A stretch of DNA of 64,000 nt. Origin: Oceaniferula marina. GTDB taxonomy: Bacteria; Verrucomicrobiota; Verrucomicrobiia; Verrucomicrobiales; Akkermansiaceae. The position numbers and the translations under genes were made by a program. Under the pieces are notes generated by a model. The model was given only the letters and a program-made list of their open reading frames with translations. It had not been told where the DNA came from and ran no database searches. Shown here piece by piece: positions 1-64,000 of the stretch (position 1 is its first letter; each line of letters starts with the position of its first letter). The stretch spans positions 347,104 through 411,103 of the forward strand of contig NZ_JACBAZ010000002.1 in the NCBI RefSeq assembly GCF_013391475.1, given 5' to 3'.

Positions 1-361
1 CCCGCGAGTTGGTGGGTGAAAAGTAGGACAGCTTTTCAAGCTGTCGGCAGGATGAGTGGTTAATCAGGATGTGAAGCCAGGGTTGCGTGCTTGGCTTGCT
101 GACAGGTTGGGAAACCTGTCCTACCCCGCGAGTTGGTGGGTGAAAAGTAGGACAGCTTTTTAAGCTGTCGGCAGGATGAGTGGTGAATCAGGATGTGAAG
201 CCAGAGTTGCGTGCTTGGCTTGCTGACAGGTTGGGAAACCTGTCCTACCCGCAAGTTGGTGGGTGAAAAGTAGGACAGCTTTTCAAGCTGTCGGCAGGCC
301 TTGTATATAGGCAGCAAGCTTGAGTTTGCTGTTGCACGTCGACAGGGCTCAATCCTGCCCT
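1..361. repeat. Tandem ~124 bp units with REP-like palindromes
   Basis: About 2.4 imperfect copies of a ~124 bp unit begin at 1, 125 and 249. Each full unit holds two hairpins in opposite orientation: one of the form GTAGGACAG...CTGTCGGCAGG (first copy 23-51, 8 bp stem, TTC loop) and one GACAGGTT/AACCTGTC (first copy 101-120) followed by CCTAC. A more degenerate relative ends near 361. No protein gene is supported here. The same palindrome family recurs at 11228, 50345, 58533, 58599 and 58714. It resembles REP elements; no REP-associated transposase lies in the window. Confidence 0.85.
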
Positions 362-484
362 ACTTTGGCTGTATCCACGTTGAGGATTCATATCCTTTTT
401 CGTTGTATCTGCGATATTTGCTATCGTGATGTGGAAATAGTTGTTTTTCTTCTCGGATTACATTAAACGCAAGTTCCCTAGACT

Positions 485-617
485 TTCCCGACTTCCCGAC
501 TTCCCGACTTCCCGACTTCCCGACTTCCCGACTTCCCGACTTCCCGACTTCCCGACTTCCCGACTTCCCGACTTCCCGACTTCCCGACTTCCCGACTTCC
601 CGACTTCCCGACTTCCC
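485..617. repeat. Octamer tandem array (TTCCCGAC)n before an aminotransferase gene
   Basis: About 16.5 near-perfect copies of the 8 bp unit TTCCCGAC end 8 bases before the ATG at 625. The long reading frames over it, full of Ser-Arg-Glu-Val-Gly-Lys on the minus strand, are products of the repeat and not genes. Positions 362-484 hold nothing I recognise. Confidence 0.95.
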
Positions 618-624
618 CAGCACC

Positions 625-1737
625 ATGCCTGTTCCACTTTTAGACGTTAATGCCCAGAACCATGCCCTGAAAACCGAGCTGCGAGCAGCCTTCGATAAGG
701 TTTTGGAATCGGGCCGCTTTATTATGGGGGAAGAGGTGGAAGCCTTCGAATCCGAAGTCGGTTCTTATGTCGGGGCGAAACATGCGATTGGAGTTTCCTC
801 GGGAACCGATGCCATTTTGTTGGCTCTGATGGCATTGGGGATAGGTCCTGGGGACGAGGTGATTTGCCCGAGTTTTACTTTTTTTGCGACGGCGGGATGT
901 ATCGCCAGAACCGGGGCAACACCCGTGTTCTGTGACTGTCACCCCGATACCTTCAACCTGGATTTTACTTCTGCGGAAGCCTGTATCAGTGAGCAAACCA
1001 AGGCGATTATCCCGGTGCATTTATTCGGTCAATCGATTGATATGAAGACCTGCGATGCCTTTGCTCGCAAGCATGGGCTGAAGGTGATCGAAGACACTGC
1101 ACAATCGCTCGGAGCAAGCTATCACGGAAAATACTGTGGAGCGATGAGCGACTTCGGCACGTATAGCTTTTTCCCATCCAAAAACCTTGGAGGCCTTGGT
1201 GACGGTGGCTTGTTGGTAACACAGGATGATCAATTGGCTGAAATTGCAGTCAAGATGAGAAACCACGGTATGCACCCTCGTTATTATCATGAAATGGTGG
1301 GTGGAAATTTTCGACTGGATGCCTTGCAGGCTGCATTGCTGCGCGTCAAATTTCAGCAGTATCCCGAATACACTCGGCTCCGGCAACATAACGCGGCCTA
1401 TTATCATGAGGGACTTGCTGATGTAAATGGCCTGGTTCTCCCGGTTACGGATGAGGGAAATGAGCATATTTGGAATCAGTTTACGATCCGGGTGCTCGAT
1501 GGCAAACGGGATGCCTTGAGGCAGGGCCTTCTGGACCTTGGGATTGGATGTGAAATTTACTATCCGGTCCCGATGCATCAGCAGCAGTGTTTTGCACATC
1601 TTGCGGATCAAGCCCGATCAGCTTTCAAGGTCACGGAACAACTGGCCGCTGAGGTGCTCAGCATTCCAGTCTACCCTGAATTAACTCAATCTCAAAAAGA
1701 TGAAGTGATTGAGGCGATTCGGAGCCTGATGTCCTGA
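625..1737 (+). CDS. DegT/DnrJ/EryC1/StrS-family sugar aminotransferase
   Basis: PLP-dependent aminotransferase that puts an amino group on a keto-sugar nucleotide, in the cytoplasm. The 370-residue length is normal for the family. Visible marks are the SGTDA phosphate-binding turn (59-63), the VIEDTAQS segment with Asp157 for the PLP nitrogen, and SFFPSKN with the Schiff-base Lys186. The SFFPSK form and the overall sequence recall WbpE-type enzymes acting on UDP-3-keto-GlcNAcA, but the substrate is not proved. The ATG follows the octamer array directly and has no clear Shine-Dalgarno sequence. It precedes UDP-glucose dehydrogenase by 25 bp, so the two are probably cotranscribed. Confidence 0.9.
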
Positions 1738-1762
1738 TGGACATTTTTTACCCAAATACAAC

Positions 1763-3148
1763 ATGAAATCACCTAAACGAATTTGCTGCATCGGCGCTGG
1801 CTACGTCGGTGGCCCAACGATGGCGATGATCGCCGCCAAATGCCCGGACATCCGAGTGGATGTCGTCGATATCAATGAAGCACGAGTGGCTGCTTGGAAT
1901 ACCGATGAGTTACCGGTCTATGAACCCGGGCTGTTGGAAGTCGTGAAAGAAGCCAGAGGTCGGAACTTGTTTTTCTCAACGAAGACCGATGAGGCCATTG
2001 TTGACGCCGATATCATTTTTGTGTCGGTTGGCACGCCGACCAAAACCTATGGTATGGGAGCTGGTCGTGCTGCGGACCTCTGTTACATCGAAAGTGCCGC
2101 GCGCATGATTGCCCGGGTCGCCAGGGGGCCGAAAATCATCGTGGAAAAAAGTACCATTCCGGTGAGAACGGCCGTTGCGATGCGCGCGATTTTGAGTGCC
2201 AATTCGGAGGAAGGAAAATTTCAGGTCTTGTCTAATCCCGAGTTTTTGGCGGAGGGCACTGCTGTCGAGGATTTGGAAAACCCGGATCGGATCTTGATCG
2301 GAGGCGAGCGCACTCCGGAAGGGGACGCAGCTGTCGAGACCTTGGTCAGCGTCTATAACCGTTGGATTCCCCGTGAGAATATTCTTACCACCAACCTGTG
2401 GTCGTCCGAGTTGTCCAAGTTGGTGGCCAACGCCTTTCTTGCGCAGAGGATTTCGTCGATTAATTCGATCTCCGCGCTTTGCGAAGCTACCGAAGCGGAT
2501 GTGGATGAAGTCGCCCGCGCGATTGGTGCGGATTCCCGCATTGGTCCAAAGTTCCTCAAAGCCTCAGTTGGATTTGGTGGCTCTTGCTTCCAAAAAGATA
2601 TTCTCAACCTGACCTATCTGTGCGAGCACTTTGGTCTCCCCGAGGTGGCAGCCTATTGGGATCAGGTGATCAAGATGAACGACTGGCAGAAATCGAGATT
2701 TTCTGCGAACATTGTACAAACACTCTTTAACACCGTACGTGACAAGCGCATCGCCGTTTGGGGTTTTGCCTTTAAAAAGGACACCAACGATACCCGGGAG
2801 TCTGCAGCTATTTACGTGTGCCGAGACCTCTTGCTCGAAGGTGCTCAAATCGCTCTGTATGACCCGCGCGTCCCAGTGCAGTTGATTCATCAGGAGCTTC
2901 AGTACGCAGGCGTTAGCCAGGACATAATCGATCAGCAACTGACGATTTGTGCATCCTGCGAAGAGGCCGCTGACGGAGCCCATGCTGTGGCTATTCTTAC
3001 TGAGTGGGACGAATTTCGGGATGTTGATTTCGAGCAGATGTATGCCTCCATGTTCAAGCCGGCCTTTGTGTTTGATGGTCGTGATCTTGTCGATCACAGT
3101 CAACTACGTGAAATCGGATTTGAGGTCTACGCCATCGGGAAAGGCTAG
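1763..3148 (+). CDS. ugd: UDP-glucose 6-dehydrogenase
   Basis: Oxidises UDP-glucose to UDP-glucuronate using two NAD+, supplying the next gene's substrate. The N-terminal Rossmann motif GAGYVG (11-16), SNPEFLAEG, Lys219 in SELSKL, and the catalytic-cysteine motif [10 protein letters not shown] (Cys275, Asp279) are all intact. At 461 residues it resembles the longer eukaryote-like UGDH form more than the ~390-residue bacterial form. It sits between the aminotransferase and UDP-glucuronate decarboxylase. Its product could also feed uronic-acid sugars used by the aminotransferase. Confidence 0.95.
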
Positions 3149-3218
3149 AAAAAAGACGTAAGACTTGAAGATAGAAGACTTCGGGACTTCTCAACTCCAG
3201 CACTTTAAAACTATTTCC

Positions 3219-4148
3219 ATGAAACGTATTCTAGTTACCGGCGGCGCCGGATTTTTGGGTTCTCACCTCTGTGAACGATTGCTCCACGACGGCCATGAGG
3301 TTATCTGTTTGGACAACTACTTTACAGGTTTCAAGAAGAACGTCGCCCATTTGTTGGATCATCCTGGATTCGAACTGATGCGGCACGATGTCACCGATCC
3401 GTTCAAAGCAGAAGTCGATCAGATTTATAACTTGGCCTGCCCGGCCTCTCCGCCGCATTACCAATACAATGCGATTAAAACCATGAAAACCTCGGTGATG
3501 GGGGCAATCCATTGCCTTGGACTTGCAAAGCGTTGTAAAGCCCGAGTCTTCCAAGCCTCGACTTCAGAGGTCTATGGAGACCCTGCGGTGCACCCTCAAC
3601 CCGAATCCTATTGGGGAAATGTCAACCCGATTGGAATTCGTTCCTGTTACGACGAAGGCAAGCGTGCTGCCGAAACCTTGTTCATGGATTATCACCGGCA
3701 GAATGGGGTGGATATTCGGATTGTCCGCATCTTTAATACCTACGGGCCACGAATGAACCCGGACGATGGACGGGTGGTTTCCAACTTTATTTGTCAGGCT
3801 CTTCGTGGTGAGGATATCACCATTTACGGTGATGGAACCCAAACGCGATCCTTTTGTTACGTCGATGATCTGATCGAAGGATTTGTCCGCTTGATGAACC
3901 AGGATCAGGTAACCGGCCCGATCAATATGGGAAACCCCGGTGAGTTTACCATGCTGGAACTAGCAGAAAAAGTTATCTCCAAAGTGGGCGGTAGCTCCAA
4001 ACTGGTATTTGAACCCCTTCCGGGTGACGACCCCAAACAGCGGAAGCCGGATATCACACTTGCCAAACAGCACCTCGACTGGGAACCAACGATCAGTCTC
4101 GACGACGGCTTGGACCGCGCCATCGACTACTTCCGCTCCGTCGTCTAG
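3219..4148 (+). CDS. UDP-glucuronate decarboxylase (UDP-xylose synthase)
   Basis: Short-chain dehydrogenase-type enzyme that decarboxylates UDP-glucuronate to UDP-xylose. The N terminus has the NAD-binding GGAGFLG (8-14), followed by STSEVYGD and the catalytic pair Tyr144/Lys148 in SCYDEGKR, the pattern typical of UXS. Arg-rich substrate loops ([10 protein letters not shown]) are present. An upstream in-frame TTG at 3165 would add 18 residues made of repeat-like sequence (the leader contains AAGACTT units), so the ATG at 3219 (309 residues) is preferred. Together with ugd it forms a UDP-xylose branch. Confidence 0.93.
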
Positions 4149-4167
4149 TCCTGACATCTCCGTTGTC

Positions 4168-4235
4168 GGTTATCAGTTATCGGTTATTAGGTATCAGTTA
4201 TTAGTAATTAGTAATTAGTTATCTGTCGTCTGATC
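4168..4235. repeat. Heptamer (GTTATC/T-like) tandem tract
   Basis: Degenerate 7 bp repeats based on GGTTATC and AGTAATT follow the UDP-xylose synthase stop and run toward the leader of gmd. Confidence 0.75.
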
Positions 4236-4251
4236 TCTGTTGTCTGCCTTC

Positions 4252-4345
4252 CGTGTATTCAGTGCCTTCCGTGGTAAAAAATGAATGCTCAACCTAAGTT
4301 CATTCAACATTTTAAATTCAAACGTAGCGCCAAACTCTTTTCCAA
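4252..4345 (+). repeat. Duplicated leader upstream of gmd
   Basis: About 80-90 bp beginning CGTGTATTCAGTGCCTTCCG are closely similar to 8445-8525, which lies before the PEP-CTERM gene. A short relative is at 14979-15003 before the Fe-dependent reductase. It could be a shared promoter/leader or simply another dispersed repeat; I cannot tell from sequence alone. Confidence 0.6.
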
Positions 4346-4357
4346 AAAAAACACATT

Positions 4358-5476
4358 ATGAAAAAAGCACTTATCACCGGTATCACCGGTCAAGATGGGT
4401 CCTATCTTGCAGAATTTCTTCTCGAGAAAGGATACGAAGTTCATGGAATCAAACGACGCGCATCCTCTTTGAATACCGAGCGCGTGGATCACATTTACCA
4501 AGACCCCCATATCGAAAATGCCCGCTTTTATTTACATTACGGCGATCTAACAGACTCATCGAACCTGACCCGAATCATCAGCGAGATTCAACCGGATGAG
4601 GTGTATAACCTCGGAGCGCAATCTCACGTTGCCGTGTCGTTTGAATCCCCTGAATACACCGCCGATGTGGATGCCTTGGGGACCTTGCGGCTATTGGAAG
4701 CGATTCGCTTCCTTGGTCTCGAAAAGAAAACCAAATTCTATCAGGCGTCCACGTCCGAGCTCTTTGGCGAGGTGCAGGAGATTCCGCAGAAAGAAACCAC
4801 ACCGTTCTATCCTCGGTCACCCTACGCCGTCGCCAAGATGTATGCCTACTGGATCACGGTGAACTACCGTGAATCTTATGGAATGTATGCATGTAATGGC
4901 ATTTTGTTTAACCATGAGTCTCCACGCCGTGGTGAAACTTTTGTTACACGTAAGATTACCCGCGCGATTGCAAACATCGCCCAAGGGTTGGACCCTTGTT
5001 TGTATCTTGGCAACATGGATGCTTTGCGCGATTGGGGCCATGCCAAGGATTACGTCCGTATGCAGTGGATGATGTTGCAGCAAGATACGCCCGAGGATTT
5101 TGTGATTGCGACAGGGAAACAAATATCCGTCCGTGAGTTTGTAAGTATGTCGGCCCGCGAGGCTGGAATCGAACTTGCCTTTAGTGGGGAAGGGGTTGAT
5201 GAAATCGCAACAGTTGTATCGGTGGACGTAGAAAAGGCTCCAGCCGTTGCTGTGGGCGATGTCGTGGTTAAAGTGGACCCTCGCTATTTCCGTCCTGCAG
5301 AGGTGGAAACCTTACTGGGTGACCCCGCAAAAGCAAAGCAGAAGTTAGGTTGGGTTCCGGAAATTACAGTCGAAGAAATGTGTTCCGAAATGGTAGCCAA
5401 CGATCTCGATATCGCCAAACGCCACGCACTACTCAAATCACACGGTTACGACGTCTCAGTCTCCAAGGAATCATAA
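4358..5476 (+). CDS. gmd: GDP-mannose 4,6-dehydratase
   Basis: Converts GDP-mannose to GDP-4-keto-6-deoxymannose, the first step to GDP-fucose. The 372-residue protein begins with [11 protein letters not shown] (7-17), the family's NADP-binding turn, and has [10 protein letters not shown], the STSELFG segment and the catalytic Tyr156/Lys160 in [24 protein letters not shown], a Gmd signature, is intact. The gene is followed after a repeat array by GDP-fucose synthase, the usual partner. Confidence 0.97.
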
Positions 5477-5518
5477 ACTGCAGTTGAAAGTCAAAGGTCG
5501 AAAAGTCGCAAGCCCGAC

Positions 5519-5630
5519 CATCGACCTTCGACCTTCGACCTTCCGACTTCCCGACTCCCCGACTCCCAGACTCCCAGACTCCCAGACTCCCAGACTCCCC
5601 GACTCCCCGACTCCCAGACTCCCAGACTTC
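5519..5630. repeat. Heptamer then octamer arrays before fcl
   Basis: A few CTTCGAC heptamers (5519-5540) are followed by about 11 octamers of the form GACTCCC(C/A). The frame stays open from 5484 through the array into fcl, so a repeat-encoded N-terminal extension is formally possible but unlikely. The array ends 6 bases before the ATG at 5637. Confidence 0.93.
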
Positions 5631-5636
5631 CCTCCC

Positions 5637-6569
5637 ATGACAAACAAACTACTTATCCTAGGTGCCCGTGGTATGGTGGGCTCGGCACTTGTGCGTGCTG
5701 CCGAACAGCGTGGCTACAGCGATATTCTGCAGCCCCGTAGTAAAGATTTGGATCTGACAAATCAAGCGGCCACCCATGACTATCTGGCAGAGCAAAAACC
5801 GGATGAGGTGATTGTAGCTGCCGCCAGAGTCGGCGGTATCCATGCCAACAGCACCTATCCTGCTGAGTTTATCTATCAAAATCTGATGATTGCGGCCAAT
5901 GCCGTTGAAGGTGCATTCAAGGCTGGGGTTCCTCGCCTTTTATTCTTAGGCAGTTCGTGTATTTACCCCAAAATGGCGCCTCAGCCAATGCCAGAGGATT
6001 GCTTGCTCACCTCTCCCCTTGAACCCACCAATGAGGCCTATGCCGTGGCTAAGATCGCGGGCTTGAAGTTGTGTCAGTATTACCGACAGCAGTATGGTGT
6101 GCTCTATCACTCAGCCATGCCAACCAACCTTTACGGTCCCGGGGATAACTATCACCCGGAGAACTCCCACGTGATCCCGGCGATGATCCGACGCTTCCAC
6201 GAGGCCGTGCAGGCAGGATCCGAATCCGTCACCATTTGGGGGACGGGAACGCCAAAGAGGGAATTCCTTTATGTCGATGACCTTGCCGATGCCTGTTTTC
6301 ATCTTATGGCATTGGAGAACCCACCGGACTGGGTCAACGTCGGTTACGGTGATGATCTCTCGATCATGGACTTGGCCCGTGCCGTTGCAAACGCGGTAGG
6401 CTACCAAGGCATTATCGAGACCGACCCAAGCAAGCCCGACGGAACACCGCGGAAGTTGATGGATAACACCATTTTACAATCCCTCGACTGGAAACCCAGC
6501 GTGACGCTCGAACAAGGCCTCGCTACAGCCTATCAGTGTTTCCTCACCGAAGAGCGACGCGAGGTTTAG
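5637..6569 (+). CDS. fcl: GDP-L-fucose synthase
   Basis: 3,5-epimerase/4-reductase converting GDP-4-keto-6-deoxymannose to GDP-L-fucose. The chosen ATG gives 310 residues with the NADPH motif GARGMVG (9-15), SSCIYPK (106-112) and catalytic Tyr135/Lys139 in NEAYAVAK, followed by the family sequence [17 protein letters not shown]. The upstream frame to 5484 is made of repeat and was not used. It completes the pathway begun by gmd, implying fucose in the polysaccharide. Confidence 0.96.
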
Positions 6570-6575
6570 GAGTTT

Positions 6576-6630
6576 GGGAGTCTGGGAGTCTGGGAGTCTG
6601 GGAGTCTGGGAGTCTGGGAGTCTGGGAGTT
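6576..6630. repeat. Octamer array (GGGAGTCT)n after fcl
   Basis: Nearly seven copies of GGGAGTCT, the reverse complement of the AGACTCCC-type unit found before fcl. It starts 7 bases after the fcl stop and ends just before the ATG of the four-helix-bundle gene. Confidence 0.93.
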
Positions 6631-6633
6631 GAA

Positions 6634-6996
6634 ATGATGAAAACATTTGAAGATTGTCTGGTATGGCAAAAAGCTCGATTGCTAAACACGGCTGTTTATC
6701 GCGTGAGTAAAGGTGATGCTTTTTCCCAAGATTGGGCATTAGTTAATCAAATTAGGAGGGCTGCAGGTTCTGCGATGCATAATGTGGCAGAGGGTTTTGA
6801 TGCGGGGAGCGATGCCGAATTTAAACGATTTTTAAGATATAGCTTTCGTTCGGCAGGTGAAGTTCAGAGTCAACTTTACGCAGCTCTAGATCTTGAGTAT
6901 ATCGATCAAATTCAGTTTGATGAAATATACTCATTGGCTATCGAAGTCAAAAGCACATCCGCAGGTCTTATCAAATATCTCCACTCGCCTCAATAA
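6634..6996 (+). CDS. Four-helix-bundle protein (23S rRNA intervening-sequence protein family)
   Basis: Small helical protein of the S23/IVP family (about 120 residues). Family marks are an N-terminal WQKAR, QIRRAAGSAMHNVAEGFD, and FKRFLRYSFRSAGEVQSQLYAALD. The molecular role of the family is not established; members often occur inside rRNA intervening sequences or near polysaccharide genes. The start at 6634 or 6637 (two adjacent ATGs) follows the GGGAGTCT array; the longer frame from 6574 is repeat-derived. A close paralogue lies at 48139-48510. Both copies sit between repeat arrays. Confidence 0.88.
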   Translation: MMKTFEDCLVWQKARLLNTAVYRVSKGDAFSQDWALVNQIRRAAGSAMHNVAEGFDAGSDAEFKRFLRYSFRSAGEVQSQLYAALDLEYIDQIQFDEIYSLAIEVKSTSAGLIKYLHSPQ

Positions 6997-7006
6997 GCCG
7001 TCTAGC

Positions 7007-7217
7007 CTCCCGACTTCCTCGCTTCCTCGCCTTCTCGCCTTCTCGCCTTCTCGCCTTCTCGACTTCTCGCCTTCTCGACTTCTCGCCTTCTCGACTTCTC
7101 GACTTCTCGACTTCTCGACTTCTCGCCTTCTCGACTTCTCGACTTCTCGACTTCTCGACTTCTCGACTTCTCGACTTCTCGACTTCTCGACTTCCCAACT
7201 TCCCAACTTCCCAACTA
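7007..7217. repeat. Octamer array CTTCTCG(A/C), ~26 copies
   Basis: The longest pure array in the window. The unit varies at one base (CTTCTCGA or CTTCTCGC), then changes to CTTCCCAA in the last copies, ending 2-3 bases before the ATG at 7220. The open frames over it are repeat artefacts. Confidence 0.95.
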
Positions 7218-7219
7218 TC

Positions 7220-8299
7220 ATGAAACGTATCTTTGTATCCGGATGTTACGACATCATTCACGCTGGCCATCTACAGTTTTTCGAAGAAGCCCGAGCTCTT
7301 GGGGATCATCTCACGGTGAGCTTCGCTTCTGAAGATGTCCTTTGGCACCATAAACAACGACGTTCATCCATCCCCGATGAACATAAAAAAGCCGTGCTCG
7401 AAGGCCTGCGCATGATCGACGAAGTGATCATCGGTACCGACCATGATCTTGGACTCGATTTTAAAACGTATTTTCTCGATGCCAAACCGGATGTGCTGGT
7501 CGTGACCGAGGACGATCAATATGCCGATATCAAACAGGCATTGTGTGATCAAGTGGGGGCCACGTACCAGCGCCTACCCAAAACACCACCCAAATTTAAT
7601 CCGATATCAACCTCCGGGATCGTCAAGTGGGTCAAAGCACCAACCGAAGCTCCTCTGCGAGTCGATTTTGCCGGTGGTTGGCTGGATGTGCCACGCCATG
7701 CCAGAGACGATGGCTATATCGTAAACTGCGCCATTTCCCCACTGGTTAGTTTGCGCAGTTGGGACTACGAAAAACGATCCGGCCTTGGAGGGTCCGGTGC
7801 CTGGGCACTTTTGAATGGCGAGGATGGTGTGGATGCCGAACTCGATCTCGGAGTCGGCTGGCAAGACCCCGCTGTGATCCGTGAAACAGGTTTGTGTGTG
7901 TGGAAGAGTGGTCCGAAGCCGTTGCTCGACTTCAAACGCAATGGCAACATGCTGTCGGGTAAAATGGCTATCCTGTGGACAGGTTGCGAACACGATACCC
8001 CGGGTTTTGCCGATGATGCCAGGGACTATGATAAGATTGTGCAGTCCGGACAGTTGGCTCGTGAGGGTGTGCTCAACGAAGATATTCATCAACTTGCCGC
8101 AGGTGTGTATGTATACCATGAAATGCAGTTAGAAGAAGGGATGAAGCCGCTGCCGGAAATCGATGCGAGCATCGCGAAAAAATACTGCGGAGGTGGTCAC
8201 GGTGGTTATGCTCTCTACTTATTTGAATCGCAGGAAATGTGCGACCTGGCTGTGCAAGGAAACGAACAGCTCCGTGCGATTGAACCTTATTGCCTGTAA
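7220..8299 (+). CDS. Nucleotidyltransferase-GHMP kinase-like fusion protein
   Basis: 359 residues in two parts. Residues 1-140 form a cytidylyltransferase-like fold: HAGH (14-17) and ISTSGIV (129-135) are the HxGH and ISTS nucleotide-binding motifs of the glycerol-3-phosphate cytidylyltransferase/HldE-C group. Residues ~143-359 look like a GHMP sugar kinase: APLRVDFAGGWLD, the phosphate loop GLGGSGAW (188-195) and a C-terminal GGGHGGYALYLF. The kinase part is ~217 residues, well below the usual ~300-350. A plausible role is phosphorylation and nucleotide activation of a sugar such as a heptose or fucose; the substrate is unknown. An upstream in-frame extension to 6893 is repeat-encoded and rejected. 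Confidence 0.75.
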   Translation: MKRIFVSGCYDIIHAGHLQFFEEARALGDHLTVSFASEDVLWHHKQRRSSIPDEHKKAVLEGLRMIDEVIIGTDHDLGLDFKTYFLDAKPDVLVVTEDDQYADIKQALCDQVGATYQRLPKTPPKFNPISTSGIVKWVKAPTEAPLRVDFAGGWLDVPRHARDDGYIVNCAISPLVSLRSWDYEKRSGLGGSGAWALLNGEDGVDAELDLGVGWQDPAVIRETGLCVWKSGPKPLLDFKRNGNMLSGKMAILWTGCEHDTPGFADDARDYDKIVQSGQLAREGVLNEDIHQLAAGVYVYHEMQLEEGMKPLPEIDASIAKKYCGGGHGGYALYLFESQEMCDLAVQGNEQLRAIEPYCL

Positions 8300-8315
8300 G
8301 TGGTCGGAAAAGATA

Positions 8316-8410
8316 GAAGACTGCAAGACTACAAGACTGCAAGACTACAAGACTACAAGACTACAAGACTACAAGACTACAAGACTACAAGACTACAAGA
8401 CTTCAAGACC
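8316..8410. repeat. Octamer array (ACAAGACT)n
   Basis: About 11 copies of an 8 bp unit ACAAGACT follow the fusion-kinase stop. The rest of the 370 bp gap (to 8669) holds the duplicated leader at 8445-8525 and an AT-rich segment upstream of the PEP-CTERM gene. Confidence 0.92.
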
Positions 8411-8444
8411 TCTGTCCTCTTCTATCCTCTCTTACTCTACCTTT

Positions 8445-8525
8445 CGTGTATTCAGTGCCTTCCGTGGTAATACTGAATGCTCAACCCAAGTCCATCCAAC
8501 ATTCTCAATTAAGCGTGGAGTCTAA
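8445..8525 (+). repeat. Duplicated leader upstream of PEP-CTERM gene
   Basis: Second copy of the ~80-90 bp sequence at 4252-4345. Identity is highest over the first ~45 bases and decays downstream. Confidence 0.6.
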
Positions 8526-8669
8526 CTTTCACCCGCGCCCATTTCGTTATAAAAAATAAAAACTATCATACAGGGTAAAAAACAAGAATTTAAATCTATC
8601 AGATTTTTCCATTTTTCACTTTTCAACATGTTAGTTTTAGTTAGGTTTCGTGCATAACTCAAACCTACC

Positions 8670-9320
8670 ATGAAACTCCCATTGTTTTTTGCCTTTCTTT
8701 CCCTTTCTGCACCGGCGCATGCCGCTGTTATTTATGCGGCTGACTTTTCTGTTTCCGGTCAGGGTGCTACGCATGATTCGATAGGTGATGCCTTGGAGTC
8801 TTCTCCTGTCGCTGGTTCGAACTGGATGTTGACGTTTGGATCTCCTTCCTCTGATGGCACCACCAATGAGTTTGTAACAATCGGTGGACTGATGCGTGTC
8901 CAGGATTGGGGCGGGGATGGCACGTTGACCAGTCAGCAAATTCATATCACAGGAAACGGGACCGTTGACATCACCGGTGAGGCTTTGACCATTGGTACGG
9001 ATGTATTCAGCGTCAGTACCGAAGGCATTACCTGGTTTTACCGTTTGAACGACGGAACGCCGGTCAGCCAATTTATTGGAGAAGCAGAATTAGGTATCGG
9101 TCCGGTGCCTGCCGGTGTTGATGTGGGTCATCATTTTACCTCTATTCCGGTGAGTGCGGGAGATGTTCTGGAAGTAGGCTTTACTGTTCGGGTGGATGGC
9201 GCCGATGATGGCGTTGAAATTTCTGCTCTCGAAGTTGACTTTACCCAGGCACCGGAACCGTCATCAGCTTCTTTATTCGCCGTGGCCCTGATGGGATTGA
9301 TTTTTTACCGTAAAAAGTAA
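8670..9320 (+). CDS. PEP-CTERM sorting-domain protein
   Basis: Exported 216-residue protein with an N-terminal signal peptide (hydrophobic 4-14, cleavage likely after AHA) and a C-terminal sorting signal: PEPSSASLF, a short hydrophobic stretch (about 200-212) and a basic tail YRKK. This is the tripartite PEP-CTERM tag processed by exosortase, and an exosortase is encoded at 48657. The middle is Gly/Asp/Thr-rich and beta-like with no family I recognise. It stands alone between repeats and is probably its own transcription unit, with an AT-rich upstream region and a hairpin downstream. Confidence 0.92.
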   Translation: MKLPLFFAFLSLSAPAHAAVIYAADFSVSGQGATHDSIGDALESSPVAGSNWMLTFGSPSSDGTTNEFVTIGGLMRVQDWGGDGTLTSQQIHITGNGTVDITGEALTIGTDVFSVSTEGITWFYRLNDGTPVSQFIGEAELGIGPVPAGVDVGHHFTSIPVSAGDVLEVGFTVRVDGADDGVEISALEVDFTQAPEPSSASLFAVALMGLIFYRKK

Positions 9321-9325
9321 GCCTT

Positions 9326-9388
9326 TTGGGGCGACCTGCAGTATGGTTTCGTACTGAGTTGGATTCAAAACAAAACAGGTCGCCCCAA
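9326..9388 (+). terminator. Nested inverted repeat downstream of PEP-CTERM gene
   Basis: Perfect 13 bp arms TTGGGGCGACCTG (9326-9338) and CAGGTCGCCCCAA (9376-9388) enclose a second small stem CAGTA/TACTG (9339-9343, 9352-9356). There is no T-run after the outer stem, so it could be a factor-dependent terminator, an mRNA 3' stabiliser or a mobile palindrome. Confidence 0.55.
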
Positions 9389-9728
9389 TCGAGGCTATGA
9401 GATGGTCGGAAGATTTCTGATCCGACGATGACAATGTGAGTCTTGAAAGAGTTCTCTAATTTGAATCTTTGCGCCTTTGCGTGAAATAAAATTAGAGAAG
9501 CTCACGCTAAGCCGCTAAGCCGCTAAGCCGCAAAAGGCCAGAGAATAACCGATATCGAGGTATATCCAAACTTGCCATCCGATAAGGCAGACGATTTGAT
9601 CCAAGAGGCAAAAGAAATCGGAGCGCGCCTCCAAGCAGTTCTTTGTCATCTATTGTCAATTCTCTGTAGTCTGTAGTCTGTAGTCTGTTGTCTGTTGTCT
9701 GTTGTCTGTTGTCTTCCCCTTCCCTCCT
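9389..9728. other. Intergenic region with dispersed repeats
   Basis: Holds a TTGCGCCTTTGCGTGAAAT-type sequence (seen again in variant form at 11774, 50925 and 52032, and inverted at 10618), three GCTAAGCC octamers (9505-9530), a coding-like remnant (9535-9660) and a TCTGT(A/T)G heptamer tract (9663-9714). Confidence 0.7.
9535..9660 (+). pseudogene. Possible remnant of a small helical protein gene
   Basis: One frame reads a short amphipathic stretch containing PNLPSDKADDLIQEAKEIGA with no start codon and no upstream continuation. It vaguely resembles the C-terminal helix of small four-helix-bundle proteins. Evidence is weak. Confidence 0.2.
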
Positions 9729-10523
9729 ATGTCCACGCTCCCTCCCATTTCCACTGTCTCTGTCATCGGTTTACCTGTTGCTGTCACGACCTATGCTGAT
9801 GCAATTGATTGGATTAAAGCCGCCGCACGGAAAGCAGATCAGGCCTACGCCGTTGAAGCCGCAAATACACACGTCGCTTCTCTGTCTCGACACGACAAGG
9901 ATTTTGGTGAGGCGATGGCCCGCTTTGATCTCATCTGCCCGGATGGGATGCCGCTGGTTTGGTCGGTGAACCGACAGCTCCCCGCTCCTGACCAGCTTAC
10001 GGACCGGGTTTACGGACCAACGCTCATGCTGAAATCCATTGAAGCGACCCAGGGAGAGCCCGACCTTAAACACTTCTTGTTTGGAGGTAAGGAAAGCACA
10101 CTGGAGAAACTTCAGCTGCGGTTTTCCGAGGACTTTCCGGAAACATCCATCGCTGGCGCCTACTCTCCTCCATTTGGTGAGTGGCCGGAAGATGAATTCG
10201 ACCGCATTTGTCAAAAGATCAGGCAATCCGGCGCGAACCTCGTATGGGTCGGGCTAGGGTGTCCAAAACAAGAACATTGGATCGCCAAGCATAAAGACAA
10301 GCTTCCACCCGCGGTCTACTTCGGTATCGGTGCCGCTTTTGCCTTTCATGCCGGCGAAGTCAAACAAGCACCTGCTTGGGTTCAAAAATACGGAATGGAG
10401 TGGCTCTACCGCCTCTGCGCCGAACCCCGCCGACTCTTTAAGCGATACTTTACCTACAATAGCCTGTTTGTTTGGTACTCTCTGAAGGAGAAAGTTTTGA
10501 AGAGGGCAGACAGCAGGCAATAG
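9729..10523 (+). CDS. WecG/TagA/CpsF-family glycosyltransferase
   Basis: GT26-type enzyme that adds a sugar (for example ManNAc or ManNAcA) to a lipid-linked acceptor at the inner membrane. Family marks are ANTHVASLSRHD, the DGMPLVW motif, VGLGCPKQEHW and the C-terminal GIGAAFAFHAG ... GMEWLYRLCAEPRR ... RYFTYN. The ATG at 9729 gives 264 residues, about the usual length. A start at 9702 would add repeat-derived residues. It follows a heptamer tract and stands apart from other glycosyltransferases, with large repeat-rich DNA downstream. Confidence 0.92.
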   Translation: MSTLPPISTVSVIGLPVAVTTYADAIDWIKAAARKADQAYAVEAANTHVASLSRHDKDFGEAMARFDLICPDGMPLVWSVNRQLPAPDQLTDRVYGPTLMLKSIEATQGEPDLKHFLFGGKESTLEKLQLRFSEDFPETSIAGAYSPPFGEWPEDEFDRICQKIRQSGANLVWVGLGCPKQEHWIAKHKDKLPPAVYFGIGAAFAFHAGEVKQAPAWVQKYGMEWLYRLCAEPRRLFKRYFTYNSLFVWYSLKEKVLKRADSRQ

Positions 10524-10564
10524 ACAACAGAAGGTAGACAGCAGAGGGTGGGAGTATTCGCTTC

Positions 10565-10590
10565 GTTGAATGAAACTTCGTTTCGTTGAA
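10565..10590 (-). repeat. TTCAAC-hairpin site A (inverted)
   Basis: GTTGAA, a GAAAC-TTC-GTTTC hairpin (10572-10584), then GTTGAA. Reverse orientation of the sites at 11853, 12234, 14814, 43581, 51040 and 52185. Confidence 0.8.
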
Positions 10591-10834
10591 GGATAGAGGA
10601 TTTCTCTGGTTTTGTTTCACGCAAAGACGCCAAGGCGCAAAGATTCCAATAGATGATCTTTACCTCGGTTGGAGAGTTGAATTACAGAGGGCCGATAACC
10701 AGATCTTGATTCTTCGCTTGATAGGAGGTCGAAAGGAGGAAGGTCGGTATTTCGTTGATTAGCATTGGCTGCCCCTTATCGGTGTTTGTATTCGCGGCTT
10801 AGCGAGCCTCTGAGCTTTGACCTAGACTAGTCTA

Positions 10835-11037
10835 ATACCACTCCGCAAAACAGATGAGACGATTGAAAGTTTTAAAGCTGTGAGGAAATGCACTTCGTGG
10901 TGTACCAGAGTTCCGGATAAATTTCTGTTCTGGCTGCGTTTCTCCTCAGTCATGGTGCCCGCACCATTCCATCGTCGCGCCTTGCCAAAACAGAAATTTA
11001 TCTCGGCAATCGTCCCGTCTGCTTTGCTACTTGGTAT
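10835..11037. mobile_element. 203 bp MITE-like element, copy 1
   Basis: Starts with ATACCA and ends with TGGTAT. The outer ~27 bases form terminal inverted repeats sharing AAA(A/G)CAGA(T/C)G(A/G)GACGAT. Inside are a 19 bp inverted repeat (10916-10934 with 10984-11002) and a perfect apical hairpin ATGGTGC-CC-GCACCAT (10952-10967). A second copy of exactly the same length is at 50718-50920. There is no coding capacity; the minus-strand open frame across it is incidental. Confidence 0.8.
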
Positions 11038-11227
11038 AAATCCTATCGGCCTTGGTATTCGTGGTCTGTTTGCCCTGAAGGGGCATCCTATCATAGCCCA
11101 GGGCTCCGCCCTGGGAACAAGATCGTATGGTGGCATAGCCCTGAAAGGGCGATATAACCCCTATAAACCGCTCCTGCGGTCATAAGAGTCGGAAGGTCGA
11201 CCATGGACGCCCCTGTGGGAACGGCAA

Positions 11228-11254
11228 AGTAGGACAGATTTTCAATCTGTCGAC
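11228..11254. repeat. REP-like GTAGGACAG palindrome
   Basis: Stem GACAGATT/AATCTGTC with a TTC loop. It has the same frame as the units at 23-51 but a different stem, with paired changes on both arms. Confidence 0.8.
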
Positions 11255-11852
11255 AAACTAGGCCCACTACCTTGTAAGCCGCCCTTGTGTATCCTGCCCT
11301 TTCAGGGCGTTCACCGAATAGCATTGCGTGACCCTTGCAGCTGTTTGTATTCGACGTCACCGGAACGAGAGATAGCGAGGCCTCTAAGAAACTCTACCTC
11401 ATCTCCCTGATTGGTAAGATTCGTATGATTGGTGGTCCCTAATTAAGTTCATTTTTTATTGAACCAAAAATCAATTTACGCTTGGTTGGCATCCGCAGGC
11501 GGGAATTTTTTTCCTATTTGCGCATGATTCTTCATCTTTTTTCTTATTTTTCCCAAGGTTTTGGCTGTTTTTACGCCAATCGACCAAGGGCGGCAGCGTG
11601 AGAGGTGTTGTGGTGCGGGAGTGCGGGAGTGCGGGAGTGCTAAATTGCGGTAGTGTCGGTTCGTCGAACCGACAGCCGATGGCGAGGAGACCTTTACTCC
11701 GAAAAAGAGAACCCTGATAAAGCTCGAAATCCAAGACCGTATTGCCTACCAGAGCTTGTTTTCTGATCGAATCTTTGCGTCTTTGCGCCTTCGCGTGAAA
11801 TAAAATCAACGAAATCCTCTGTCTTCTGTCGTCTGTCGTCTGTTCTCTGCCG

Positions 11853-11884
11853 TTCAACCAAACGCAGTTTCATTCAACTTTTCA
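11853..11884 (+). repeat. TTCAAC-hairpin site B
   Basis: TTCAAC (11853-11858), AAAC-GCA-GTTT hairpin (11860-11870), ATTCAAC (11872-11878), then a partial TTTCAAC. Confidence 0.8.
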
Positions 11885-11960
11885 ACCTTCCCCAACTTCG
11901 TTTGAATAGAGGTGAATAAAACGACTGGCGGACGGCTACATCTACCCTTATACTGGCAGC

Positions 11961-12173
11961 ATGAGTAAGGCCTTAGAAATTTATCATCAGGTTTTAGATT
12001 TGCCCGAAGATCAGCGAGCAAGTCTGGTTGCTGATATCCTTGATACGCTACCGGCCAGTCTTTCGGATGAGGATGAGGGACTTGCAGAAGCACGTAGGCG
12101 CTCTAAACAAATGGATGAAGACCCTAACATAGGGATGACTTGGGACGAGATTAAAGTTTCTTTGGGGCGATAA
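11961..12173 (+). CDS. Orphan addiction-module antitoxin-like protein
   Basis: 70 residues resembling the putative addiction-module component family (Unstab_antitox). It has an [18 protein letters not shown] segment, an acidic middle and a C-terminal [12 protein letters not shown] tail. Such proteins usually precede a RelE/ParE-type toxin gene, but the next 180 bp hold only heptamer repeats, a TTCAAC-hairpin site and octamers before aepX. It is therefore either an orphan antitoxin or the survivor of a pair. The toxin at 63042 has its own, different partner. Confidence 0.7.
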
Positions 12174-12207
12174 GTTATCGGTTATCGGTTATCGGTTATC
12201 GGTTATC
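12174..12207. repeat. Heptamer array (GGTTATC)n
   Basis: Four to five GGTTATC units start at the stop codon of the antitoxin-like gene. Confidence 0.9.
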
Positions 12208-12233
12208 TGTCCTCAGTTTTCTATCTTCACCCC

Positions 12234-12279
12234 TTCAACCAAACGAAGTTTCATTCAACCGGCCGCAGGTCGATTCAAC
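12234..12279 (+). repeat. TTCAAC-hairpin site C (two hairpins)
   Basis: TTCAAC, AAAC-GAA-GTTT (12241-12251), ATTCAAC, CGGCC-GCA-GGTCG (12260-12272), ATTCAAC. The second stem is the same as the third hairpin of site D. Confidence 0.85.
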
Positions 12280-12286
12280 GCTTGCG

Positions 12287-12355
12287 GCGCACTCCCGCAC
12301 TCCAGCACTCCAGCACTCCAGCACTCCAGCACTTCCAAACTTCCAAACTTCCAAC
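12287..12355. repeat. Octamer array (GCACTCCA)n before aepX
   Basis: About five GCACTCC(A/C) units, then CTTCCAAA units, ending 3 bases before the ATG at 12358. Confidence 0.92.
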
Positions 12356-12357
12356 CC

Positions 12358-13653
12358 ATGCCCAAGACCGTCTACGTAGGGATGAGTGCCGACCTCATTC
12401 ATCCTGGCCACATCAATATCCTCAACACCGCTGCTGAGTACGGAGAGGTGGTGGTCGGGCTATTGACGGACAAGGCGATTGCCAGCTATAAGCGCCTTCC
12501 GAGCCTTCCGTACGAACACCGGAAACAAATCATTGAAAACATCAAGGGGGTCAGTCGCGTGATTGCCCAAGAAACCCTGGATTATGTTACGAACCTTGAG
12601 TTGATTCGACCCGACTACGTGGTGCATGGCGACGATTGGAAAACAGGACCCCAAAAAGAAACCAGAGCGCGTGTGATTGCCGCACTGAAAAGTTGGGGCG
12701 GCGAGCTCATCGAGCCGAAATACACCGAAGGACTCTCATCCACGGCACTCAACAAGGCGGTTAAAGAAATCGGGACCACCCCCGGAATCCGACTCGGCAA
12801 GTTACGCCGACTTATTGAATCCAAAGCCATTGTCCGCGCGCTAGAAGCGCACAATGGGCTTTCCGGACTGATTGTAGAACACGCCCAGGTGCGCGAAAAT
12901 GGTATCCTGGATGAATTCGATGCCATTTGGCTCAGTAGTCTCACGGACTCCACCGCCAAAGGCCGACCCGATATCGAGTTCGTTGACCGCACCTCGCGGG
13001 CTCGCACCTTGAACGATGTGCTGGATGTCACCACCAAACCGATCATTTACGATGGTGACACAGGTGGCATCACCGAGCATTTTACCAAAATGGTTCGCTC
13101 TCTCGAACGACTCGGTGTTTCCGCTGTTATCATCGAGGACAAACAGGGGCTGAAGCAAAACTCACTGCACGGCACGGACCGACCACAGATCCTGCTCGAA
13201 CAAGAGGCGATGTGCGACAAAATTCACGCGGGGAAACAAGCCCAAGTCACTTCTGAGTTCATGATCATCGCCCGGATTGAAAGCTTGATCGCCAAAGCGG
13301 GACTCGACGACGCTCTCGAGCGGGCCAAGGCTTACATTGTTGCTGGAGCCGATGCCTTGATGATTCATTCCAAGGAAAGCGATGCCCGGGAAATCCGCGC
13401 GTTTTGTGATGCATACGTCGAGTTTGAGCATCAGGTTCCTCTTGTCTGCGTCCCGTCCAGTTACGATGCCGTCTACGAGCAAGAGTTGATCGACATGGGA
13501 TTTAATGTCGTGATCTACGCCAACCATCTATTACGGAGTGCCTACCCTGCGATGAAATCCACGGCAGAAAACATCCTTCGGCACAAACGTGCCCACGAGG
13601 CCTCCCAATCCTGCATGACGGTTCAAGATATCCTGAACGTGATCGAAGATTGA
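12358..13653 (+). CDS. aepX: Phosphoenolpyruvate mutase with N-terminal cytidylyltransferase domain (AepX type)
   Basis: 431 residues with two domains. Residues 1-140 are a cytidylyltransferase with HPGH (15-18) and a GLSST segment. Residues ~145-431 are PEP mutase, with the diagnostic EDKxxxxxNS motif (Glu260 to Ser269), the isocitrate-lyase-superfamily barrel and VYDGDTGG-like metal site (YDGDTGG, 231-237). PEP mutase makes the C-P bond by turning PEP into phosphonopyruvate; the fused domain would activate a phosphonate as its CMP ester. In Bacteroides capsule loci a similar AepX precedes a decarboxylase (AepY) and an aminotransferase (AepZ). Here the next genes are a MntA-HepT pair and then a phosphonoacetaldehyde reductase-like gene; no decarboxylase is visible. 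Confidence 0.92.
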
Positions 13654-13663
13654 TTCCTAGTCC

Positions 13664-13702
13664 TTAGTTTGGAAGTTTCTTAGTGCTGAAGTTAAGGAGT
13701 TC
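13664..13702. repeat. 39 bp direct repeat, left copy (MntA-HepT cassette)
   Basis: Matches 14702-14740 with one mismatch. Both copies are followed by TTCTTAG heptamers. They bracket the MntA-HepT module. Confidence 0.88.
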
Positions 13703-13721
13703 TTAGTTCTTAGTTCGACCT

Positions 13722-13870
13722 CCGCACTCCAGCACTCCAGCACTCCCCAACTCCCCAACTCCCCAACTCCCCAACTCCCCAACTCCCCAACTCCATCACT
13801 TCTATCCTTCGACCTTCGACCTTCGACCTTAGACCTTCGACCTTTGACCTTCGACCTTCGACCTTCGACT
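13722..13870. repeat. CTCCCCAA octamers and ACCTTCG heptamers before mntA
   Basis: Three GCACTCCA-like units, about six CTCCCCAA octamers (to ~13797), then about nine ACCTTCG heptamers (13806-13870), ending 3 bases before the ATG at 13874. Confidence 0.93.
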
Positions 13871-13873
13871 CCC

Positions 13874-14299
13874 ATGACTCCCGAACCTCCAACGAATGAA
13901 ATCGCTGAGCAGATTGCGGCGAGTGTTGAGAGCGTGCTGCATGGCGAACCCGAAATCAAACTCGTCATCTTGTATGGCTCGGTCGCTAGAGGGAAAATGC
14001 GCTGCAATAGTGATGTGGATCTTGCGGTTCTCTTTGATCATCCTTTGTCGGCTGAAGAGAAAATGAAGCTCGTTGAGAAACTAGCAGAAACTCTCGGTAA
14101 GGAAGTCGACTTGGTAGATCTGCACTCTCTGAATGGGACGATCCTCAGAAAAATCTTATGCGAGGGGAGGGTTATCTACAGGGATGGTTCCGGTAGTCTG
14201 GCCAGGCTTTTGCAGCGCATGATCTACAACCAGACAGATATGATGCCCTACACCCTACGTACACTCAAGGAACGCCAACGCACTTTTATTCATGGATAA
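13874..14299 (+). CDS. mntA: MntA-type nucleotidyltransferase antitoxin
   Basis: 141-residue minimal nucleotidyltransferase. The catalytic pattern GS-x10-DxD is visible as LYGSVARG (Gly35, Ser36) and SDVDLAV (Asp47, Asp49). In characterised MntA-HepT systems the nucleotidyltransferase AMPylates the HepT toxin to neutralise it. The gene overlaps hepT by 8 bp, which supports pairing. Start chosen at the ATG after the heptamer array; the frame upstream is repeat. The module sits between aepX and the phosphonate reductase gene and is bracketed by 39 bp direct repeats. Confidence 0.9.
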   Translation: MTPEPPTNEIAEQIAASVESVLHGEPEIKLVILYGSVARGKMRCNSDVDLAVLFDHPLSAEEKMKLVEKLAETLGKEVDLVDLHSLNGTILRKILCEGRVIYRDGSGSLARLLQRMIYNQTDMMPYTLRTLKERQRTFIHG

Positions 14300-14705
14300 A
14301 GCAGTGATTCTTAACAAGCTCGAAAGCCTTCGTCGCTGCGTGTTACGTGTCGAAGATAAGACTCCTCCCTCATTAGCCGGGCTTGTGAGTGACGCGGATC
14401 TTCAGGATATCATTGTGCTGAATCTCGAGCGCGCGGTTCAGACAAGTGTGGATATAGCCCTTCACGTGATCAGCCATCTGGATGTGACCCCGGCTGAGAC
14501 GATGAGAGGCTCTTTTGAAACATTGCGCGATGCGGGATACATCGACGCCTCCACTTGTACACGTATGACCAAAGCGGTAGGCTTCAGAAATGTCGCCGTG
14601 CACGCATATCAGGAGATTGATTGGGAGATCGTTTATATGATGATCACCAAAAATATGAACGACTTTCGTATGTTCGCTCAACAAATGAATGCACTCGTTG
14701 ATTAG
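14292..14705 (+). CDS. hepT: HepT-type HEPN ribonuclease toxin
   Basis: 137-residue all-helical HEPN protein. The active-site motif Rx4HxY is present as RNVAVHAY (Arg99, His104, Tyr106). This is the Tyr-containing form that MntA-type enzymes AMPylate. The HEPN fold and pairing identify it as the RNase component of a type VII toxin-antitoxin system. It ends 1 bp upstream of heptamer-rich DNA beginning with the right-hand direct repeat, so the cassette boundary lies right at its stop codon. Confidence 0.9.
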   Translation: MDKAVILNKLESLRRCVLRVEDKTPPSLAGLVSDADLQDIIVLNLERAVQTSVDIALHVISHLDVTPAETMRGSFETLRDAGYIDASTCTRMTKAVGFRNVAVHAYQEIDWEIVYMMITKNMNDFRMFAQQMNALVD

Positions 14706-14740
14706 TTTGGGAGTTTCTTAGTGCTGAAGTTAAGGAGTTC
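14702..14740. repeat. 39 bp direct repeat, right copy (MntA-HepT cassette)
   Basis: Overlaps the final bases of hepT, including its stop codon. One mismatch to 13664-13702. Confidence 0.88.
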
Positions 14741-14743
14741 AAG

Positions 14744-14784
14744 GTTCTTAGTTCTTAGTTCTTAGTTCTTAGTTCTTAGTTCTA
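14744..14784. repeat. Heptamer array (TTCTTAG)n
   Basis: About five to six TTCTTAG units directly follow the right direct repeat. Confidence 0.9.
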
Positions 14785-14813
14785 ACCTTCGCACTCCTCA
14801 ACGAAGAACCAAA

Positions 14814-14894
14814 TTCAACAGCCCAAAGGGCTTTCAACGAAGCGAAGCTTCATTCAACCGGCCGCAGGTCGCTTCAACGCTTGCGAAAGCAAGC
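14814..14894 (+). repeat. TTCAAC-hairpin site D (four hairpins)
   Basis: The clearest example. TTCAAC alternates with GCCC-AAA-GGGC (14821-14831), GAAGC-GAA-GCTTC (14839-14851), CGGCC-GCA-GGTCG (14859-14871) and GCTTGC-GAAA-GCAAGC (14879-14894). Separators are TTTCAAC, ATTCAAC and CTTCAAC; the period is ~20 bp. The hairpins share no stem sequence yet all are self-complementary. The remaining bases up to 15006 hold a TCTGT tract and the short CGTGTATTC leader relative. Confidence 0.88.
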
Positions 14895-15006
14895 ACCCAA
14901 CTCCATCACTTCTACCCTCAGTTGTCTACTGTCTGTCATCTGTAGTCTGACCTTTACCCCTCTACTTATTTACCTTCCGTGTATTCGGTGTGTTTCGTGG
15001 TTAGTC

Positions 15007-16119
15007 ATGAATTCTGAACTTCAGTCCTGGTCTCATCTCGCTGATTTCTTCGAGCGTTCGAAGATCCAGTCTGTTCTACTGGTAACCGGGACGAACCTCT
15101 ATACGGCGTCCGGGGCTGACAAAAAGCTGGTTCATCTCCTTGAAGGAAAGAGGGTTCGTAAAATCGATGGCCTACAAATCAATCCCCAGGCGGATGAAGT
15201 GGTCGGTCTACTGCAGGGGTTACAAACAGACCCGCCCTACGATGCCATCCTAGCCATCGGTGGTGGCAGTGTGATCGATGTCGCCAAACTACTCAAAGCC
15301 TTCTGGCATCATCCTGAATTGCTGCTCCCGGGGCTTCATCACAGTGATTCATTACACCCGGCAAACATCCCACTCATTGCCATTCCGACCACGGCGGGCT
15401 CGGGTAGTGAAGCCACTCACTTTGCCGTTGTTTATCACAACAAGGAAAAGCATTCCATTGCCCACCCCGATCTTTTACCCGACCTGGCTATCATCGATTC
15501 GGAGCTATTGCATAGCCTGCCCCAACACATAGCAGCAGCCAGTGGCATGGATGCCCTCTGCCAAGGCATTGAATCCTACTGGTCGATCCACTCCACGGAG
15601 GCCTCACGCAGTTTGGCCAAAGAGGCGATCCAACTTGCTTGGTCTTCACTGAAACCGGCTGTGCTCGATAAAGATCCGGATGCCTTGGAGCAACTAGCCC
15701 GGGCCTCTCATCTCGCGGGCCAAGCGATCAACCTCACCAAAACCACGGCACCTCATGCGGTTTCTTACGCGCTGACCTCCTACTTCGGCCTGCAACACGG
15801 CCACGCCGTTGGCTTGCTGACTCCAGCCTTCTTGAAATTTAATGCCGAAGTCACTGACGCCGATTGCCTCGACCCACGTGGCGCAGCATGGGTGAAACAA
15901 TCGATCCATGAAATTGTCGATCTGCTAGGCTATCAAACCGTCGCCCAAGCAGCCAATGGCATCACGCAACTCATACACGACCTCGGACTCGAAACCGATT
16001 TCAGCAAGCTAGGCATCCAAAGTGAATCCGACATCCAACTCATCCTCGATAACGGTTTCAACCCCGGCCGAGTGAATAATAATCCCAGAAAGGTCACTAA
16101 GGAGGCACTCGGGGAGTAG
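15007..16119 (+). CDS. Iron-type alcohol dehydrogenase, probable phosphonoacetaldehyde reductase
   Basis: 370-residue group III (Fe-containing) alcohol dehydrogenase. It shows GGGSVIDVAK (85-94) for NAD(P) binding, PTTAGSGSEAT (128-137), and the metal region SGMDALCQGIES (Asp182) with TTAPHAVSYAL (His250) and FGLQHGHAVGL (His264/266). The ITKTTAPHA/GLQHGHAV wording is characteristic of phosphonoacetaldehyde reductases that make 2-hydroxyethylphosphonate. That would fit with AepX, but the decarboxylase needed to supply phosphonoacetaldehyde is not in the window. One usual metal-ligand position has Gln186 instead of His. The ORF extends upstream to 14881, but the ATG after the leader repeat is preferred. 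Confidence 0.8.
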   Translation: MNSELQSWSHLADFFERSKIQSVLLVTGTNLYTASGADKKLVHLLEGKRVRKIDGLQINPQADEVVGLLQGLQTDPPYDAILAIGGGSVIDVAKLLKAFWHHPELLLPGLHHSDSLHPANIPLIAIPTTAGSGSEATHFAVVYHNKEKHSIAHPDLLPDLAIIDSELLHSLPQHIAAASGMDALCQGIESYWSIHSTEASRSLAKEAIQLAWSSLKPAVLDKDPDALEQLARASHLAGQAINLTKTTAPHAVSYALTSYFGLQHGHAVGLLTPAFLKFNAEVTDADCLDPRGAAWVKQSIHEIVDLLGYQTVAQAANGITQLIHDLGLETDFSKLGIQSESDIQLILDNGFNPGRVNNNPRKVTKEALGE

Positions 16120-17591
16120 TGTTTAAAATGATTTCTAAAATCAAAAAAATAATATCTAGGCAGAGTGATGTTGCTAAAAATGGGAGTATTTATTTAGGTT
16201 CGCGTGTAGGCACTAAAATACTTAGTTTTTTGATGTTGCCTGTATGGACTACCTTTTTGTCTCCAGAGCAATATGGAGTCATTGGCTTGATCGTGGCGTA
16301 TTCGGGAATGGTGGGGGCATTACTATTATTAGGCCTGCCATCTGCTATTGTTCGTCATTATCATGACTATGACGATCAGTGGTCTGGATACATAAAAACT
16401 ATTTTTGGATATGCTTTAGGGATACTTTTTCTCGTCTACATGACTATGTGGATGACAGATATCATCTTGCAAGAAGCTGCACCTGATATAATTGGGCGAT
16501 ATAGGAATGTCTTTTGGATTACCCTGACGGGGGGAGTGTTGACTCAATTGTCGATTGCTGGTGTTCAGGCTGAGAGAGCAAGTAAGCAATTTATAATTGG
16601 TAACTTTATCTCATACTTAGTGGGGGTGACGTTGTCGTTGTTGTTCGTAATTTATTTTAGGATGGGAGCAGAGGGGTTCCTGTATGGCATGGGGACAGGC
16701 ACTCTAGTCGGTGTGGCCTACATGGTGTCGAACCGCCGTGAAAAGTGGTTGTTTGGGGGTGGCGCAATTCATGCTCAATACCTCAAAAAAGGGATGAAAT
16801 ATGGAGCGCTATTACTTCCAACTGCTTTATCTGGATGGGCTATCAATTTTTTGGGGCGGATTATCGTAGAGCGGTATAGTGGTTTACAGGAAGTCGGCTT
16901 GTTTTCATTTGCCGGTAATCTAGCAATGGTGATGTCTTTCATTATGATCAGCTTGGTTCAGGCTTGGTCACCAGAGTATTTTGCTAGTCGAAAGAGAGGG
17001 TCAGAAAATGAAATTAAGGCCTCAGTGAGTCATATTGATGGCTTGGCTACAAAATTCTCGTTGATTGTTTTGATTGGTATTGCCAGTTTTGGGACTCCCA
17101 TGCTGTCAGTGTTGATTTCGGATAGGTATCATTCAGCGTTGGGTATGATAACGCCTTTGTGTGTTGGCTATTTGTTTTTTGGCTTCACTAATATAGAAAC
17201 CCGAGAGTGTATGTTTTTGGGAAAGAATTTTCAAGTCTCAGTAATTTACGTGATTGGTGCTTTTGTAGCCATTGTAGGTTCCTTGGCTCTTGTGCCAACC
17301 TACGGCGGCTATGGAGCTAGTATAGCAAGTATGGTTGCCATGTTTATTATGAGTTTGCTGCCATTGGTCATGAATAGGAGGCAAGGGGTTAAAATTTTAA
17401 ACTTAAAGTCATATGGGTTATCTTTCGTATATGGATTGTGTTGTATCTTTGCTGATAAACTAATACCGACTGATGATGTAAATGCATGGTTAGTTAGGAG
17501 TTTTTTTGCGTTATTAATGGGGGGCATGTTATTTGTTGCACTAAATAGTTTCTGCAAATCAAACAAATCAAGAGTTTCGGGAGCTGTATGA
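16119..17591 (+). CDS. Wzx-type polysaccharide flippase
   Basis: 490-residue integral membrane protein of the MATE/MVF (oligosaccharide flippase) superfamily, with about 12-14 hydrophobic helices. It starts with a polar N terminus, SRVGTKILSFLMLPVWTTFLSPEQYGVIGL, typical of Wzx/RfbX proteins. It would move the lipid-linked repeat unit to the periplasmic face. The GTG at 16119 overlaps the reductase stop by one base, and AAGGAGG lies at 16099-16105; ATG 16128 is an alternative. From here to 43474 the intergenic tandem repeats vanish and genes are tightly packed. Confidence 0.9.
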   Translation: MFKMISKIKKIISRQSDVAKNGSIYLGSRVGTKILSFLMLPVWTTFLSPEQYGVIGLIVAYSGMVGALLLLGLPSAIVRHYHDYDDQWSGYIKTIFGYALGILFLVYMTMWMTDIILQEAAPDIIGRYRNVFWITLTGGVLTQLSIAGVQAERASKQFIIGNFISYLVGVTLSLLFVIYFRMGAEGFLYGMGTGTLVGVAYMVSNRREKWLFGGGAIHAQYLKKGMKYGALLLPTALSGWAINFLGRIIVERYSGLQEVGLFSFAGNLAMVMSFIMISLVQAWSPEYFASRKRGSENEIKASVSHIDGLATKFSLIVLIGIASFGTPMLSVLISDRYHSALGMITPLCVGYLFFGFTNIETRECMFLGKNFQVSVIYVIGAFVAIVGSLALVPTYGGYGASIASMVAMFIMSLLPLVMNRRQGVKILNLKSYGLSFVYGLCCIFADKLIPTDDVNAWLVRSFFALLMGGMLFVALNSFCKSNKSRVSGAV

Positions 17592-18283
17592 AAGATCTGT
17601 ATATTGTCGGCGACTCATTAGGTTTGGCTCGCCCTGCTACCCGTAAAGATATGGCTGTGAGTTATCGCGACACATATGTAGCACGTATCAGAGATCATTA
17701 TGATGGTTCGGGTGTTCACGTGCATCATAATGGGCGCCGTGAACGTACCGTGGATGAGGTGTATTATTTAACGGATGAAATAATTTGGTCCAGGCCGGAG
17801 AGAGTTATAATACAGGTGGGCATTGTTGATTGTGCACCACGCGTTTTTTCTCGATGGCAAAGAGCTTGCTTGGCAAGGCTGCCGAAGCTAATTCGTGTGC
17901 CAATTTTAATGTTTGTAAATAAATATAAACTCTTGTTGTTGAGCTTTCGGCCATGGGTAGTTTATACCAGCAAAAAAGCATTCAAAAAAAATGTAGATAA
18001 AATATTACTAAAATTTCAGGAGCATAATATTAAAGTGATTTTCTGCAGTATAGCCCCAGCAGGAAAAGGAATGCTATCAAGGAATCCTCGGATTCAGAGT
18101 CAAATTAATAAATACAATGCCATTATAAACGAGGTGGTTAAAAGCAGAGGCGGTGTCATTGTGCCACTTTGCGATGTATTCAAGGATGATTGTGAGGCAT
18201 GTTTGCTTAGCGATGGACATCATTTTAGTGCCCATGGTCATCATCGTTTAGCAGATACCTTGATTAATAGTTACATAGAATGA
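17588..18283 (+). CDS. SGNH/GDSL-type esterase or acyl-processing protein
   Basis: 231 residues. The GDSL-like block VGDSLGLA near residue 8 gives the nucleophile Ser, VGIVDCAPR resembles block III, and the C-terminal DGHHFSAHGHH supplies the Asp-x-x-His pair. No signal peptide is seen, so it probably acts in the cytoplasm on an acylated sugar or nucleotide-sugar. Overlaps of 4 bp on both sides (with wzx and the NeuB-like gene) place it in one operon. Substrate unknown. Confidence 0.75.
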   Translation: MKDLYIVGDSLGLARPATRKDMAVSYRDTYVARIRDHYDGSGVHVHHNGRRERTVDEVYYLTDEIIWSRPERVIIQVGIVDCAPRVFSRWQRACLARLPKLIRVPILMFVNKYKLLLLSFRPWVVYTSKKAFKKNVDKILLKFQEHNIKVIFCSIAPAGKGMLSRNPRIQSQINKYNAIINEVVKSRGGVIVPLCDVFKDDCEACLLSDGHHFSAHGHHRLADTLINSYIE

Positions 18284-19284
18284 AGATGAAAAACAATACC
18301 TATATCATTGCGGAAATGGCCTGCTCACACGATGGGAAGGTGGATTTAGCAAAACAAATTATCGATGGCGCGGGCAAAGCAGGTGCAGACGCAATACAAT
18401 TTCAAATATGGAAATTGTCGGAGTCGTTGGTCCCCAGCCATGCTGACTACGACTTTTGCTCTACGCTGGAATTGAGCCAGGACCAGTGGGGCGAACTAGT
18501 CGGCTATGTCCGTGAACATTATCCGGAAATGGAAATTATTGGATGTGTAGAGGAGCCGGCAAGTGTGCAATTTTGTGAGAAGGTGGCAATTGATGCATAT
18601 AAACTGCATACTTCAGAACTATCCAATCCGGTTATGATTGATGAGGTCGCCAAAACCGGGAAGCGGATTGATCTCAGTGTAGGTGCTTCCACCTTGGATG
18701 AGATCCAGAAAGCACTGACGAGGATTCGTAGCCTGAGTGATGCCGACGTCTGGTTGATGTACGGGTATCAGAATTTTCCGACCGATCCTGAGAAAGTCAA
18801 TTTGGACTGGCTGGTGACTCTCAAAAACTTGTTTGGGCTAAGGGTTGGATATCAGGATCATACGGACGCCGAAAGCGCGGGGGCTTTCTGGCTTCCAGCC
18901 GCATCGACAGGTATGGGGATTGATGTTCAAGAAAAACACATTACCCACAACCGCTCTAGAAAAGGCTGTGATCATCAGGCGGCCCTGAATCCGGATGAAT
19001 TTGCCAGGTTTGTCGAGATGTGTAAGACTCTTGATTGTGCAAAGGGAGAATATAGACCACGGAGTTTTTCTGCTGACGAACAGAAATATCGTAAGTATGC
19101 GAAGAAGAGTCTGGTGGCCAATAAGGATCTTCTCGAAGGTAATGTGATCACTGGTTCTGATCTTGTGGCAATGCGTGCAAATGATCTGGGGTTACCACCT
19201 GATGAAGTGGAGATATTGCTTGGTAGAAAACTTCGCAAAGCCGTTGCGAAATATGAACTGGTGACAATCAAAGACACACTATGA
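18280..19284 (+). CDS. Divergent NeuB-family (SpsE-like) synthase
   Basis: 334 residues with a NeuB-type barrel followed by a C-terminal SAF (antifreeze-like) domain. It keeps IAEMACSHDG, YKLHTSEL, GYQDHT and EKHITHNR, the counterparts of IAEAGVNHNG, the Lys-containing SGE segment, GYSDHT and EKHLTLDR. Differences from the orthodox paralogue at 20023: VKFQT is IQFQI (PEP-site Lys replaced by Gln), and HCVSNYP is YGYQNFP. It may condense PEP with an unusual aldose or have another role. It forms a tight pair with the SpsF-like gene that follows (4 bp overlap). Confidence 0.85.
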   Translation: MKMKNNTYIIAEMACSHDGKVDLAKQIIDGAGKAGADAIQFQIWKLSESLVPSHADYDFCSTLELSQDQWGELVGYVREHYPEMEIIGCVEEPASVQFCEKVAIDAYKLHTSELSNPVMIDEVAKTGKRIDLSVGASTLDEIQKALTRIRSLSDADVWLMYGYQNFPTDPEKVNLDWLVTLKNLFGLRVGYQDHTDAESAGAFWLPAASTGMGIDVQEKHITHNRSRKGCDHQAALNPDEFARFVEMCKTLDCAKGEYRPRSFSADEQKYRKYAKKSLVANKDLLEGNVITGSDLVAMRANDLGLPPDEVEILLGRKLRKAVAKYELVTIKDTL

Positions 19285-20033
19285 AAAAGCGTATAGGAAT
19301 CCTCATTACAGGGAGGTTGAAATCAACCCGACTAAAACTGAAGGCATTGAAGGAGATTCAAGGCCGGTCGATGTTCTCACACATGGTGGATCGGTTGAAG
19401 TTAGCCTCGCGCCCGGATATTATCGTGCTATGTACTTCGGATTTGAGTGGTGATGACAGGTTGGCGGATCTGGCCATAGAGGAAGGGATAGAGGTATACC
19501 GGGGGCATCCTGATGATGTTCTTGCTAGGTTAACTGGTGCAGCGGTAAAATTTGATCTGGATACCGTTATCAACTGCATGGCGGACAATCCTTTCTCGGA
19601 CCCTGAAATCATTGACCAGCTTGCCGATTATCACATAGGCGCTAATTATGATTATACACGAACAGAGGGAGTACCCTTGGGCCTGTTTTCCTATGCGCTG
19701 GAGCGGAAGGCACTCGAAAAAGTATGCAGAATCAAGGATGATATTGATACTGAGATCTGGGGTGCCTACTTCACAGATACTGGTTGCTTTAATTGCGGTG
19801 TCATGAAGGTGGTCGATGAGCAGTGGAACTTCCCAGAGCTTCGTCTCACGGTGGACACGGCTCCAGATTTTGATGTCGTGACCCGTATATTTAATGCCCT
19901 TAATGTGGATGGCGAAGATTTTTCCGGACCTTCTATCATCCGGTATTCACGTGCACATCCTGAATTGATGGAGATTAATAAGGGCGTCGAACAGAAAAAG
20001 GGGCATTCAATAAAGTTGAAAGATGTTGACTAG
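19281..20033 (+). CDS. SpsF/NeuA-like cytidylyltransferase
   Basis: 250 residues of the SpsF (acylneuraminate cytidylyltransferase-related) family. The N terminus ITGRLKSTRLKLKALKEIQG is the nucleotide-binding loop (usual form R.xSxRLPgKxL), and CMADNPFSDPEIID is the metal-binding region. It probably makes the CMP-activated nonulosonate. No dedicated LegF/PtmB-type enzyme is present, so this may activate the products of one or both NeuB-type synthases. It overlaps the orthodox synthase by 11 bp. Confidence 0.85.
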   Translation: MKKRIGILITGRLKSTRLKLKALKEIQGRSMFSHMVDRLKLASRPDIIVLCTSDLSGDDRLADLAIEEGIEVYRGHPDDVLARLTGAAVKFDLDTVINCMADNPFSDPEIIDQLADYHIGANYDYTRTEGVPLGLFSYALERKALEKVCRIKDDIDTEIWGAYFTDTGCFNCGVMKVVDEQWNFPELRLTVDTAPDFDVVTRIFNALNVDGEDFSGPSIIRYSRAHPELMEINKGVEQKKGHSIKLKDVD

Positions 20034-21057
20034 ATGGGACAGAAGTCGATGCTTTGTAATCGCAGAAGCTGGGGTGAACCACAACGGTGATATTGCGGTG
20101 GCCAAACGCCTCATCGACGCAGCAAAAGATGCGGGTGCAGATGCGGTTAAATTCCAAACATGGATCACCGAGCTTATAGTAACTGAAGACTCGGCGAGTG
20201 CGGATTACCAGCAACAGAACACTGGTAAGCAGAGCCAGTATGAGCTACTTAAAGCTCTCGAACTGAGCCATGATCAGTTTATCCAGCTCAAGGACTATGC
20301 TCATCAGGTGGGTATCTGGTTCCTTTCAACTCCGGACGAGGAAGTTAGCGCGGAGTTTCTCTTAAGTAATGGTATGGAATTAATCAAGGTCGGGAGTGGT
20401 GAGTTGACCAATCTTCCATTCCTTGATTTTCTGGCCAGAAAACGTCTGCCCATGATTGTGTCTACGGGCATGGCGACCATGCAGGAAGTTGAAAGCGCGG
20501 TGACAACCATTCAAGAGGCGGGTACCATAGACCTCAGCCTGCTGCATTGTGTTTCAAACTACCCAGCAGATCCGGCAGACTGTAATTTACGTGCGATGGC
20601 GACGATGCGGAAGGAATTTGGCCTACCGGTCGGTTATTCTGATCACACAATGGGTAATGAGATATGCTTGGCTGCGGTGGCACTCGGAGCTACTATCATC
20701 GAGAAACATCTCACTCTTGACCGCACGATGGACGGGCCTGATCATGGTTGTTCATCCGAGCCTGCCGAATTTGCAGAGTTGGTTAAAGGTATCAGGGATA
20801 TTGAATCCGCAATGGGCGACGGGGTGAAGCAACCGGTATCCTGTGAGTTAGCAACCCGCAAAGTGGTCAGGAAGGAAATTGTTGCCAAAAGGGACATGCG
20901 GATTGGCGAGATTTTGCAGATATCCGACCTGACTCTTAAGAGAGGAAACGGGGAAGGGTTGGGCAGTGATCAGTTTGAAAATGTGATTGGGAAGTGTGTG
21001 ATAGAGGCAATACCGGAGAACGCGCTTGTGTTGCCTAGCAAGTTGTCTGTAACGTGA
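20023..21057 (+). CDS. legI: Nonulosonic acid synthase (legionaminic/neuraminic acid synthase)
   Basis: 344 residues. It condenses PEP with a 6-carbon amino sugar to give a nine-carbon acid. Family elements are intact: IAEAGVNHNG, AVKFQTW, KVGSGELTNLP, VSTGMAT, LLHCVSNYPADP, GYSDHTMG, EKHLTLDRTMDGPDH, and a C-terminal SAF domain. Linked LegB-, LegC-, LegG- and PtmE-type genes favour legionaminic acid over Neu5Ac; sequence alone does not settle this. Confidence 0.88.
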   Translation: MLTRWDRSRCFVIAEAGVNHNGDIAVAKRLIDAAKDAGADAVKFQTWITELIVTEDSASADYQQQNTGKQSQYELLKALELSHDQFIQLKDYAHQVGIWFLSTPDEEVSAEFLLSNGMELIKVGSGELTNLPFLDFLARKRLPMIVSTGMATMQEVESAVTTIQEAGTIDLSLLHCVSNYPADPADCNLRAMATMRKEFGLPVGYSDHTMGNEICLAAVALGATIIEKHLTLDRTMDGPDHGCSSEPAEFAELVKGIRDIESAMGDGVKQPVSCELATRKVVRKEIVAKRDMRIGEILQISDLTLKRGNGEGLGSDQFENVIGKCVIEAIPENALVLPSKLSVT

Positions 21058-21058
21058 T

Positions 21059-22231
21059 ATGATGGTGGAGAGTCGCAAGATTGCTGTATTTACCTCGGCT
21101 CGTTCTGAGTACGGGAGTTTTCGAGGGATGCTCGAAGCGATAGAGCAGCATCCGGGTTTGGAATTGTGCTTATTCGTAAGCGGGACACATCTTGCTGAGC
21201 AAGATGGCTATACTATCAGCGAAATTGAGGATGACGGATTCGAAGTTACCGCCCGGATACCCATGTTTGATGGGGACAGAAGCTCCGAAGGGTATGCCAG
21301 AGCCTTGGGCAGAGAGTGGCTTGGGTTGGTGGATGCCGTCAGCGAACATCGCCCCGATATCATCCTGATAAATGGCGACCGCGGCGAGTTATTGCCTGTA
21401 GCATCTGTAGCGTTAACTCTAGGCATTCCCGTCGCGCATATTGCCGGTGGTGAGATTACTGAAGGTGCGATTGACGACTCAGTGCGGCACGCTGTATCCA
21501 AGCTTAGCCATCTCCACTTTGTCACTAACGACCTCCATGCGCGGAGACTGTGCCAACTGGGAGAGGAAAGTTGGCGTATTGTCATTTCCGGTGAGCCCGC
21601 TCTCGATAGTATCAGCAAAATGACATTGCTCACAAAAAGTGAATTAGAGGAGTCGCTTGAAATCAAGTTGAACGATCCGATCGTATTGGTCACTTACCAT
21701 CCTGAAACTCTGGGAGAAGCGGGTCTGGCTGAACTCGAGGCGACGCTGGAAGCGATGGTATCCGTGGACGCAACTTACGTGATTACTTATCCCAATGCGG
21801 ATCCCGGAAGCGAACCAATACTCGAGCGTCTCAAACGGTTTGCTGGTGAAAATGAACAGGCCATGCTCGTGTCGTCTTTAGGACAAGTCCGATATTACAG
21901 CATGCTTGCATGTTGCGCGGCGATGTTAGGAAATTCTTCCAGTGGTCTTTGGGAGGCTCCCACCTTTAGGCTTCCAGTGGTCAACCTCGGTGGTAGGCAA
22001 GCAGGCAGATTACGTGCTGGTAACGTGATTGATATTTCGGATGTTAGTGCCCAGGCTGTTCGACGGGGCCTTGAACAGGCGATATCACAGGAGTTCAATA
22101 AGTCATTGGAATGTCTTGCAAACCCATATGGTAATGGGCATGCAGTGGACAAGATCATCAGTGTGCTCGAGTCTGTTCCGTTAGATATTAGATTGCTGCG
22201 CAAAAAGTTTGTAAATACCTGTGATGAGTGA
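21059..22231 (+). CDS. legG: UDP/GDP-sugar 2-epimerase, hydrolysing (NeuC/LegG type)
   Basis: 390-residue GT-B-fold epimerase. It releases the nucleotide and inverts C2, giving the free amino sugar used by the synthase upstream. Visible family marks are FTSARSEYGSFRGML, the LINGDRGELLPVA segment, AHIAGGEITEGAIDDSVRHAVSKLSHLHFV, SGEPALD, and the C-terminal GNSSSGLWEAPTFRLPVVNLGGRQAGR. These match hydrolysing NeuC/LegG rather than non-hydrolysing WecB. Two adjacent ATGs (21059, 21062) are possible starts. It overlaps the next gene by 8 bp. Confidence 0.9.
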   Translation: MMVESRKIAVFTSARSEYGSFRGMLEAIEQHPGLELCLFVSGTHLAEQDGYTISEIEDDGFEVTARIPMFDGDRSSEGYARALGREWLGLVDAVSEHRPDIILINGDRGELLPVASVALTLGIPVAHIAGGEITEGAIDDSVRHAVSKLSHLHFVTNDLHARRLCQLGEESWRIVISGEPALDSISKMTLLTKSELEESLEIKLNDPIVLVTYHPETLGEAGLAELEATLEAMVSVDATYVITYPNADPGSEPILERLKRFAGENEQAMLVSSLGQVRYYSMLACCAAMLGNSSSGLWEAPTFRLPVVNLGGRQAGRLRAGNVIDISDVSAQAVRRGLEQAISQEFNKSLECLANPYGNGHAVDKIISVLESVPLDIRLLRKKFVNTCDE

Positions 22232-23276
22232 GATCCATACCTATGATTCTGTGAGGAATGATATACGCTGGCGACAGGCACTCGGTGTATGGACGGACGT
22301 ATATTTTCAACCAGAATGGCTTACATTGCATCTGTTCGATGAAGGAGCGGTAGGCCTGCTCTTTGAGTATAAAGAAGGAGATGCAGTTTGGCTCTATGCT
22401 TTTGTCAAACGACCAATTCCGACAGAATATGGGCAGTTGAATTGCTTCGACATCGAGAGTGCCTACGGCTATGGTGGCCCCTTGAGCTCGTCCGATGACG
22501 AGGAGTTTCTGAAACGGTCACGTGGGGCTTTTGAGAAATGGTGTATTGATCAGGGGATCGTGGCTGAGTTCTGCGCATTTCACCCGATGTTGAGCAATGA
22601 GAAGTGGATGTTGTCTGATAATCTCAAGATTTTGACAGACCGGGAAACAGTAGCACTCAATCTGGGTGGTGAAAATCCGCTGAGTGACAATTACTCTGCC
22701 GACGGGCGTTATATGTGTCGGCGTGGGCAGCGTGAGGGAATCCGAATTGAAGAAGTTCCAGTTGATCAGGGTTTTGATCGATTTGTGGAGATGTACCTTG
22801 AGGCAATGCAGCGGTTGAATGCATCCAAATTTTATTTATTCAACGGCAGATATTTTGAGCAGTTGGAGCAGCTAGTGCGCGCGCGCGGATGGCTCATGGC
22901 TGCTTTAAAGAATGAGGAATGGGTGGCAGCTTCGCTGTTTCTCCACGGAGATCAGTGGCTGCATTATCATCTTTCAGCTAACAATATGGATGTTAAGGCA
23001 CCGGGAGCAACCAACATGCTGCTGGATGCAGCGGCACACAAGGGATGTTCCATGGGATTGACGGCATTTCATCTTGGCGGTGGCCGTACCAATGCGGAAA
23101 AAGATAGCCTCCTTAAATTCAAGGCTTCCATGGGAAAGGAAAAGCAGCAGTTTAAGATTGGTAAAGCAATTCATCATCCCGATGTATACCACGCAATCAT
23201 CAAGCAGTGGGAAGCAAGGCAGCCTGAGCAGGTTGCCTCAATAGGACAACGCTTGTTGAGATATCGCAGTAGATAA
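22224..23276 (+). CDS. GNAT/FemAB-like N-acyltransferase
   Basis: 350-residue protein resembling the BioF2-like/FemAB acyltransferase group, with a twin-GNAT layout. It has a FVKRPIP segment, an acceptor half ending at SDNLKIL, and a C-terminal GNAT half with WVAASLFLHGDQWLHYHLSANN and GLTAFHLGGGRTNAEKDSLLKFKASMG. Its place between the epimerase and the PtmE-like gene makes it a candidate for N-acylation of a legionaminic intermediate, because no LegH-type acetyltransferase is seen. Donor and acceptor are unknown. Confidence 0.7.
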   Translation: MSEIHTYDSVRNDIRWRQALGVWTDVYFQPEWLTLHLFDEGAVGLLFEYKEGDAVWLYAFVKRPIPTEYGQLNCFDIESAYGYGGPLSSSDDEEFLKRSRGAFEKWCIDQGIVAEFCAFHPMLSNEKWMLSDNLKILTDRETVALNLGGENPLSDNYSADGRYMCRRGQREGIRIEEVPVDQGFDRFVEMYLEAMQRLNASKFYLFNGRYFEQLEQLVRARGWLMAALKNEEWVAASLFLHGDQWLHYHLSANNMDVKAPGATNMLLDAAAHKGCSMGLTAFHLGGGRTNAEKDSLLKFKASMGKEKQQFKIGKAIHHPDVYHAIIKQWEARQPEQVASIGQRLLRYRSR

Positions 23277-23277
23277 T

Positions 23278-24396
23278 ATGAAGAGTGAACTTCTGAAAAA
23301 ATATTTGGTATCCCAAAGCCAGTCTGTTCGGGAACTGATGCAAGTCATCGGAGAGAACGCGAGGGGCATTGCTTTGGCAGTGGATTCTGATGGGGTGCTC
23401 ATTACCACTCTAACAGATGGAGATGTCCGCAGGGGGCTTTTAAATGGTCTGTGTTTGAAAAGTCAGATTGGAGAGTTGGTGGAAGATAAGGAAAGTCGGA
23501 TTGCACACCCTGCACTCGTCGTTTCTCCTGATGTTGCTGATGACGAGTGTTTGCGAATCATGGAGGAGGCAGGGGTCAGACAGATCCCAGTAGTGGACGA
23601 ATTTGGGCATGTTGTGGACCTGGTGTCTAAGGATTTATTACTGGATAAGGCGGCGTTACGGTTGAACTACGTCGCTGAGGAACCTAAGGCTTCATCTCAA
23701 TACGAGGATATGGAGGCCAGCGGTGTGATTATGGCCGGGGGATTCGGCACTCGACTCCGACCATTGACCGATCATATGCCGAAACCCATGCTGCCAATCA
23801 ATGACCGTCCTCTATTAGAGTACATCGTTGAGCGCTTCGAGAGGGCTGGAATTCGAAAGTTATATGTATCCACCCACTACAAACGGGAAGTCATCGAGAA
23901 CCATTTTCGCGATGGGTCTGGACATAATGTGAGCATTGATTATCTGCATGAGGATGATCCCCTGGGGACGGCCGGCGCTCTAGGTCTGATTGAAAAAGTG
24001 AATCGCCCCTTGGTAATGACCAACGGTGACATTCTAACGGAAATTGATTTCAGATCTTTATTGTGTTTCCATCATGAGCATGACGCCATGCTTACAGTGG
24101 GTGTCAGGCAGTATGATATCAAGGTGCCATTTGGTGTGATGAACACGAAAGGATCAGATGTGATTTCCATCGACGAAAAGCCGGTGCTCGATTTCTTAGT
24201 CAACGCCGGAGTGTATGTGGTTTCTCCTGCTGCCTACGACCTCATACCAAAGAATAAACACTACAATATGACGGATCTGATCGAGGATATTCTCGCAGCT
24301 GAAGGCTCGGTAGCGGCGTTTCCTATCGTAGAATATTGGTTGGATATTGGCCAAATGTCTGACTATCAACAGGCTCAAAACGATCATCATGAATAA
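23278..24396 (+). CDS. ptmE: CBS-domain sugar-1-phosphate nucleotidyltransferase (PtmE type)
   Basis: 372 residues. Two CBS domains span about 1-125 (TTLTDGDVRRGLLNG is typical), followed by a nucleotidyltransferase domain starting at GVIMAGGFGTRLRPLT with PKPMLPI and a metal site TNGDIL. This domain order matches Campylobacter PtmE, which makes GDP-GlcN from glucosamine-1-phosphate, starting the GDP-linked legionaminic acid route. Its neighbours are LegG-, LegB- and LegC-like genes, which supports that reading. GTP specificity is inferred. Confidence 0.85.
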   Translation: MKSELLKKYLVSQSQSVRELMQVIGENARGIALAVDSDGVLITTLTDGDVRRGLLNGLCLKSQIGELVEDKESRIAHPALVVSPDVADDECLRIMEEAGVRQIPVVDEFGHVVDLVSKDLLLDKAALRLNYVAEEPKASSQYEDMEASGVIMAGGFGTRLRPLTDHMPKPMLPINDRPLLEYIVERFERAGIRKLYVSTHYKREVIENHFRDGSGHNVSIDYLHEDDPLGTAGALGLIEKVNRPLVMTNGDILTEIDFRSLLCFHHEHDAMLTVGVRQYDIKVPFGVMNTKGSDVISIDEKPVLDFLVNAGVYVVSPAAYDLIPKNKHYNMTDLIEDILAAEGSVAAFPIVEYWLDIGQMSDYQQAQNDHHE

Positions 24397-24411
24397 CGAC
24401 ACACTCATAAA

Positions 24412-24885
24412 ATGATAATATCCACACTTACAGAAGCGGATGCGCAAACCACTGGCTCTGCAGCCATGAAAACAGCCCTTGATTTTCTCAAAGCCAATTT
24501 CAATGGAGAGATAACTGAAGGCAGGTTCGAGGTGGATGACGGAGAGCTGTTTGGTTACTCACAAGTTTACCAAACGGAGTTGCCAGGCGAAAATGTTGTC
24601 TATGAAGTACACCGAAGATATATCGACGTTCAATACATTATTTCTGGGAGCGAAACGATGCGCTGGTTGCCTCTCGACGAATTGTCTGAGACGCAACCCT
24701 ATGATGTAGAGGGTGATTATCTGCTTGGTATAGCAGGAGGCAGTCATTATAGTGAAATCAGTTTTAGAGAGGGACAAATAATGGTGATGTATCCCGGTGA
24801 CGCCCATGCGGCATGTCTGGCAAGCCCCGAAGGTGTACAGGAGGTCAGGAAGCTGGTTGTGAAGGTGCCAATATGCGAAGAATAA
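24412..24885 (+). CDS. YhcH/YjgK/YiaL (NanQ)-family cupin
   Basis: 157-residue beta-barrel protein. Family marks are the VYEVHRRYIDVQYIISGSE segment, the acidic DVEGDYLL region and MVMYPGDAHAACLA with conserved metal-binding His residues. E. coli YhcH (NanQ) has been described as a sialic-acid anomerase in catabolism. In this biosynthetic setting it could set the anomer of the nonulosonate before CMP activation, which is inferred only from position. It lies 15 bp after the PtmE-like gene and 33 bp before legB. Confidence 0.85.
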   Translation: MIISTLTEADAQTTGSAAMKTALDFLKANFNGEITEGRFEVDDGELFGYSQVYQTELPGENVVYEVHRRYIDVQYIISGSETMRWLPLDELSETQPYDVEGDYLLGIAGGSHYSEISFREGQIMVMYPGDAHAACLASPEGVQEVRKLVVKVPICEE

Positions 24886-24918
24886 CATGATAGCCGTGTA
24901 CAAATCCAAATAAATCAT

Positions 24919-25920
24919 ATGAAATCATTGACTAACAAAAAAGTATTAGTGACCGGAGCCGATGGGTTCATCGGGAGTCATTTGGTGGAGCAACTTCTCG
25001 GTGAGGGCTGTAAAGTGCGGGCTTTCGCATATTATAATTCGTTTAATTCTTGGGGGTGGATGGACTCGTTTGAGTCTGAAGTTCTCAAGCAGGTCGAAGT
25101 TGTAACCGGTGATATTCGTGACCGGGGTTCTGTTGCCATGGCGATGGATGGGGTAGATGTTGTCCTGCATCTGGCAGCGTTGATAGGTATCCCCTACAGC
25201 TATTACTCTCCAGAGAGTTACGTAGGCACTAACATCACTGGCACTCTGAATGTTCTGGAGGAGGCCAAGCGGTTGGGAACAGAGAGAGTTCTGGTTACTT
25301 CGACATCGGAAGTTTATGGAACAGCACAGTACGTGCCGATCGATGAACAACACCCCTATCAAGGGCAATCCCCTTATTCAGCAACCAAGATTGGAGCAGA
25401 CCGGATGGCTGAGAGTTACTTCAGGAGTTTTGATCTGCCTGTGACGATTGTGCGCCCCTTCAACACTTATGGTCCTCGTCAGTCTGCAAGGGCGGTTATC
25501 CCTACTATTATCAGCCAGCTGTGTAATGGGATTGAGGAGATCAAGCTGGGTTCGTTAAGCCCTACCCGTGACTTGGTGTATGTCAAGGACACCGCACGAG
25601 GATTTATCGAACTGGCCAAGTGTGATGACGCCATTGGTGAGGAAGTCAATATTGCGACACAGCAGGAGATATCCATAGGTGATTTAGCCCAGACGCTGGT
25701 GAGTCAGATTAATCCGAGTGCTAAGATTGTCTGTGAAAATGAGCGCATTCGTCCGTCGAAAAGTGAGGTTGAGCGGCTTCTAGGTGCCAATGAGAAACTG
25801 AAATCACTGACTGGCTGGGCCCCTGCAACTACGCTTGAGCAAGGGCTTGCTGAAACAGTTGCCTGGTTTTCCGAGGCATCCAATTTGAGTAGATACAAGG
25901 CGGATATTTACAACGTATGA
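24919..25920 (+). CDS. legB: NDP-GlcNAc 4,6-dehydratase (LegB type)
   Basis: 333-residue SDR enzyme. It has TGADGFIGSHL near the N terminus, STSEVYG, and the YSATKIG catalytic Tyr-x3-Lys. The sequence HLAALIGIPYSYYSPESYVGTNITGTLNVLE is characteristic of LegB. The product, a 4-keto-6-deoxy sugar, would go to LegC directly downstream (9 bp gap). An AATC/AAATAA-rich spacer precedes it. Confidence 0.92.
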   Translation: MKSLTNKKVLVTGADGFIGSHLVEQLLGEGCKVRAFAYYNSFNSWGWMDSFESEVLKQVEVVTGDIRDRGSVAMAMDGVDVVLHLAALIGIPYSYYSPESYVGTNITGTLNVLEEAKRLGTERVLVTSTSEVYGTAQYVPIDEQHPYQGQSPYSATKIGADRMAESYFRSFDLPVTIVRPFNTYGPRQSARAVIPTIISQLCNGIEEIKLGSLSPTRDLVYVKDTARGFIELAKCDDAIGEEVNIATQQEISIGDLAQTLVSQINPSAKIVCENERIRPSKSEVERLLGANEKLKSLTGWAPATTLEQGLAETVAWFSEASNLSRYKADIYNV

Positions 25921-25929
25921 TCAAGGTGT

Positions 25930-27111
25930 ATGGATAAGGAAGATTTTATACCGCTTTCTGTACCGGTACTCGGTGGCAACGCGCTACCCTACGTGAGTGA
26001 GTGCGTGGAAACGGAATGGGTATCCTATGTCGGCGGATATGTGTCCCGTTTTGAGGATGACCTAGCGGTTTGCTCGGGGGCTCCCCATGTGGCGGCAATG
26101 AACTCGGGAACATCGGCATTGCACATCGCACTAATCCTCGCGGGAGTAGGAGAGGATGATGAGGTAGTGATGCCTGCTATCACGTTTGTATCACCTGCCA
26201 ATGCCGTGCGCTACTGTGGTGCCTGGCCCGTGTTTGTGGATATCTCGTCGGATGATTGGCAGCTGGATGTTGACGAGGTAGAGCGGTTTCTTGAGCATAA
26301 CTGCGAATCCAGGGACGGAGGGCTTTTTAATAAGATCACAGGAAGGAGGGTAGCCGCACTCCTCCCTGTGCATTTGCTGGGTGGTCTGGCCGATGTGGAT
26401 CGTCTTGCTGCGCTTGCACAGAGATATGATCTTCCTCTGATAGAGGATGCCGCCGAGGCACTTGGTGCCGAATACAAAGGGCGGAAAGTGGCTGAACCAC
26501 TGCCCTGTTATCCGGATGTCAGACGCTTTGTCGCCACCAGTTTTAATGGAAACAAGATCATTACCACTGGTGGCGGGGGAGCCTTGTTTACCTATTCTGA
26601 AGGCGATTCAACACGGGCCAAGCATTTGAGCACCACGGCCAAAACCGACCCTGTAGAGTTCATTCACGATGAGGTCGGGTATAATTACCGTATGACGAAC
26701 ATGGCAGCAGCCTTGGGGTGTGCTCAACTGGAACAACTCGATGAGCATATTGTTCGAAAAAGGGCTATTGCACGGCGATACGCTGAGCAACTTGGCAATC
26801 ACAGCTGTATCAGGATTATGCCCGGTTCCACGGATGTTAAAGCGACATACTGGCTCTACACTGTGGAGCTTCTTGGACGGGAGGTTATGCCTGTGATTGA
26901 ACAGCTGGGAAAGAAATGGATTCAGGCTCGCCCCCTATGGAAGCCAATGCCGCAGCTGACTTATTTAAGTAAGAAGTGCCATACAGAGGAATATGCCGTC
27001 GGGGCTGCCCTACAGCGGTGCGCCATTAGTCTTCCTTGTTCAGTCAGCCTTGGTGAGGACGCGCAACAACGGGTATCCGATTGCTTGGTGAGAATTCTAG
27101 ATCATGAGTAA
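25930..27111 (+). CDS. legC: LegC-type aminotransferase
   Basis: 393-residue PLP-dependent DegT-family aminotransferase. It has NSGTSALHIAL, PAITFVSPANAVRYCGAWPVF, IEDAAEALGA and the Schiff-base Lys in SFNGNKIITTGGGG; the FNGNK form separates LegC from the SFFPSK-type enzyme at 625. It would aminate C4 of the 4-keto-6-deoxy-GlcNAc nucleotide. It overlaps the next gene by 8 bp. Confidence 0.92.
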   Translation: MDKEDFIPLSVPVLGGNALPYVSECVETEWVSYVGGYVSRFEDDLAVCSGAPHVAAMNSGTSALHIALILAGVGEDDEVVMPAITFVSPANAVRYCGAWPVFVDISSDDWQLDVDEVERFLEHNCESRDGGLFNKITGRRVAALLPVHLLGGLADVDRLAALAQRYDLPLIEDAAEALGAEYKGRKVAEPLPCYPDVRRFVATSFNGNKIITTGGGGALFTYSEGDSTRAKHLSTTAKTDPVEFIHDEVGYNYRMTNMAAALGCAQLEQLDEHIVRKRAIARRYAEQLGNHSCIRIMPGSTDVKATYWLYTVELLGREVMPVIEQLGKKWIQARPLWKPMPQLTYLSKKCHTEEYAVGAALQRCAISLPCSVSLGEDAQQRVSDCLVRILDHE

Positions 27112-28501
27112 AGGGCACTCACTGGTGGGGTGGGATCGTGCGTGGAAGGGTTTCTGCACAGTTCTCAACGAACTTCATGGCAAATATCCGGAGTGGCTCG
27201 GGCTCACCAGATACCTCGTGGGTGTGGTTGGCACCAATCACCCGCAGAAAGCCAAGCCTATGGTTGCCGGTGAACGCATCCCTCGGGTTAGGGATGTTGC
27301 TGCTGAATCTGGCGGGATTCTGTTTATCCCTATCTACAGCAGGGATTATTGTTTGGGGGTTTGTTACCGGCTGGCGGAAGAGGTTCGCAAGAGTGATCCC
27401 ACCGCCAATGTTCACATGCTCATGCCGGAAGGAAGGATTCCGGATAAGATTCTGGACGACAAGCAAATCTATTGGCATCCCAAATCCGACTTTAGAAAAA
27501 TGCACTTTCGTCCCAAAGTCTGGGTTCGAGGTGCTTTGGCGGCTACACTCGCCATATATTTGTTAGCTTCCAATCAGACAACGCGCAAGGCGTTGAAGAA
27601 GACCTTCAAATTATGGCCTGTTCATATATTGAAGCATGCCATGCTTTTCTACTGGGAAATTGGTGCCGCCGAGCACTGCCTCAAAAAATGGCGTGTGCAT
27701 ACGGTAGCTACTATAAACGACGTTGTGAAGCCTGCAAGCGGTGCCATTGCTGCAGCCCGATTATCAGGGCTCCGCAGCATTGTGATGCAGCATGGGGCCC
27801 CTGGACCCCAAAGTTCCCCTTTCATCGCTGAGGAGGCTTGGGTATGGGGAGACAGTAGCAAGCAGATTCTGAAGAGCTTCGGTGCTGATCCTAACCGATT
27901 GAATGCCATAGGAAATTTCGAAACTGAGCGGGTGCAGTATCAACAACGTGGTCAGAGTAACGGCAAGGTGCTGTTGCTGCTCAGCCAGTGGAGGGCAAGC
28001 ACCGGCTGGGGTGAGCCGGAATTCCAGCGCTTTTTCCACGAGGCTGCCGAGGCCGTGGCCAGACTAAAGGATCCTTCCTGGAGAATCCTCATTCGTTTGC
28101 ACCCGAATGAAGGGGATGATGTTCGTGATGCGATTACAGCCCTCATTGAAGGGCTAGGAGTGCCATTTGGTTTTTGTAAGGAAGAAAACACCATTGAACA
28201 GGACATCATGGCATCAGATTTTTTGTGCACGGTGAACTCCTCCTCCATCATGCATGGAATAGCCGCGGACCTTCCCTGTGCTGCCTTGTTGTCAACAGAG
28301 CTGGAAAAAAGGGTCGGCCCGTCGTTGCTGCCACCTAATTGTGTCGCCAGAAACCGTGACGAATTGCTTAGCTTGCTCAGGGCGAGCAAAGCAAGCTCCC
28401 AGAGTGAGAAAGAATGGGTTCTTGCTAACTGTGGAAGTGTGTTCGGTGTAGCCGCGAAAAGCCTGTTGACGGAGCCTCATTCAGAGGCGCCAATAGAATA
28501 G
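27104..28501 (+). CDS. GT-B glycosyltransferase-like protein, candidate nonulosonate transferase
   Basis: 465 residues with no signal peptide. Between a variable N-terminal half and a nucleotide-binding C-terminal half it has MQHGAPG with WVWGDSS, then LLSQWR, ILIRLHPNE, and a SSSIMHGIAADLP element. The HP and SS pattern recalls capsule polysialyltransferase/CDP-glycerol transferase-like GT-B proteins. Being directly after legC makes it the best local candidate for using CMP-nonulosonate, but the family is not certain. Confidence 0.6.
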   Translation: MSKGHSLVGWDRAWKGFCTVLNELHGKYPEWLGLTRYLVGVVGTNHPQKAKPMVAGERIPRVRDVAAESGGILFIPIYSRDYCLGVCYRLAEEVRKSDPTANVHMLMPEGRIPDKILDDKQIYWHPKSDFRKMHFRPKVWVRGALAATLAIYLLASNQTTRKALKKTFKLWPVHILKHAMLFYWEIGAAEHCLKKWRVHTVATINDVVKPASGAIAAARLSGLRSIVMQHGAPGPQSSPFIAEEAWVWGDSSKQILKSFGADPNRLNAIGNFETERVQYQQRGQSNGKVLLLLSQWRASTGWGEPEFQRFFHEAAEAVARLKDPSWRILIRLHPNEGDDVRDAITALIEGLGVPFGFCKEENTIEQDIMASDFLCTVNSSSIMHGIAADLPCAALLSTELEKRVGPSLLPPNCVARNRDELLSLLRASKASSQSEKEWVLANCGSVFGVAAKSLLTEPHSEAPIE

Positions 28502-28507
28502 AGAGTC

Positions 28508-29593
28508 ATGAAATCATTTGAATCATTAATTCAGCGCCACCGGGACGAATTGACTTTCTATCATGAGTGCCGCATTCCGAAACACCCGTTTTTCGAGATT
28601 GATGCCAATCGTCGTGATGAGCAGTTGCTCGTGGTTTCCAGCCCTTCAAGAATGGGAAACCATTTGCTTATGTCGATGTTAGATAGTCATTCGGAGCTGC
28701 CACGTGTGCCCGGTGAGGATGGGTTTCATATGTTCAGCTTTACCAGGGCAAACTATGACATCCATGCATTCATGCAAGATATTCGCTCTGAATCCACTGC
28801 CGCGGCATTGATGAATATTGCGAGCAATGGGGGAGGGAGTAAATGGCGTAGGTTTGCAGAGGTAAATCGTACCGAAAGCCATGAATCCTGTGGATATTCC
28901 GGAGTAGGTCATCGTAAGCAGTCCGCAGTGGTCGATTTCGAAGGGGTAACGTTTCCTGTAGATTTTGATGCCTATAGTGCTTATCTCGAAAACAACAGCA
29001 CACGGCTTCGATACAGTCAGTCGTACAATGAAGTGCTATGTGAGTATGTTGAGGCCCTTGGAAAACTGGATAAGAGTGCTTGTAGCAGCCAATACGACGG
29101 GTACATAGTGCACGGAGCTATGAGAACACAGCTGTTATGGCTTTGTGAAACAATGCCAAACGTAAAGATATTGAGTAGTGTGAGATCCTTCGATTCCTAT
29201 GCAATCTCACAGATCAAGTCGAGGCATGGAGATGTGGAACCAACTCATGAAATGCTGCAAACTGCATGGGAACACTGGTTTCACAAAGTCGTGGATATGG
29301 TCTATCTACGTCTGTTTTATCCCGATCAGTTTGGCCTCGTCACTTTCGAGGATCTCGTTAGCGGAAAAATGTCTGTTAGGGATGCTCTCTGTCAGTTTAT
29401 AGAGGTTAAAATAGACGAAAGTCTCAATACGGCTACAATTTTTGGACATCCGGTCCGGGGGAATTCATGGAAATCACGTGAAAAGCAGGATGAAGGAAAA
29501 TTTTACAAACCAGCAAAACAATTGGCTCCAGAACTAGTTCCTGATCGGGCTGAAGAAATTTGGAGTCTGGTTGAACAGGTAAAGTTAACTTAG
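28508..29593 (+). CDS. Sulfotransferase-family protein
   Basis: 361 residues. SSPSRMGNHLLMSMLDSH (about 44-61) resembles the 5'-phosphosulfate loop of PAPS-dependent sulfotransferases, and ILSSVRSFDSYAISQ near residue 225 matches the 3'-phosphate-binding Arg/Ser element. The C-terminal HPVRGNSWKSREK is close to the GNS(S/W) motif of carbohydrate sulfotransferases. It would sulfate a sugar of the repeat unit or a lipid-linked intermediate. PAPS synthesis genes are not in the window. It is followed 1 bp later by an acyltransferase. Confidence 0.78.
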   Translation: MKSFESLIQRHRDELTFYHECRIPKHPFFEIDANRRDEQLLVVSSPSRMGNHLLMSMLDSHSELPRVPGEDGFHMFSFTRANYDIHAFMQDIRSESTAAALMNIASNGGGSKWRRFAEVNRTESHESCGYSGVGHRKQSAVVDFEGVTFPVDFDAYSAYLENNSTRLRYSQSYNEVLCEYVEALGKLDKSACSSQYDGYIVHGAMRTQLLWLCETMPNVKILSSVRSFDSYAISQIKSRHGDVEPTHEMLQTAWEHWFHKVVDMVYLRLFYPDQFGLVTFEDLVSGKMSVRDALCQFIEVKIDESLNTATIFGHPVRGNSWKSREKQDEGKFYKPAKQLAPELVPDRAEEIWSLVEQVKLT

Positions 29594-29594
29594 T

Positions 29595-30185
29595 ATGAGC
29601 ATAGGATCGTTGACTCAATCAATTAGGAAGTGTATTGGCCTGTACTGGGCGTCGCTTATCAGGATGCGTGGCGTCGAGTTGGGTGAGCATTGCGCTATCA
29701 ATGGCAAGCCCATAGTTACCAAGTTCCGTGGGTCGCAATTCTCAATGGGCAATCACATCACCCTGAGCAGTTCTGAGAGGTGTAATCCTCTGGGTATGAT
29801 TCAACCGTGTGTCATAAGGACACTGAGCCCGACTGCCTGTTTGATCATTGGTGATCGGGTTGGTATCAGTGGATCGACAATCTGTGCCGCATGTTCTGTT
29901 GAGATTGGTGAGGATACGATTATGGGAAGCGGTGCTATGATTTTAGATACGGATTTCCACATTCCGGGTGAAGGATACAGTTGGCTCAACGGAACAGAGC
30001 AAACATGTCAGCCAATTAATATAGGAAAGGGGGTATTTATAGGTGCAAGAGCTATGATTCTAAAGGGGGTCACCATTGGGGATCGCGCAGTTATAGGGGC
30101 AGGCTCCGTAGTCACGAAAGATATTCCAGAGAGGTCGATTGTGGCGGGAAACCCGGCACGCATAATTAGTAAAGAATGGATATGA
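29595..30185 (+). CDS. Hexapeptide-repeat O-acetyltransferase
   Basis: 196 residues with left-handed beta-helix hexapeptide repeats through most of the length (IGDRVGISGSTICA, IGEDTIMGSGAMI, IGKGVFIGARAMILKGVTIGDRAVIGAGSVVTKD) and the C-terminal GNPAR motif of the maltose/colanic acid acetyltransferase group. His in DTDFHIPGEG is the likely catalytic residue. It probably acetylates a sugar hydroxyl. It overlaps the next acetyltransferase gene by 10 bp. Confidence 0.88.
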   Translation: MSIGSLTQSIRKCIGLYWASLIRMRGVELGEHCAINGKPIVTKFRGSQFSMGNHITLSSSERCNPLGMIQPCVIRTLSPTACLIIGDRVGISGSTICAACSVEIGEDTIMGSGAMILDTDFHIPGEGYSWLNGTEQTCQPINIGKGVFIGARAMILKGVTIGDRAVIGAGSVVTKDIPERSIVAGNPARIISKEWI

Positions 30186-30616
30186 CAGTACACGGTAAAA
30201 ACAAATGGATTAGAAACAGCCGACTAGCTAATACGCTGATTTTCTGTGTGAACCGCAACATTCCGGTAATCTCAAGAATGCTAATGATTGTATTACACTG
30301 TGATATATTCTGTAGACTCCCCAAGTCTACTTATTTGCCTCACCCATATGGTATTGTAATTCATAGTAATTCCCAAATTGGAGAAGGTGTTGTAATCAAT
30401 CATCAGGTGACATTAGGTGGACGGGATTTGACCGCAGAGTCCCCCAATATTGGAGACAGAGTATACATAGGAGCTGGTGCAAAAATTCTAGGTGGCATTA
30501 GTATTGGAGAGGGGGCCTCCATTGGAGCCAATGCCGTGGTAACGAAAGACGTGCCAGCTGGTGTGACGGTTGTTGGCGCAAACAGGCATTTGAGTAAGGA
30601 AAGTTTTTACGTGTAG
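30176..30616 (+). CDS. Serine acetyltransferase-like hexapeptide transferase
   Basis: 146 residues with a short hydrophobic N-terminal region and then CysE-like hexapeptide repeats: YGIVIHSNSQIGEGVVINHQVTLGG and IGDRVYIGAGAKILGGISIGEGASIGANAVVTKDVPAG. This truncated CysE-like form is common in polysaccharide loci and probably O-acetylates sugar rather than serine. ATG 30182 is an alternative start. Confidence 0.85.
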   Translation: MDMTVHGKNKWIRNSRLANTLIFCVNRNIPVISRMLMIVLHCDIFCRLPKSTYLPHPYGIVIHSNSQIGEGVVINHQVTLGGRDLTAESPNIGDRVYIGAGAKILGGISIGEGASIGANAVVTKDVPAGVTVVGANRHLSKESFYV

Positions 30617-30621
30617 ACTAT

Positions 30622-32169
30622 ATGAATATCTATAAACGCAAATCAAACAGGCTTGGAGCGGTAGACCTACGCTTGGTGCTGGCCTTGATAACAGGCTTGG
30701 GCTTTGCTGTATTTGTAGGCACAGTGGTTGGTAGTGGAGAGTACAAGGAAGCCTACATCTATGTATTGCTGCTTGTAGGAGTTGGCATTATGGCAACCAT
30801 GAAGCGTAGCTTCTGGATGCTCATACCGTTTTCGATGGTGGGGGACTTTCCCGCAGTTCCGGTGGGGCCTGTAAGTATGAAACTTGGCGAAGCGTGGCTG
30901 TTTGTTTCGTTATTATTTGTTGTGCTGCAAGCTGTCAGTAGACGTAAATTGCCAATTTTATATGTTAGGGGGGCTCTGCCCGTGTATCTTTATTCTACTT
31001 GGGTTTTCATGATATATATATTAAACCCTGTAGGATTGAGCTCTATGGGAGCATCAGAGGGGGGGTTGCGTTTTTATATGATGATTGGTTTGTCCCTTCT
31101 ATCTGTCGTAATTTTGATGAATCAAGTGATTGACAGCCAGAAGGCTAAAAAAGTTTTGATGTTGGTGCTAGTTGGTGCAATTATGGGCTCAGCTTGGAAC
31201 ATAGCTCAAGTATTCTTTCCTGCTATGGCTGTATTTTCTGGGCGTTCGGTAATGGAGTCAGGAGGCGGGTTTTATGGTTGGAATCAGCAACTATCAATTG
31301 TTCCGCATTTGATAGTAATTTTTATTGTGTCTAGGTATTCATTCAGGATGATGCTCATACCCACCAACTGGTGGGTGGTTGTTCTATACATACTATGTAT
31401 TGGGCTTGGTTTTGCTTCTGGAAAAAGGTCATTCACAGTATTGATGCTGATATATCCAATTCTTGGAACTGTTCTCAGGAAGGAGTTCATTGCCGTGTTT
31501 TTATGTGGGGCCATGACTATATTAATAGTTAGTGTGGCATTGATAGGCCATGGATCCATCTTTCATCTACCTAAAACCGCACAGCGAGTTTTGTCTGTTT
31601 TGCCAGTGGGAGAATGGGATGGAGATGTTCAGGCGTCAGCAGACAACGATTTTAGAGAAACACTCAATAAATATGCGCTAAGAGATATAAGTGAGAGACC
31701 GATATTGGGTGAAGGCCTGCAAGCAGATTTCGATTTGTTGTGGCATTTACGCTATAATCCAGGCGATGTTTTGGAGGAAGGGGACCATATTTTAGGGCTC
31801 ACGTATTCGGCCAACTCAGCTTGGCATAATACTTGGTTAGGAATATCTGCGGATTTTGGCATCCCTGCTGCAGTGATTTGGGCATCTGTGTGGATAACTC
31901 TCATAATTGGTTGTATGAAATCGATAAAGCAATTGAGTATTTATGATTGGAGATACACCCTATTGATGTTCATCTTATTGTTAACGTTAGGGGATTTACT
32001 AAGGTCATGGCAATTTGGACATTCTGCTGTGAATATGTGGCAGGTAGCCTGGCGTGTTGGCGTATGGCTAGCGGTCAAGCGAACTCTTACATCGGTTGAT
32101 GCCGACAAGAAATGTCCCATAGTTGGATATGAAGTAAAGAGGCGTCACGAGGGCCTGTTGCAACATTAA
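30622..32169 (+). CDS. Wzy-like polysaccharide polymerase
   Basis: 515-residue membrane protein with about 12 hydrophobic helices and a large periplasmic loop around residues 325-390 (SADNDFRETLNKYALRDISE... then ILGEG... WHNTWLGISADFGI), the layout of Wzy/O-antigen ligase (Wzy_C) proteins. It likely links flipped repeat units. A second ligase-like protein is at 43654. Composition is markedly AT-rich compared with the flanking core. Confidence 0.8.
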   Translation: MNIYKRKSNRLGAVDLRLVLALITGLGFAVFVGTVVGSGEYKEAYIYVLLLVGVGIMATMKRSFWMLIPFSMVGDFPAVPVGPVSMKLGEAWLFVSLLFVVLQAVSRRKLPILYVRGALPVYLYSTWVFMIYILNPVGLSSMGASEGGLRFYMMIGLSLLSVVILMNQVIDSQKAKKVLMLVLVGAIMGSAWNIAQVFFPAMAVFSGRSVMESGGGFYGWNQQLSIVPHLIVIFIVSRYSFRMMLIPTNWWVVVLYILCIGLGFASGKRSFTVLMLIYPILGTVLRKEFIAVFLCGAMTILIVSVALIGHGSIFHLPKTAQRVLSVLPVGEWDGDVQASADNDFRETLNKYALRDISERPILGEGLQADFDLLWHLRYNPGDVLEEGDHILGLTYSANSAWHNTWLGISADFGIPAAVIWASVWITLIIGCMKSIKQLSIYDWRYTLLMFILLLTLGDLLRSWQFGHSAVNMWQVAWRVGVWLAVKRTLTSVDADKKCPIVGYEVKRRHEGLLQH

Positions 32170-32255
32170 ACAATCAACGCTGAATTATTGCCTATTAATC
32201 TGTCTAAAAGGGCATTAGCAGGGTTGAGATTAATCAATACACTATTTATCTCGGG

Positions 32256-33662
32256 GTGAATTTTGCTTCAATACAATTTTGGCAAGTGCTGGCTTTAGGA
32301 GTTGTCGTCACATGGCTAGCCTATATGCTGTTGGTGCGCCTTATCCCGAGTAGCAAAAATTTATTAGAGAAGTGCTGTATAGCCGTCCTTTCCTTAACTC
32401 TTTTGGCGTCAGAAAGTTGGGAAACGCTTCTTGTGTTTCTATGGGTTGTGGTTGTTGGGTTTATGGGGTTGCGCACTATTTCGCCAACGGCTAATAGCCG
32501 TCGAAGACATCTACAGATTGCGCTGGTCGTGGCAATCCAGATTGCTCCATTATTCTATTATAAATATAGTAATTTCTTTTTGTCCGAGGTTTTGGGTTTA
32601 GACTGGGAAAGACACGGTTTGCTGATTCCGATGGGGCTGTCTTTTTATACATTTCAAATGATTGGTATGACGGTTGATACAGCTGTAATGAGAAAACCAC
32701 TACCCAAATCATTGGATTTTATGAATTTTGCGAGTTTTTTTCCACAGATTGTAGCAGGTCCCATTGAACGTCGCTCAAGTTTATTGCCGCAGGTAAGAAA
32801 TTTGGAGTATAGGGCGAGACCTGATAGACTTTCAGGTGCCGCATCATGGGTGGTAATGGGTTTTTTCTATAAGTTGGTTCTCGCTGATAATTTGGCTCTT
32901 GCATCAGACAGAATGATGATTAACAGTGAAAATGCCTTTCATGTCTGGTGTGAATGCTTGTGTTTTGGGTTTCGGATATATTTTGATTTTGCTGGATATA
33001 GTTTTATCGCCTTGGGATTAGCGCAGGTCTTCGGGATCGATCTTACACTAAATTTCAGGAGTCCTTACCTAGTTTATAATATCCAGGAATTTTGGCGACG
33101 ATGGCACATAACATTGAGTCAGTGGTTTAGAGACTATGTATATATTCCAATGGGAGGGGGTAGATCCAGATACTGGGTTTTCAATGTGCTGGTTGTATTT
33201 TTGGTGTCAGGAATATGGCATGGTGCGGGCTGGAATTTTGTGGTGTGGGGACTATTGCACGGATGTGGTATCGTGATCATCAATACATTTAAAACTGCTT
33301 GGATCCCCCGACCCTTGGCATGGGGGTTCACAATGATTTTTGTATTTTTTACGTGGTTATTTTTCTATGAGAACCGAATGGATGTTCTCTGGCAAAAGGC
33401 GGCTTCCATCCTCTCAATATCGGGATATGCAGGTCACAATTTATCCGAATTGACACAACTCTATATATCCAAGGGGGAATATATAAATACTCTATTTCTT
33501 CTGATCCTTTCGACCATGTGCTTGGCTCTGGAGTGGTTATCTTATCGCAGGGGTGAGGCGTATTGTGTATTGCGTAATTATACTATCTCGATTGTCATGG
33601 TAATACTTATTGTGCTACTTTCACCATCCGAGAAGTCTGGATTTATCTACTTTAACTTTTAA
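32256..33662 (+). CDS. MBOAT-family O-acyltransferase (AlgI-like)
   Basis: 468 residues, about 11-12 membrane helices. The signature block is clear: PQIVAGPIERR, FWRRWHITLSQWFRDYVYIPMGGGRSR (His284) and the catalytic-His motif SGIWHGAGWNF (His322). It should move an acyl group across the membrane for transfer to the polysaccharide, as AlgI does for alginate. It begins with GTG (32256); a weak GGGG lies just upstream. Its partner is the SGNH-like gene 8 bp downstream. Confidence 0.92.
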   Translation: MNFASIQFWQVLALGVVVTWLAYMLLVRLIPSSKNLLEKCCIAVLSLTLLASESWETLLVFLWVVVVGFMGLRTISPTANSRRRHLQIALVVAIQIAPLFYYKYSNFFLSEVLGLDWERHGLLIPMGLSFYTFQMIGMTVDTAVMRKPLPKSLDFMNFASFFPQIVAGPIERRSSLLPQVRNLEYRARPDRLSGAASWVVMGFFYKLVLADNLALASDRMMINSENAFHVWCECLCFGFRIYFDFAGYSFIALGLAQVFGIDLTLNFRSPYLVYNIQEFWRRWHITLSQWFRDYVYIPMGGGRSRYWVFNVLVVFLVSGIWHGAGWNFVVWGLLHGCGIVIINTFKTAWIPRPLAWGFTMIFVFFTWLFFYENRMDVLWQKAASILSISGYAGHNLSELTQLYISKGEYINTLFLLILSTMCLALEWLSYRRGEAYCVLRNYTISIVMVILIVLLSPSEKSGFIYFNF

Positions 33663-33670
33663 TAATCATA

Positions 33671-34636
33671 ATGAAGAAGGTTCTTATTTTGGCTGCAGTT
33701 GCCGTAGTTTCTCTCTTAATCGCCAATTTTTTGATGGTGTGGGGAAATCCAGAAGTCGTATTCTGGAAAGAGTACATGGATCGAAATTCGGCTCGTCTAG
33801 AACAAATGAGGTCAAATAATCCTGACGTCCCAGTGATTTTAGTTACTGGCGGATCGAGTTGTTCGTTTTCTCTTGATCCCATCGTGATTGAGCAAAAGAC
33901 GGGGATTCCGACATGTAACATGGGAGGGAGTGCGTCAATGGGGGCGAGTTATCTGGTAGCAAACACACTTGCCCATGCTAGAAGGGGGGACGTGGTCATC
34001 TTAGCAATTGAACCCGCTTTACTATCAAAGTTTACCGAACCCGAAGAGATTCCACTAGCTCTGGAAATGGCTATTATTCAAGGGCACCCGCTGCGTGCTG
34101 TGGGGAGGCCTGTGACCAACAGAGATATGCAGCTTAAAGATATCATTGCGACACTCAGGCCCGGAAGTCGTTATTTTTCAACGATGATTTCGAAACTGGC
34201 TACCGGGCGACCACTCTACCGCTACACTATGGATGATTGGCAAGATGGAGGCCGACTCTCGACGGATTACAAAGATTCACTCTTGAAGCCAAATGAGTTA
34301 ATGACTAGGCCATTTCCCATCAATGGGATGGGAAACGACTTATTACAGCAAGCTGTATTATATTGTGAGCAAAAAGGGATTAAATTGTGCTACTCCATGC
34401 CATGGATTTTCACCCAGAAGGAAGTGGTAGACGCCAACCGTGGATATAATCTTGATTTTTTGGATGAGGTGTCGCGTATCATGCCAGTCTTAAGGGGAGG
34501 ACACCTCGGTGTCTGCGCAGAAAGAAAGTTATACGCTGATACCAGTTATCATCTCTCGGAAGAGGGGGCTTATTTAAGATCCGTGGAGCTGGCTGAGGAG
34601 CTGAATAAATGGTTGATTAAAGAGTTGAATCAGTGA
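33671..34636 (+). CDS. Membrane-anchored SGNH-like acyltransferase partner (AlgJ/X-like role)
   Basis: 321 residues, with one N-terminal membrane segment (3-22) and a periplasmic domain. GGSSCSFSLDP (60-70) carries the nucleophile-type Ser, and the C-terminal DTSYHLSEEGA carries the Asp-x-x-x-His-like pair. An anchored SGNH protein directly after a MBOAT gene matches the AlgI-AlgJ arrangement, in which the second protein completes O-acetylation in the periplasm. It is not close enough in wording for me to name a family. Confidence 0.72.
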   Translation: MKKVLILAAVAVVSLLIANFLMVWGNPEVVFWKEYMDRNSARLEQMRSNNPDVPVILVTGGSSCSFSLDPIVIEQKTGIPTCNMGGSASMGASYLVANTLAHARRGDVVILAIEPALLSKFTEPEEIPLALEMAIIQGHPLRAVGRPVTNRDMQLKDIIATLRPGSRYFSTMISKLATGRPLYRYTMDDWQDGGRLSTDYKDSLLKPNELMTRPFPINGMGNDLLQQAVLYCEQKGIKLCYSMPWIFTQKEVVDANRGYNLDFLDEVSRIMPVLRGGHLGVCAERKLYADTSYHLSEEGAYLRSVELAEELNKWLIKELNQ

Positions 34637-34682
34637 TACTGGTTGGCTCATTGGTTAAATGTCCTAGGCTTGAAATGATTAA

Positions 34683-37600
34683 ATGATGAATGACGACACT
34701 ATAAGGAATGCTCTTGTACGCCTAGCGAATAAGAGAATAAACAATACGAGTCTCTGCGATGTTTGGTATCTGTTGATAATATTCTGCGTGTTGTTTTCAT
34801 CGCTAATCACCGTTGAGGCTACGCTTGATCTGAACTCCAATGGAATGAGTGATGTTTGGGAGAGACGCTATAATGTGGTTGGTATAGATCCAACTTTTGA
34901 TGCAGATAATGACGGGCAAAGCAATTTGCTCGAGAGTATTGCTGGGACAGACCCTCTATCAGATGCTTCCGTGCTGCAAATCACCAATACGCAATATAGA
35001 GCTCGTGCAGTGTTTGCATCTTGGAGCACAATTAAGGGAATTCGGTATCAACTGAAAAAATCGAATAGTCTTGATCTCGGGAATTGGACTAATTTGGGTG
35101 GTGTAGTGCTGGGGAATGGAGGGCCAGTCAGTATTGCTCTGGAAACACCAAGCCAGAATCGTCATTTTTATAAGATCGAGGTCATAGATGATTGGGGAAG
35201 TGTCGTGAATCAGGCATTGGCAACTCAAACACAAGACTCAGATAAAGACGGGCAGACGGATATGAGTGAATTCATTGCTGGGACTAATCCTTTTGATGTA
35301 GAATCGCAATTAAAACCTCCGGTTATTCAATTTGGTTCTGGGACAAGCCTGACTTGGAGCACAGAGCGAGGTAAGATGTATCAAGTTCGCAGTAGCAGTC
35401 TAACAGAAATTGAGTGGGTTGACGAGGGGCTTCCGTTTGTTGGTAGCGGTGAGGCAATGACTACATCGATCATTTCTGAAAGTGGTGTGCAGCGACAATA
35501 TATGATTCACGTCTATGACATAGACACGGATGCCGATGGTCTTAATGACTGGGAAGAGGAGCAGGTTGGGTTGGATCGAAAATTAGAAAAGACCGATGTA
35601 TATGGAATGGGAGATATGGATGCCTTGAAGACTATGCTGGCAAGCTCAAATGAGGTGTGTGTTGAAGCCTCTAATGCCGTTGCAAACATTAGTCGAATGG
35701 AGAATGGAGGCTTCAAAATAGTCAGGAAGGGCGGTGTGGATGAATTAACGGTTAATTACACAATTGGCGGCACGGCCGTGCCTAATTCTGATTACGAAGC
35801 GATTAATGGTTCTGTTACCGTTCCATTTGGGCAGAACTCAGTAGTGATCCCTGTTAAACCGATAGCTGGCTCGAGCTTGATTTTGTCAGAATCTGTTATT
35901 TTAACAATATTGAATGATGAAGACTACACGGTCGGTCCGCAGTCAGTGCAGCAGATCAATGTTCTCAAAGAGGTAGTTATCAATATAAAGGATTATGGAG
36001 CTGTCGGTGATGGCGTGACTGATGACACGTTGGCAATCCAGTCTGCGATTGACGCCCTTGAGGCTTCACCCAATCATAACACTTTATATGTACCGACCGG
36101 AACTTACAGATTAAATACCAAGAAAGCAACCCCTTATTACACAGCAACAAGTCGTTGGCGCATTCTCGAATTAGGAGGTGCGGATCTATCTGGGCGGGAT
36201 CTGATAGTAAAGGGTGAGCCCGACGCTGTGTTCTATTCTACACTTAGTCCTACGCGAGTGCATATGATGATGACGGTTGGGAGCTTTAGATCTCTGACGT
36301 TTAGGGGGATGTCCTGGGAAAAAGATAGTGTTCCGTTAGAAGAGGTGATCGGTAGATCTCCAAATGGGGCAGATGGGGTGTCTATCGTGAATGTGGATGA
36401 TAGAAAAATCGAGTCGGTTTCATTCTATGACTGCACCTTTAATAATTGTCACGGAGCGGTATGGATATATACAAGTGGCTACGATAATCGAGGTAAGCTG
36501 GCTCAGTTTAATTTTTGTCGAAACAAAGTGTTAAATCCCTACGGCAGCAATACTATAAACGGTCAACTTTCATGGGGCGGAGGGCTGCAGTTAAGGGTGT
36601 CATCTTGGGTCAACCACGCTCGATATGAAGATAATCTATTTGAAGGGGGGGGGGCTGATATGACGGATACCTCGACGAGTCCAGGAGGCAAGCTCAAGGA
36701 TGCATCGCATTATGGAAGCCCGTTGAATCTGGAGTTTACTAATAATGTCGTGAGGTTCATGGGCTATGAATCCGTGTATCAGGTAAATGACAACACAGCC
36801 ATGGGTGCGACAACTACGGCTTTCACAATGCCGCCGCCGGATGGAGTTTCAACTGCAGAGGTTATAATGAGCGCAGGGAATAACACCTTCAGACAAGGGG
36901 ATATAATAAATCTTAGGGCACCTGCCGTTCCTGGATTGGCGTCACAAAACAACATCTTAGAGGTGAACTCTTTTGACGTCTCAACACGTGAGCTCTCCTT
37001 TAAAAATACAGGCCACATCACGAATGTAGCATTCGGAACAGAAATTACTAGGTCGAAGGCTGTATACCTTAATAATACAGCAGATCCCACACATGCTAAT
37101 ATATCACAGAATTTCTTTGATGGAGTTATACCTACCGGCGCCGAAGAACAAACAAACAACTATGGTATAGCGGTTATGGCGAAATCCACCATACGGAACA
37201 ATATTATTGTTAGGTGGGGTATAGGTATACAGCTATATGAAGAAGTTCATACGCCATTGTTCCCAGCATCCAATGGGAGTATCATTCAAAATAATTATAT
37301 TTTCTCTAGAGATACGACTGTGTATACAGATATCTATGCTCATGGAATACAGTCGTGGGGAAAAAACGAATATATTGCAGGCAATACCATCATCACACCA
37401 GTCGCAATAAGATTTGTAGGGATTACTCTTCGAGGTGAGGATTCATTGGCAGAGAACAACTCGGTATTGCCAATAGTGAAAAGAAATAATGGGTACTATA
37501 GTTCAGTGAGAGCTACTGGGTTAGGGGTCGGAAACGAGTCTTCAGGTTTGCTCCTAAGAGCAAACAGAACATATGGCTTAGATCTAGGGGTAGGCCAACT

Positions 37601-37694
37601 GCAACCCAATGGGTATATACCCCATTATGTCTCCCAACATCAGAGCTTTGATGACGTTGTAGGTGTAGATCCTAAGTCGACTATATTGCCATGA
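34683..37694 (+). CDS. Large exported beta-helix protein with Calx-beta and pectate-lyase-like domains
   Basis: 1003 residues. A signal/anchor segment spans about 26-46 (IIFCVLFSSLITVEA). It is followed by Asp-rich calcium-binding-like repeats (DLNSNGMSDVWE, DADNDGQSNLLE, DSDKDGQTDMSE, DTDADGLNDWEE), a Calx-beta domain (about 330-430), and a right-handed beta-helix starting INIKDYGAVGDGVTDDTLAIQSA, the Pectate_lyase_3 entry sequence. It is probably a polysaccharide lyase or epimerase, or a surface-attached tailspike-like enzyme acting on the polymer made here. No PEP-CTERM tail is seen. It sits after the MBOAT/SGNH pair, somewhat as AlgG sits in alginate clusters. Confidence 0.8.
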   Translation: MMNDDTIRNALVRLANKRINNTSLCDVWYLLIIFCVLFSSLITVEATLDLNSNGMSDVWERRYNVVGIDPTFDADNDGQSNLLESIAGTDPLSDASVLQITNTQYRARAVFASWSTIKGIRYQLKKSNSLDLGNWTNLGGVVLGNGGPVSIALETPSQNRHFYKIEVIDDWGSVVNQALATQTQDSDKDGQTDMSEFIAGTNPFDVESQLKPPVIQFGSGTSLTWSTERGKMYQVRSSSLTEIEWVDEGLPFVGSGEAMTTSIISESGVQRQYMIHVYDIDTDADGLNDWEEEQVGLDRKLEKTDVYGMGDMDALKTMLASSNEVCVEASNAVANISRMENGGFKIVRKGGVDELTVNYTIGGTAVPNSDYEAINGSVTVPFGQNSVVIPVKPIAGSSLILSESVILTILNDEDYTVGPQSVQQINVLKEVVINIKDYGAVGDGVTDDTLAIQSAIDALEASPNHNTLYVPTGTYRLNTKKATPYYTATSRWRILELGGADLSGRDLIVKGEPDAVFYSTLSPTRVHMMMTVGSFRSLTFRGMSWEKDSVPLEEVIGRSPNGADGVSIVNVDDRKIESVSFYDCTFNNCHGAVWIYTSGYDNRGKLAQFNFCRNKVLNPYGSNTINGQLSWGGGLQLRVSSWVNHARYEDNLFEGGGADMTDTSTSPGGKLKDASHYGSPLNLEFTNNVVRFMGYESVYQVNDNTAMGATTTAFTMPPPDGVSTAEVIMSAGNNTFRQGDIINLRAPAVPGLASQNNILEVNSFDVSTRELSFKNTGHITNVAFGTEITRSKAVYLNNTADPTHANISQNFFDGVIPTGAEEQTNNYGIAVMAKSTIRNNIIVRWGIGIQLYEEVHTPLFPASNGSIIQNNYIFSRDTTVYTDIYAHGIQSWGKNEYIAGNTIITPVAIRFVGITLRGEDSLAENNSVLPIVKRNNGYYSSVRATGLGVGNESSGLLLRANRTYGLDLGVGQLQPNGYIPHYVSQHQSFDDVVGVDPKSTILP

Positions 37695-37902
37695 TAAATA
37701 ATCCTATCCCATATAATTAGCGAAGGTATGAAATAGACACTCTAAAGGCGTATCTATAAAATTGTAATTATATAGGGTAGCTCCATGGTAAAAAACAAGA
37801 CAAGCTGGTAAGATACGGAAATCACCATAAGCTAAGAACTGTGCCTGGTGGTTATGCCAGTTGGCGATTATACGTCACCTATGGTTGAATAATTTCATAA
37901 TA

Positions 37903-39246
37903 ATGAATGAGACGATAACTCCAGAATCTCCCTTTTTAAGGAGTCTTTTTAAAGAGTTTTTTAAAAATTCTGTTAATTATTGCGTTCTCAGAAATTATGA
38001 AGAACTGCCTAATAGTTTGGGTAGTAGTGATCTAGATCTTTTGGTTGTTGCCGAGGAGCGAGATTCCGTGGCGGAGTTAGTTCGGAAGGTTGCTGAAAGA
38101 TTTGGAGGAAATGTAATCGCCGATTACGCAACAACGGGAAGATTCATCAAATTGTTGGGCTTTTATGATGGTAACTGGTGGGGGTGTGCAGTGGATTTGC
38201 TGGCTGGAATTGACTACCGAGGTATGGTATACGTTTCGAGCTCTCCAATGATACTTCGGGCTGAAGATTACCGGGGTATCAGAGTGGCCTCTACCAGAGA
38301 TGTCGAGGTGATGGCACTGCTCAAAGAGCTGGTTAATAATGGTAAATCTCGGAAGAATTATTTTTCAGAAGCTGCTAAATCGTATCAGATTTTTGGCGAT
38401 CAGTCGTTGGAGATATTACATGAAACCTTTAGCCCAGAATTACTAAAGAGGTTTATAGCCATGCTTGAGGTAGACAATGAGCAGGTTGCCCCAATTGCTC
38501 AAATGGCTCGAGCAATGCGACGAGAGATTTGGCAGAAACACGGTACTGCTCAAGTTGGATCGTTAGTAAAAAACTTCTTTTGTCGCGTGAATCGGCTATG
38601 GCATCCCCCAGGTATTAGTTTGGGAGTAACAGGAACCGACGGGTCAGGAAAGACGACAGTGATCAAGGCGATTACGCCAATTTTGGAGCGAGCGATTCAC
38701 ACTGAGATTTACTATGAACACATGCGTCCCAACTGGATGAAAGCACTAGGTGTAGCGGCAGGTAAACGCTCTGCCGACAGCGGTGACACGGTGCAAGATC
38801 CTCATGCGCAGAGCCCAAGTGGCATTGTTGGATCATTAATTCGGTTAGGTTATTACACCACGGACTATTTGTTTGGATATTGGATTAAAATTTATCCTCT
38901 CTTGTTCAAGCGCGTAAATATTTGTTTATTCGATCGTTATTGTTACGATGTGATACTCGATCCACGTAGGATGCGTATGAAATTACCACCATGGCTAATC
39001 CGCTGCGTGTTCACGGTCGTCCCCAAGCCTAATCTCGTTTTGTGTTTGGGAGCCGACCCTGAAAGTATTTATGAACGTAAGCCGGAAACATCCTTGGAGG
39101 AGGTAACAAGGCAAGTCAAGGGGCTGAAAAGATTCTGTAGTGCTGATGCTCGTGCGAGATGGATAGATACCGGATGTGATATTAACGATTCTAAGAATCA
39201 GGCGTTATTCGAGATTATGGAGATGATGTCAGCTCGTTATCGATAG
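37903..39246 (+). CDS. Nucleotidyltransferase-like and P-loop kinase fusion
   Basis: 447 residues in two parts. Residues ~20-140 carry SSDLDLLVV (41-49), a nucleotidyltransferase-fold metal motif. Residues ~238-447 form a thymidylate kinase-like P-loop domain with GTDGSGKTT (244-252), a DRYCYD motif and a lid-like Arg cluster. Similar two-part proteins occur in capsule loci, with unknown substrate. It may phosphorylate a sugar or alcohol of the repeat unit. The frame extends upstream to a TTG at 37861; the ATG at 37903 is preferred. The 208 bp ahead hold no recognisable element. Confidence 0.72.
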   Translation: MNETITPESPFLRSLFKEFFKNSVNYCVLRNYEELPNSLGSSDLDLLVVAEERDSVAELVRKVAERFGGNVIADYATTGRFIKLLGFYDGNWWGCAVDLLAGIDYRGMVYVSSSPMILRAEDYRGIRVASTRDVEVMALLKELVNNGKSRKNYFSEAAKSYQIFGDQSLEILHETFSPELLKRFIAMLEVDNEQVAPIAQMARAMRREIWQKHGTAQVGSLVKNFFCRVNRLWHPPGISLGVTGTDGSGKTTVIKAITPILERAIHTEIYYEHMRPNWMKALGVAAGKRSADSGDTVQDPHAQSPSGIVGSLIRLGYYTTDYLFGYWIKIYPLLFKRVNICLFDRYCYDVILDPRRMRMKLPPWLIRCVFTVVPKPNLVLCLGADPESIYERKPETSLEEVTRQVKGLKRFCSADARARWIDTGCDINDSKNQALFEIMEMMSARYR

Positions 39247-39249
39247 GAG

Positions 39250-40482
39250 ATGAGAATACTAGTGTCAGCATATGCTTGTGAGCCCGATAAGGGTTCGGAG
39301 CCCGAAGTAGGGTGGCAGTGGGTAATCCACCTCGCAAAACATTGTGATGTCACCGTATTGACGCGCTCCAATAATAGGAAGGCAATTGAAGCGAAGCTTC
39401 AGAGCCTATCCCGCCCTTGTCCAAATTTTATGTATATGGATTTATCATCAACAATGAGGTCCATAAAAAAGAAAGTAAGACCAGATTTTTTGTCAGTGAG
39501 CTTATACTATTGGCTTTGGCAAAGGAAGGCATCAAAAAAAATCAGAGAGTTGTGCGCAAAGCAAGATTATGACCTTGTACATCATCTTACAATTGCGTCA
39601 TTTAGATTGCCGTTTGCAGTAACGGGTCATGGACTTCCGTGTGTAGTTGGGCCTGTCGGAGGATGTGAAGAGTTTCCAGAAGCTCTTTTTCCCAATGGTG
39701 AGTTTTCAGTTAGATTTAAGGAGAGCCTCAGAAACTGGATGACCCGTCTACATATACGTGCCGGGTTTGGCATGAGGAGGTATAAAGAAGCAGATCAAGT
39801 ACTTGCGTCAACTCAGGAAATGAGTGATGTTTTTAAAAAATGCGGTGTGGATAGTATAGTGGTTCCTCAGATAGGGATGCCTACACTGAGATGCCAGAAA
39901 TGGAATACACAACCACGGAAGATTCGTAAGAAATTTAGGCTGCTTTTTGTAGGCGGACTTTTTTATTGGAAGGGGATTGAGTTAGCTCTGCAAGTTATGA
40001 CTAAGCTCCCCCAATACGTCACTCTCGATTTACTGGGTGGAGGAGGCGAACAGAGTGCATTGGCGAAGGAGGTTTTACGTTTACATCTTGAAGATCGAGT
40101 CAAATTCTTAGGTAGGAAACCACGCAAAGAGGTTCTAGCATTGTATGAAGACTATGATACGTTTCTTTATCCAAGCTTACATGATTCTGGTGCATTTACT
40201 GTTCTTGAAGCAATGGCTTCTGGCTTACCTATTATTTGTTTAGATCGTGGTGGGCCGGCACTTTCAGTTACAAATGAATGCGGAAAGGTTGTGGTGACAA
40301 GAGGACGAGCAGATACGATAGATGGGTTAGTCACTGCGGTAAAATATTACCTCGATCACCCTAGCAAGGTGACTGAGCACGGTGCCAATGGGCGGATGCG
40401 GGTGGAGGAAGCTTATAATTGGAAACAAAAGGCTAAGCAAATGACTGAACTTTACAGTTCAATTATTAACAGAACAACTTAA
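39250..40482 (+). CDS. GT4-family glycosyltransferase
   Basis: 410 residues, GT-B fold. It has an N-terminal YACEPDKGSEPEVGWQW loop, VVGPVGGCEEFP, LLFVGGLFYWKGIELAL and the C-terminal SLHDSGAFTVLEAMASGLPIICLD block with the EX7E-type acidic pair. It is clearly paralogous to the protein at 46077 (same VGPVGGCEEFPE, FYWKG and FPSLHDSG wording), so the donor sugar may be related. It is followed immediately by a GT2 gene. Confidence 0.9.
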   Translation: MRILVSAYACEPDKGSEPEVGWQWVIHLAKHCDVTVLTRSNNRKAIEAKLQSLSRPCPNFMYMDLSSTMRSIKKKVRPDFLSVSLYYWLWQRKASKKIRELCAKQDYDLVHHLTIASFRLPFAVTGHGLPCVVGPVGGCEEFPEALFPNGEFSVRFKESLRNWMTRLHIRAGFGMRRYKEADQVLASTQEMSDVFKKCGVDSIVVPQIGMPTLRCQKWNTQPRKIRKKFRLLFVGGLFYWKGIELALQVMTKLPQYVTLDLLGGGGEQSALAKEVLRLHLEDRVKFLGRKPRKEVLALYEDYDTFLYPSLHDSGAFTVLEAMASGLPIICLDRGGPALSVTNECGKVVVTRGRADTIDGLVTAVKYYLDHPSKVTEHGANGRMRVEEAYNWKQKAKQMTELYSSIINRTT

Positions 40483-41307
40483 ATGGATATGCAAATTGAT
40501 TTTACCATTGTAACGCCTAGCTATAACTATCATGAATATATTCGTGAGATGTTGGATAGTGTGGTAGCTCAGGAGGGAGTGACTTATGAGCATATTATTT
40601 ATGATGCAGGGTCCACGGATGGGACCTTGGATATCATCAGGGAGTATGATCATGTTGACCTGGTCATTGAGCCTGACAAGGGGATGACGGATGCGATAAA
40701 CAAGGGTTTTAAGAAGGCCCAGGGAAAATGGGTGATGTGGCTAAATACCGACGACCGACTTAAGCCGGGGGCACTGGCGGCGGTGAAGAAATTTGCTGAA
40801 TCAAAACCTGATGCCGATGTTATCTATGGGGCATGGGATTTTATTGATGGCTCGGGAAAATTTCAGCGAACCATGGGGCTTTTTCCTTTTAAGAAATTAA
40901 TGTTGGCGCATTACGGGTGTTATATTGGTTCTACCGCCACCTTCTTTAATCGCCAGACTGTGCTGGACCAAGGTTTTTTCTTGAATGACCGCTTCAAGTG
41001 TGTGATGGATGGCGAGTACTATAACAGGCTGGCTGCGGAGGAAAAAAACTTTGTCTATTTCCCGAAGGTGTTGGCGGATTTTCGTATGCATGGTGAAAAT
41101 ATTAGCCAGAGGCACTTTGGAAAAAATGATATTGATGATGTGTTGAGCCTGCAATTGCATTTGGCCGAGTCTCGAGCAATTCGTCGCTGCTATGGTCTAA
41201 CCCTCTTTGAATCTGATCACCTTAATAGTGTAGTTGATTGTCTACTTAGTTATGCATTCAAGTTAACTAAGCTGCCGTTGAAATTAATGAATAAGCCTCG
41301 TAAGTAG
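40483..41307 (+). CDS. GT2-family glycosyltransferase
   Basis: 274 residues, GT-A fold. FTIVTPSYNYHEYIREMLDSVV opens the domain, DAGSTDGT binds nucleotide, and WLNTDDRLKPGAL has the DxD metal motif. A C-terminal HGENISQRH segment fits colanic-acid-type WcaA/WcaE enzymes. It begins the base after the GT4 stop codon. Confidence 0.92.
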   Translation: MDMQIDFTIVTPSYNYHEYIREMLDSVVAQEGVTYEHIIYDAGSTDGTLDIIREYDHVDLVIEPDKGMTDAINKGFKKAQGKWVMWLNTDDRLKPGALAAVKKFAESKPDADVIYGAWDFIDGSGKFQRTMGLFPFKKLMLAHYGCYIGSTATFFNRQTVLDQGFFLNDRFKCVMDGEYYNRLAAEEKNFVYFPKVLADFRMHGENISQRHFGKNDIDDVLSLQLHLAESRAIRRCYGLTLFESDHLNSVVDCLLSYAFKLTKLPLKLMNKPRK

Positions 41308-41309
41308 AA

Positions 41310-42371
41310 ATGGCTAAAGAGGTTGACATAGCCTTAATTAAGGCTCTAGAGGGAACTGGGGAAGTGCTTGGCACATGTTCTGTATACTGTGTAAAGAGGC
41401 AGGGGGCTTTGCTGCTTGCTTTGCCAGTTGAGCGTAGCGCGGCCTTGGTCACCACGAGTTTGTATCAACCCCAGACTTTTAAAGGGAAGGCTTTGGCTGC
41501 AAGTGTGAGGGTTTTGGTTAGGGTTGGCTTGCATAAATTGCTACCCCAACTTAAACTTAACATTGGTGAGAATGGCCCTCTTGCCGCATGGGTGGGGGAT
41601 AAGGAGAAGATTGGATTTTTGCTGGGTAACCCGGAGGCGGATGCTCGTCGTGCCATGGTTGTTCATACCCATAATTCGGGATATGTTGTGGACAAAATAG
41701 GCGCCGGTGATCAGTCAATGACCTCTGTGATAGCTGAGCGGAAAGTGATTGTATCATTGCCTGCGAAGTTGAAAGGTATCCCCGAGTTGCGGGGAGAACA
41801 AGAGGGAGATGGTTGGGCGACATACTCGACAGGGTTTGTCCATGGATACTCTCCCGGGAGGAGTGATGATAACCGGGTGGTTGATTTGCTCAGTCAGTGG
41901 ATGAAGGTTTCTGCTACGATTCCGCTGGGTGAGACCAAGCAGTGGAAGGCGACGGCGAGTAAGGTTTCCAAGCTCGATGGTTTTGATATCTGGCCTAGAC
42001 TGAGTAATGCTGCATTGATGCCGATTAAGATCGGTGTGTTCCATGGGGATTTTGCTCCATGGAATATTAAAATTTCGAGAGTCCTTGAAATTTCAGTTCT
42101 CGATTGGGAACATGGCTGTAGTGATGGACCTGCGGGGTGGGACTGGCTACATTATATGATTCAGCGAGCGACCTTGGTGGATGGTATGTCAGCATCCGAA
42201 GCTTTGAATGTGTGTCGTGTCTGGGCTGAAACAGATAGGGGTAAGAGGTTTCTTGATGCTGCCGGTTGGGGCGCTCAGGTCGAATTATGGATCGGTACTT
42301 ATCTTGTTTATTCGTCCTGGGTCGCAGGATTCGACCGTGATGAATTAATAACAGCTTGGTTGATGAAATGA
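41310..42371 (+). CDS. Aminoglycoside phosphotransferase/choline kinase-like protein
   Basis: 353 residues with a protein-kinase-like C-terminal half: HGDFAPWN (245-252) is the Brenner catalytic motif and LDWEHG (264-269) the DxD/E metal motif. The N-terminal half is poorly conserved. Such phosphotransferases in polysaccharide loci phosphorylate sugars, choline or ethanolamine; I cannot assign the substrate. It overlaps the following GT4 gene by 4 bp (ATGA). Confidence 0.8.
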   Translation: MAKEVDIALIKALEGTGEVLGTCSVYCVKRQGALLLALPVERSAALVTTSLYQPQTFKGKALAASVRVLVRVGLHKLLPQLKLNIGENGPLAAWVGDKEKIGFLLGNPEADARRAMVVHTHNSGYVVDKIGAGDQSMTSVIAERKVIVSLPAKLKGIPELRGEQEGDGWATYSTGFVHGYSPGRSDDNRVVDLLSQWMKVSATIPLGETKQWKATASKVSKLDGFDIWPRLSNAALMPIKIGVFHGDFAPWNIKISRVLEISVLDWEHGCSDGPAGWDWLHYMIQRATLVDGMSASEALNVCRVWAETDRGKRFLDAAGWGAQVELWIGTYLVYSSWVAGFDRDELITAWLMK

Positions 42372-43474
42372 GTGAACGTTCGGATATGTTATTGGTAGGG
42401 CAGACCCCGCCACCGTACCACGGGCAGGCCGTTGTTACAGCGATGCTGTTTGACCATGATTGGGGAGATCTCAAGGTGGAGCGCTTACGGATGTCATACA
42501 GTGATACGATTGATGCGGTGGGGAAAGCTGGCATTACAAAAATTATCCATTTGCTGTCTCTGATCCATAAGACGTGGTGGATCGCCTTGACCAAGCAGCC
42601 CCGGATTCTTTACTATCTTCCTGCGAGTGCGAATAGAGTGCCGGTAATACGGGATATTATTTATCTTGGTTTAGTAAGGTGGCTGTTTCCTAGGATTGTG
42701 TTTCATTATCATGCGGGAGGACTGCCGGAGTATGTGGCGTCAGCTGGTCTGTTAGGTAGGGTCGCTCAAAGGTTATATTACGATGCAGACCTGAGTGTTG
42801 AAATTTGCCGGACAAAGTATTCGCCGGGGCGGATTTTCAACGCGAAGAGAACAGAATACGTCGCTAATGGTTTAGATGTTGAGTTCGTTCCCCGTTCTCG
42901 CTTGGATAATGCAGAATTGCGGGTTCTTTTTCTCGGTGCATTGAATGAGGGCAAGGGGGTATTGGATGTTATTCGTGCCACAAGATTGGCTCGGGACGAA
43001 GGGGCACGTTTTCACGTGCACTTTATTGGAGCCTGGGCATCTGAAGACTTTCGGAGAGAGGCTGAGGCGTTGGTTGCCGCGAAATGTCTTGAAGAGGTGA
43101 TTCACTTTCCCGGAGTCAAAAAAGGGAGCGATAAGTGGCAAGCTTACGCGGATGCAGACCTCTTTATTTTCCCTTCCCATTACCAGTCGGAGAATTTTCC
43201 TCTGGTCTTGATTGAAGCAATGGCGTTCGGGTTGCCTGTGATTAGCACGACCTGGCGGGGTATTCCTCAGTTGGTAGGGGATAGTGGTGCTGCGATTCTT
43301 GCGGATGTGAATGCCCCCGAGCAATATGCGGAGGCGCTGTTACAGGTTACTCGAAACCTAGATCAAAGACAAGAGATGGGGACGGCGGCTCGAAAGCACT
43401 ATGAAGCTAATTATACGAGGGGGAAATTTGTGGAGAAGATGGAACAGGTTTTTAGGGAAGTCTTGAAGTCTTGA
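42368..43474 (+). CDS. GT4-family glycosyltransferase
   Basis: 368 residues, GT-B fold: VGQTPPPYHGQAVVT at the N terminus, VLFLGALNEGKGVLDVI, FPSHYQSENFPLVLIEAMAFGLPVIST with the EX7E motif. The ATG at 42368 overlaps the previous stop; a TTG at 42356 would be inside the upstream gene. The gene ends immediately before the octamer array at 43458-43522, which marks the right edge of the repeat-free island. Confidence 0.9.
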   Translation: MSERSDMLLVGQTPPPYHGQAVVTAMLFDHDWGDLKVERLRMSYSDTIDAVGKAGITKIIHLLSLIHKTWWIALTKQPRILYYLPASANRVPVIRDIIYLGLVRWLFPRIVFHYHAGGLPEYVASAGLLGRVAQRLYYDADLSVEICRTKYSPGRIFNAKRTEYVANGLDVEFVPRSRLDNAELRVLFLGALNEGKGVLDVIRATRLARDEGARFHVHFIGAWASEDFRREAEALVAAKCLEEVIHFPGVKKGSDKWQAYADADLFIFPSHYQSENFPLVLIEAMAFGLPVISTTWRGIPQLVGDSGAAILADVNAPEQYAEALLQVTRNLDQRQEMGTAARKHYEANYTRGKFVEKMEQVFREVLKS

Positions 43475-43522
43475 AGTCTGGGAGTCTGGGAGTCTGGGAG
43501 TCTGGGAGTCTGGGAGTCTGTT
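43458..43522. repeat. Octamer array (GGGAGTCT)n
   Basis: TTGAAGTC units overlap the end of the GT4 gene, followed by about five GGGAGTCT octamers, the same unit as after fcl. Confidence 0.92.
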
Positions 43523-43580
43523 GGATGCGCTGAATGACCTTCGGGCGTGAATATTCGCTGTGCTAAAGTTGCACAAGACC

Positions 43581-43665
43581 TTCAACCCTTCAACGAGGCG
43601 TAGCCTCATTCAACCAGGCCTTTCGGCCAATTCAACGATTTAACCATTCAACGATGCAAAGCATC
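43581..43665 (+). repeat. TTCAAC-hairpin site E (reaches a start codon)
   Basis: TTCAAC, TTCAAC, GAGGC-GTA-GCCTC (43595-43607), ATTCAAC, GGCC-TTTC-GGCC (43617-43628), TTCAAC, a decayed unit, ATTCAAC, and GATGC-AAA-GCATC (43653-43665). The last hairpin contains the ATG at 43654. Confidence 0.88.
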
Positions 43666-46077
43666 ATCATTATTCTAGCTTGCTTAGGCATGTTGCTTGC
43701 GGGCTCTCTTGGCATAACCTTGAGTGTACCTCTGCAGGCGCCTGCCGTGATTTTGTTGGGATTAGCAGCCATTCTGGCTGCGATCCAAGTTCTGAAGCCT
43801 GGAAGTGCGGGAGTGTGGGAGTCGAAAGTCAAAAGACAGAAAGTCCAGAACCCTAGCACTCTTGACAGCGGAAGGAAAAGTTGGTTGTTGGGGTTATCTC
43901 TGGGTTCAATTTTTTATTTTGTTGGACGGGCATGGTTTTCTCCGGTTTTTGATCTAGGGGTGGAGGACTTGATGTTGATTTTGCCCGCGTCAATTTTGTA
44001 TTTGGTCGCGGGTTATGGTATGAGGGGGAAATCCGGGGTGCACTTACGCATGGGCCTGGCGATTACCGTGATTGTTTTGTTACTGTTGCATATCGGTTCT
44101 TGTGTACTTCAGATAAAGGGAGGGGAGGGCTATTCTCTGACTCCCTTATTCACTGGAGCAGTGAGATCAAGTGATGGGCATGTCACGGGGATGTATGGCT
44201 ACTATGGCAGTTTTGCTAATTTCGCGGTGATCGCGGGATTGCTCTCCCTGAGTTTGGGAATATGGGGTAGGGGGGGCTTTGCTTCTCGTGGGGCATTGTT
44301 TTTATTTGGAGCACTGGCTCTGTCTTTAGCTGCCTATTCCCAATCGAGATCAGCGGTTATTAGTTTGATTCCATCTCTTTTTGTATTTATTATTTTGCTA
44401 ATGGTTTCGGTAGCAGGACAAACACCGAAAGTTAGAACAAGGGCGCGAATAGGAATGTGGGCTTTTGGTGGCGTTATCGCTTCAGTTTGTATAATTGGTG
44501 TAACATGGGTGTTCAGTGAACGAGCATTGCCGCAGGATCAGGATCAGGATTTGTTGGAATTGTTTTTTGCTGGAGGCGTTCGCGTGCCCTATTGGACCAT
44601 GGCTGTAGAGCAGTGGGCAGATTACCCTGTATTTGGTGCGGGATCTCGCAGTTTTTCATATCTTAGCTTTGAGTATTGGAGCTCGAATTTACCGACCGGT
44701 GAGGCAAATCCTGAATTTGTGCATAACGAATATTTACAGTTGCTTGCTGATTATGGTTTTGTAGGTTTAATATTGGTTATAGCTTTGCTGGTATGGCACT
44801 GTTTCTCCGGGTGTAAGCAAGTGCGTTTACTTGCTGGCAAAATACCAAGTGATGGTTTGGTGAGAGGTTTCAATGCGATAGCTTTAACTGTTGCTGGAGT
44901 CAGTGGGATGACTGCGATGGCGATGCATGTGTGTTTTGATTTTCGCACACACTTATTGGCAAATTTACTCTTGCTTGTTTGTTGTGCGATCTGGACCTTA
45001 CCTCTGGTAAGATCCAGAGTGCGGAAGTGCGGAAGTGCGGAAGTGCTAAAGTTGAATGGTGCAGAAGGCACTCAGCATGTCAAAGGTCAAAAGTCATCGT
45101 GTGGTCGCGATGGGAGAGCTTGGGGCCTAGGGGTGGTGTTATTGTGTTTAGGAGGTGGGGCAGTTGGTTTGGGGGGGCAGCAGCTTTGGACGGGGATGCC
45201 GTTGCTCAAAAATCAGATGGCGAAGGAAGATGGGGCCTGGGTTCCTCAGGATGTGGATCGCGATGTGTGGATTCCAGCCCTACAAGAATCGCTAGAGAGG
45301 GCTCCTCAGTGGCGGCGGTATCAGAGGCTGGCTACCTTGTATCGTTTAGAGGCAAGGGATGCTGCAGATGAAGATGAGAAGCTGCAAAACTTGTTGAGTG
45401 CGGAACAGGCGTATTTGGATTCGATTAGTCGTCATCCGTATAATCCGGTCTCCCGTATTAACTTGGCAGCAATCTACACTGAACAGAAACAGTGGCAGGA
45501 GGCTGATGCTATGTATGCATCAGCTTCAGACATGGCGAAAGCTCGTGAACGGTGGTTTAGGATGCATTCACAGTGGGGTGATATGCACGTACGCTGGGCT
45601 GTTGATTTATGGGAGAAAGAAGAAGTTCAGCAAGCAGAGGCTCAGTTCTTGCGAGCTAAAGAACGATATTTAAGTAGCTATGAATATGGGTATTTTTTCC
45701 AAAATAAGCAGTATGTCGTTGAGTATACTTCAGCTTTGCTGGTCTTCGCTCGTTTTCTCGATGCTCAGGAACGGTTCGATGATGCCGAGTTGCTGTTTCA
45801 GGAAGGAAAAAAGCAGGTGAACTGGTACAACTGGCAAACAGATACAGGCTTGCTTATGCACTATGCACAGCATTTGTATTTGAGAGGGCGTTATCTATGG
45901 GGACAGCGTAAGCCGGAAGAAGCTTACCAGCTAATGGTTAGAGCAGCTTCTTGTCTTAAACAATACCGTGGTGTGATGAAGGGAAATGTCGATCAACAAT
46001 GGCATAATCAGTTAGCTGAAATTCAAGAAGTCATCACCTTTCTGCAAAAAGCGGGTATTGCAAATGAAGTGAAATAA
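43654..46077 (+). CDS. O-antigen ligase/polymerase-like protein with TPR-like C-terminal region
   Basis: 807 residues. Several membrane helices surround a Wzy_C-type core: SRSAVISLIPSLF, VPYWTMAVEQWADYPVFGAGSRSF, HNEYLQLLADYGFVGL. The C-terminal ~300 residues are soluble and TPR-like (LATLYRLEARD, NLAAIYTEQKQWQEADAMY, EEAYQLMVRA). It should transfer or polymerise glycan in the periplasm. Two in-frame stretches derive from the tandem-repeat family: GSAGVWESKVKRQK (43800-43845) and VRKCGSAEVLKLNGAE (45014-45066). Each lies in a loop next to membrane segments. The start codon is inside a hairpin. Confidence 0.8.
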   Translation: MQSIIIILACLGMLLAGSLGITLSVPLQAPAVILLGLAAILAAIQVLKPGSAGVWESKVKRQKVQNPSTLDSGRKSWLLGLSLGSIFYFVGRAWFSPVFDLGVEDLMLILPASILYLVAGYGMRGKSGVHLRMGLAITVIVLLLLHIGSCVLQIKGGEGYSLTPLFTGAVRSSDGHVTGMYGYYGSFANFAVIAGLLSLSLGIWGRGGFASRGALFLFGALALSLAAYSQSRSAVISLIPSLFVFIILLMVSVAGQTPKVRTRARIGMWAFGGVIASVCIIGVTWVFSERALPQDQDQDLLELFFAGGVRVPYWTMAVEQWADYPVFGAGSRSFSYLSFEYWSSNLPTGEANPEFVHNEYLQLLADYGFVGLILVIALLVWHCFSGCKQVRLLAGKIPSDGLVRGFNAIALTVAGVSGMTAMAMHVCFDFRTHLLANLLLLVCCAIWTLPLVRSRVRKCGSAEVLKLNGAEGTQHVKGQKSSCGRDGRAWGLGVVLLCLGGGAVGLGGQQLWTGMPLLKNQMAKEDGAWVPQDVDRDVWIPALQESLERAPQWRRYQRLATLYRLEARDAADEDEKLQNLLSAEQAYLDSISRHPYNPVSRINLAAIYTEQKQWQEADAMYASASDMAKARERWFRMHSQWGDMHVRWAVDLWEKEEVQQAEAQFLRAKERYLSSYEYGYFFQNKQYVVEYTSALLVFARFLDAQERFDDAELLFQEGKKQVNWYNWQTDTGLLMHYAQHLYLRGRYLWGQRKPEEAYQLMVRAASCLKQYRGVMKGNVDQQWHNQLAEIQEVITFLQKAGIANEVK

Positions 46078-47288
46078 TGAGGGTCTTACTTACGGCATTT
46101 GCATGTAACCCGAATCAGGGGTCAGAGCCTGGTATTGGTTGGGGCTGGGTAGTGGCTTTGTCGCAGTCCTGTCAGTTGACCGTCTTAACAACGACATGCA
46201 ATCGACCTGAGCTTGAACAAGCATTGCATGCATATCCTGAGTTAAGCATTGAATTTATCTACCTCGATGTGTGGCCTGGGGTGGCCCGGTTGAACCGGAG
46301 AGGTCGTGGGAAATTGGGCGTAGTATTTCGCCTTTTGTTATGGCAGTTTCGAGTGAAGCAGTTTTTGACTGATTTGGTTAAAAAGCAGAAGTTTGATATT
46401 TTACATCATTTGACATTGGGAGCTTTTCGTATGCCCTTTTCGGTTGCTGGGCATGGCGTCCCCTCAGTCGTAGGGCCCGTAGGAGGTTGTGAGGAGTTTC
46501 CTGAGCCATTGTTGCCAAAATCTCCAAAAGTCCGACAAAAAGAACGGCTGAGAAATTGGCTCAATCGATTGCATACACGGTATGGCATAGGCATGTCTCG
46601 TTATCGTAAGGTGGATTTGGTGGTTTCGTGTACGAAGGAAATGGCAGAGGCTTTTGCTCGCTGTCAGGTGTCCAGTCCGGTGATGCCCAATATTGGCTTG
46701 CCAGATCGTCAACCAGACCCTGTTTCTAAGAGGTTTGAAGGGGAGGCTTTGCGATTGCTCTTTGTTGGCAATCTGGTCTATTGGAAGGGGCTTGAATTAG
46801 CGCTTTTGGCCCTGCAGCAAATGCCTGAGCAGGTAACTCTGACCTTAGTAGGCGATGGTGGCGACCGCTTGGATGTCGAGGCCGATATCCATCGCCTTGG
46901 TTTGAACGACCGGGTGGATTTGAGAGGCGCTGTTCCGCGTGTCGATTTACTCGAGATGTATGATCAGTTTGATGTGTTTTTGTTCCCTAGTTTACACGAC
47001 TCTGGAGGTATGGCGGTCATTGAAGCAATGTGTGCAGGCCTACCCGTTGTTTGTTTGGATGCGGGAGGTCCTGGCATTTCTGTTAATAACGACTGTGGAA
47101 CGGTGGTTTCTCTCGGGTCTAAAGATGAGGTTGTTCTGGGCCTGAGTAATGCGATTCAGAATTATTTAGATGACCCAGTATTGCGTGAGCGGCACGGGCG
47201 GGCTGCGGTTCAACGCGTGAACGAGGCCTACCTTTGGCCGAAAAATGCTCAAAAAATGGTGCAGTGGTATGAGGAGCTTCAGCGTTGA
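46077..47288 (+). CDS. GT4-family glycosyltransferase
   Basis: 403 residues, GT-B fold, a paralogue of the protein at 39250: FACNPNQGSEPGIGWGW, HHLTLGAFRMPFSVAGHG, VGPVGGCEEFPEPL, LLFVGNLVYWKGLELAL, LFPSLHDSGGMAVIEAMCAGLPVVCLD. Its first base overlaps the stop of the ligase-like gene. The two copies lie on either side of the repeat boundary at 43.5 kb, which suggests duplication between the island and the flank. Confidence 0.9.
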   Translation: MRVLLTAFACNPNQGSEPGIGWGWVVALSQSCQLTVLTTTCNRPELEQALHAYPELSIEFIYLDVWPGVARLNRRGRGKLGVVFRLLLWQFRVKQFLTDLVKKQKFDILHHLTLGAFRMPFSVAGHGVPSVVGPVGGCEEFPEPLLPKSPKVRQKERLRNWLNRLHTRYGIGMSRYRKVDLVVSCTKEMAEAFARCQVSSPVMPNIGLPDRQPDPVSKRFEGEALRLLFVGNLVYWKGLELALLALQQMPEQVTLTLVGDGGDRLDVEADIHRLGLNDRVDLRGAVPRVDLLEMYDQFDVFLFPSLHDSGGMAVIEAMCAGLPVVCLDAGGPGISVNNDCGTVVSLGSKDEVVLGLSNAIQNYLDDPVLRERHGRAAVQRVNEAYLWPKNAQKMVQWYEELQR

Positions 47289-47330
47289 GGTGTTGAATCG
47301 AGCCGTGAACTGCCAATAATTTTTAAATGT

Positions 47331-48074
47331 ATGGAAGATCATAAATCATTGACCTATCAGGATTTTTGGGAGATGCGTGCCCGCCAGTCGATTTGGGTGA
47401 CACGGAATGTAAGCTATAGAGCTGGAGCATGGATAGCTTTGCTTGCTAATCGCCTTGGAGTATCCCCTAATATGATATCTTTGATATCGGGCGGCATTAC
47501 TGTTGGGGCGGCTTTGATCGCTTTTGGCATGGGCCATGGAAACGTTATAGCAGGTCTGATATTGACTATTGGTTTGCAGCTTGGATACGCCTTTGACTGT
47601 GCGGATGGCCCACTTGCAAGAGCGACGGGAAAGGGAAGCAGTTTTGGTGCCTTATTAGACAAGTTGGTGGATTTGTCATCGGGTATGATCTTTCCCTGTA
47701 TTTTGGCATATAGTGTGGGGCATTGTTATTTTTTTGGAATTCCTTTTACAGTGAGGGTTTTGATTCTCGTTCTTATTTTACGAGTCTTTTTGAATGTGAT
47801 GTTATGGATTAAAGAGTTGGTCGTTTATAAAGCTGACCGTTTGAAGGTGGATCCGCGTATGCATAATGGTTGGTGGAAAGTAAAGAAGGCTGCCAGTATT
47901 TATATTGATGAACCTGTTTATAGACTGGCAATTGGTTTAGCATGGACATTTGGTTTTTTCTGGGAGTTTTTTGCTTTGTATCATGTGGGAGTTTTATTTC
48001 TAACGTTGGCATACTTACTATCATCTAAAAAAGAAATGGATGCGATGGATCGGGCGGCACGCCCTTCGGGTTAG
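47331..48074 (+). CDS. CDP-alcohol phosphatidyltransferase family protein
   Basis: 247-residue membrane enzyme. The family motif Dx2DGx2ARx8Gx3Dx3D is complete: Asp89, Asp92, Gly93, Ala96, Arg97, Gly106, Asp110 and Asp114. These enzymes move a phospho-alcohol group from a CDP-linked donor to another alcohol. Because AepX carries a cytidylyltransferase domain, this could use a CMP-phosphonate or CDP-alcohol to modify lipid or glycan; that link is an inference. About six membrane helices are visible. Confidence 0.85.
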   Translation: MEDHKSLTYQDFWEMRARQSIWVTRNVSYRAGAWIALLANRLGVSPNMISLISGGITVGAALIAFGMGHGNVIAGLILTIGLQLGYAFDCADGPLARATGKGSSFGALLDKLVDLSSGMIFPCILAYSVGHCYFFGIPFTVRVLILVLILRVFLNVMLWIKELVVYKADRLKVDPRMHNGWWKVKKAASIYIDEPVYRLAIGLAWTFGFFWEFFALYHVGVLFLTLAYLLSSKKEMDAMDRAARPSG

Positions 48075-48078
48075 GCCG

Positions 48079-48127
48079 CTGGAAGTTGAGGAAGTGCAGG
48101 GGTGCAGGGGTGCTTTAGTTCTTAGTT
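48079..48127. repeat. Short GGTGCAGG and heptamer tract
   Basis: Two GTGCAGGG units and a TTAGTTC tract lie between the phosphotransferase and the four-helix-bundle gene. Confidence 0.7.
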
Positions 48128-48138
48128 GGGAGGTTCTT

Positions 48139-48510
48139 ATGAGTATCACAAAATTTGAGGACATTACAGCTTGGCAGAAGGCTCGTGAACTTACGGGCAA
48201 GATTTACGAACAAACCCAATCCCCTGAATTCAGAAAAGATTTCGGGTTGGTTGATCAGATTCGCAGGGCATCTGGTTCGATTATGCACAACATAGCCGAA
48301 GGATTTGATGCAGGTTCAAATAAAGAATTTGTTCGTTTTTTGCGCTATAGCTTCCGCTCTGCGAGTGAAGTTCAAAGTCAATTGTATATTGCACTGGACG
48401 CTGGTTTCATCTCTGCTGAAAATTTTGATCAGCTGTATCAACAAGTGGTGGAGGTCAAAAAATTACTTGGAGGCTTCATCAAGTATCTGATCAATAAGAA
48501 TGTTACGTGA
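48139..48510 (+). CDS. Four-helix-bundle protein (S23/IVP family), second copy
   Basis: 123 residues, closely similar to the protein at 6634: ITAWQKARELT, FGLVDQIRRASGSIMHNIAEGFDAGSNKEFVRFLRYSFRSASEVQSQLY. GGGAGG at 48128-48133 gives this gene one of the few clear Shine-Dalgarno sites in the repeat-rich regions. The upstream frame to 48040 is read-through of intergenic sequence. It precedes the exosortase after a long octamer array. Function not established. Confidence 0.88.
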   Translation: MSITKFEDITAWQKARELTGKIYEQTQSPEFRKDFGLVDQIRRASGSIMHNIAEGFDAGSNKEFVRFLRYSFRSASEVQSQLYIALDAGFISAENFDQLYQQVVEVKKLLGGFIKYLINKNVT

Positions 48511-48513
48511 TCC

Positions 48514-48643
48514 TCAACTCCCGCACTCCCGCACTCCCGACTCCCGCCCTTCCACACTTCCACACTTCCACACTTCCGCACTTCCACACTTCCGCACTTC
48601 CGCACTTCCGCACTTCCGCACTTCCGCACTTCCGCACTTCCCC
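48514..48643. repeat. Octamer array (CCGCACTT)n before exosortase
   Basis: About 15 copies varying between CCGCACTC, CCACACTT and CCGCACTT, ending 13 bases before the ATG at 48657. Confidence 0.94.
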
Positions 48644-48656
48644 GCCCTTTTTCCCC

Positions 48657-49562
48657 ATGAAATCTTTATTACAAAAACATCCCTATGTGTTACCTGTGTC
48701 CTTGCTTGGTTTGGTGATGCTTGTGTTCTGGTTGCTGATTCCGATTTATCCGAATACATCGACGTCGAGTGATCGTTTGATTCTCTATATCGCGGATGCC
48801 TGGAAGAAGGATTTTGTGCATGGTTGGGCGGTGCCGTTTTTGTTTGTGGCTTTTATCGTCATGGCTTGGCCAAAGATGAAGCTCGAACCGGTGAAGGGCT
48901 CGCTTTGGGGGCTGTTCGGGGTTTTGTTTGCTGTGTTTTTGTATGTGGCATCGGTGCGAACCTTGCAGCCCCGATTGCCCCTGATTGGCTTGCCGTTTTT
49001 AATCGTTGGCGGTGTGATGTTTGTGTATGGCTGGAAGGTGGCCCGGCACATGTTGTTTCCCGCGTTTTTCTGGTACTTTGCGATCTCGGTGCCGGGACTG
49101 CAACAAGCGACCAATGCCTTGCAAATCATGGTGACTAAGTCCTGTTATGCAGTGGGCACCGCCTGCGGCATGGAGCTGGTGAATGCCGGCAATGAGATCC
49201 GATCGGCCAATGATAGCTGGAGTTCGTTGAACATTGCCGAGGGCTGCAGTGGGATTCGATCGTTGATGGCACTGGTGATGATCTCAGCAATTTATGCTTA
49301 CTTCACTCAGAAGCAGGTGTGGAAAATGGCCTTTCTTTTTGCCTGCTCTCTACCCCTGGCCTTGATCGCTAACTTTTTCCGCATCTTTACCATCATCGTT
49401 TTAGCGGAGCTGGGGTATTCTGAATTTGCCGCCGGGATTTACCACGATTGGGCAGGCTTGTTGTTCTTTTTTCCCATTGCCTTGGCGGGGCTTTTCTTGA
49501 TCGATCGCTTGCTCAACTGGAAGGTGAACAGACGTGTTATGCGTAAACGCATACAGTCTTGA
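48657..49562 (+). CDS. xrt: Exosortase
   Basis: 301-residue membrane protein with about eight helices. The transpeptidase-like triad is intact: Cys197 in NIAEGCSGIRS, Arg242 in ANFFRIF and His263 in GIYHDWAG. It cleaves and transfers PEP-CTERM proteins, one of which is encoded at 8670. The upstream frame from 48507 is repeat-encoded and was not used. The usual adjacent EpsI partner is instead 2.7 kb away, separated by nucleotidyltransferase modules and dispersed repeats. Confidence 0.95.
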   Translation: MKSLLQKHPYVLPVSLLGLVMLVFWLLIPIYPNTSTSSDRLILYIADAWKKDFVHGWAVPFLFVAFIVMAWPKMKLEPVKGSLWGLFGVLFAVFLYVASVRTLQPRLPLIGLPFLIVGGVMFVYGWKVARHMLFPAFFWYFAISVPGLQQATNALQIMVTKSCYAVGTACGMELVNAGNEIRSANDSWSSLNIAEGCSGIRSLMALVMISAIYAYFTQKQVWKMAFLFACSLPLALIANFFRIFTIIVLAELGYSEFAAGIYHDWAGLLFFFPIALAGLFLIDRLLNWKVNRRVMRKRIQS

Positions 49563-49568
49563 GGTTAA

Positions 49569-49650
49569 TTAGTTCTTAGTTTGGGAGTTCTTAGTTCTTA
49601 GTTATTAGTTATTGGTTATTGGTTATTGGTTATTGGTTATTAGTTATCAG
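49569..49650. repeat. Heptamer tract (TTCTTAG and GGTTATT)
   Basis: TTCTTAG units followed by about six GGTTATT heptamers after the exosortase. The rest of the 304 bp gap to 49866 has a TCTGTTG tract and no recognised gene. Confidence 0.88.
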
Positions 49651-49866
49651 AGCTTCGCTGCCTGTTGTCTGTCCTCTGTTGTCTGTTTTTCAACTCACAC
49701 CACATTGACAAATAATAACGGAGGTCTAGTGTACGCACGGTAGTTATGAGTGACGTAGGCATAGTTCGCAAAACGGTGGGAAGAAGCTTGGATTCGCTTT
49801 CTCCTTTTCTGCGTCTTGAGCGGTTAAGGCAAAATGCGAAACCTTTTATTCAACAATCCAAATACA

Positions 49867-50361
49867 ATGGCAAATCCTCTGGAGTCATCATTCGAAAAAT
49901 TGTTGGCCCTGCTCGTTCAAAGTGAGGTTGAATTTATCACGGTTGGAGGGATTGCTGTTTGTTTAAACGGCTATGTTCGCTTGACCGAGGGTGTGGATAT
50001 TTTAGTGAGCAGAGACTTTGAAAATATTCGGAGACTGATTCAGTCTCTGTCTTCGTATGGTGAAGGGTTTGCTGCTGAGTTGAGCCAAGAGGATTTTACC
50101 GATGAGGAGGGGGCCATCCGCGTGATTGAAGCGGTTGAAAATTGCCAGATTGATATTTTTGTAAAAATGCAGGGGCTCTATCTCGAAGATTTTGCATCAG
50201 ATCTCAAGTTCTTTCAAACCGCAAGCGGCTTGAAAATTCCTTTCCTAGGTCCAAGGAGCCTTATACGATTAAAATCAGCCTCACTGAGGGAAAAAGACCG
50301 AGTGGATGTCAGTGTATTAAGAGGTATGAACGGCTGGCAGGAAGGTAGGACGGATTTGTAA
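49867..50361 (+). CDS. Nucleotidyltransferase (AbiEii/DUF6036-like), orphan
   Basis: 164 residues. The VGGIAVCLNGYVRLTEGVDILV block matches the GG-x-A motif and the DxD-like metal site of AbiEii-type nucleotidyltransferases, though the first Asp position is GVD and may be weakened. No AbiEi-like partner is next to it. The last residues (QEGRTDL) and the stop codon are provided by a GTAGGACGG palindrome, so the true C terminus may have been replaced. The ATG at 49834 is an alternative start. Confidence 0.72.
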   Translation: MANPLESSFEKLLALLVQSEVEFITVGGIAVCLNGYVRLTEGVDILVSRDFENIRRLIQSLSSYGEGFAAELSQEDFTDEEGAIRVIEAVENCQIDIFVKMQGLYLEDFASDLKFFQTASGLKIPFLGPRSLIRLKSASLREKDRVDVSVLRGMNGWQEGRTDL

Positions 50362-50376
50362 TCTGTCGACAGGCTT
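50345..50376. repeat. REP-like palindrome supplying a stop codon
   Basis: GTAGGACGGATT-TGT-AATCTGTCGACAGG; it contains the TAA of the preceding gene. Confidence 0.8.
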
Positions 50377-50414
50377 GGGCATCATCAACCTTAGCCCTAT
50401 TGAGCCCTTGGCTT

Positions 50415-50461
50415 GTTGAAAGCCCTTCGGGCGTTGAATATTTGCTGCGCAAATGTTGAAT
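50415..50461 (-). repeat. TTCAAC-hairpin site F (inverted, two hairpins)
   Basis: GTTGAA, GCCC-TTC-GGGC (50422-50432), GTTGAAT, ATTTGC-TGC-GCAAAT (50440-50454), GTTGAAT. A decayed relative is at 43545-43575. Confidence 0.85.
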
Positions 50462-50717
50462 GCTAGTCTTCAACCTTTCATCTCTCATGCCCGCAGGGGC
50501 AATGTGTAGGAGTTATTACGCCCTTTCAGGGCTCCTTTACCATGCAATCTCGTCCCCAGGGCGATGCCCCGGGCTACGATAGGATGCCCTTTCAGGGCTG
50601 ACTAGGTCTTCATTTTTCGTCTTTCTTCTGTTGTCTGCATAGCTGGACACGCTTGGACCTTCCTATCTCCCTTTAGCTCAGACGAGGTGCCAGGATGCAA
50701 GGTAAGACCATCTATTT

Positions 50718-50920
50718 ATACCACTCCGCAAAACAGACGAGACGATTGATCGTTGTTGAGGTATTTGGAAAAGCACTGCGTGATCCATGAGAGTTCCGGA
50801 TGAATGACTCCTTTGGCTTTGTTTCTCCTTAGTCATGGTGCCCGCACCATTCCTTCGTCGCGCCTTGCCAAAGAACTTATTCATCTCGGCTATCGTCCCG
50901 TCTGTTTTACTACTTGGTAT
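50718..50920. mobile_element. 203 bp MITE-like element, copy 2
   Basis: The same length and ends (ATACCA...TGGTAT) as 10835-11037. The terminal inverted repeats share AAAACAGACG(A/G)GACGAT. In the internal arms GATAAAT/ATTTATC of copy 1 is GATGAAT/ATTCATC here, so a base change on one arm is matched on the other. Its right end directly touches the 94 bp direct repeat. Confidence 0.8.
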
Positions 50921-51014
50921 TAAATCTTCGCGGCTTGGCGGCTTGGCGTGAAATAAATCAGAGAAGCTCCTGATTTCCTGTCGAACGAAGCATCAAGATC
51001 CGGTTATCAGTTAT
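50921..51014. repeat. 94 bp direct repeat, left copy (wHTH-nucleotidyltransferase module)
   Basis: One mismatch to 52028-52121. It starts at TAAATCTTCG and ends in the GTTATCAGTTAT tract. Confidence 0.92.
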
Positions 51015-51039
51015 TGGTTTGTCTGTCCTCTGTTTTCCC

Positions 51040-51059
51040 GAAACAAAGTTTCATTCAAC
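51040..51059 (+). repeat. TTCAAC-hairpin site G
   Basis: GAAAC-AAA-GTTTC hairpin then ATTCAAC. It overlaps the region just downstream of the minus-strand regulator gene's stop codon. Confidence 0.75.
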
Positions 51060-51069
51060 CTGCCATCTC

Positions 51070-51417
51070 TCATTCCCGCACTGGTTTGTCCTTTGCCCGT
51101 GGTCTTCGCCTTGTCTTGAAAAGTTCTTCCCTGCTGGCTATGGGAATACCATCGTAAACAACCGAGACCAGCGCTTGAAGCCTTTTGGCAACCCGGGATT
51201 TTGGATTCCATTGATACAATAGTGTTCGTCCTTGTCTTTTTGATACGATAACCCCAGACCGTTCGAATTTATCGAGTTGCCGCTGGACGGAATCGAGCGA
51301 AATACTGAGATCTGCTGATATGGCCCTGCCATACGACTCTCCATAGTGATGGAGGTGTAACAGTACTGCTTCTGCTGCACGGCTTCCAAATAATTCTGCC
51401 AAAACACCTGAGTTCAT
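51070..51417 (-). CDS. Winged-helix transcriptional regulator
   Basis: 115 residues. MNSGVLAELFGSRAAEAVLLHLHHYGESYGRAISADLSISLDSVQRQLDKFERSGVI reads as an ArsR/MarR-like winged helix with a recognition helix at SLDSVQRQL, and GRTLLYQWN as the wing. The C-terminal tail is basic (KTRRRPRAKDK). It is transcribed away from a nucleotidyltransferase gene with a 46 bp gap that holds a perfect 12 bp palindrome. The pairing recalls regulator/nucleotidyltransferase toxin-antitoxin modules such as AbiEi-AbiEii, but the identity is not certain. Confidence 0.8.
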   Translation of the reverse strand: MNSGVLAELFGSRAAEAVLLHLHHYGESYGRAISADLSISLDSVQRQLDKFERSGVIVSKRQGRTLLYQWNPKSRVAKRLQALVSVVYDGIPIASREELFKTRRRPRAKDKPVRE

Positions 51418-51430
51418 GACCTGACATTAG

Positions 51431-51442
51431 GGTCATATGACC
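51431..51442. promoter_or_regulatory. Perfect palindrome GGTCATATGACC, candidate operator
   Basis: Lies midway between the divergent starts at 51417 and 51464, where a winged-helix repressor would control both genes. Confidence 0.6.
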
Positions 51443-51463
51443 GTAGTTTCAAGTCATTAATTG

Positions 51464-52030
51464 ATGTTTGTAGATGAGCCAAACTGGAGCAGTTGCACAG
51501 AGGAGGAGCTCTGATCTTATATAGCGTGGCATTTGGATGACGCGGGTATTTATTCTGTTCTTGTTGGTGGGGCGGTGGTCGCGATTTATACGGAAGGTTT
51601 GTATCGGTCTGGCGACTTGGATATTGTGCCTGACGACTTTCAAAGAAAAAAGCTTGGGCATACCCTTGAAGGTTTGGGTTTTCGAACAGGCAAAGGCAGA
51701 TACTACGAGCATCCCTTATGTAAGCACTTGGTCGTGGAGTTTCCCAAAGGGCCTGTTGAGTTAGGTGAGGAACATCCGGTTATTGCTGATGAGATCGAAT
51801 ACCAAGGGAAGACGATCAGGTTGTTGTCCCCGACAGATTGTGTCAAAGATCGATTAGCATCTTATATTCATTGGGGAACTCGAGATTGTTTTGACCAAGC
51901 AGTGTTGGTTTGCCAGAGACAGTCAGAGCGGGTTGATCTAGAGAATCTTCGCAAGTGGTGTGATTCCGAAGGCGGGAGCTATGCATACGAAGAGCTACTT
52001 AAGCAATTGGCAGGTCTCGAATCTGAGTAA
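51464..52030 (+). pseudogene. Nucleotidyltransferase gene interrupted by an in-frame TGA
   Basis: The reading frame from ATG 51464 encodes a short, sensible N terminus ending TEEEL, meets TGA at 51512-51514, and then continues open to 52030 as SYIAWHLDDAGIYSVLVGGAVVAIYTEG..., a DUF6036/AbiEii-like nucleotidyltransferase with GGAVV and SGDLDIV. Without the TGA it would be 188 residues. The part after the TGA could still be made from the TTG at 51533 (165 residues), but would lack the first helix. Its stop codon is the first three bases of the right-hand 94 bp repeat. Confidence 0.7.
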
Positions 52031-52121
52031 ATCTTCGCGGCTTGGCGGCTTTGCGTGAAATAAATCAGAGAAGCTCCTGATTTCCTGTCGAACGAAGCAT
52101 CAAGATCCGGTTATCAGTTAT
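52028..52121. repeat. 94 bp direct repeat, right copy
   Basis: Begins at the TAA stop of the nucleotidyltransferase gene. Near-identical to 50921-51014. The two copies bracket the regulator/nucleotidyltransferase pair. Confidence 0.92.
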
Positions 52122-52184
52122 CAGTTATCAGTTGTCCGTCTCCTATTGTCTGTTGTCTGTCCTCTATTTTTCGACTCTTAAGCC

Positions 52185-52237
52185 TTTCAACGAAACGAAG
52201 TTTCATTCAACTTCCCGACTTCCCGACTTCCCGACTT
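52185..52237 (+). repeat. TTCAAC-hairpin site H and octamers before epsI
   Basis: TTTCAAC, GAAAC-GAA-GTTTC (52192-52204), ATTCAAC, then three CTTCCCGA octamers ending just before the ATG at 52245. Confidence 0.88.
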
Positions 52238-52244
52238 CCACAGC

Positions 52245-53012
52245 ATGAATACCGAGCCTTCCAACTCCTGCACTCCCGAACTCCAGCACTCCCGAACTCC
52301 CGCCGTCGTTCGGCGGCTGTATATCTTAGCTTGCCTTTTGGCGCTTGGTTTTTCGATGATCTGGCTGCTACCGAAGTCGGGGGAAATGAAACCATCCCGC
52401 TTGAAACGCCCTTTGCCGATGCAGTTTGGTTCGATCTGGGGTAAATCAACCGAGGTAACCGGAGAGGAGTTAAAAATTCTGGCGAAGGATACGGAGTTTG
52501 AGCGGGCGCAGTACATGAATCGTGATTTTCCGACCCGACCACCGGTTGAGGCATCGGTTGTGTTTTCCGGTAAGGATCTGAATAACAGCATTCACCGACC
52601 GGAGCGTTGTTTGAGGTCACAGGGATGGAATTTTACCAAGGAGCGCAAGGTGATGGTGAAGGGGGCGATGCCTGATGGGGCGGATATGCCGTTCCGGGAA
52701 ATTGTCTGCGCAAAGCCGGTTCAGCTGAAAAACGGAGAGGTCGTTGAAGTGATGCGGGTACAGTATTATACCTTCTTTGGCCATACAGCTGTAACAGAAG
52801 ATCACTACGGGAGGACTCTTCAGGATATGAAAGACCGTTTGTTTAAGGGATATGATCAGCAGTGGGCATACGCCACATTTTCCATGCCTGTATACAATCA
52901 ATCCCATGTGGACCTGGGTATGGTTCACCCATCCAATGTGTATACGCTTGAGGAATCGGAAGCGATTTTGGCCGAGTTTATTCAAAAGCTCGCACCGCTT
53001 GTTGTGGAGTAG
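52245..53012 (+). CDS. epsI: EpsI-family exosortase-associated protein
   Basis: 255 residues. After a repeat-encoded N-terminal tail (NSCTPELQHSRTP from GCACTCCCGAACTCC-type units) there is one membrane helix (about 23-43) and a periplasmic EpsI domain with NNSIHRPERCLRSQGW, the family's HRPE-x-C-x-GW block, and NQSHVDLGMVHPS. EpsI partners exosortase in polysaccharide export and PEP-CTERM processing. Ordinarily it follows exosortase directly; here the two are separated. A later start would remove the repeat-derived residues, but no ATG is available before the membrane helix. Confidence 0.9.
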   Translation: MNTEPSNSCTPELQHSRTPAVVRRLYILACLLALGFSMIWLLPKSGEMKPSRLKRPLPMQFGSIWGKSTEVTGEELKILAKDTEFERAQYMNRDFPTRPPVEASVVFSGKDLNNSIHRPERCLRSQGWNFTKERKVMVKGAMPDGADMPFREIVCAKPVQLKNGEVVEVMRVQYYTFFGHTAVTEDHYGRTLQDMKDRLFKGYDQQWAYATFSMPVYNQSHVDLGMVHPSNVYTLEESEAILAEFIQKLAPLVVE

Positions 53013-53094
53013 GTTTTATAGGGGACAGGCAGCAGAGGACAGAAGATGGGAAGGTTGAAAAACAGACAGCAGAAACAAGCCCTTGGATGACCAA

Positions 53095-53209
53095 TTACAA
53101 ATAACGAATCACTCATTCCGAAGAATCCGTCATTGCGGATTCTGAGTGCAACTTCTTCTTGCTTAAACCCCCGTTTGACTTTATGGCTGCCCGTGAGGCA
53201 GCTTTTTTT
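53095..53209 (+). ncRNA. Candidate small RNA or structured 3' region with intrinsic terminator
   Basis: A bulged stem (CACTCA 53110-53115 with TGAGTG 53143-53148) encloses a perfect 8 bp hairpin AGAATCCG/CGGATTCT (53122-53143), followed by a strong terminator. It lies 100-200 nt after epsI. No open frame is supported. It could be a stand-alone sRNA or the 3' end of the epsI transcript. Confidence 0.4.
53186..53209 (+). terminator. Rho-independent terminator after epsI
   Basis: GCTGCC-CGTGA-GGCAGC followed by seven T. It is one of only two textbook intrinsic terminators I found in the window. Confidence 0.85.
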
Positions 53210-53260
53210 GTATCTACAAGATGAGTTGGTGGAGTTGGGAAGTGAAGTTGTGAGGTTGAC

Positions 53261-53342
53261 CCGCACTCCCGCACTCCCGCACTCCCGCACTCCCGCACTC
53301 CCGCACTCCCGCACTCCCGCACTCCCGCACTCCCGCACTCCC
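53261..53342. repeat. Octamer array (CCGCACTC)n before the sugar transferase
   Basis: Ten near-perfect copies, ending 4 bases before ATG 53347. Confidence 0.95.
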
Positions 53343-53346
53343 CACC

Positions 53347-54756
53347 ATGTTCGGTTCCAAACAACGAGAGCAATTTTCCATCCAAGCATTGCAGCTGAGT
53401 GATGCCTTTTTGGTGTGGTTGTCCTTTTGGTTGGCCGATGAATTTCGACCTCAATTGAGGGCTCTCTTCGGGATGGAGGATGCCGGTAAAATCGGTCTGT
53501 ATGAGATTTCCTGGCTCTTGTTTATTGTGGTCCCTTTTACACCACTGATTCTTGAGTTGCTTGGATTTTACCGCAATATGATGCGGAAGACGGTGGCGAA
53601 ATCCGTCAACCAGATGTTGCGCTGTCTAGCTCTGATTGGTGTGATTGTAGCCGTTGCGGTGGTTTTCTTCCAGATGGCTCCATCGAGTCGGATTGTATTG
53701 ACGGCGGCTTTTTTGATCTCGGGTGTATTGCTTTTGATTCGTGATGCCGTGGTGCGTTCGGCCTTGAGGAAATCGGCTCGTGATGAAGGGTATCGGGAAC
53801 GGGTGGTGATTGCAGGTGCTCCGGATGAGATCAAGGAGTTGATCGAGTCGATGCCTGAGGAAGTAACTGATTACTGGGAGGTGGTGAAGGAGTTTGACCT
53901 GACCGCTTGGAATTTGGATGCCTTGGAGGAGGTGTTAATTGAGCACTCGGTGCATCGGGTGATTATTGCTGCGCGGGGGGCGGTGTTTCGTCAGATTTCC
54001 CGCACTGTGGAGCTTTGTGAAAAGCAGGGGATCGAAGCCTGGGTTTCCGCTGGGTTCATCCGCACTCAGGTATCGCGTCCAACCTTCGACAACTTGGGCG
54101 GGCAGCCGATGCTCGTGTTACGTGCGACGCCCGAACTTTCCTGGGCCTTGCTTCTGAAGGGGGCGATGGATCGGGTCGGGGCGTTTTTCTTTATTCTATG
54201 CACCTCTCCGCTCTGGCTATTTGCCATGATTGGTATTCGGCTTGCCAGCCCTGGGGCTCCGGTGTTTTTCCGTCAGGATCGTGCCGGTAAATATGGCAAG
54301 ACCTTTAAAATGTGGAAGTTCAGGACGATGGTTCCAGATGCTGAGGCAAAATTGGCTGAGGTGAAGGAAGAGGTTGGGAATGAGATGAGCGGGCCGGTGT
54401 TTAAATTGGAGAATGACCCCCGGGTATTTCCTTTCGCCCGATTCTTGAGAAAGTGGAGTATTGATGAACTTCCGCAAATGTTGAATGTTCTGACCGGAGA
54501 CATGAGCTTGGTCGGGCCGCGTCCCTTACCGGTGTATGAGGTGAAGGAGTTTGAGAAATCCGAGCATCGGCGACGCCTTAGTGTGAAACCTGGAATTACC
54601 TGTACCTGGCAAGCCGGTGGACGTAATACCATCACCGAGTGGGAAGACTGGGTGAAGATGGACCTGGAATACATTGATAATTGGTCATTGTGGCTGGATA
54701 TCAAGTTGCTGCTTATGACGGTTCCCGCCGTGCTCTTTGGGAAAGGCGCGAAGTAG
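53347..54756 (+). CDS. Polyprenyl-phosphate sugar-1-phosphate transferase (WbaP/EpsE type)
   Basis: 469 residues. It has four to five N-terminal helices, a CoA-binding-like middle domain (VVIAGAPDEIKELIE) and a C-terminal bacterial sugar transferase domain: a membrane helix around 278-300, then RQDRAGKYGKTFKMWKFRTM, KLENDPRVFPFARFLRKWSIDELPQMLNVLTGDMSLVGPRP and GITCTWQAGGRN. It starts the repeat unit by moving a sugar-1-phosphate to undecaprenyl phosphate at the inner membrane. It follows exosortase and EpsI genes, as in many exosortase-linked polysaccharide loci. Confidence 0.95.
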   Translation: MFGSKQREQFSIQALQLSDAFLVWLSFWLADEFRPQLRALFGMEDAGKIGLYEISWLLFIVVPFTPLILELLGFYRNMMRKTVAKSVNQMLRCLALIGVIVAVAVVFFQMAPSSRIVLTAAFLISGVLLLIRDAVVRSALRKSARDEGYRERVVIAGAPDEIKELIESMPEEVTDYWEVVKEFDLTAWNLDALEEVLIEHSVHRVIIAARGAVFRQISRTVELCEKQGIEAWVSAGFIRTQVSRPTFDNLGGQPMLVLRATPELSWALLLKGAMDRVGAFFFILCTSPLWLFAMIGIRLASPGAPVFFRQDRAGKYGKTFKMWKFRTMVPDAEAKLAEVKEEVGNEMSGPVFKLENDPRVFPFARFLRKWSIDELPQMLNVLTGDMSLVGPRPLPVYEVKEFEKSEHRRRLSVKPGITCTWQAGGRNTITEWEDWVKMDLEYIDNWSLWLDIKLLLMTVPAVLFGKGAK

Positions 54757-55111
54757 CCTAAAATCCACGGTAGTGGATTTTAGGAGTTCTTGGTTCTTGG
54801 TTCTGAAGTTAAGGAGTTAAGGAGTTAAGGAGTTAAGGAGTTAAGGAGTTCAAGGAGTTCAAGCAGTTCAAGGAGTTCAAGGAGTTCAAGGAGTTCAAGG
54901 AGTTCAAGGAGTTCAAGGAGTTCAAGGTTCTGAAGTTCTTTGTTCGTCCTTCGCACTTCCCAACTTCCCAACTTCCCAACTTCCCGACTTCCCGACTTCC
55001 CGACTTCCCGACTTCCCGACTTCCCGACTTCCCGACTTTTTACACTTTAGCATTGTCATTGGCAGATCTTGTTTCACATTTGGGTTTCCACCACTGTAGG
55101 CACCACATACC
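54757..55111. repeat. Large compound tandem-repeat block before prs
   Basis: A 355 bp gap filled almost wholly by repeats: TTCTTGG units, about five AGGAGTTA octamers, about nine AGGAGTTCA nonamers, then about eleven CTTCCCAA/CTTCCCGA octamers (54954-55037). After them come about 70 bp of ordinary sequence that probably carries the prs promoter. Orientation switches from purine-rich to pyrimidine-rich across the block. Confidence 0.93.
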
Positions 55112-56047
55112 ATGAAAATATTCAGCGGAAAGGCTCACCAAGAGCTCGCAGAGAAGATCGCGGCCCACTTGGGCACCACCCTGGCCGATGTTAATGTCAC
55201 CTCTTTCCCAGACGGTGAATCCTTCGTCCAGATCAACGAAAATATCCGGGGAGAGGACGTGTATCTCATCCAGCCAACCTGTCCGGCGACCAATCATAAT
55301 TTAATGGAAATGTTGATTATGGTGGATGCTGCCAAGCGCGCGAGTGCAGGGCGGATCACTGCAGTGATGCCGTTTTTTGGATATGCCCGGCAGGATCGGA
55401 AAGATCAGCCTCGTGTGCCGATCACAGCCAAGCTGGTTGCGAACCTGATTGAAGCGGCAGGTGTCGATCGCGTCCTGACCATGGATCTGCATGCTGCACA
55501 GATTCAGGGATTTTTCGATATTCCGGTCGATCATCTGTATGCCAAGCCGGTATTTATTAAGCACCTGCGTGAGCAGCACGGCGATGATGCCAGCAATTTG
55601 ACCGTTGTTTCTCCGGACGTGGGAGGTGTCAAAATGGCTCGCTCGTATGCAGACAAATTGGGTGCGGAGTTGGCGATTGTTGCCAAGCACCGGGTCAGCG
55701 CGACCAAGGTCGAAGCGATGAACGTCATCGGAGATGTTGATGGCCGGAATGTGTTACTGGTCGACGACATGACGGAAACTGCCGGAACCTTGTGTGCGGC
55801 GGCGAAGATCCTCAAGGACCACGGAGCCCAGAAAATCTACGCCGGTGTTTCCCACGGGGTTCTTGGCGACATGGGGCGCCAGCGCATTTTGGAGTCGGCG
55901 ATTGAGCAAGTCATTACAACGGATTCCGTGCCTCAGGCGTATGGAGAAAAGGTTGAGGTGGTTTCTGTTGCCGGTCTCTTTGGGGATGCGATTTCCCGAA
56001 TTCATGACGGAAAATCAGTAACCTCACTCTTTGACATTGACGAATAG
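55112..56047 (+). CDS. prs: Ribose-phosphate pyrophosphokinase
   Basis: Makes PRPP from ribose-5-phosphate and ATP. 311 residues, the usual length. Visible are FPDGESFVQI, the ATP region PFFGYARQDRKDQPR, the TMDLHAAQIQGFF segment, VSPDVGGVKMA, and the PRPP-binding loop NVLLVDDMTETAGT. It is followed by rplY, a common bacterial arrangement (prs-ctc-pth). Confidence 0.97.
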   Translation: MKIFSGKAHQELAEKIAAHLGTTLADVNVTSFPDGESFVQINENIRGEDVYLIQPTCPATNHNLMEMLIMVDAAKRASAGRITAVMPFFGYARQDRKDQPRVPITAKLVANLIEAAGVDRVLTMDLHAAQIQGFFDIPVDHLYAKPVFIKHLREQHGDDASNLTVVSPDVGGVKMARSYADKLGAELAIVAKHRVSATKVEAMNVIGDVDGRNVLLVDDMTETAGTLCAAAKILKDHGAQKIYAGVSHGVLGDMGRQRILESAIEQVITTDSVPQAYGEKVEVVSVAGLFGDAISRIHDGKSVTSLFDIDE

Positions 56048-56164
56048 GCTGAAGCTGCTAAACACCGCGGCCCGAGACGTACCGGCAACTCACTCACTAC
56101 TACCACCTGCCTACGTTTTTGGATCTGCTCATTCATCGATTAATCATTCAACCATCTTAAGAAA

Positions 56165-56782
56165 ATGGCTAAACCACAAACTTTAAAAGCAAGCGAGCGC
56201 GCCCGGACCGGGTCTGGCGTTCTTAAGCAAATGCGCCGCGAAGGATTCATTCCTTCTGTCATTTATGGCGGTGGATTTGAAAACAAAAACATCAAGGTTC
56301 ACGCAAAAACCCTGACGGACATGCTCAGTCATGCCGCATCCGAAAGTATCTTGTTCAACCTCGATGTTGAAGGATCCGACACCCAGTTGGCCTTCCTTCA
56401 GGATGTGCAACACAACGCATTGACGGGTGAGATCGTTCACGTTGACTTCCGCGCTGTGGACAACAAAACGGAGATTCACGCGAACCTGCCACTTGAACTC
56501 GTCGGCGAAGCCGCCGGAGCCAAGGCTGGTGGATACCTTGACCAGATGCTTCACAGCCTCGAGGTCAGCTGTTTGCCGCAGGATCTTCCTGAAGGGATTG
56601 AAGCCAGCGTCGAGCACCTCGAAATTGGAGATGCTCTGCACATCGGTGAGATCACTTACCCTGAAGGTGTGAAGCCAGTTCAGAATGCGGACGTCGTGGT
56701 TGCCCTGGTGATCAAGACCCGTGTTGCTAAGAGTGCTGGAGCGGAAGCTACGGATGAAGCAGCTCCTGCCGAGGCTGAGTAA
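56165..56782 (+). CDS. rplY: 50S ribosomal protein L25/general stress protein Ctc
   Basis: 205 residues: an N-terminal L25 5S rRNA-binding domain (KASERARTGSGVLKQMRREGFIPSVIYGG) and a C-terminal TL5/Ctc beta domain (VHVDFRAVDN... LEVSCLPQDLPEGIEASVEHLEIGDALHI), followed by an Ala/Glu-rich tail. The two-domain length is that of the Ctc form. An intrinsic terminator lies 24 bp downstream. Confidence 0.95.
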   Translation: MAKPQTLKASERARTGSGVLKQMRREGFIPSVIYGGGFENKNIKVHAKTLTDMLSHAASESILFNLDVEGSDTQLAFLQDVQHNALTGEIVHVDFRAVDNKTEIHANLPLELVGEAAGAKAGGYLDQMLHSLEVSCLPQDLPEGIEASVEHLEIGDALHIGEITYPEGVKPVQNADVVVALVIKTRVAKSAGAEATDEAAPAEAE

Positions 56783-56805
56783 ACCACTTTGTTTTTCTAA
56801 TCATC

Positions 56806-56841
56806 AACAGCCCGGTGCCTTCATTGGCTCCGGGCTGTTTT
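56806..56841 (+). terminator. Rho-independent terminator after rplY
   Basis: AACAGCCCGG pairs with CCGGGCTGTT and runs into TTTT. A 10 bp stem with an inner TGCC/GGC helix. Confidence 0.85.
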
Positions 56842-56923
56842 GCGTTTGGGAGTGGAGGAGTTTTGAGTGGTGAGTTTCGCGCTTCCGGGTTGCAATTGTG
56901 GATCAGACTTTTAGTTTGCTTGC

Positions 56924-57550
56924 GTGTCTGACATCAAATTGGTTGTAGGTCTGGGAAACCCAGGGGCAAAATACGAACAAACGCGCCATAACATCGGGTT
57001 TTTGGTTGTGGACCGCTTGGTTGGCGACTCCGGATGTTCGATGTCGAACCACCTTCGCTGGCGGGCCCATGTGGCGAAATTACCGGGGCTTGGGACGATT
57101 TTGATGAAGCCCCAGACGTTTATGAATGAAAGCGGCCAATCCGTCGGTGCGGCGGTGAGGTTCTACAAGCTGGAGCCCGAGCAGGTTCTGGTGGTTTACG
57201 ATGATGTTTCACTGCCTTTTGGTGCGCGTCGGTTCCGGATGTCAGGGTCGGCAGGTGGGCACAACGGGATGAAATCGATTATCAGCCACCTGGGAAGTGA
57301 TCGGTTTCCGAGGTTGAAACTGGGAATTGGAATGGACAGTCGACCGGCGGAACTTGCTGGCGCGGAGGGGGAGGCTGCGAAAAATAAGCCTGGAGGAAGT
57401 CTGGTAGGGCATGTTTTGGGTAAATTTTCTGTCGAAGAACGTAATGAATTGGAAAACACGCTTGCAACTGCAGCAGAAGCTGTTCAGTTTGCGCTCTCCG
57501 AAGGAGTAGAGGCAGCTGCCAACGCCTTCAACACGAAGAAAAAGGCATGA
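56924..57550 (+). CDS. pth: Peptidyl-tRNA hydrolase
   Basis: Releases peptides from peptidyl-tRNA for recycling. 208 residues. The N-terminal VGLGNPGAKYEQTRHNIGF holds the catalytic His22; KPQTFMNESGQS and VVYDDVSLPFGARRFR are family motifs. A Gly-rich insertion (AEGEAAKNKPGGS) precedes HVLGKFS. The start is GTG at 56924; no ATG precedes the conserved region. Confidence 0.96.
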   Translation: MSDIKLVVGLGNPGAKYEQTRHNIGFLVVDRLVGDSGCSMSNHLRWRAHVAKLPGLGTILMKPQTFMNESGQSVGAAVRFYKLEPEQVLVVYDDVSLPFGARRFRMSGSAGGHNGMKSIISHLGSDRFPRLKLGIGMDSRPAELAGAEGEAAKNKPGGSLVGHVLGKFSVEERNELENTLATAAEAVQFALSEGVEAAANAFNTKKKA

Positions 57551-57618
57551 CAGAAGGTCGGCATTTTTCTAAAACCAAGCAACCCAAGGTCAATTAACCT
57601 TTAACCAATAGTAAAGCG

Positions 57619-57906
57619 ATGAGCAGAAAATACGAAGGACTGATCGTCCTCAACGCCCAAGGACAAGAAGACAGCCTCAACGATCTCGTTACCGCCGTGG
57701 CCAACGAAATGGAGGCAACCGGAGCCAAGATGGATGAGATCCAGCAACTTGGACGCAAGAAGTTTGCCTACAATGCACGTCACCTCGACGGCGGACATTA
57801 CATCAACTACATTTTCGAAGCCGATCCTGAGGCGATTGAAAAAATTCAGGCGAAGTTGAGCCTGAACACCGGTGTTTACCTTCAGCACTACCAGCGTCTC
57901 GCCTAA
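57619..57906 (+). CDS. rpsF: 30S ribosomal protein S6
   Basis: 95 residues: YEGLIVLNAQGQEDSLNDLV at the N terminus and RKKFAYNARHLDGGHYINYIFEADPEAIEKIQAKL are typical of S6. It sits between pth and ssb, a standard order. rpsR, the usual third member, is not seen in the window. Confidence 0.96.
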   Translation: MSRKYEGLIVLNAQGQEDSLNDLVTAVANEMEATGAKMDEIQQLGRKKFAYNARHLDGGHYINYIFEADPEAIEKIQAKLSLNTGVYLQHYQRLA

Positions 57907-58023
57907 GCGAGCAGCTGGAAACGAGGGTGGATGTCAGGAATGAAGTTCGGGTGATCATTGGGTCACCCGAATTGTTCATTTCCTGATTGCCATCTATCAG
58001 AAATTACGATAAGTCTCCGCATT

Positions 58024-58506
58024 ATGGCTAATTTAAACAAAGTGATGCTCATGGGTAATGTCACCCGTGATATTGAGTTGCGTTATACCCCCAAAGGAAC
58101 TGCGGTGGCTGATATCGGACTCGCGGTTAACCGTGTGCGATCCGGTGAAGGCGGTGAGCGTATTGAGGAGACCACTTTTGTCGATATCACCTTGTGGGGT
58201 AGGACCGCGGAGGTCGCTCACCAGTATTCGGGAAAGGGGCAGCCGCTTTTTGTCGAAGGACGATTGCACATGGATACCTGGGTGGATAAAGCCTCCGGGG
58301 GGAACCGTTCCAAACTCAAAGTTGTCGCCGATAACATTCAGTTGATGGGAACCCGCAGTGGTGGAGGCAGCGGTCAGCAGCAAGCTCCGCAGCAGTCACA
58401 ACAAGCACCCCAGCAACAGGCAGCGCCTCAACAGCAGCAGCCACCTCAAGGCGGCTCCCCGGCCTACGGCGGACCGATTGAGGAGAACGAAGACATCCCG
58501 TTTTAG
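58024..58506 (+). CDS. ssb: Single-stranded DNA-binding protein
   Basis: 160 residues. An OB fold occupies about 1-110 (NKVMLMGNVTRDIELRYTPKGTAVADIGLAVNR, WGRTAEVAHQYSGKGQPLFVEGRL), followed by a Gln/Pro-rich linker and the acidic protein-binding tip DIPF. The ATG at 58024 is chosen; a frame from 57958 would add residues not conserved in SSB. The gene ends at a palindrome-rich convergent boundary. Confidence 0.96.
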   Translation: MANLNKVMLMGNVTRDIELRYTPKGTAVADIGLAVNRVRSGEGGERIEETTFVDITLWGRTAEVAHQYSGKGQPLFVEGRLHMDTWVDKASGGNRSKLKVVADNIQLMGTRSGGGSGQQQAPQQSQQAPQQQAAPQQQQPPQGGSPAYGGPIEENEDIPF

Positions 58507-58532
58507 GGGCGTCCTGAGTGGACAACTCCAGT

Positions 58533-58743
58533 GTAGGACAGGATTGTATCCTGTCGGCATCCCGAGGAATAATCAGGCTGTGAGCTCCGCGTTCCCAAGC
58601 CTGTCGACAGCTTGAAAAGCTGTCCTACTTTTATGGGATCCAGAGGGTGTAGTGCGCTTTATCCTGTGGGTAACCCTTGGGGGATTGGCGGGTCTGGGGT
58701 TGAGCGTTCCCAAGCCTGCCGACAGCTTGAAAAGCTGTCCTAC
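58533..58743. repeat. Three REP-like palindromes between convergent ssb and aroE
   Basis: GTAGGACAGGAT/ATCCTGTCGGCA (58533-58559) plus two inverted copies containing GACAGCTT-GAA-AAGCTGTC (58599-58628, 58714-58743). They probably terminate both genes. The last copy contains the aroE stop codon. Confidence 0.85.
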
Positions 58744-59669
58744 TTTTGGCCTGTCAGGCCTTGTTTCATGACGGTGGTATTGGCTTGGCCTGGGAACCAG
58801 AAATCAAAGGCGAGTGCGCCTTGGTGGAGGAGCATGCTCAGGCCGTTGGCACCGCGTGCTCCTGCAGCATTTGCTGCCGCCAGCAGAGCGGTTACGGGAG
58901 GGGTGTAAATGGCATCGTAGACCATGTGGTGTGGCTGAATACAGGAGCCGGAAAGCGGTAGGGGGTCCATGCGCTGCATCCCTAGCGGGGTTGCATTGAT
59001 GATCAGGTCGGCGTGACCCGCGGCCTCTTCGATCCCCGGGTCATCCGGAGTCATCGCATACAGGGCATCTCCGGGGCCTGCGAGGTGATCAGATTGACGG
59101 TAATAATTCTGTAATTCCTCAGCCAACGATTGTGCTTTTTCCACCGTGCGATTGACCAGCCAGATCTGGTCGCACCCGAGACGGGCACATTGGGTGGCGA
59201 TGGCGCGGCCGGCACCACCTCCCGTTCCGAGCACCATGACCCGAAGGTCGCCGAGATCGACTCCAAACTCCTCATGGATCGCCCGAGCCAGCCCCGGGGC
59301 GTCGGTGTTGTGGCCGATGATGCTGCCGTTGTCGAACAAGATGGTGTTAATTGCTCCGATAGCCTGGGCGTCTTCGGTCAGTTGGTCACAGGCATCAATG
59401 GCTTCAAGTTTATGAGGAACGGTGATGTTGCAGCCGACAAACCCGAGCTCTTGCATTTTATTTAAGGTCTCTTTGATTTCTCCGGGTTCGACCTCGAGTC
59501 GAATGAAGCGCATGTCGAGCCCTGCGTGGTCGAGTGCTGCCTGGTGCATGCCGGGGGAAGCGGAATGTTTGATGGGTTTTCCCAGCACGGCGAGTCGGGC
59601 CGGTTGCGAAGCCCCCTGATCGAGAAGTTCGCGTGATGCAAGATCAGTTGTGGTGTAGACGGGTTTCAT
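58740..59669 (-). CDS. aroE: Shikimate dehydrogenase
   Basis: Reduces 3-dehydroshikimate to shikimate with NADPH. 309 residues, slightly long at the N terminus. Motifs: VLGKPIKHSASPGMHQAAL, GCNITVPHKLEAI (catalytic Lys in VPHK), GAINT, NTDAPGL, and the Rossmann loop LGTGGGAGRA; NATPLGM and the C-terminal GLSMLLHQGA are intact. The last residues (GLTGQK) come from the palindrome element at 58714-58743. Probably in one unit with gltX upstream (74 bp gap). Confidence 0.95.
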   Translation of the reverse strand: MKPVYTTTDLASRELLDQGASQPARLAVLGKPIKHSASPGMHQAALDHAGLDMRFIRLEVEPGEIKETLNKMQELGFVGCNITVPHKLEAIDACDQLTEDAQAIGAINTILFDNGSIIGHNTDAPGLARAIHEEFGVDLGDLRVMVLGTGGGAGRAIATQCARLGCDQIWLVNRTVEKAQSLAEELQNYYRQSDHLAGPGDALYAMTPDDPGIEEAAGHADLIINATPLGMQRMDPLPLSGSCIQPHHMVYDAIYTPPVTALLAAANAAGARGANGLSMLLHQGALAFDFWFPGQANTTVMKQGLTGQK

Positions 59670-59743
59670 GGCAGCTTGGTGGAATGTGGGTGATGGTTGG
59701 CAGCGATGGGGTGGGCAGTGTCCCCGCTTCCTATTGGGGGTCT

Positions 59744-61078
59744 TTACCCTTGGCTCAGTTCTTGAACGGTGCGTTGGATACGGCGGATGGATTCTTCTTT
59801 GCCGAGGATGTTGAGGATGTCTCCGAGATCGGGACCTCCGCCTTGACCGCTGAGTGCGATCCGGGTGGGGAACATCAGCTGGCCGGGTTTGGCGCCGTTG
59901 GCCTTGGCCGTGGCTCCGATACAGGCTTTGGCCTCGGTCCAGTCATCGAGGGAGCCGAGGCTGTCAGCAAGTTGGCCGAGTAAACCAGCCGCCGCTTCAT
60001 TGTTGCGCACTTTGTTCAAGGCATCGGTGTCGTAAGCATACGCGGGATCGAGGAAAAAGGCGATGGCGGATGGGACCTCGGTGAGGAGCCTGACCTTTTC
60101 CTGAACGGAAGCTGCTATTTGAGAATAGTTCTCCGGTAGAGTGAAGCCGGCTTTCTCTACGAAGGGGGCGGCGTCCGAGGCGAAGGCGTCCGGTGAGAGT
60201 TGCATCAAGTGCTGTTGGTTGATCCAAGCGCATTTTTCGACGTCGAATTTTGCCGGGGAGCGAACGATGGCTTCGAGGCTGAAGCGCTCGATGATTTCGG
60301 CCACCGTCATGACTTCGGATTCGTCTTTTGGTGACCAGCCGAGCAGGCTGAGGAAATTGAACACGGCCTCGGGTAGGTAGCCGTCCTCATTGTAGCTGCC
60401 GACAGCTGCTCCGGTATCCCGTTTGCTCATTTTCGATCCATCACTGTTGAGGATTAGCGGGATGTGACCGTATTGTGGGGGCTCGACGCCGAAGGCTTCA
60501 AATAATTGCAAGTGCTTAGGCGTATTCATCAGGTGGTCCTCACCGCGGATCACGTGACTGATTTTCATTTCCAGGTCATCGACAACGTTGACGAAGTGGA
60601 AGACGTAGGAGCCGTCCGAGCGGCGGATGACCATATCCGGAGTGTTGTCGACGTTAGTGTAATCGATGGTGACCTCACCGCAGATGAGGTCTTGCATCGT
60701 GACGGGTTTGCGCTCGAAGCGGAAGCGCCAGGCTCCATCATCTTCGTAGACCCGGTCATCGGCTTGAAGTTTTTCAAACCACTTGTCGTAGAGTGCTTTG
60801 CGCTGGCTTTGGAAATACGGGCCAAATTCTCCGGTGGTTTGCCCGTTGGCCTGGGGGCCCTCATCCCAATCGAGTCCGAGCCAGCTCATGCCGTCGAAAA
60901 TGGCCTGTCGGGCTTCGTCGGTGTTACGTTCTTCATCGGTGTCTTCGACACGGAGGACAAAGCTGCCACCGTGTTTGCGGGCGTAGAGCCAGTTGAACAG
61001 TGCGGTCCGGGCGCCTCCGACGTGGAGGTAGCCGGTGGGGGACGGGGCAAATCGGGTGCGGATGGAAGAATCGTTCAT
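59744..61078 (-). CDS. gltX: Glutamate-tRNA ligase
   Basis: Charges tRNA-Glu. 444 residues, a little shorter than typical (about 470-490), the difference lying in the anticodon-binding region. Class I motifs are present: APSPTGYLHVGGART (the HIGH region) and SKMSKRDTGA (KMSKS region), with VLRVEDTD and VIRGEDHLMNT. No GatCAB-related information is visible. It precedes aroE on the minus strand. Confidence 0.96.
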   Translation of the reverse strand: MNDSSIRTRFAPSPTGYLHVGGARTALFNWLYARKHGGSFVLRVEDTDEERNTDEARQAIFDGMSWLGLDWDEGPQANGQTTGEFGPYFQSQRKALYDKWFEKLQADDRVYEDDGAWRFRFERKPVTMQDLICGEVTIDYTNVDNTPDMVIRRSDGSYVFHFVNVVDDLEMKISHVIRGEDHLMNTPKHLQLFEAFGVEPPQYGHIPLILNSDGSKMSKRDTGAAVGSYNEDGYLPEAVFNFLSLLGWSPKDESEVMTVAEIIERFSLEAIVRSPAKFDVEKCAWINQQHLMQLSPDAFASDAAPFVEKAGFTLPENYSQIAASVQEKVRLLTEVPSAIAFFLDPAYAYDTDALNKVRNNEAAAGLLGQLADSLGSLDDWTEAKACIGATAKANGAKPGQLMFPTRIALSGQGGGPDLGDILNILGKEESIRRIQRTVQELSQG

Positions 61079-61184
61079 GCCGTTGGTTTACCGTCAGCCC
61101 TGCCAATACGCAAGAGTGGAAGGTGGGAGTTTTGAAGTTCGACTTTCGGCTTTCGCCTTCCGAATAATGCATTAGGCTCGGGCT

Positions 61185-62366
61185 ATGAGATGGTTGATTA
61201 CGTTGATGGTGCTGGTGACGGCGGGTGTGTTGTCTGCCCGGCAAGTGGAGCTGGGCTTTCCTGGGTTGGAGCACCGGGTGAAGGTGTTTTTACCGGAGGG
61301 ACATGATCAGTCGAAAAAGTATCCCACTGTGTTTTACTACCATGGAGCCGGGGGAGCGCCTGACACCTCTTATTTGCGGCTTCATACCCGGGACAAGCAT
61401 TGGATCATTGTAGGCATGGCCTATTACCGTTTGGGCTCGGTGAGTTACGATGCCAAATCGTTGGAAAATGCCCGGCACTTGTTCAGGTCGGTGCAGAATC
61501 ACCTCAAGGTCAAACATGGCTTGGATCCGCAGCGTTGTTACGTCGCCGGTTTTTCCAAAGGAGGCTGGCTGGCCGACATGATGCTGCAATCGGAGCCAGG
61601 TCTCGCGGGTGGAGTTATTCTCGGAGCGGGTCATTTGGATAAGGTTAAAGCTAATCCGGCCCGCTACCGGAACAAAAAGCCGGTTTTTGTTGGGATTGGC
61701 CGCAAGGATCCCAATTACCCATTCGCTTTGCAGTCGGTGATGTTTCACCGCAAGCAGGGGGCTGCCAGCACGCTGGAAATCTGGAATGAGCTTGGGCACA
61801 CGGTTCCGGAGGACGGCTCCCATGGACTGCATCAATGGTTGGCGATACAGGGGCAGGGAGCGACTGCACTTCGTGCTGTGGCCAAACGGGAGATGCAATT
61901 GGCCTACGACGAGGCCCTTGAACGGAAGCCTCTGGCCCGCTGGGATCGATTGCGGCAGCTGCAGAAATTACCCTATGCTGCACTGATGGGTAAAGCGTGG
62001 GTGGCTGATTTGGAGCGGCGTTTGGCCGAGTTGGAGCAGTCCGACCCGGTGCGGCAGGAGGTGAAGGTGCTGGCCCTGCATCGCAAATGGGTATTGCAAG
62101 AGATCAAGGTGAATACGATGGAGAATATGATGAAGGTGCATCCTGAATATCAAAAGCTGGCCGACCAATATTCAGGCACTCGACAGGCAACTCTGGCACA
62201 ACATGATGCCGAGCGGACGGCCGTCCGGATTGAGCAGTTTGCCAAGCAGGCATCAGCGAGGAAGGACAAAACGGAGCATAAGAGAGACTCAAAGCGACCA
62301 GCGAAGTCGGATGTGGATTTGCCAACGGATCAACGGCGAATACCGAGGAATCCGTTGATCAGGTGA
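61185..62366 (+). CDS. Secreted alpha/beta hydrolase (esterase-like)
   Basis: 393 residues with a signal peptide (about 1-18, ending LSA). It carries an alpha/beta hydrolase domain to about 225: FYYHGAGG oxyanion segment, nucleophile Ser in VAGFSKGGW, and a His in LGHTVPEDGSHGLHQW. The C-terminal ~160 residues are helical, charged and Lys/Arg-rich at the end (SARKDKTEHKRDSKR). Similar to polyhydroxybutyrate-depolymerase/feruloyl-esterase-like proteins; substrate unknown. Separate from the neighbouring minus-strand genes. Confidence 0.75.
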   Translation: MRWLITLMVLVTAGVLSARQVELGFPGLEHRVKVFLPEGHDQSKKYPTVFYYHGAGGAPDTSYLRLHTRDKHWIIVGMAYYRLGSVSYDAKSLENARHLFRSVQNHLKVKHGLDPQRCYVAGFSKGGWLADMMLQSEPGLAGGVILGAGHLDKVKANPARYRNKKPVFVGIGRKDPNYPFALQSVMFHRKQGAASTLEIWNELGHTVPEDGSHGLHQWLAIQGQGATALRAVAKREMQLAYDEALERKPLARWDRLRQLQKLPYAALMGKAWVADLERRLAELEQSDPVRQEVKVLALHRKWVLQEIKVNTMENMMKVHPEYQKLADQYSGTRQATLAQHDAERTAVRIEQFAKQASARKDKTEHKRDSKRPAKSDVDLPTDQRRIPRNPLIR

Positions 62367-62453
62367 TGCCGGCTGCTTGATAGCTTTACTTGGTAGGATG
62401 TTTGCAGGCCAATGAGGGGTCGACAAGCAGAGTGCTTGATTTAGAGTGGAGGT

Positions 62454-62804
62454 ATGATCATTCAGCAGCTAGACCAACAGGAAGCATTTACCACCGCTGA
62501 CGGTTCAACGATCCGGAGCATTTTGGATGCGACCAATGCTCCGGTGAAAAATCAAAGTCTGGCAGAGGCCAGTTTAGCTTTGGGTGGAAAAACCGATAGG
62601 CACTATCACAAGCTCAGTGAGGAAATTTATTTTATTCTTGAGGGGCGGGCTTCGATGGAAGTGGGTGGTGTCTTTCAGACGGTCGGGCCGGGAGATGCCA
62701 TTTTAATTCCACCCGGTGCCTGGCATCAGATCGAAGCCTTGAGCGAGCTACGCTTCCTTTGCTGTTGTGCTCCCGTGTATTCCCACGAGGATACGTATTT
62801 TTAA
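62454..62804 (+). CDS. Cupin-domain protein
   Basis: 116 residues, single cupin. Motif 1 is KTDRHYHKLSEEIYFILEGRASMEVGG (two His and Glu metal ligands) and motif 2 is VGPGDAILIPPGAWHQIEAL. Probably a small metal-dependent enzyme or sugar-binding protein; no context assigns a reaction. Confidence 0.85.
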   Translation: MIIQQLDQQEAFTTADGSTIRSILDATNAPVKNQSLAEASLALGGKTDRHYHKLSEEIYFILEGRASMEVGGVFQTVGPGDAILIPPGAWHQIEALSELRFLCCCAPVYSHEDTYF

Positions 62805-62866
62805 GTTGAGGCGTTGAGGGGAAAAGAGCGCCTAGACAGACCGGTCCAATGTGATACAGTTGCTAC

Positions 62867-63061
62867 ATGGAAAGTGCGCTACAATACGTCACAGATGGCT
62901 CAGGGGCAAAGACCGCTGTGTTGCTGCCTATTCATGAGTATGAGGCATTAATGGAAGACCTTAGTGACCTTGCTGTTATCGCTGACCGACGTGGTGAAGA
63001 GACGATTGCACACGATGAATTTTTAGCTGAATTACGTAAAGATGGAATCCTTTCCGATTAA
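62867..63061 (+). CDS. Type II antitoxin (RelB/Phd-like)
   Basis: 64 residues. The segment GSGAKTAVLLPIHEYEALMEDLSDLAVIADRRGEE is typical of Phd/YefM-like or RelB antitoxins: a strand for DNA binding, then the toxin-wrapping acidic helix. It overlaps the toxin gene by 20 bp, which implies translational coupling and probable autoregulation. Confidence 0.85.
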   Translation: MESALQYVTDGSGAKTAVLLPIHEYEALMEDLSDLAVIADRRGEETIAHDEFLAELRKDGILSD

Positions 63062-63308
63062 GTGGCGTAAATCCACTAAGAAAGATTTGCGTCGCATATC
63101 ACAAGTTGAGGTCAGCAAAATCGTAGCTGCTGTCTCATCTCTTTCTGATGATCCCAGACCTGAGGGGTGCAAAAAGATGCAGGGTAGTGATTGTGCCTAT
63201 CGAATTCGAGTGGGGGACTATCGGGTTATCTACGAGGTCTATGAGGATCAGATCATTATTGAAATTATTAGGGTGCGGCACCGCAGGGAGGTATACCGCA
63301 AGAAATAA
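63042..63308 (+). CDS. RelE/ParE-family toxin
   Basis: 88 residues. IKWRKSTKKDLRRIS is the N-terminal helix pair, CAYRIRVGDYRVIYEV and IIRVRHRREVYRKK are the RelE core strands with the basic active-site tail, so it is probably an mRNA interferase. It overlaps its antitoxin by 20 bp. The next 245 bp show nothing recognisable. Confidence 0.9.
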   Translation: MESFPIKWRKSTKKDLRRISQVEVSKIVAAVSSLSDDPRPEGCKKMQGSDCAYRIRVGDYRVIYEVYEDQIIIEIIRVRHRREVYRKK

Positions 63309-63553
63309 GTGCCACGCTTGCGGTCTCATTAAGAACGGCTTGCCAGTTTTTTCTGCTGCTTGTCAGCTCAGGAGCGTTAAATCTTGAATGAGCGCGTCAT
63401 CGTGACCGATGTGCTTTTCGAAGTTCTGGAGTTGAGTTTGCGAGGGGGCTTCGTTCTACGGGTGGTGTTGCTCTACAAATCTTTATCGGCTTTGTAATGG
63501 TCATACTTTGATTTTTGGTAGATGGTCTGATCGTCAACTTAAACACTCTCAGC

Positions 63554-63994
63554 ATGATGGAATATGAAGCAACAATTCTTTGGTTTATTGCCGGTCTGGT
63601 ATTGATTTTGTTGGAGTTTGTTATCCCCGGCGTGGTGATTATCTTTTTTGGTCTGGGTGCCTGGATGGTATCGATCGGACTGTGGCTCGGCTTGATTGAT
63701 TCGGTGGCTGCGCAGTGTATGGTTTTTTCCACTTCCTCTTTGTTGATGCTGTTTGTGTTACGGCGTTATGTTTCCTCGTGGTTTGTTGGAGGGTCTTGGA
63801 ACGGGGGATCGAATGTGGATGAAGAATTTGTTGGGAAAAGTGTCCGGGTTGTTCACGCCATCGGTGGTGGGGACAATCCGGGAAAAGTGGAGCTCAAAGG
63901 CGCCGAGTGGGTGGCTTTTGCTGATCAGGCCATGGACGTGGGAACTCACGCCACGGTCGTTAAACGAGATGGTATTCATTTGATGGTTGAATGA
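63554..63994 (+). CDS. NfeD-like membrane protein
   Basis: 146 residues. Two or three hydrophobic helices (ATILWFIAGLVLILLEFVIPGVVIIFFGLGAWMVSIGLWLG) lead into a C-terminal OB fold (GKSVRVVHAIGGGDNPGKVELKGAEWVAFAD). This is the short NfeD form that usually partners an SPFH/stomatin-like protein, which would lie beyond the window's end. The ATG at 63554 is preferred to the TTG at 63515. Confidence 0.9.
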   Translation: MMEYEATILWFIAGLVLILLEFVIPGVVIIFFGLGAWMVSIGLWLGLIDSVAAQCMVFSTSSLLMLFVLRRYVSSWFVGGSWNGGSNVDEEFVGKSVRVVHAIGGGDNPGKVELKGAEWVAFADQAMDVGTHATVVKRDGIHLMVE

Positions 63995-64000
63995 GTTGCA

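Follow-up and report, generated by a model that had tools for sequence, protein, structure and literature searches.

Rickettsia palindromic elements form hairpins, recur in the genome and enter protein-coding genes in frame where the protein tolerates them. Amino-acid tandem repeats of Borgs also lie within ORFs, where, in the available text, all units are divisible by three and are very rarely common to several sites (PMC9879509). Between genes, Xanthomonas and Nostoc carry heptameric G-rich simple repeats, 7-bp units in intergenic gaps with an unexplained function. Their G-rich strand lies just past the stop on the coding strand and just before the start on the non-coding strand, and they are under-represented on the coding strand within ORFs (PMC4692102, accessible part). 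TAACTGA direct repeats form intergenic heptamer arrays in Beggiatoaceae, Cyanobacteria and Bacteroidetes, often of mixed words, with a few within ORFs and no evident mechanism (PMC4679880, main text). In Coxiella the intervening sequence of the 23S rRNA is an S23p element with inverted-repeat ends, and tandem heptamers before the S23p start vary between strains; in its accessible part this work brings heptamers and an S23 gene together without extension to intergenic or coding arrays (PMC4990558). Four-helix-bundle genes are not mentioned in the accessible part of PMC4692102, and the terms S23, four helix, intervening and 23S rRNA are absent from the main text of PMC4679880. Among the papers listed in searches of an open-access library, none was seen to tie S23/IVP or four-helix-bundle genes to intergenic arrays, apart from the Coxiella observation.

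Two repeat-bearing loops of a ligase-like protein

The window, the whole stretch of 64,000 nucleotides from Oceaniferula marina that was analysed, contains a ligase-like gene with repeat DNA in two loops. The gene, its loops and the repeats upstream of it are as follows.

43654..46077, + strand: Wzy_C/O-antigen-ligase-like membrane protein gene with a C-terminal TPR region, 807 aa (PF04932 and weak TPR matches)
43798..43878, + strand: in-frame insertion of loop 1, at about residues 49-75, made of GTGCGGGAGTGTGGGAGTC followed by AAAGTC-type words (homologue loop lengths, pLDDT)
45010..45123, + strand: loop 2 insertion, about residues 453-490, octamer array 45018-45046 plus CAAAGGTCAAAAGTC, in frame (TRF, loop lengths, pLDDT)
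43459..43520, + strand: AGTCTGGG array, 7.8 copies, within which the upstream glycosyltransferase gene has its stop codon (43472-43474) (TRF)
43579..43653, + strand: pyrimidine-type repeats (CCTTCAACC, ATTCAAC) and small palindromes, up to the ligase ATG (read from the sequence)

The protein is polytopic with 12 hydrophobic segments and belongs to the Wzy_C/O-antigen ligase family, with a PF04932 match at residues 220-376 (E=2.1e-15, 57.2 bits against a curated cut-off of 31.7). A sequence-only reading of the window had seen repeat DNA in frame at two places in this gene, and the coordinates, TRF and the 807-aa frame, stop-free from 43654 to 46077 across both segments, confirmed it. GTGCGGGAGTGTGGGAGTC, which that reading put at about 43803, starts at 43805. 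The three GTGCGGAA units lie exactly where it had placed them, at 45019-45042, within a TRF array of period 8 at 45018-45046 (3.6 copies, 100% match, score 58), and CAAAGGTCAAAAGTC is located at 45081-45095 in the same loop.

A ligase homologue was present in 40 of the 58 genomes searched, its own included. The array segments make the two loops longer than in the array-free homologues compared. Loop 1 (residues 44-78) measures 35 aa in the window ligase, 77 in the orthologue from the MAG G009 and 13-23 in 16 other homologues; loop 2 (residues 450-508) measures 59 aa in the window ligase, 42 in G009 and 32-49 in 16 others. The shorter loops of array-free homologues support the proposal that the segments are lineage-specific, and the same residues were not found in repeat-free genomes, in a residue-level comparison that covers few close homologues. 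Both segments also fall in loops beside membrane helices, as had been proposed, and these loops are predicted to be disordered. AlphaFold2 pLDDT was below 50 at residues 50-73 (loop 1) and 453-485 (loop 2), as well as at four further segments. The loops are probably cytoplasmic, and their inserts are strongly basic with net charges of +5 and +6. The four loop segments tested gave no hairpin signal (folding z -0.52 to +0.32) and do not class with Rickettsia palindromic elements.

Local repeat words and the same enzyme in other species

The loop words are words of arrays elsewhere in the cluster or genome. The other arrays of the window, and the genes that some of them flank, are listed here.

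48040..48510, + strand: S23/IVP four-helix-bundle gene, domain match 48157-48471 (PF05635 E=1.5e-34; phmmer to 2gsc, a family member of solved structure, E=1.4e-11)
48094..48113, + strand: short array of 2.5 GTGCAGGG copies on the 5' side of the four-helix-bundle domain
48517..48641, + strand: ACTTCCGC array, 15.8 copies, 7 bp past the four-helix-bundle stop and 5' of the exosortase gene; its word is the reverse complement of the ligase loop 2 word (TRF)
53260..53342, + strand: CCCGCACT array, 10.4 copies, with 5 bp between its end and an ATG; its word is the reverse complement of the ligase loop 1 word (TRF)
11613..11843, + strand: intergenic arrays GTGCGGGA (11613-11640) and TCTGTCG (11818-11843), both words recurring in loop 1 of the G009 orthologue (TRF)
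6574..6996, + strand: second S23/IVP four-helix-bundle gene, domain match 6649-6954 (PF05635 E=2.3e-27)
6569..6629, + strand: GGAGTCTG array bracketing the second four-helix-bundle gene on its left (TRF)
7011..7210, + strand: CGACTTCT array, 24.9 copies, bracketing the second four-helix-bundle gene on its right, with 10 bp between its end and the ATG at 7220 (TRF)

Ordinary microsatellite birth, in which each loop array would have arisen by slippage from a chance seed, in tolerant loops only and with no copying between sites, seems unlikely. The genic arrays are short (3.6 copies), their 7-8 bp units resemble slippage-prone heptamers elsewhere (PMC4692102, accessible part) and disordered loops tolerate arrays, all as expected from such births. 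Against it, the unusual loop words recur at few other sites of the genome, and arrays of such size were absent from codon-shuffled genes. We applied TRF to 527 ORF interiors, trimmed of the first 40 and last 20 codons and totalling 618,456 nt on contig C2 of the window genome, G000, and found three period-7/8 arrays scoring at least 50, the ligase array among them. The array in ORF 6893-8299 precedes the ATG at 7220 that opens the domain-bearing part, whose Pfam match begins at residue 115, and another lies in a 145-aa ORF (C2:342802-343236) rejected by a codon-usage caller. Codon-order shuffles of the same interiors produced no such array in 30 replicates. When all 33 period-7-9 arrays were compared by BLAST with 800 kb of C2, one more interior-coding place was found, loop 1 of the ligase; a control with reversed arrays likewise gave one interior place, unrelated. 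Units lying more than 1 kb apart were also far more alike within loci than between them, 7-mers agreeing with at most one mismatch in 40 of 57 pairs within loci, which derive mostly from few loci, as against 128 of 2404 between loci.

The claim that the segments share the words of intergenic repeats holds within the cluster, but not as a genome-wide vocabulary. The polysaccharide/exosortase cluster contains 25 of the 33 period-7-9 arrays in the 800 kb, and 18 of the 19 GTGCGGRA doublets in the whole genome lie within C2:358716-400441, 42 kb inside the window. BLAST matches of loops 1 and 2 in the 800 kb of C2 were all within the window, and loop 2 had a 17-bp match on a stretch of contig C3 as well. 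The words appear to have spread between sites rather than been born independently, a reading supported by the identity over 29 bp of the loop-2 array with the array at 48517-48641, 3.5 kb away, and by the occurrence of a G009 loop word at just one other locus of that genome. This much of the earlier idea that repeats insert or spread as blocks stood; its block insertion did not stand out, as local copying, slippage and block duplication fit equally well.

Arrays in the same enzyme of other species had escaped the sequence-only reading. With one genome compared per species, in-frame arrays were found in this enzyme in three, the window species, G009 (periods 7 and 8) and Rubritalea profundi (period 7), in the same loops and with partly different words. 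Among 21 named ligase-homologue loci, period 7-8 in-gene arrays occurred only in L093 (the G009 gene) and L099, and L112 carried two period-9 in-gene arrays. Within G009 the word CGTCTGTCGTCTGT is confined to two places, one lying 82-116 bp 3' of the four-helix-bundle domain at C7:159800 and the other being ligase loop 1, where it is inverted; elsewhere it was counted 0 times in G003, G004, G005 and G012 and once in G000. The other G009 loop word occurs in loop 1 and beside a broken four-helix-bundle gene (C19:39326). Loop 2 of G009 holds a weak heptamer array (score 44) and has 42 residues versus 43 in G003. The loop 1 inserts of G000 and G009 likely arose once, since they begin with the same GSAGV codons; the tree gives no branching order among G000, G009 and G003+G005. 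In R. profundi the loop 2 insert is made of AGAGGAA/AGAGTTC heptamers with no stop, and its eight strongest self-shifts (153, 96, 240, 144, 57, 192, 48 and 249) are without exception divisible by 3, a pattern that suggests selection to keep the frame. The five strongest self-shifts of G009 loop 1 are 67, 74 and 53, which are not multiples of 3, plus 60 and 81.

Surface-glycan genes are classic contingency loci, and gain or loss of an 8-bp unit could shift the frame and switch the ligase off and on, giving phase-variable glycans. A unit length that is not a multiple of 3, the surface-glycan ligase itself and those internal shifts of G009 loop 1 that are not multiples of 3 would suit such a locus. 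We consider it improbable, however, as the array has just 3-4 units, below many intergenic arrays of the cluster, and the R. profundi insert grew by multiple-of-3 blocks. There is little probability either that the inserts are functional, with positively charged loops useful for partner binding or topology and repeats serving as a convenient source of residues: insert-free homologues are intact and common, insert sequence and length vary widely among the three species and predicted order is low, although the arrays occupy the same two loops across these species and the loops are strongly basic. A mis-joined or collapsed repeat that put array sequence into the gene is very improbable, for although the window genome is an 88-contig draft and arrays are hard to assemble, the gene has an unbroken frame and short arrays, both loops of the G009 orthologue carry arrays as well, and a named strain, R. 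profundi SAORIC-165, supplies the third case.

Arrays around S23/IVP genes

Period 7-8 arrays often bracket S23/IVP genes, mostly as inverted pairs, and the window cluster holds such genes, a tie that the sequence-only reading had missed. The two window genes belong to the S23/IVP family (PF05635 120.4 and 97.4 bits against a cut-off of 33.8); both sit among polysaccharide/exosortase genes and are not 23S rRNA insertions. The inverted units of the array pair around the 48040-48510 gene differ at 3 of 8 positions.

We surveyed PF05635 loci, taking the best-scoring match per genome rather than random members, for arrays of period 6-9 and TRF score at least 40 within 250 bp of the gene. Arrays were found at 15 of 30 loci in a set of relatives, which includes G000 and G009 themselves, and at 18 of 30 in a phylum set of another 30 genomes, none in common with the first. 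At the same threshold the controls gave 0 of 30 (PIN) and 2 of 30 (Y1_Tnp, Y1 transposases). All 15 plasmid loci had an array within 250 bp (17.0 versus 1.67 arrays per 10 kb); these are 15 of 20 records, the five omitted being three further Riemerella records and one additional plasmid each of Calothrix brevissima and Nostoc sp. ATCC 53789. Array density at 40 PF05635 loci was 12.6 per 10 kb within 250 bp versus 0.26-1.15 farther out. This set, which overlaps the relatives set, comprised 39 matches taken in rank order with a start beyond 9 kb, leaving out matches in windows already chosen or stretches already in use, plus one G000:C4 window. Verrucomicrobiota four-helix-bundle genes without an array at threshold numbered 21 of 40, 15 of 30 and 12 of 30. 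Array-bracketed S23/IVP genes occur in Verrucomicrobiota as well as on plasmids of cyanobacteria, Bacteroidota and Azospirillum.

Pairing was assessed with the nearest array on each side at TRF score at least 36, which gave 30 pairs, one of them dropped for unequal periods. Upstream and downstream units were reverse complements with at most one mismatch in 22 of the 29 pairs (permutation mean 2.24, maximum 7 in 2000 permutations), although the pairs are not fully independent because some equal-unit pairs come from related genomes. The other seven were not clear inversions, three of them being direct. On Nostoc plasmids a gene trio, recognised by its gene order and DNA similarity, occurs both in filled form (L274, L279) and in empty form (L286). 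A tblastn search of 50,697 phage records gave no match to four-helix-bundle genes.

Many arrays have no four-helix-bundle gene nearby, among them most arrays of the window cluster, six outside it and one R. profundi array locus. Profile searches of the 800 kb of C2, of C19 and of one R. profundi array locus detected no decayed four-helix-bundle relics at such arrays; on C2 and C19 they recovered just the copies known before. Three of the five R. profundi PF05635 genes are flanked by arrays on both sides, one of these in the same orientation and not inverted; AGAGTTC recurs in this genome at two loci, neither adjoining any of the five, and four-helix-bundle genes as the sole source of words were not upheld there. 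The ligase loops are not hairpin scars of a complete bracketed element because their arrays are one-sided and lack hairpin potential. A candidate in-frame fusion of an element with a neighbouring protein, L272, was rejected as it looks like a stop-free antisense frame, and long open frames were also seen at L262 and L255.

Proposed origin and comparison with known systems

The ligase segments are probably in-frame pieces of a local 7-8-base array dialect that colonises the polysaccharide/exosortase operon, the arrays being S23-type element ends that were copied locally and are tolerated in frame in genes. Small S23-type elements, with arrays as their ends, would settle between operon genes, and array DNA could be copied to nearby new places by template switching or gene conversion. 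Copied arrays would then lengthen or shorten by slippage, and genic copies would persist only where they leave the frame open and add a flexible, positively charged stretch that the protein can bear. After entry, larger frame-keeping duplications could lengthen the insert. The S23 protein may have a role in this.

A wider reading is more tentative. S23/IVP genes might form the core of tiny mobile elements in operon gaps, a widespread class still without a name, with inverted locus-specific heptamer/octamer arrays as ends and the S23 protein helping to make or spread arrays; the footprints of this class would be the heptamer repeats known from cyanobacteria, Xanthomonas and Verrucomicrobiota, together with in-frame microsatellites like the ones in the ligase. 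Heptamer/octamer arrays have long been without a mechanism, and their tie to S23/IVP genes provides a concrete candidate for what makes or moves them; it would link rRNA intervening sequences both to heptamer repeats between genes and to microsatellites within coding sequence. Arrays entered one enzyme in frame in three species despite a unit length that is not a multiple of three, so the limits of protein tolerance become directly readable.

Rickettsia palindromic elements and the ligase loops are both in-frame repeated DNA, but the loops have no hairpin signal. Like the Borg repeats, the ligase arrays are tandem DNA in ORFs that yields disordered stretches, often in membrane proteins; unlike them, they have units of 7-8 bp, not divisible by three, that are common to several sites (PMC9879509, available text). 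The window arrays resemble the Xanthomonas and Nostoc repeats in being short-unit and intergenic and, on a by-eye reading, may follow the same orientation rule. Those genomes have one consensus word each, whereas many local words occur here, and the ligase arrays lie on the coding strand inside an ORF (PMC4692102, accessible part). With the TAACTGA repeats the arrays described here share intergenic location, mixed words, occurrence in unrelated phyla and some copies in ORFs, although one word was studied there (PMC4679880, main text). The bracketed loci share with the Coxiella S23p element an S23/IVP gene, tandem heptamers and, in most of the pairs compared, complementary ends, which form a stem in Coxiella. 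According to the accessible part of that work, the Coxiella element lies in an rRNA gene and is excised by RNase III (PMC4990558), whereas here the genes stand among protein-coding genes and the ends are locus-specific arrays.

Repeat arrays in frame in the ligase gene

The O-antigen-ligase-like gene carries repeat DNA in two loops of its product.

43654-46077, ligase gene, Wzy_C (O-antigen ligase) domain plus weak TPR hits, product 807 aa

The sequence-only reading had placed two intergenic repeat sequences in frame in this gene, and both were confirmed, at 43805-43823 and 45019-45042. The sequence CAAAGGTCAAAAGTC at 45081-45095 was also in frame. Among 527 ORF interiors (800 kb, same contig) three period-7/8 arrays scored at least 50: one in ORF 6893-8299, preceding the ATG at 7220 where the domain-bearing part begins, one in a doubtful 145-aa ORF, and the ligase array. 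Codon shuffles of the ORF interiors produced no such array in 30 replicates. Searching with all 33 period-7-9 arrays of this 800 kb found a single further interior-coding place, ligase loop 1; a reversed-array control likewise found one interior place, unrelated to loop 1.

Directly 5' of the ligase (43579-43667), ATTCAAC-type words alternate with the small palindromes GAGGCGTAGCCTC, GGCCTTTCGGCC and GATGCAAAGCATC, the last of which contains the start codon. The ORFs at 5484, 6893, 9702 and 48507 run back across a pyrimidine-rich array because the array has no stop. The ATGs 9-16 bp past the array (5637, 7220, 9729 and 48657) are the likelier true starts, and therefore automatic annotation may place the starts too far 5'; these arrays also fill the usual ribosome-binding region.

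A ligase homologue was present in 40 of 58 genomes, its own included. The lengths of loop 1 (residues 44-78) and loop 2 (residues 450-508) were measured between fixed columns of the alignment. Loop 1 had 35 residues in the window ligase, 77 in the metagenome-assembled genome G009, 23 in genomes G003 and G005, and 13-15 across the 14 remaining rows covering it. Loop 2 had 59 residues compared to 32-49 in 16 other rows (G009 42, G003 43). Both window loops were longer than in array-free homologues. Loop 1 of G009 begins with the same GSAGV codons and word GTGCGGGA as the window ligase, followed by CAGACGA heptamers, and a weak heptamer array is present in its loop 2, which shows no net lengthening relative to G003. 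In Rubritalea profundi SAORIC-165, whose homologue is 31% identical to the window ligase over the best segment, loop 2 carries a long, stop-free insert built of AGAGGAA and AGAGTTC heptamers, making three species with an array-carrying ligase.

An AlphaFold2 model (seven sequences, mean pLDDT 78.1) gave pLDDT below 50 for residues 50-73 and 453-485, and for four further ligase segments. The loops have net charges of +5 and +6, which under the positive-inside rule suggests that both lie on the cytoplasmic side.

Array-bracketed S23/IVP genes

S23/IVP four-helix-bundle genes (PF05635) were often bracketed by arrays, mostly as inverted pairs.

6574-6996, S23/IVP gene, array-bracketed
48040-48510, S23/IVP gene, array-bracketed

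Using a TRF score of at least 40, period 6-9 and a distance within 250 bp of the gene, 19 of 40 PF05635 loci had an array, and array density fell from 12.6 per 10 kb inside that distance to 0.26-1.15 farther out. In sets of 30 loci, arrays accompanied PF05635 genes at 15/30 in relatives and 18/30 in other Verrucomicrobiota genomes (in the latter, 28 of 29 arrays had period 7), compared to PIN (0/30) and Y1 transposase (2/30) controls. A plasmid tblastn for four-helix-bundle genes returned 20 records, mostly cyanobacteria, and all 15 loci examined had an array within 250 bp (17.0 vs 1.67 per 10 kb). In 22 of the 29 pairs with equal periods, the 5' unit was the reverse complement of the 3' unit, allowing 1 mismatch; over 2000 permutations the count averaged 2.24 and never exceeded 7. 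Across 30 array pairs, upstream units were purine-rich (0.73) and downstream units pyrimidine-rich (purine 0.32). However, the link is weakened by PF05635 genes that had no array at this threshold (21/40, 15/30 and 12/30), and by orphan arrays, as no four-helix-bundle relics were found beside those examined.

Four-helix-bundle genes occupied gaps between operon genes. On Pseudanabaena, Picosynechococcus and Anabaena plasmids (L276, L283, L288) they lie co-directionally inside CRISPR-Cas operons, in two species between cas6 and cas4 (type I-D) with differing array words, and in the third between cas10 and a Cmr3-family gene. Nostoc plasmid gene trios, matched by gene order and DNA similarity, had no insert (L286) or a four-helix-bundle gene in one gap (L274) or the other (L279).

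In the window, arrays also flank a gene pair, two (13742-13869) directly before it and a third (14744-14783) after.

13844-14705, nucleotidyltransferase/HepT pair (Polbeta PF18765, HepT-like PF01934), probably a toxin-antitoxin module

Local repeat words and the loop inserts

Repeat words were local, and were shared between the ligase loops and nearby arrays. Of 33 TRF arrays (period 7-9, score at least 50) along 800 kb, 25 lay in the polysaccharide/exosortase cluster (C2:342967-402141, on the window's contig), whose middle glycan block (about window 16-43 kb) held none. Across the whole 5.07-Mb genome, 18 of 19 GTGCGGRA doublets fell within C2:358716-400441. BLAST of both window loops against the 800 kb gave matches confined to the cluster, including 29 bp of loop 2 identical to array 48517-48641 on the opposite strand; loop 2 also had a 17-bp match on a stretch of contig C3. 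Over 55 loci, of which 35 had 7-mer arrays, repeat units separated by more than 1 kb matched with no more than 1 mismatch in 40 of 57 within-locus pairs, which stem mostly from a few loci, vs 128 of 2404 between-locus pairs.

The middle glycan block (about 16119-43474) is compact, of lower GC (0.40-0.52 per gene) and without 7-8-mer arrays up to 43459, with arrays abundant on both flanks; the block may have been exchanged recently as a cassette. A 124-bp tandem repeat at 1-298 (2.4 copies, 96% match) differs in kind from the 7-8-mers.

In G009, CGTCTGTCGTCTGT occurred only next to the C7:159800 four-helix-bundle gene and, inverted, in ligase loop 1, and GTGCGGNAGTGCNG in ligase loop 1 and adjoining a broken four-helix-bundle gene at C19:39326. 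This gene (C19:39326-39640) has one internal stop and an adjoining octamer array, and lies about 6 kb away from the G009 ligase. The AGAGTTC word in R. profundi was common to the loop and two arrays, neither adjoining any of its five PF05635 genes, which counts against four-helix-bundle genes as the only origin of the loop words.

We propose that array DNA may be copied between nearby places and then change by slippage, with selection keeping the frame open and arrays persisting in disordered loops. Loop inserts might grow by frame-keeping blocks; here the evidence is mixed because the eight strongest self-shifts of the R. profundi insert were all multiples of 3, yet in G009 loop 1 the best was 60 while 67, 74 and 53 ranked high.

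Comparison with known repeats

No report joining S23 genes to intergenic arrays was found in the open-access literature searched. In Coxiella, the intervening sequence of the 23S rRNA (an S23p element) is reported to carry tandem heptamers 5' of the S23p start, in two or three copies by strain, and its inverted ends to form a 28-bp stem (PMC4990558). TAACTGA arrays are reported from several phyla, and 'no mechanism' was evident for them (PMC4679880). Heptamer arrays of Xanthomonas and Nostoc, described as of function not known (PMC4692102), have an orientation around genes that the window arrays, read by eye, seem to share. The ligase arrays are unlike the in-ORF repeats described for Borgs, in which every unit is divisible by three (PMC9879509).
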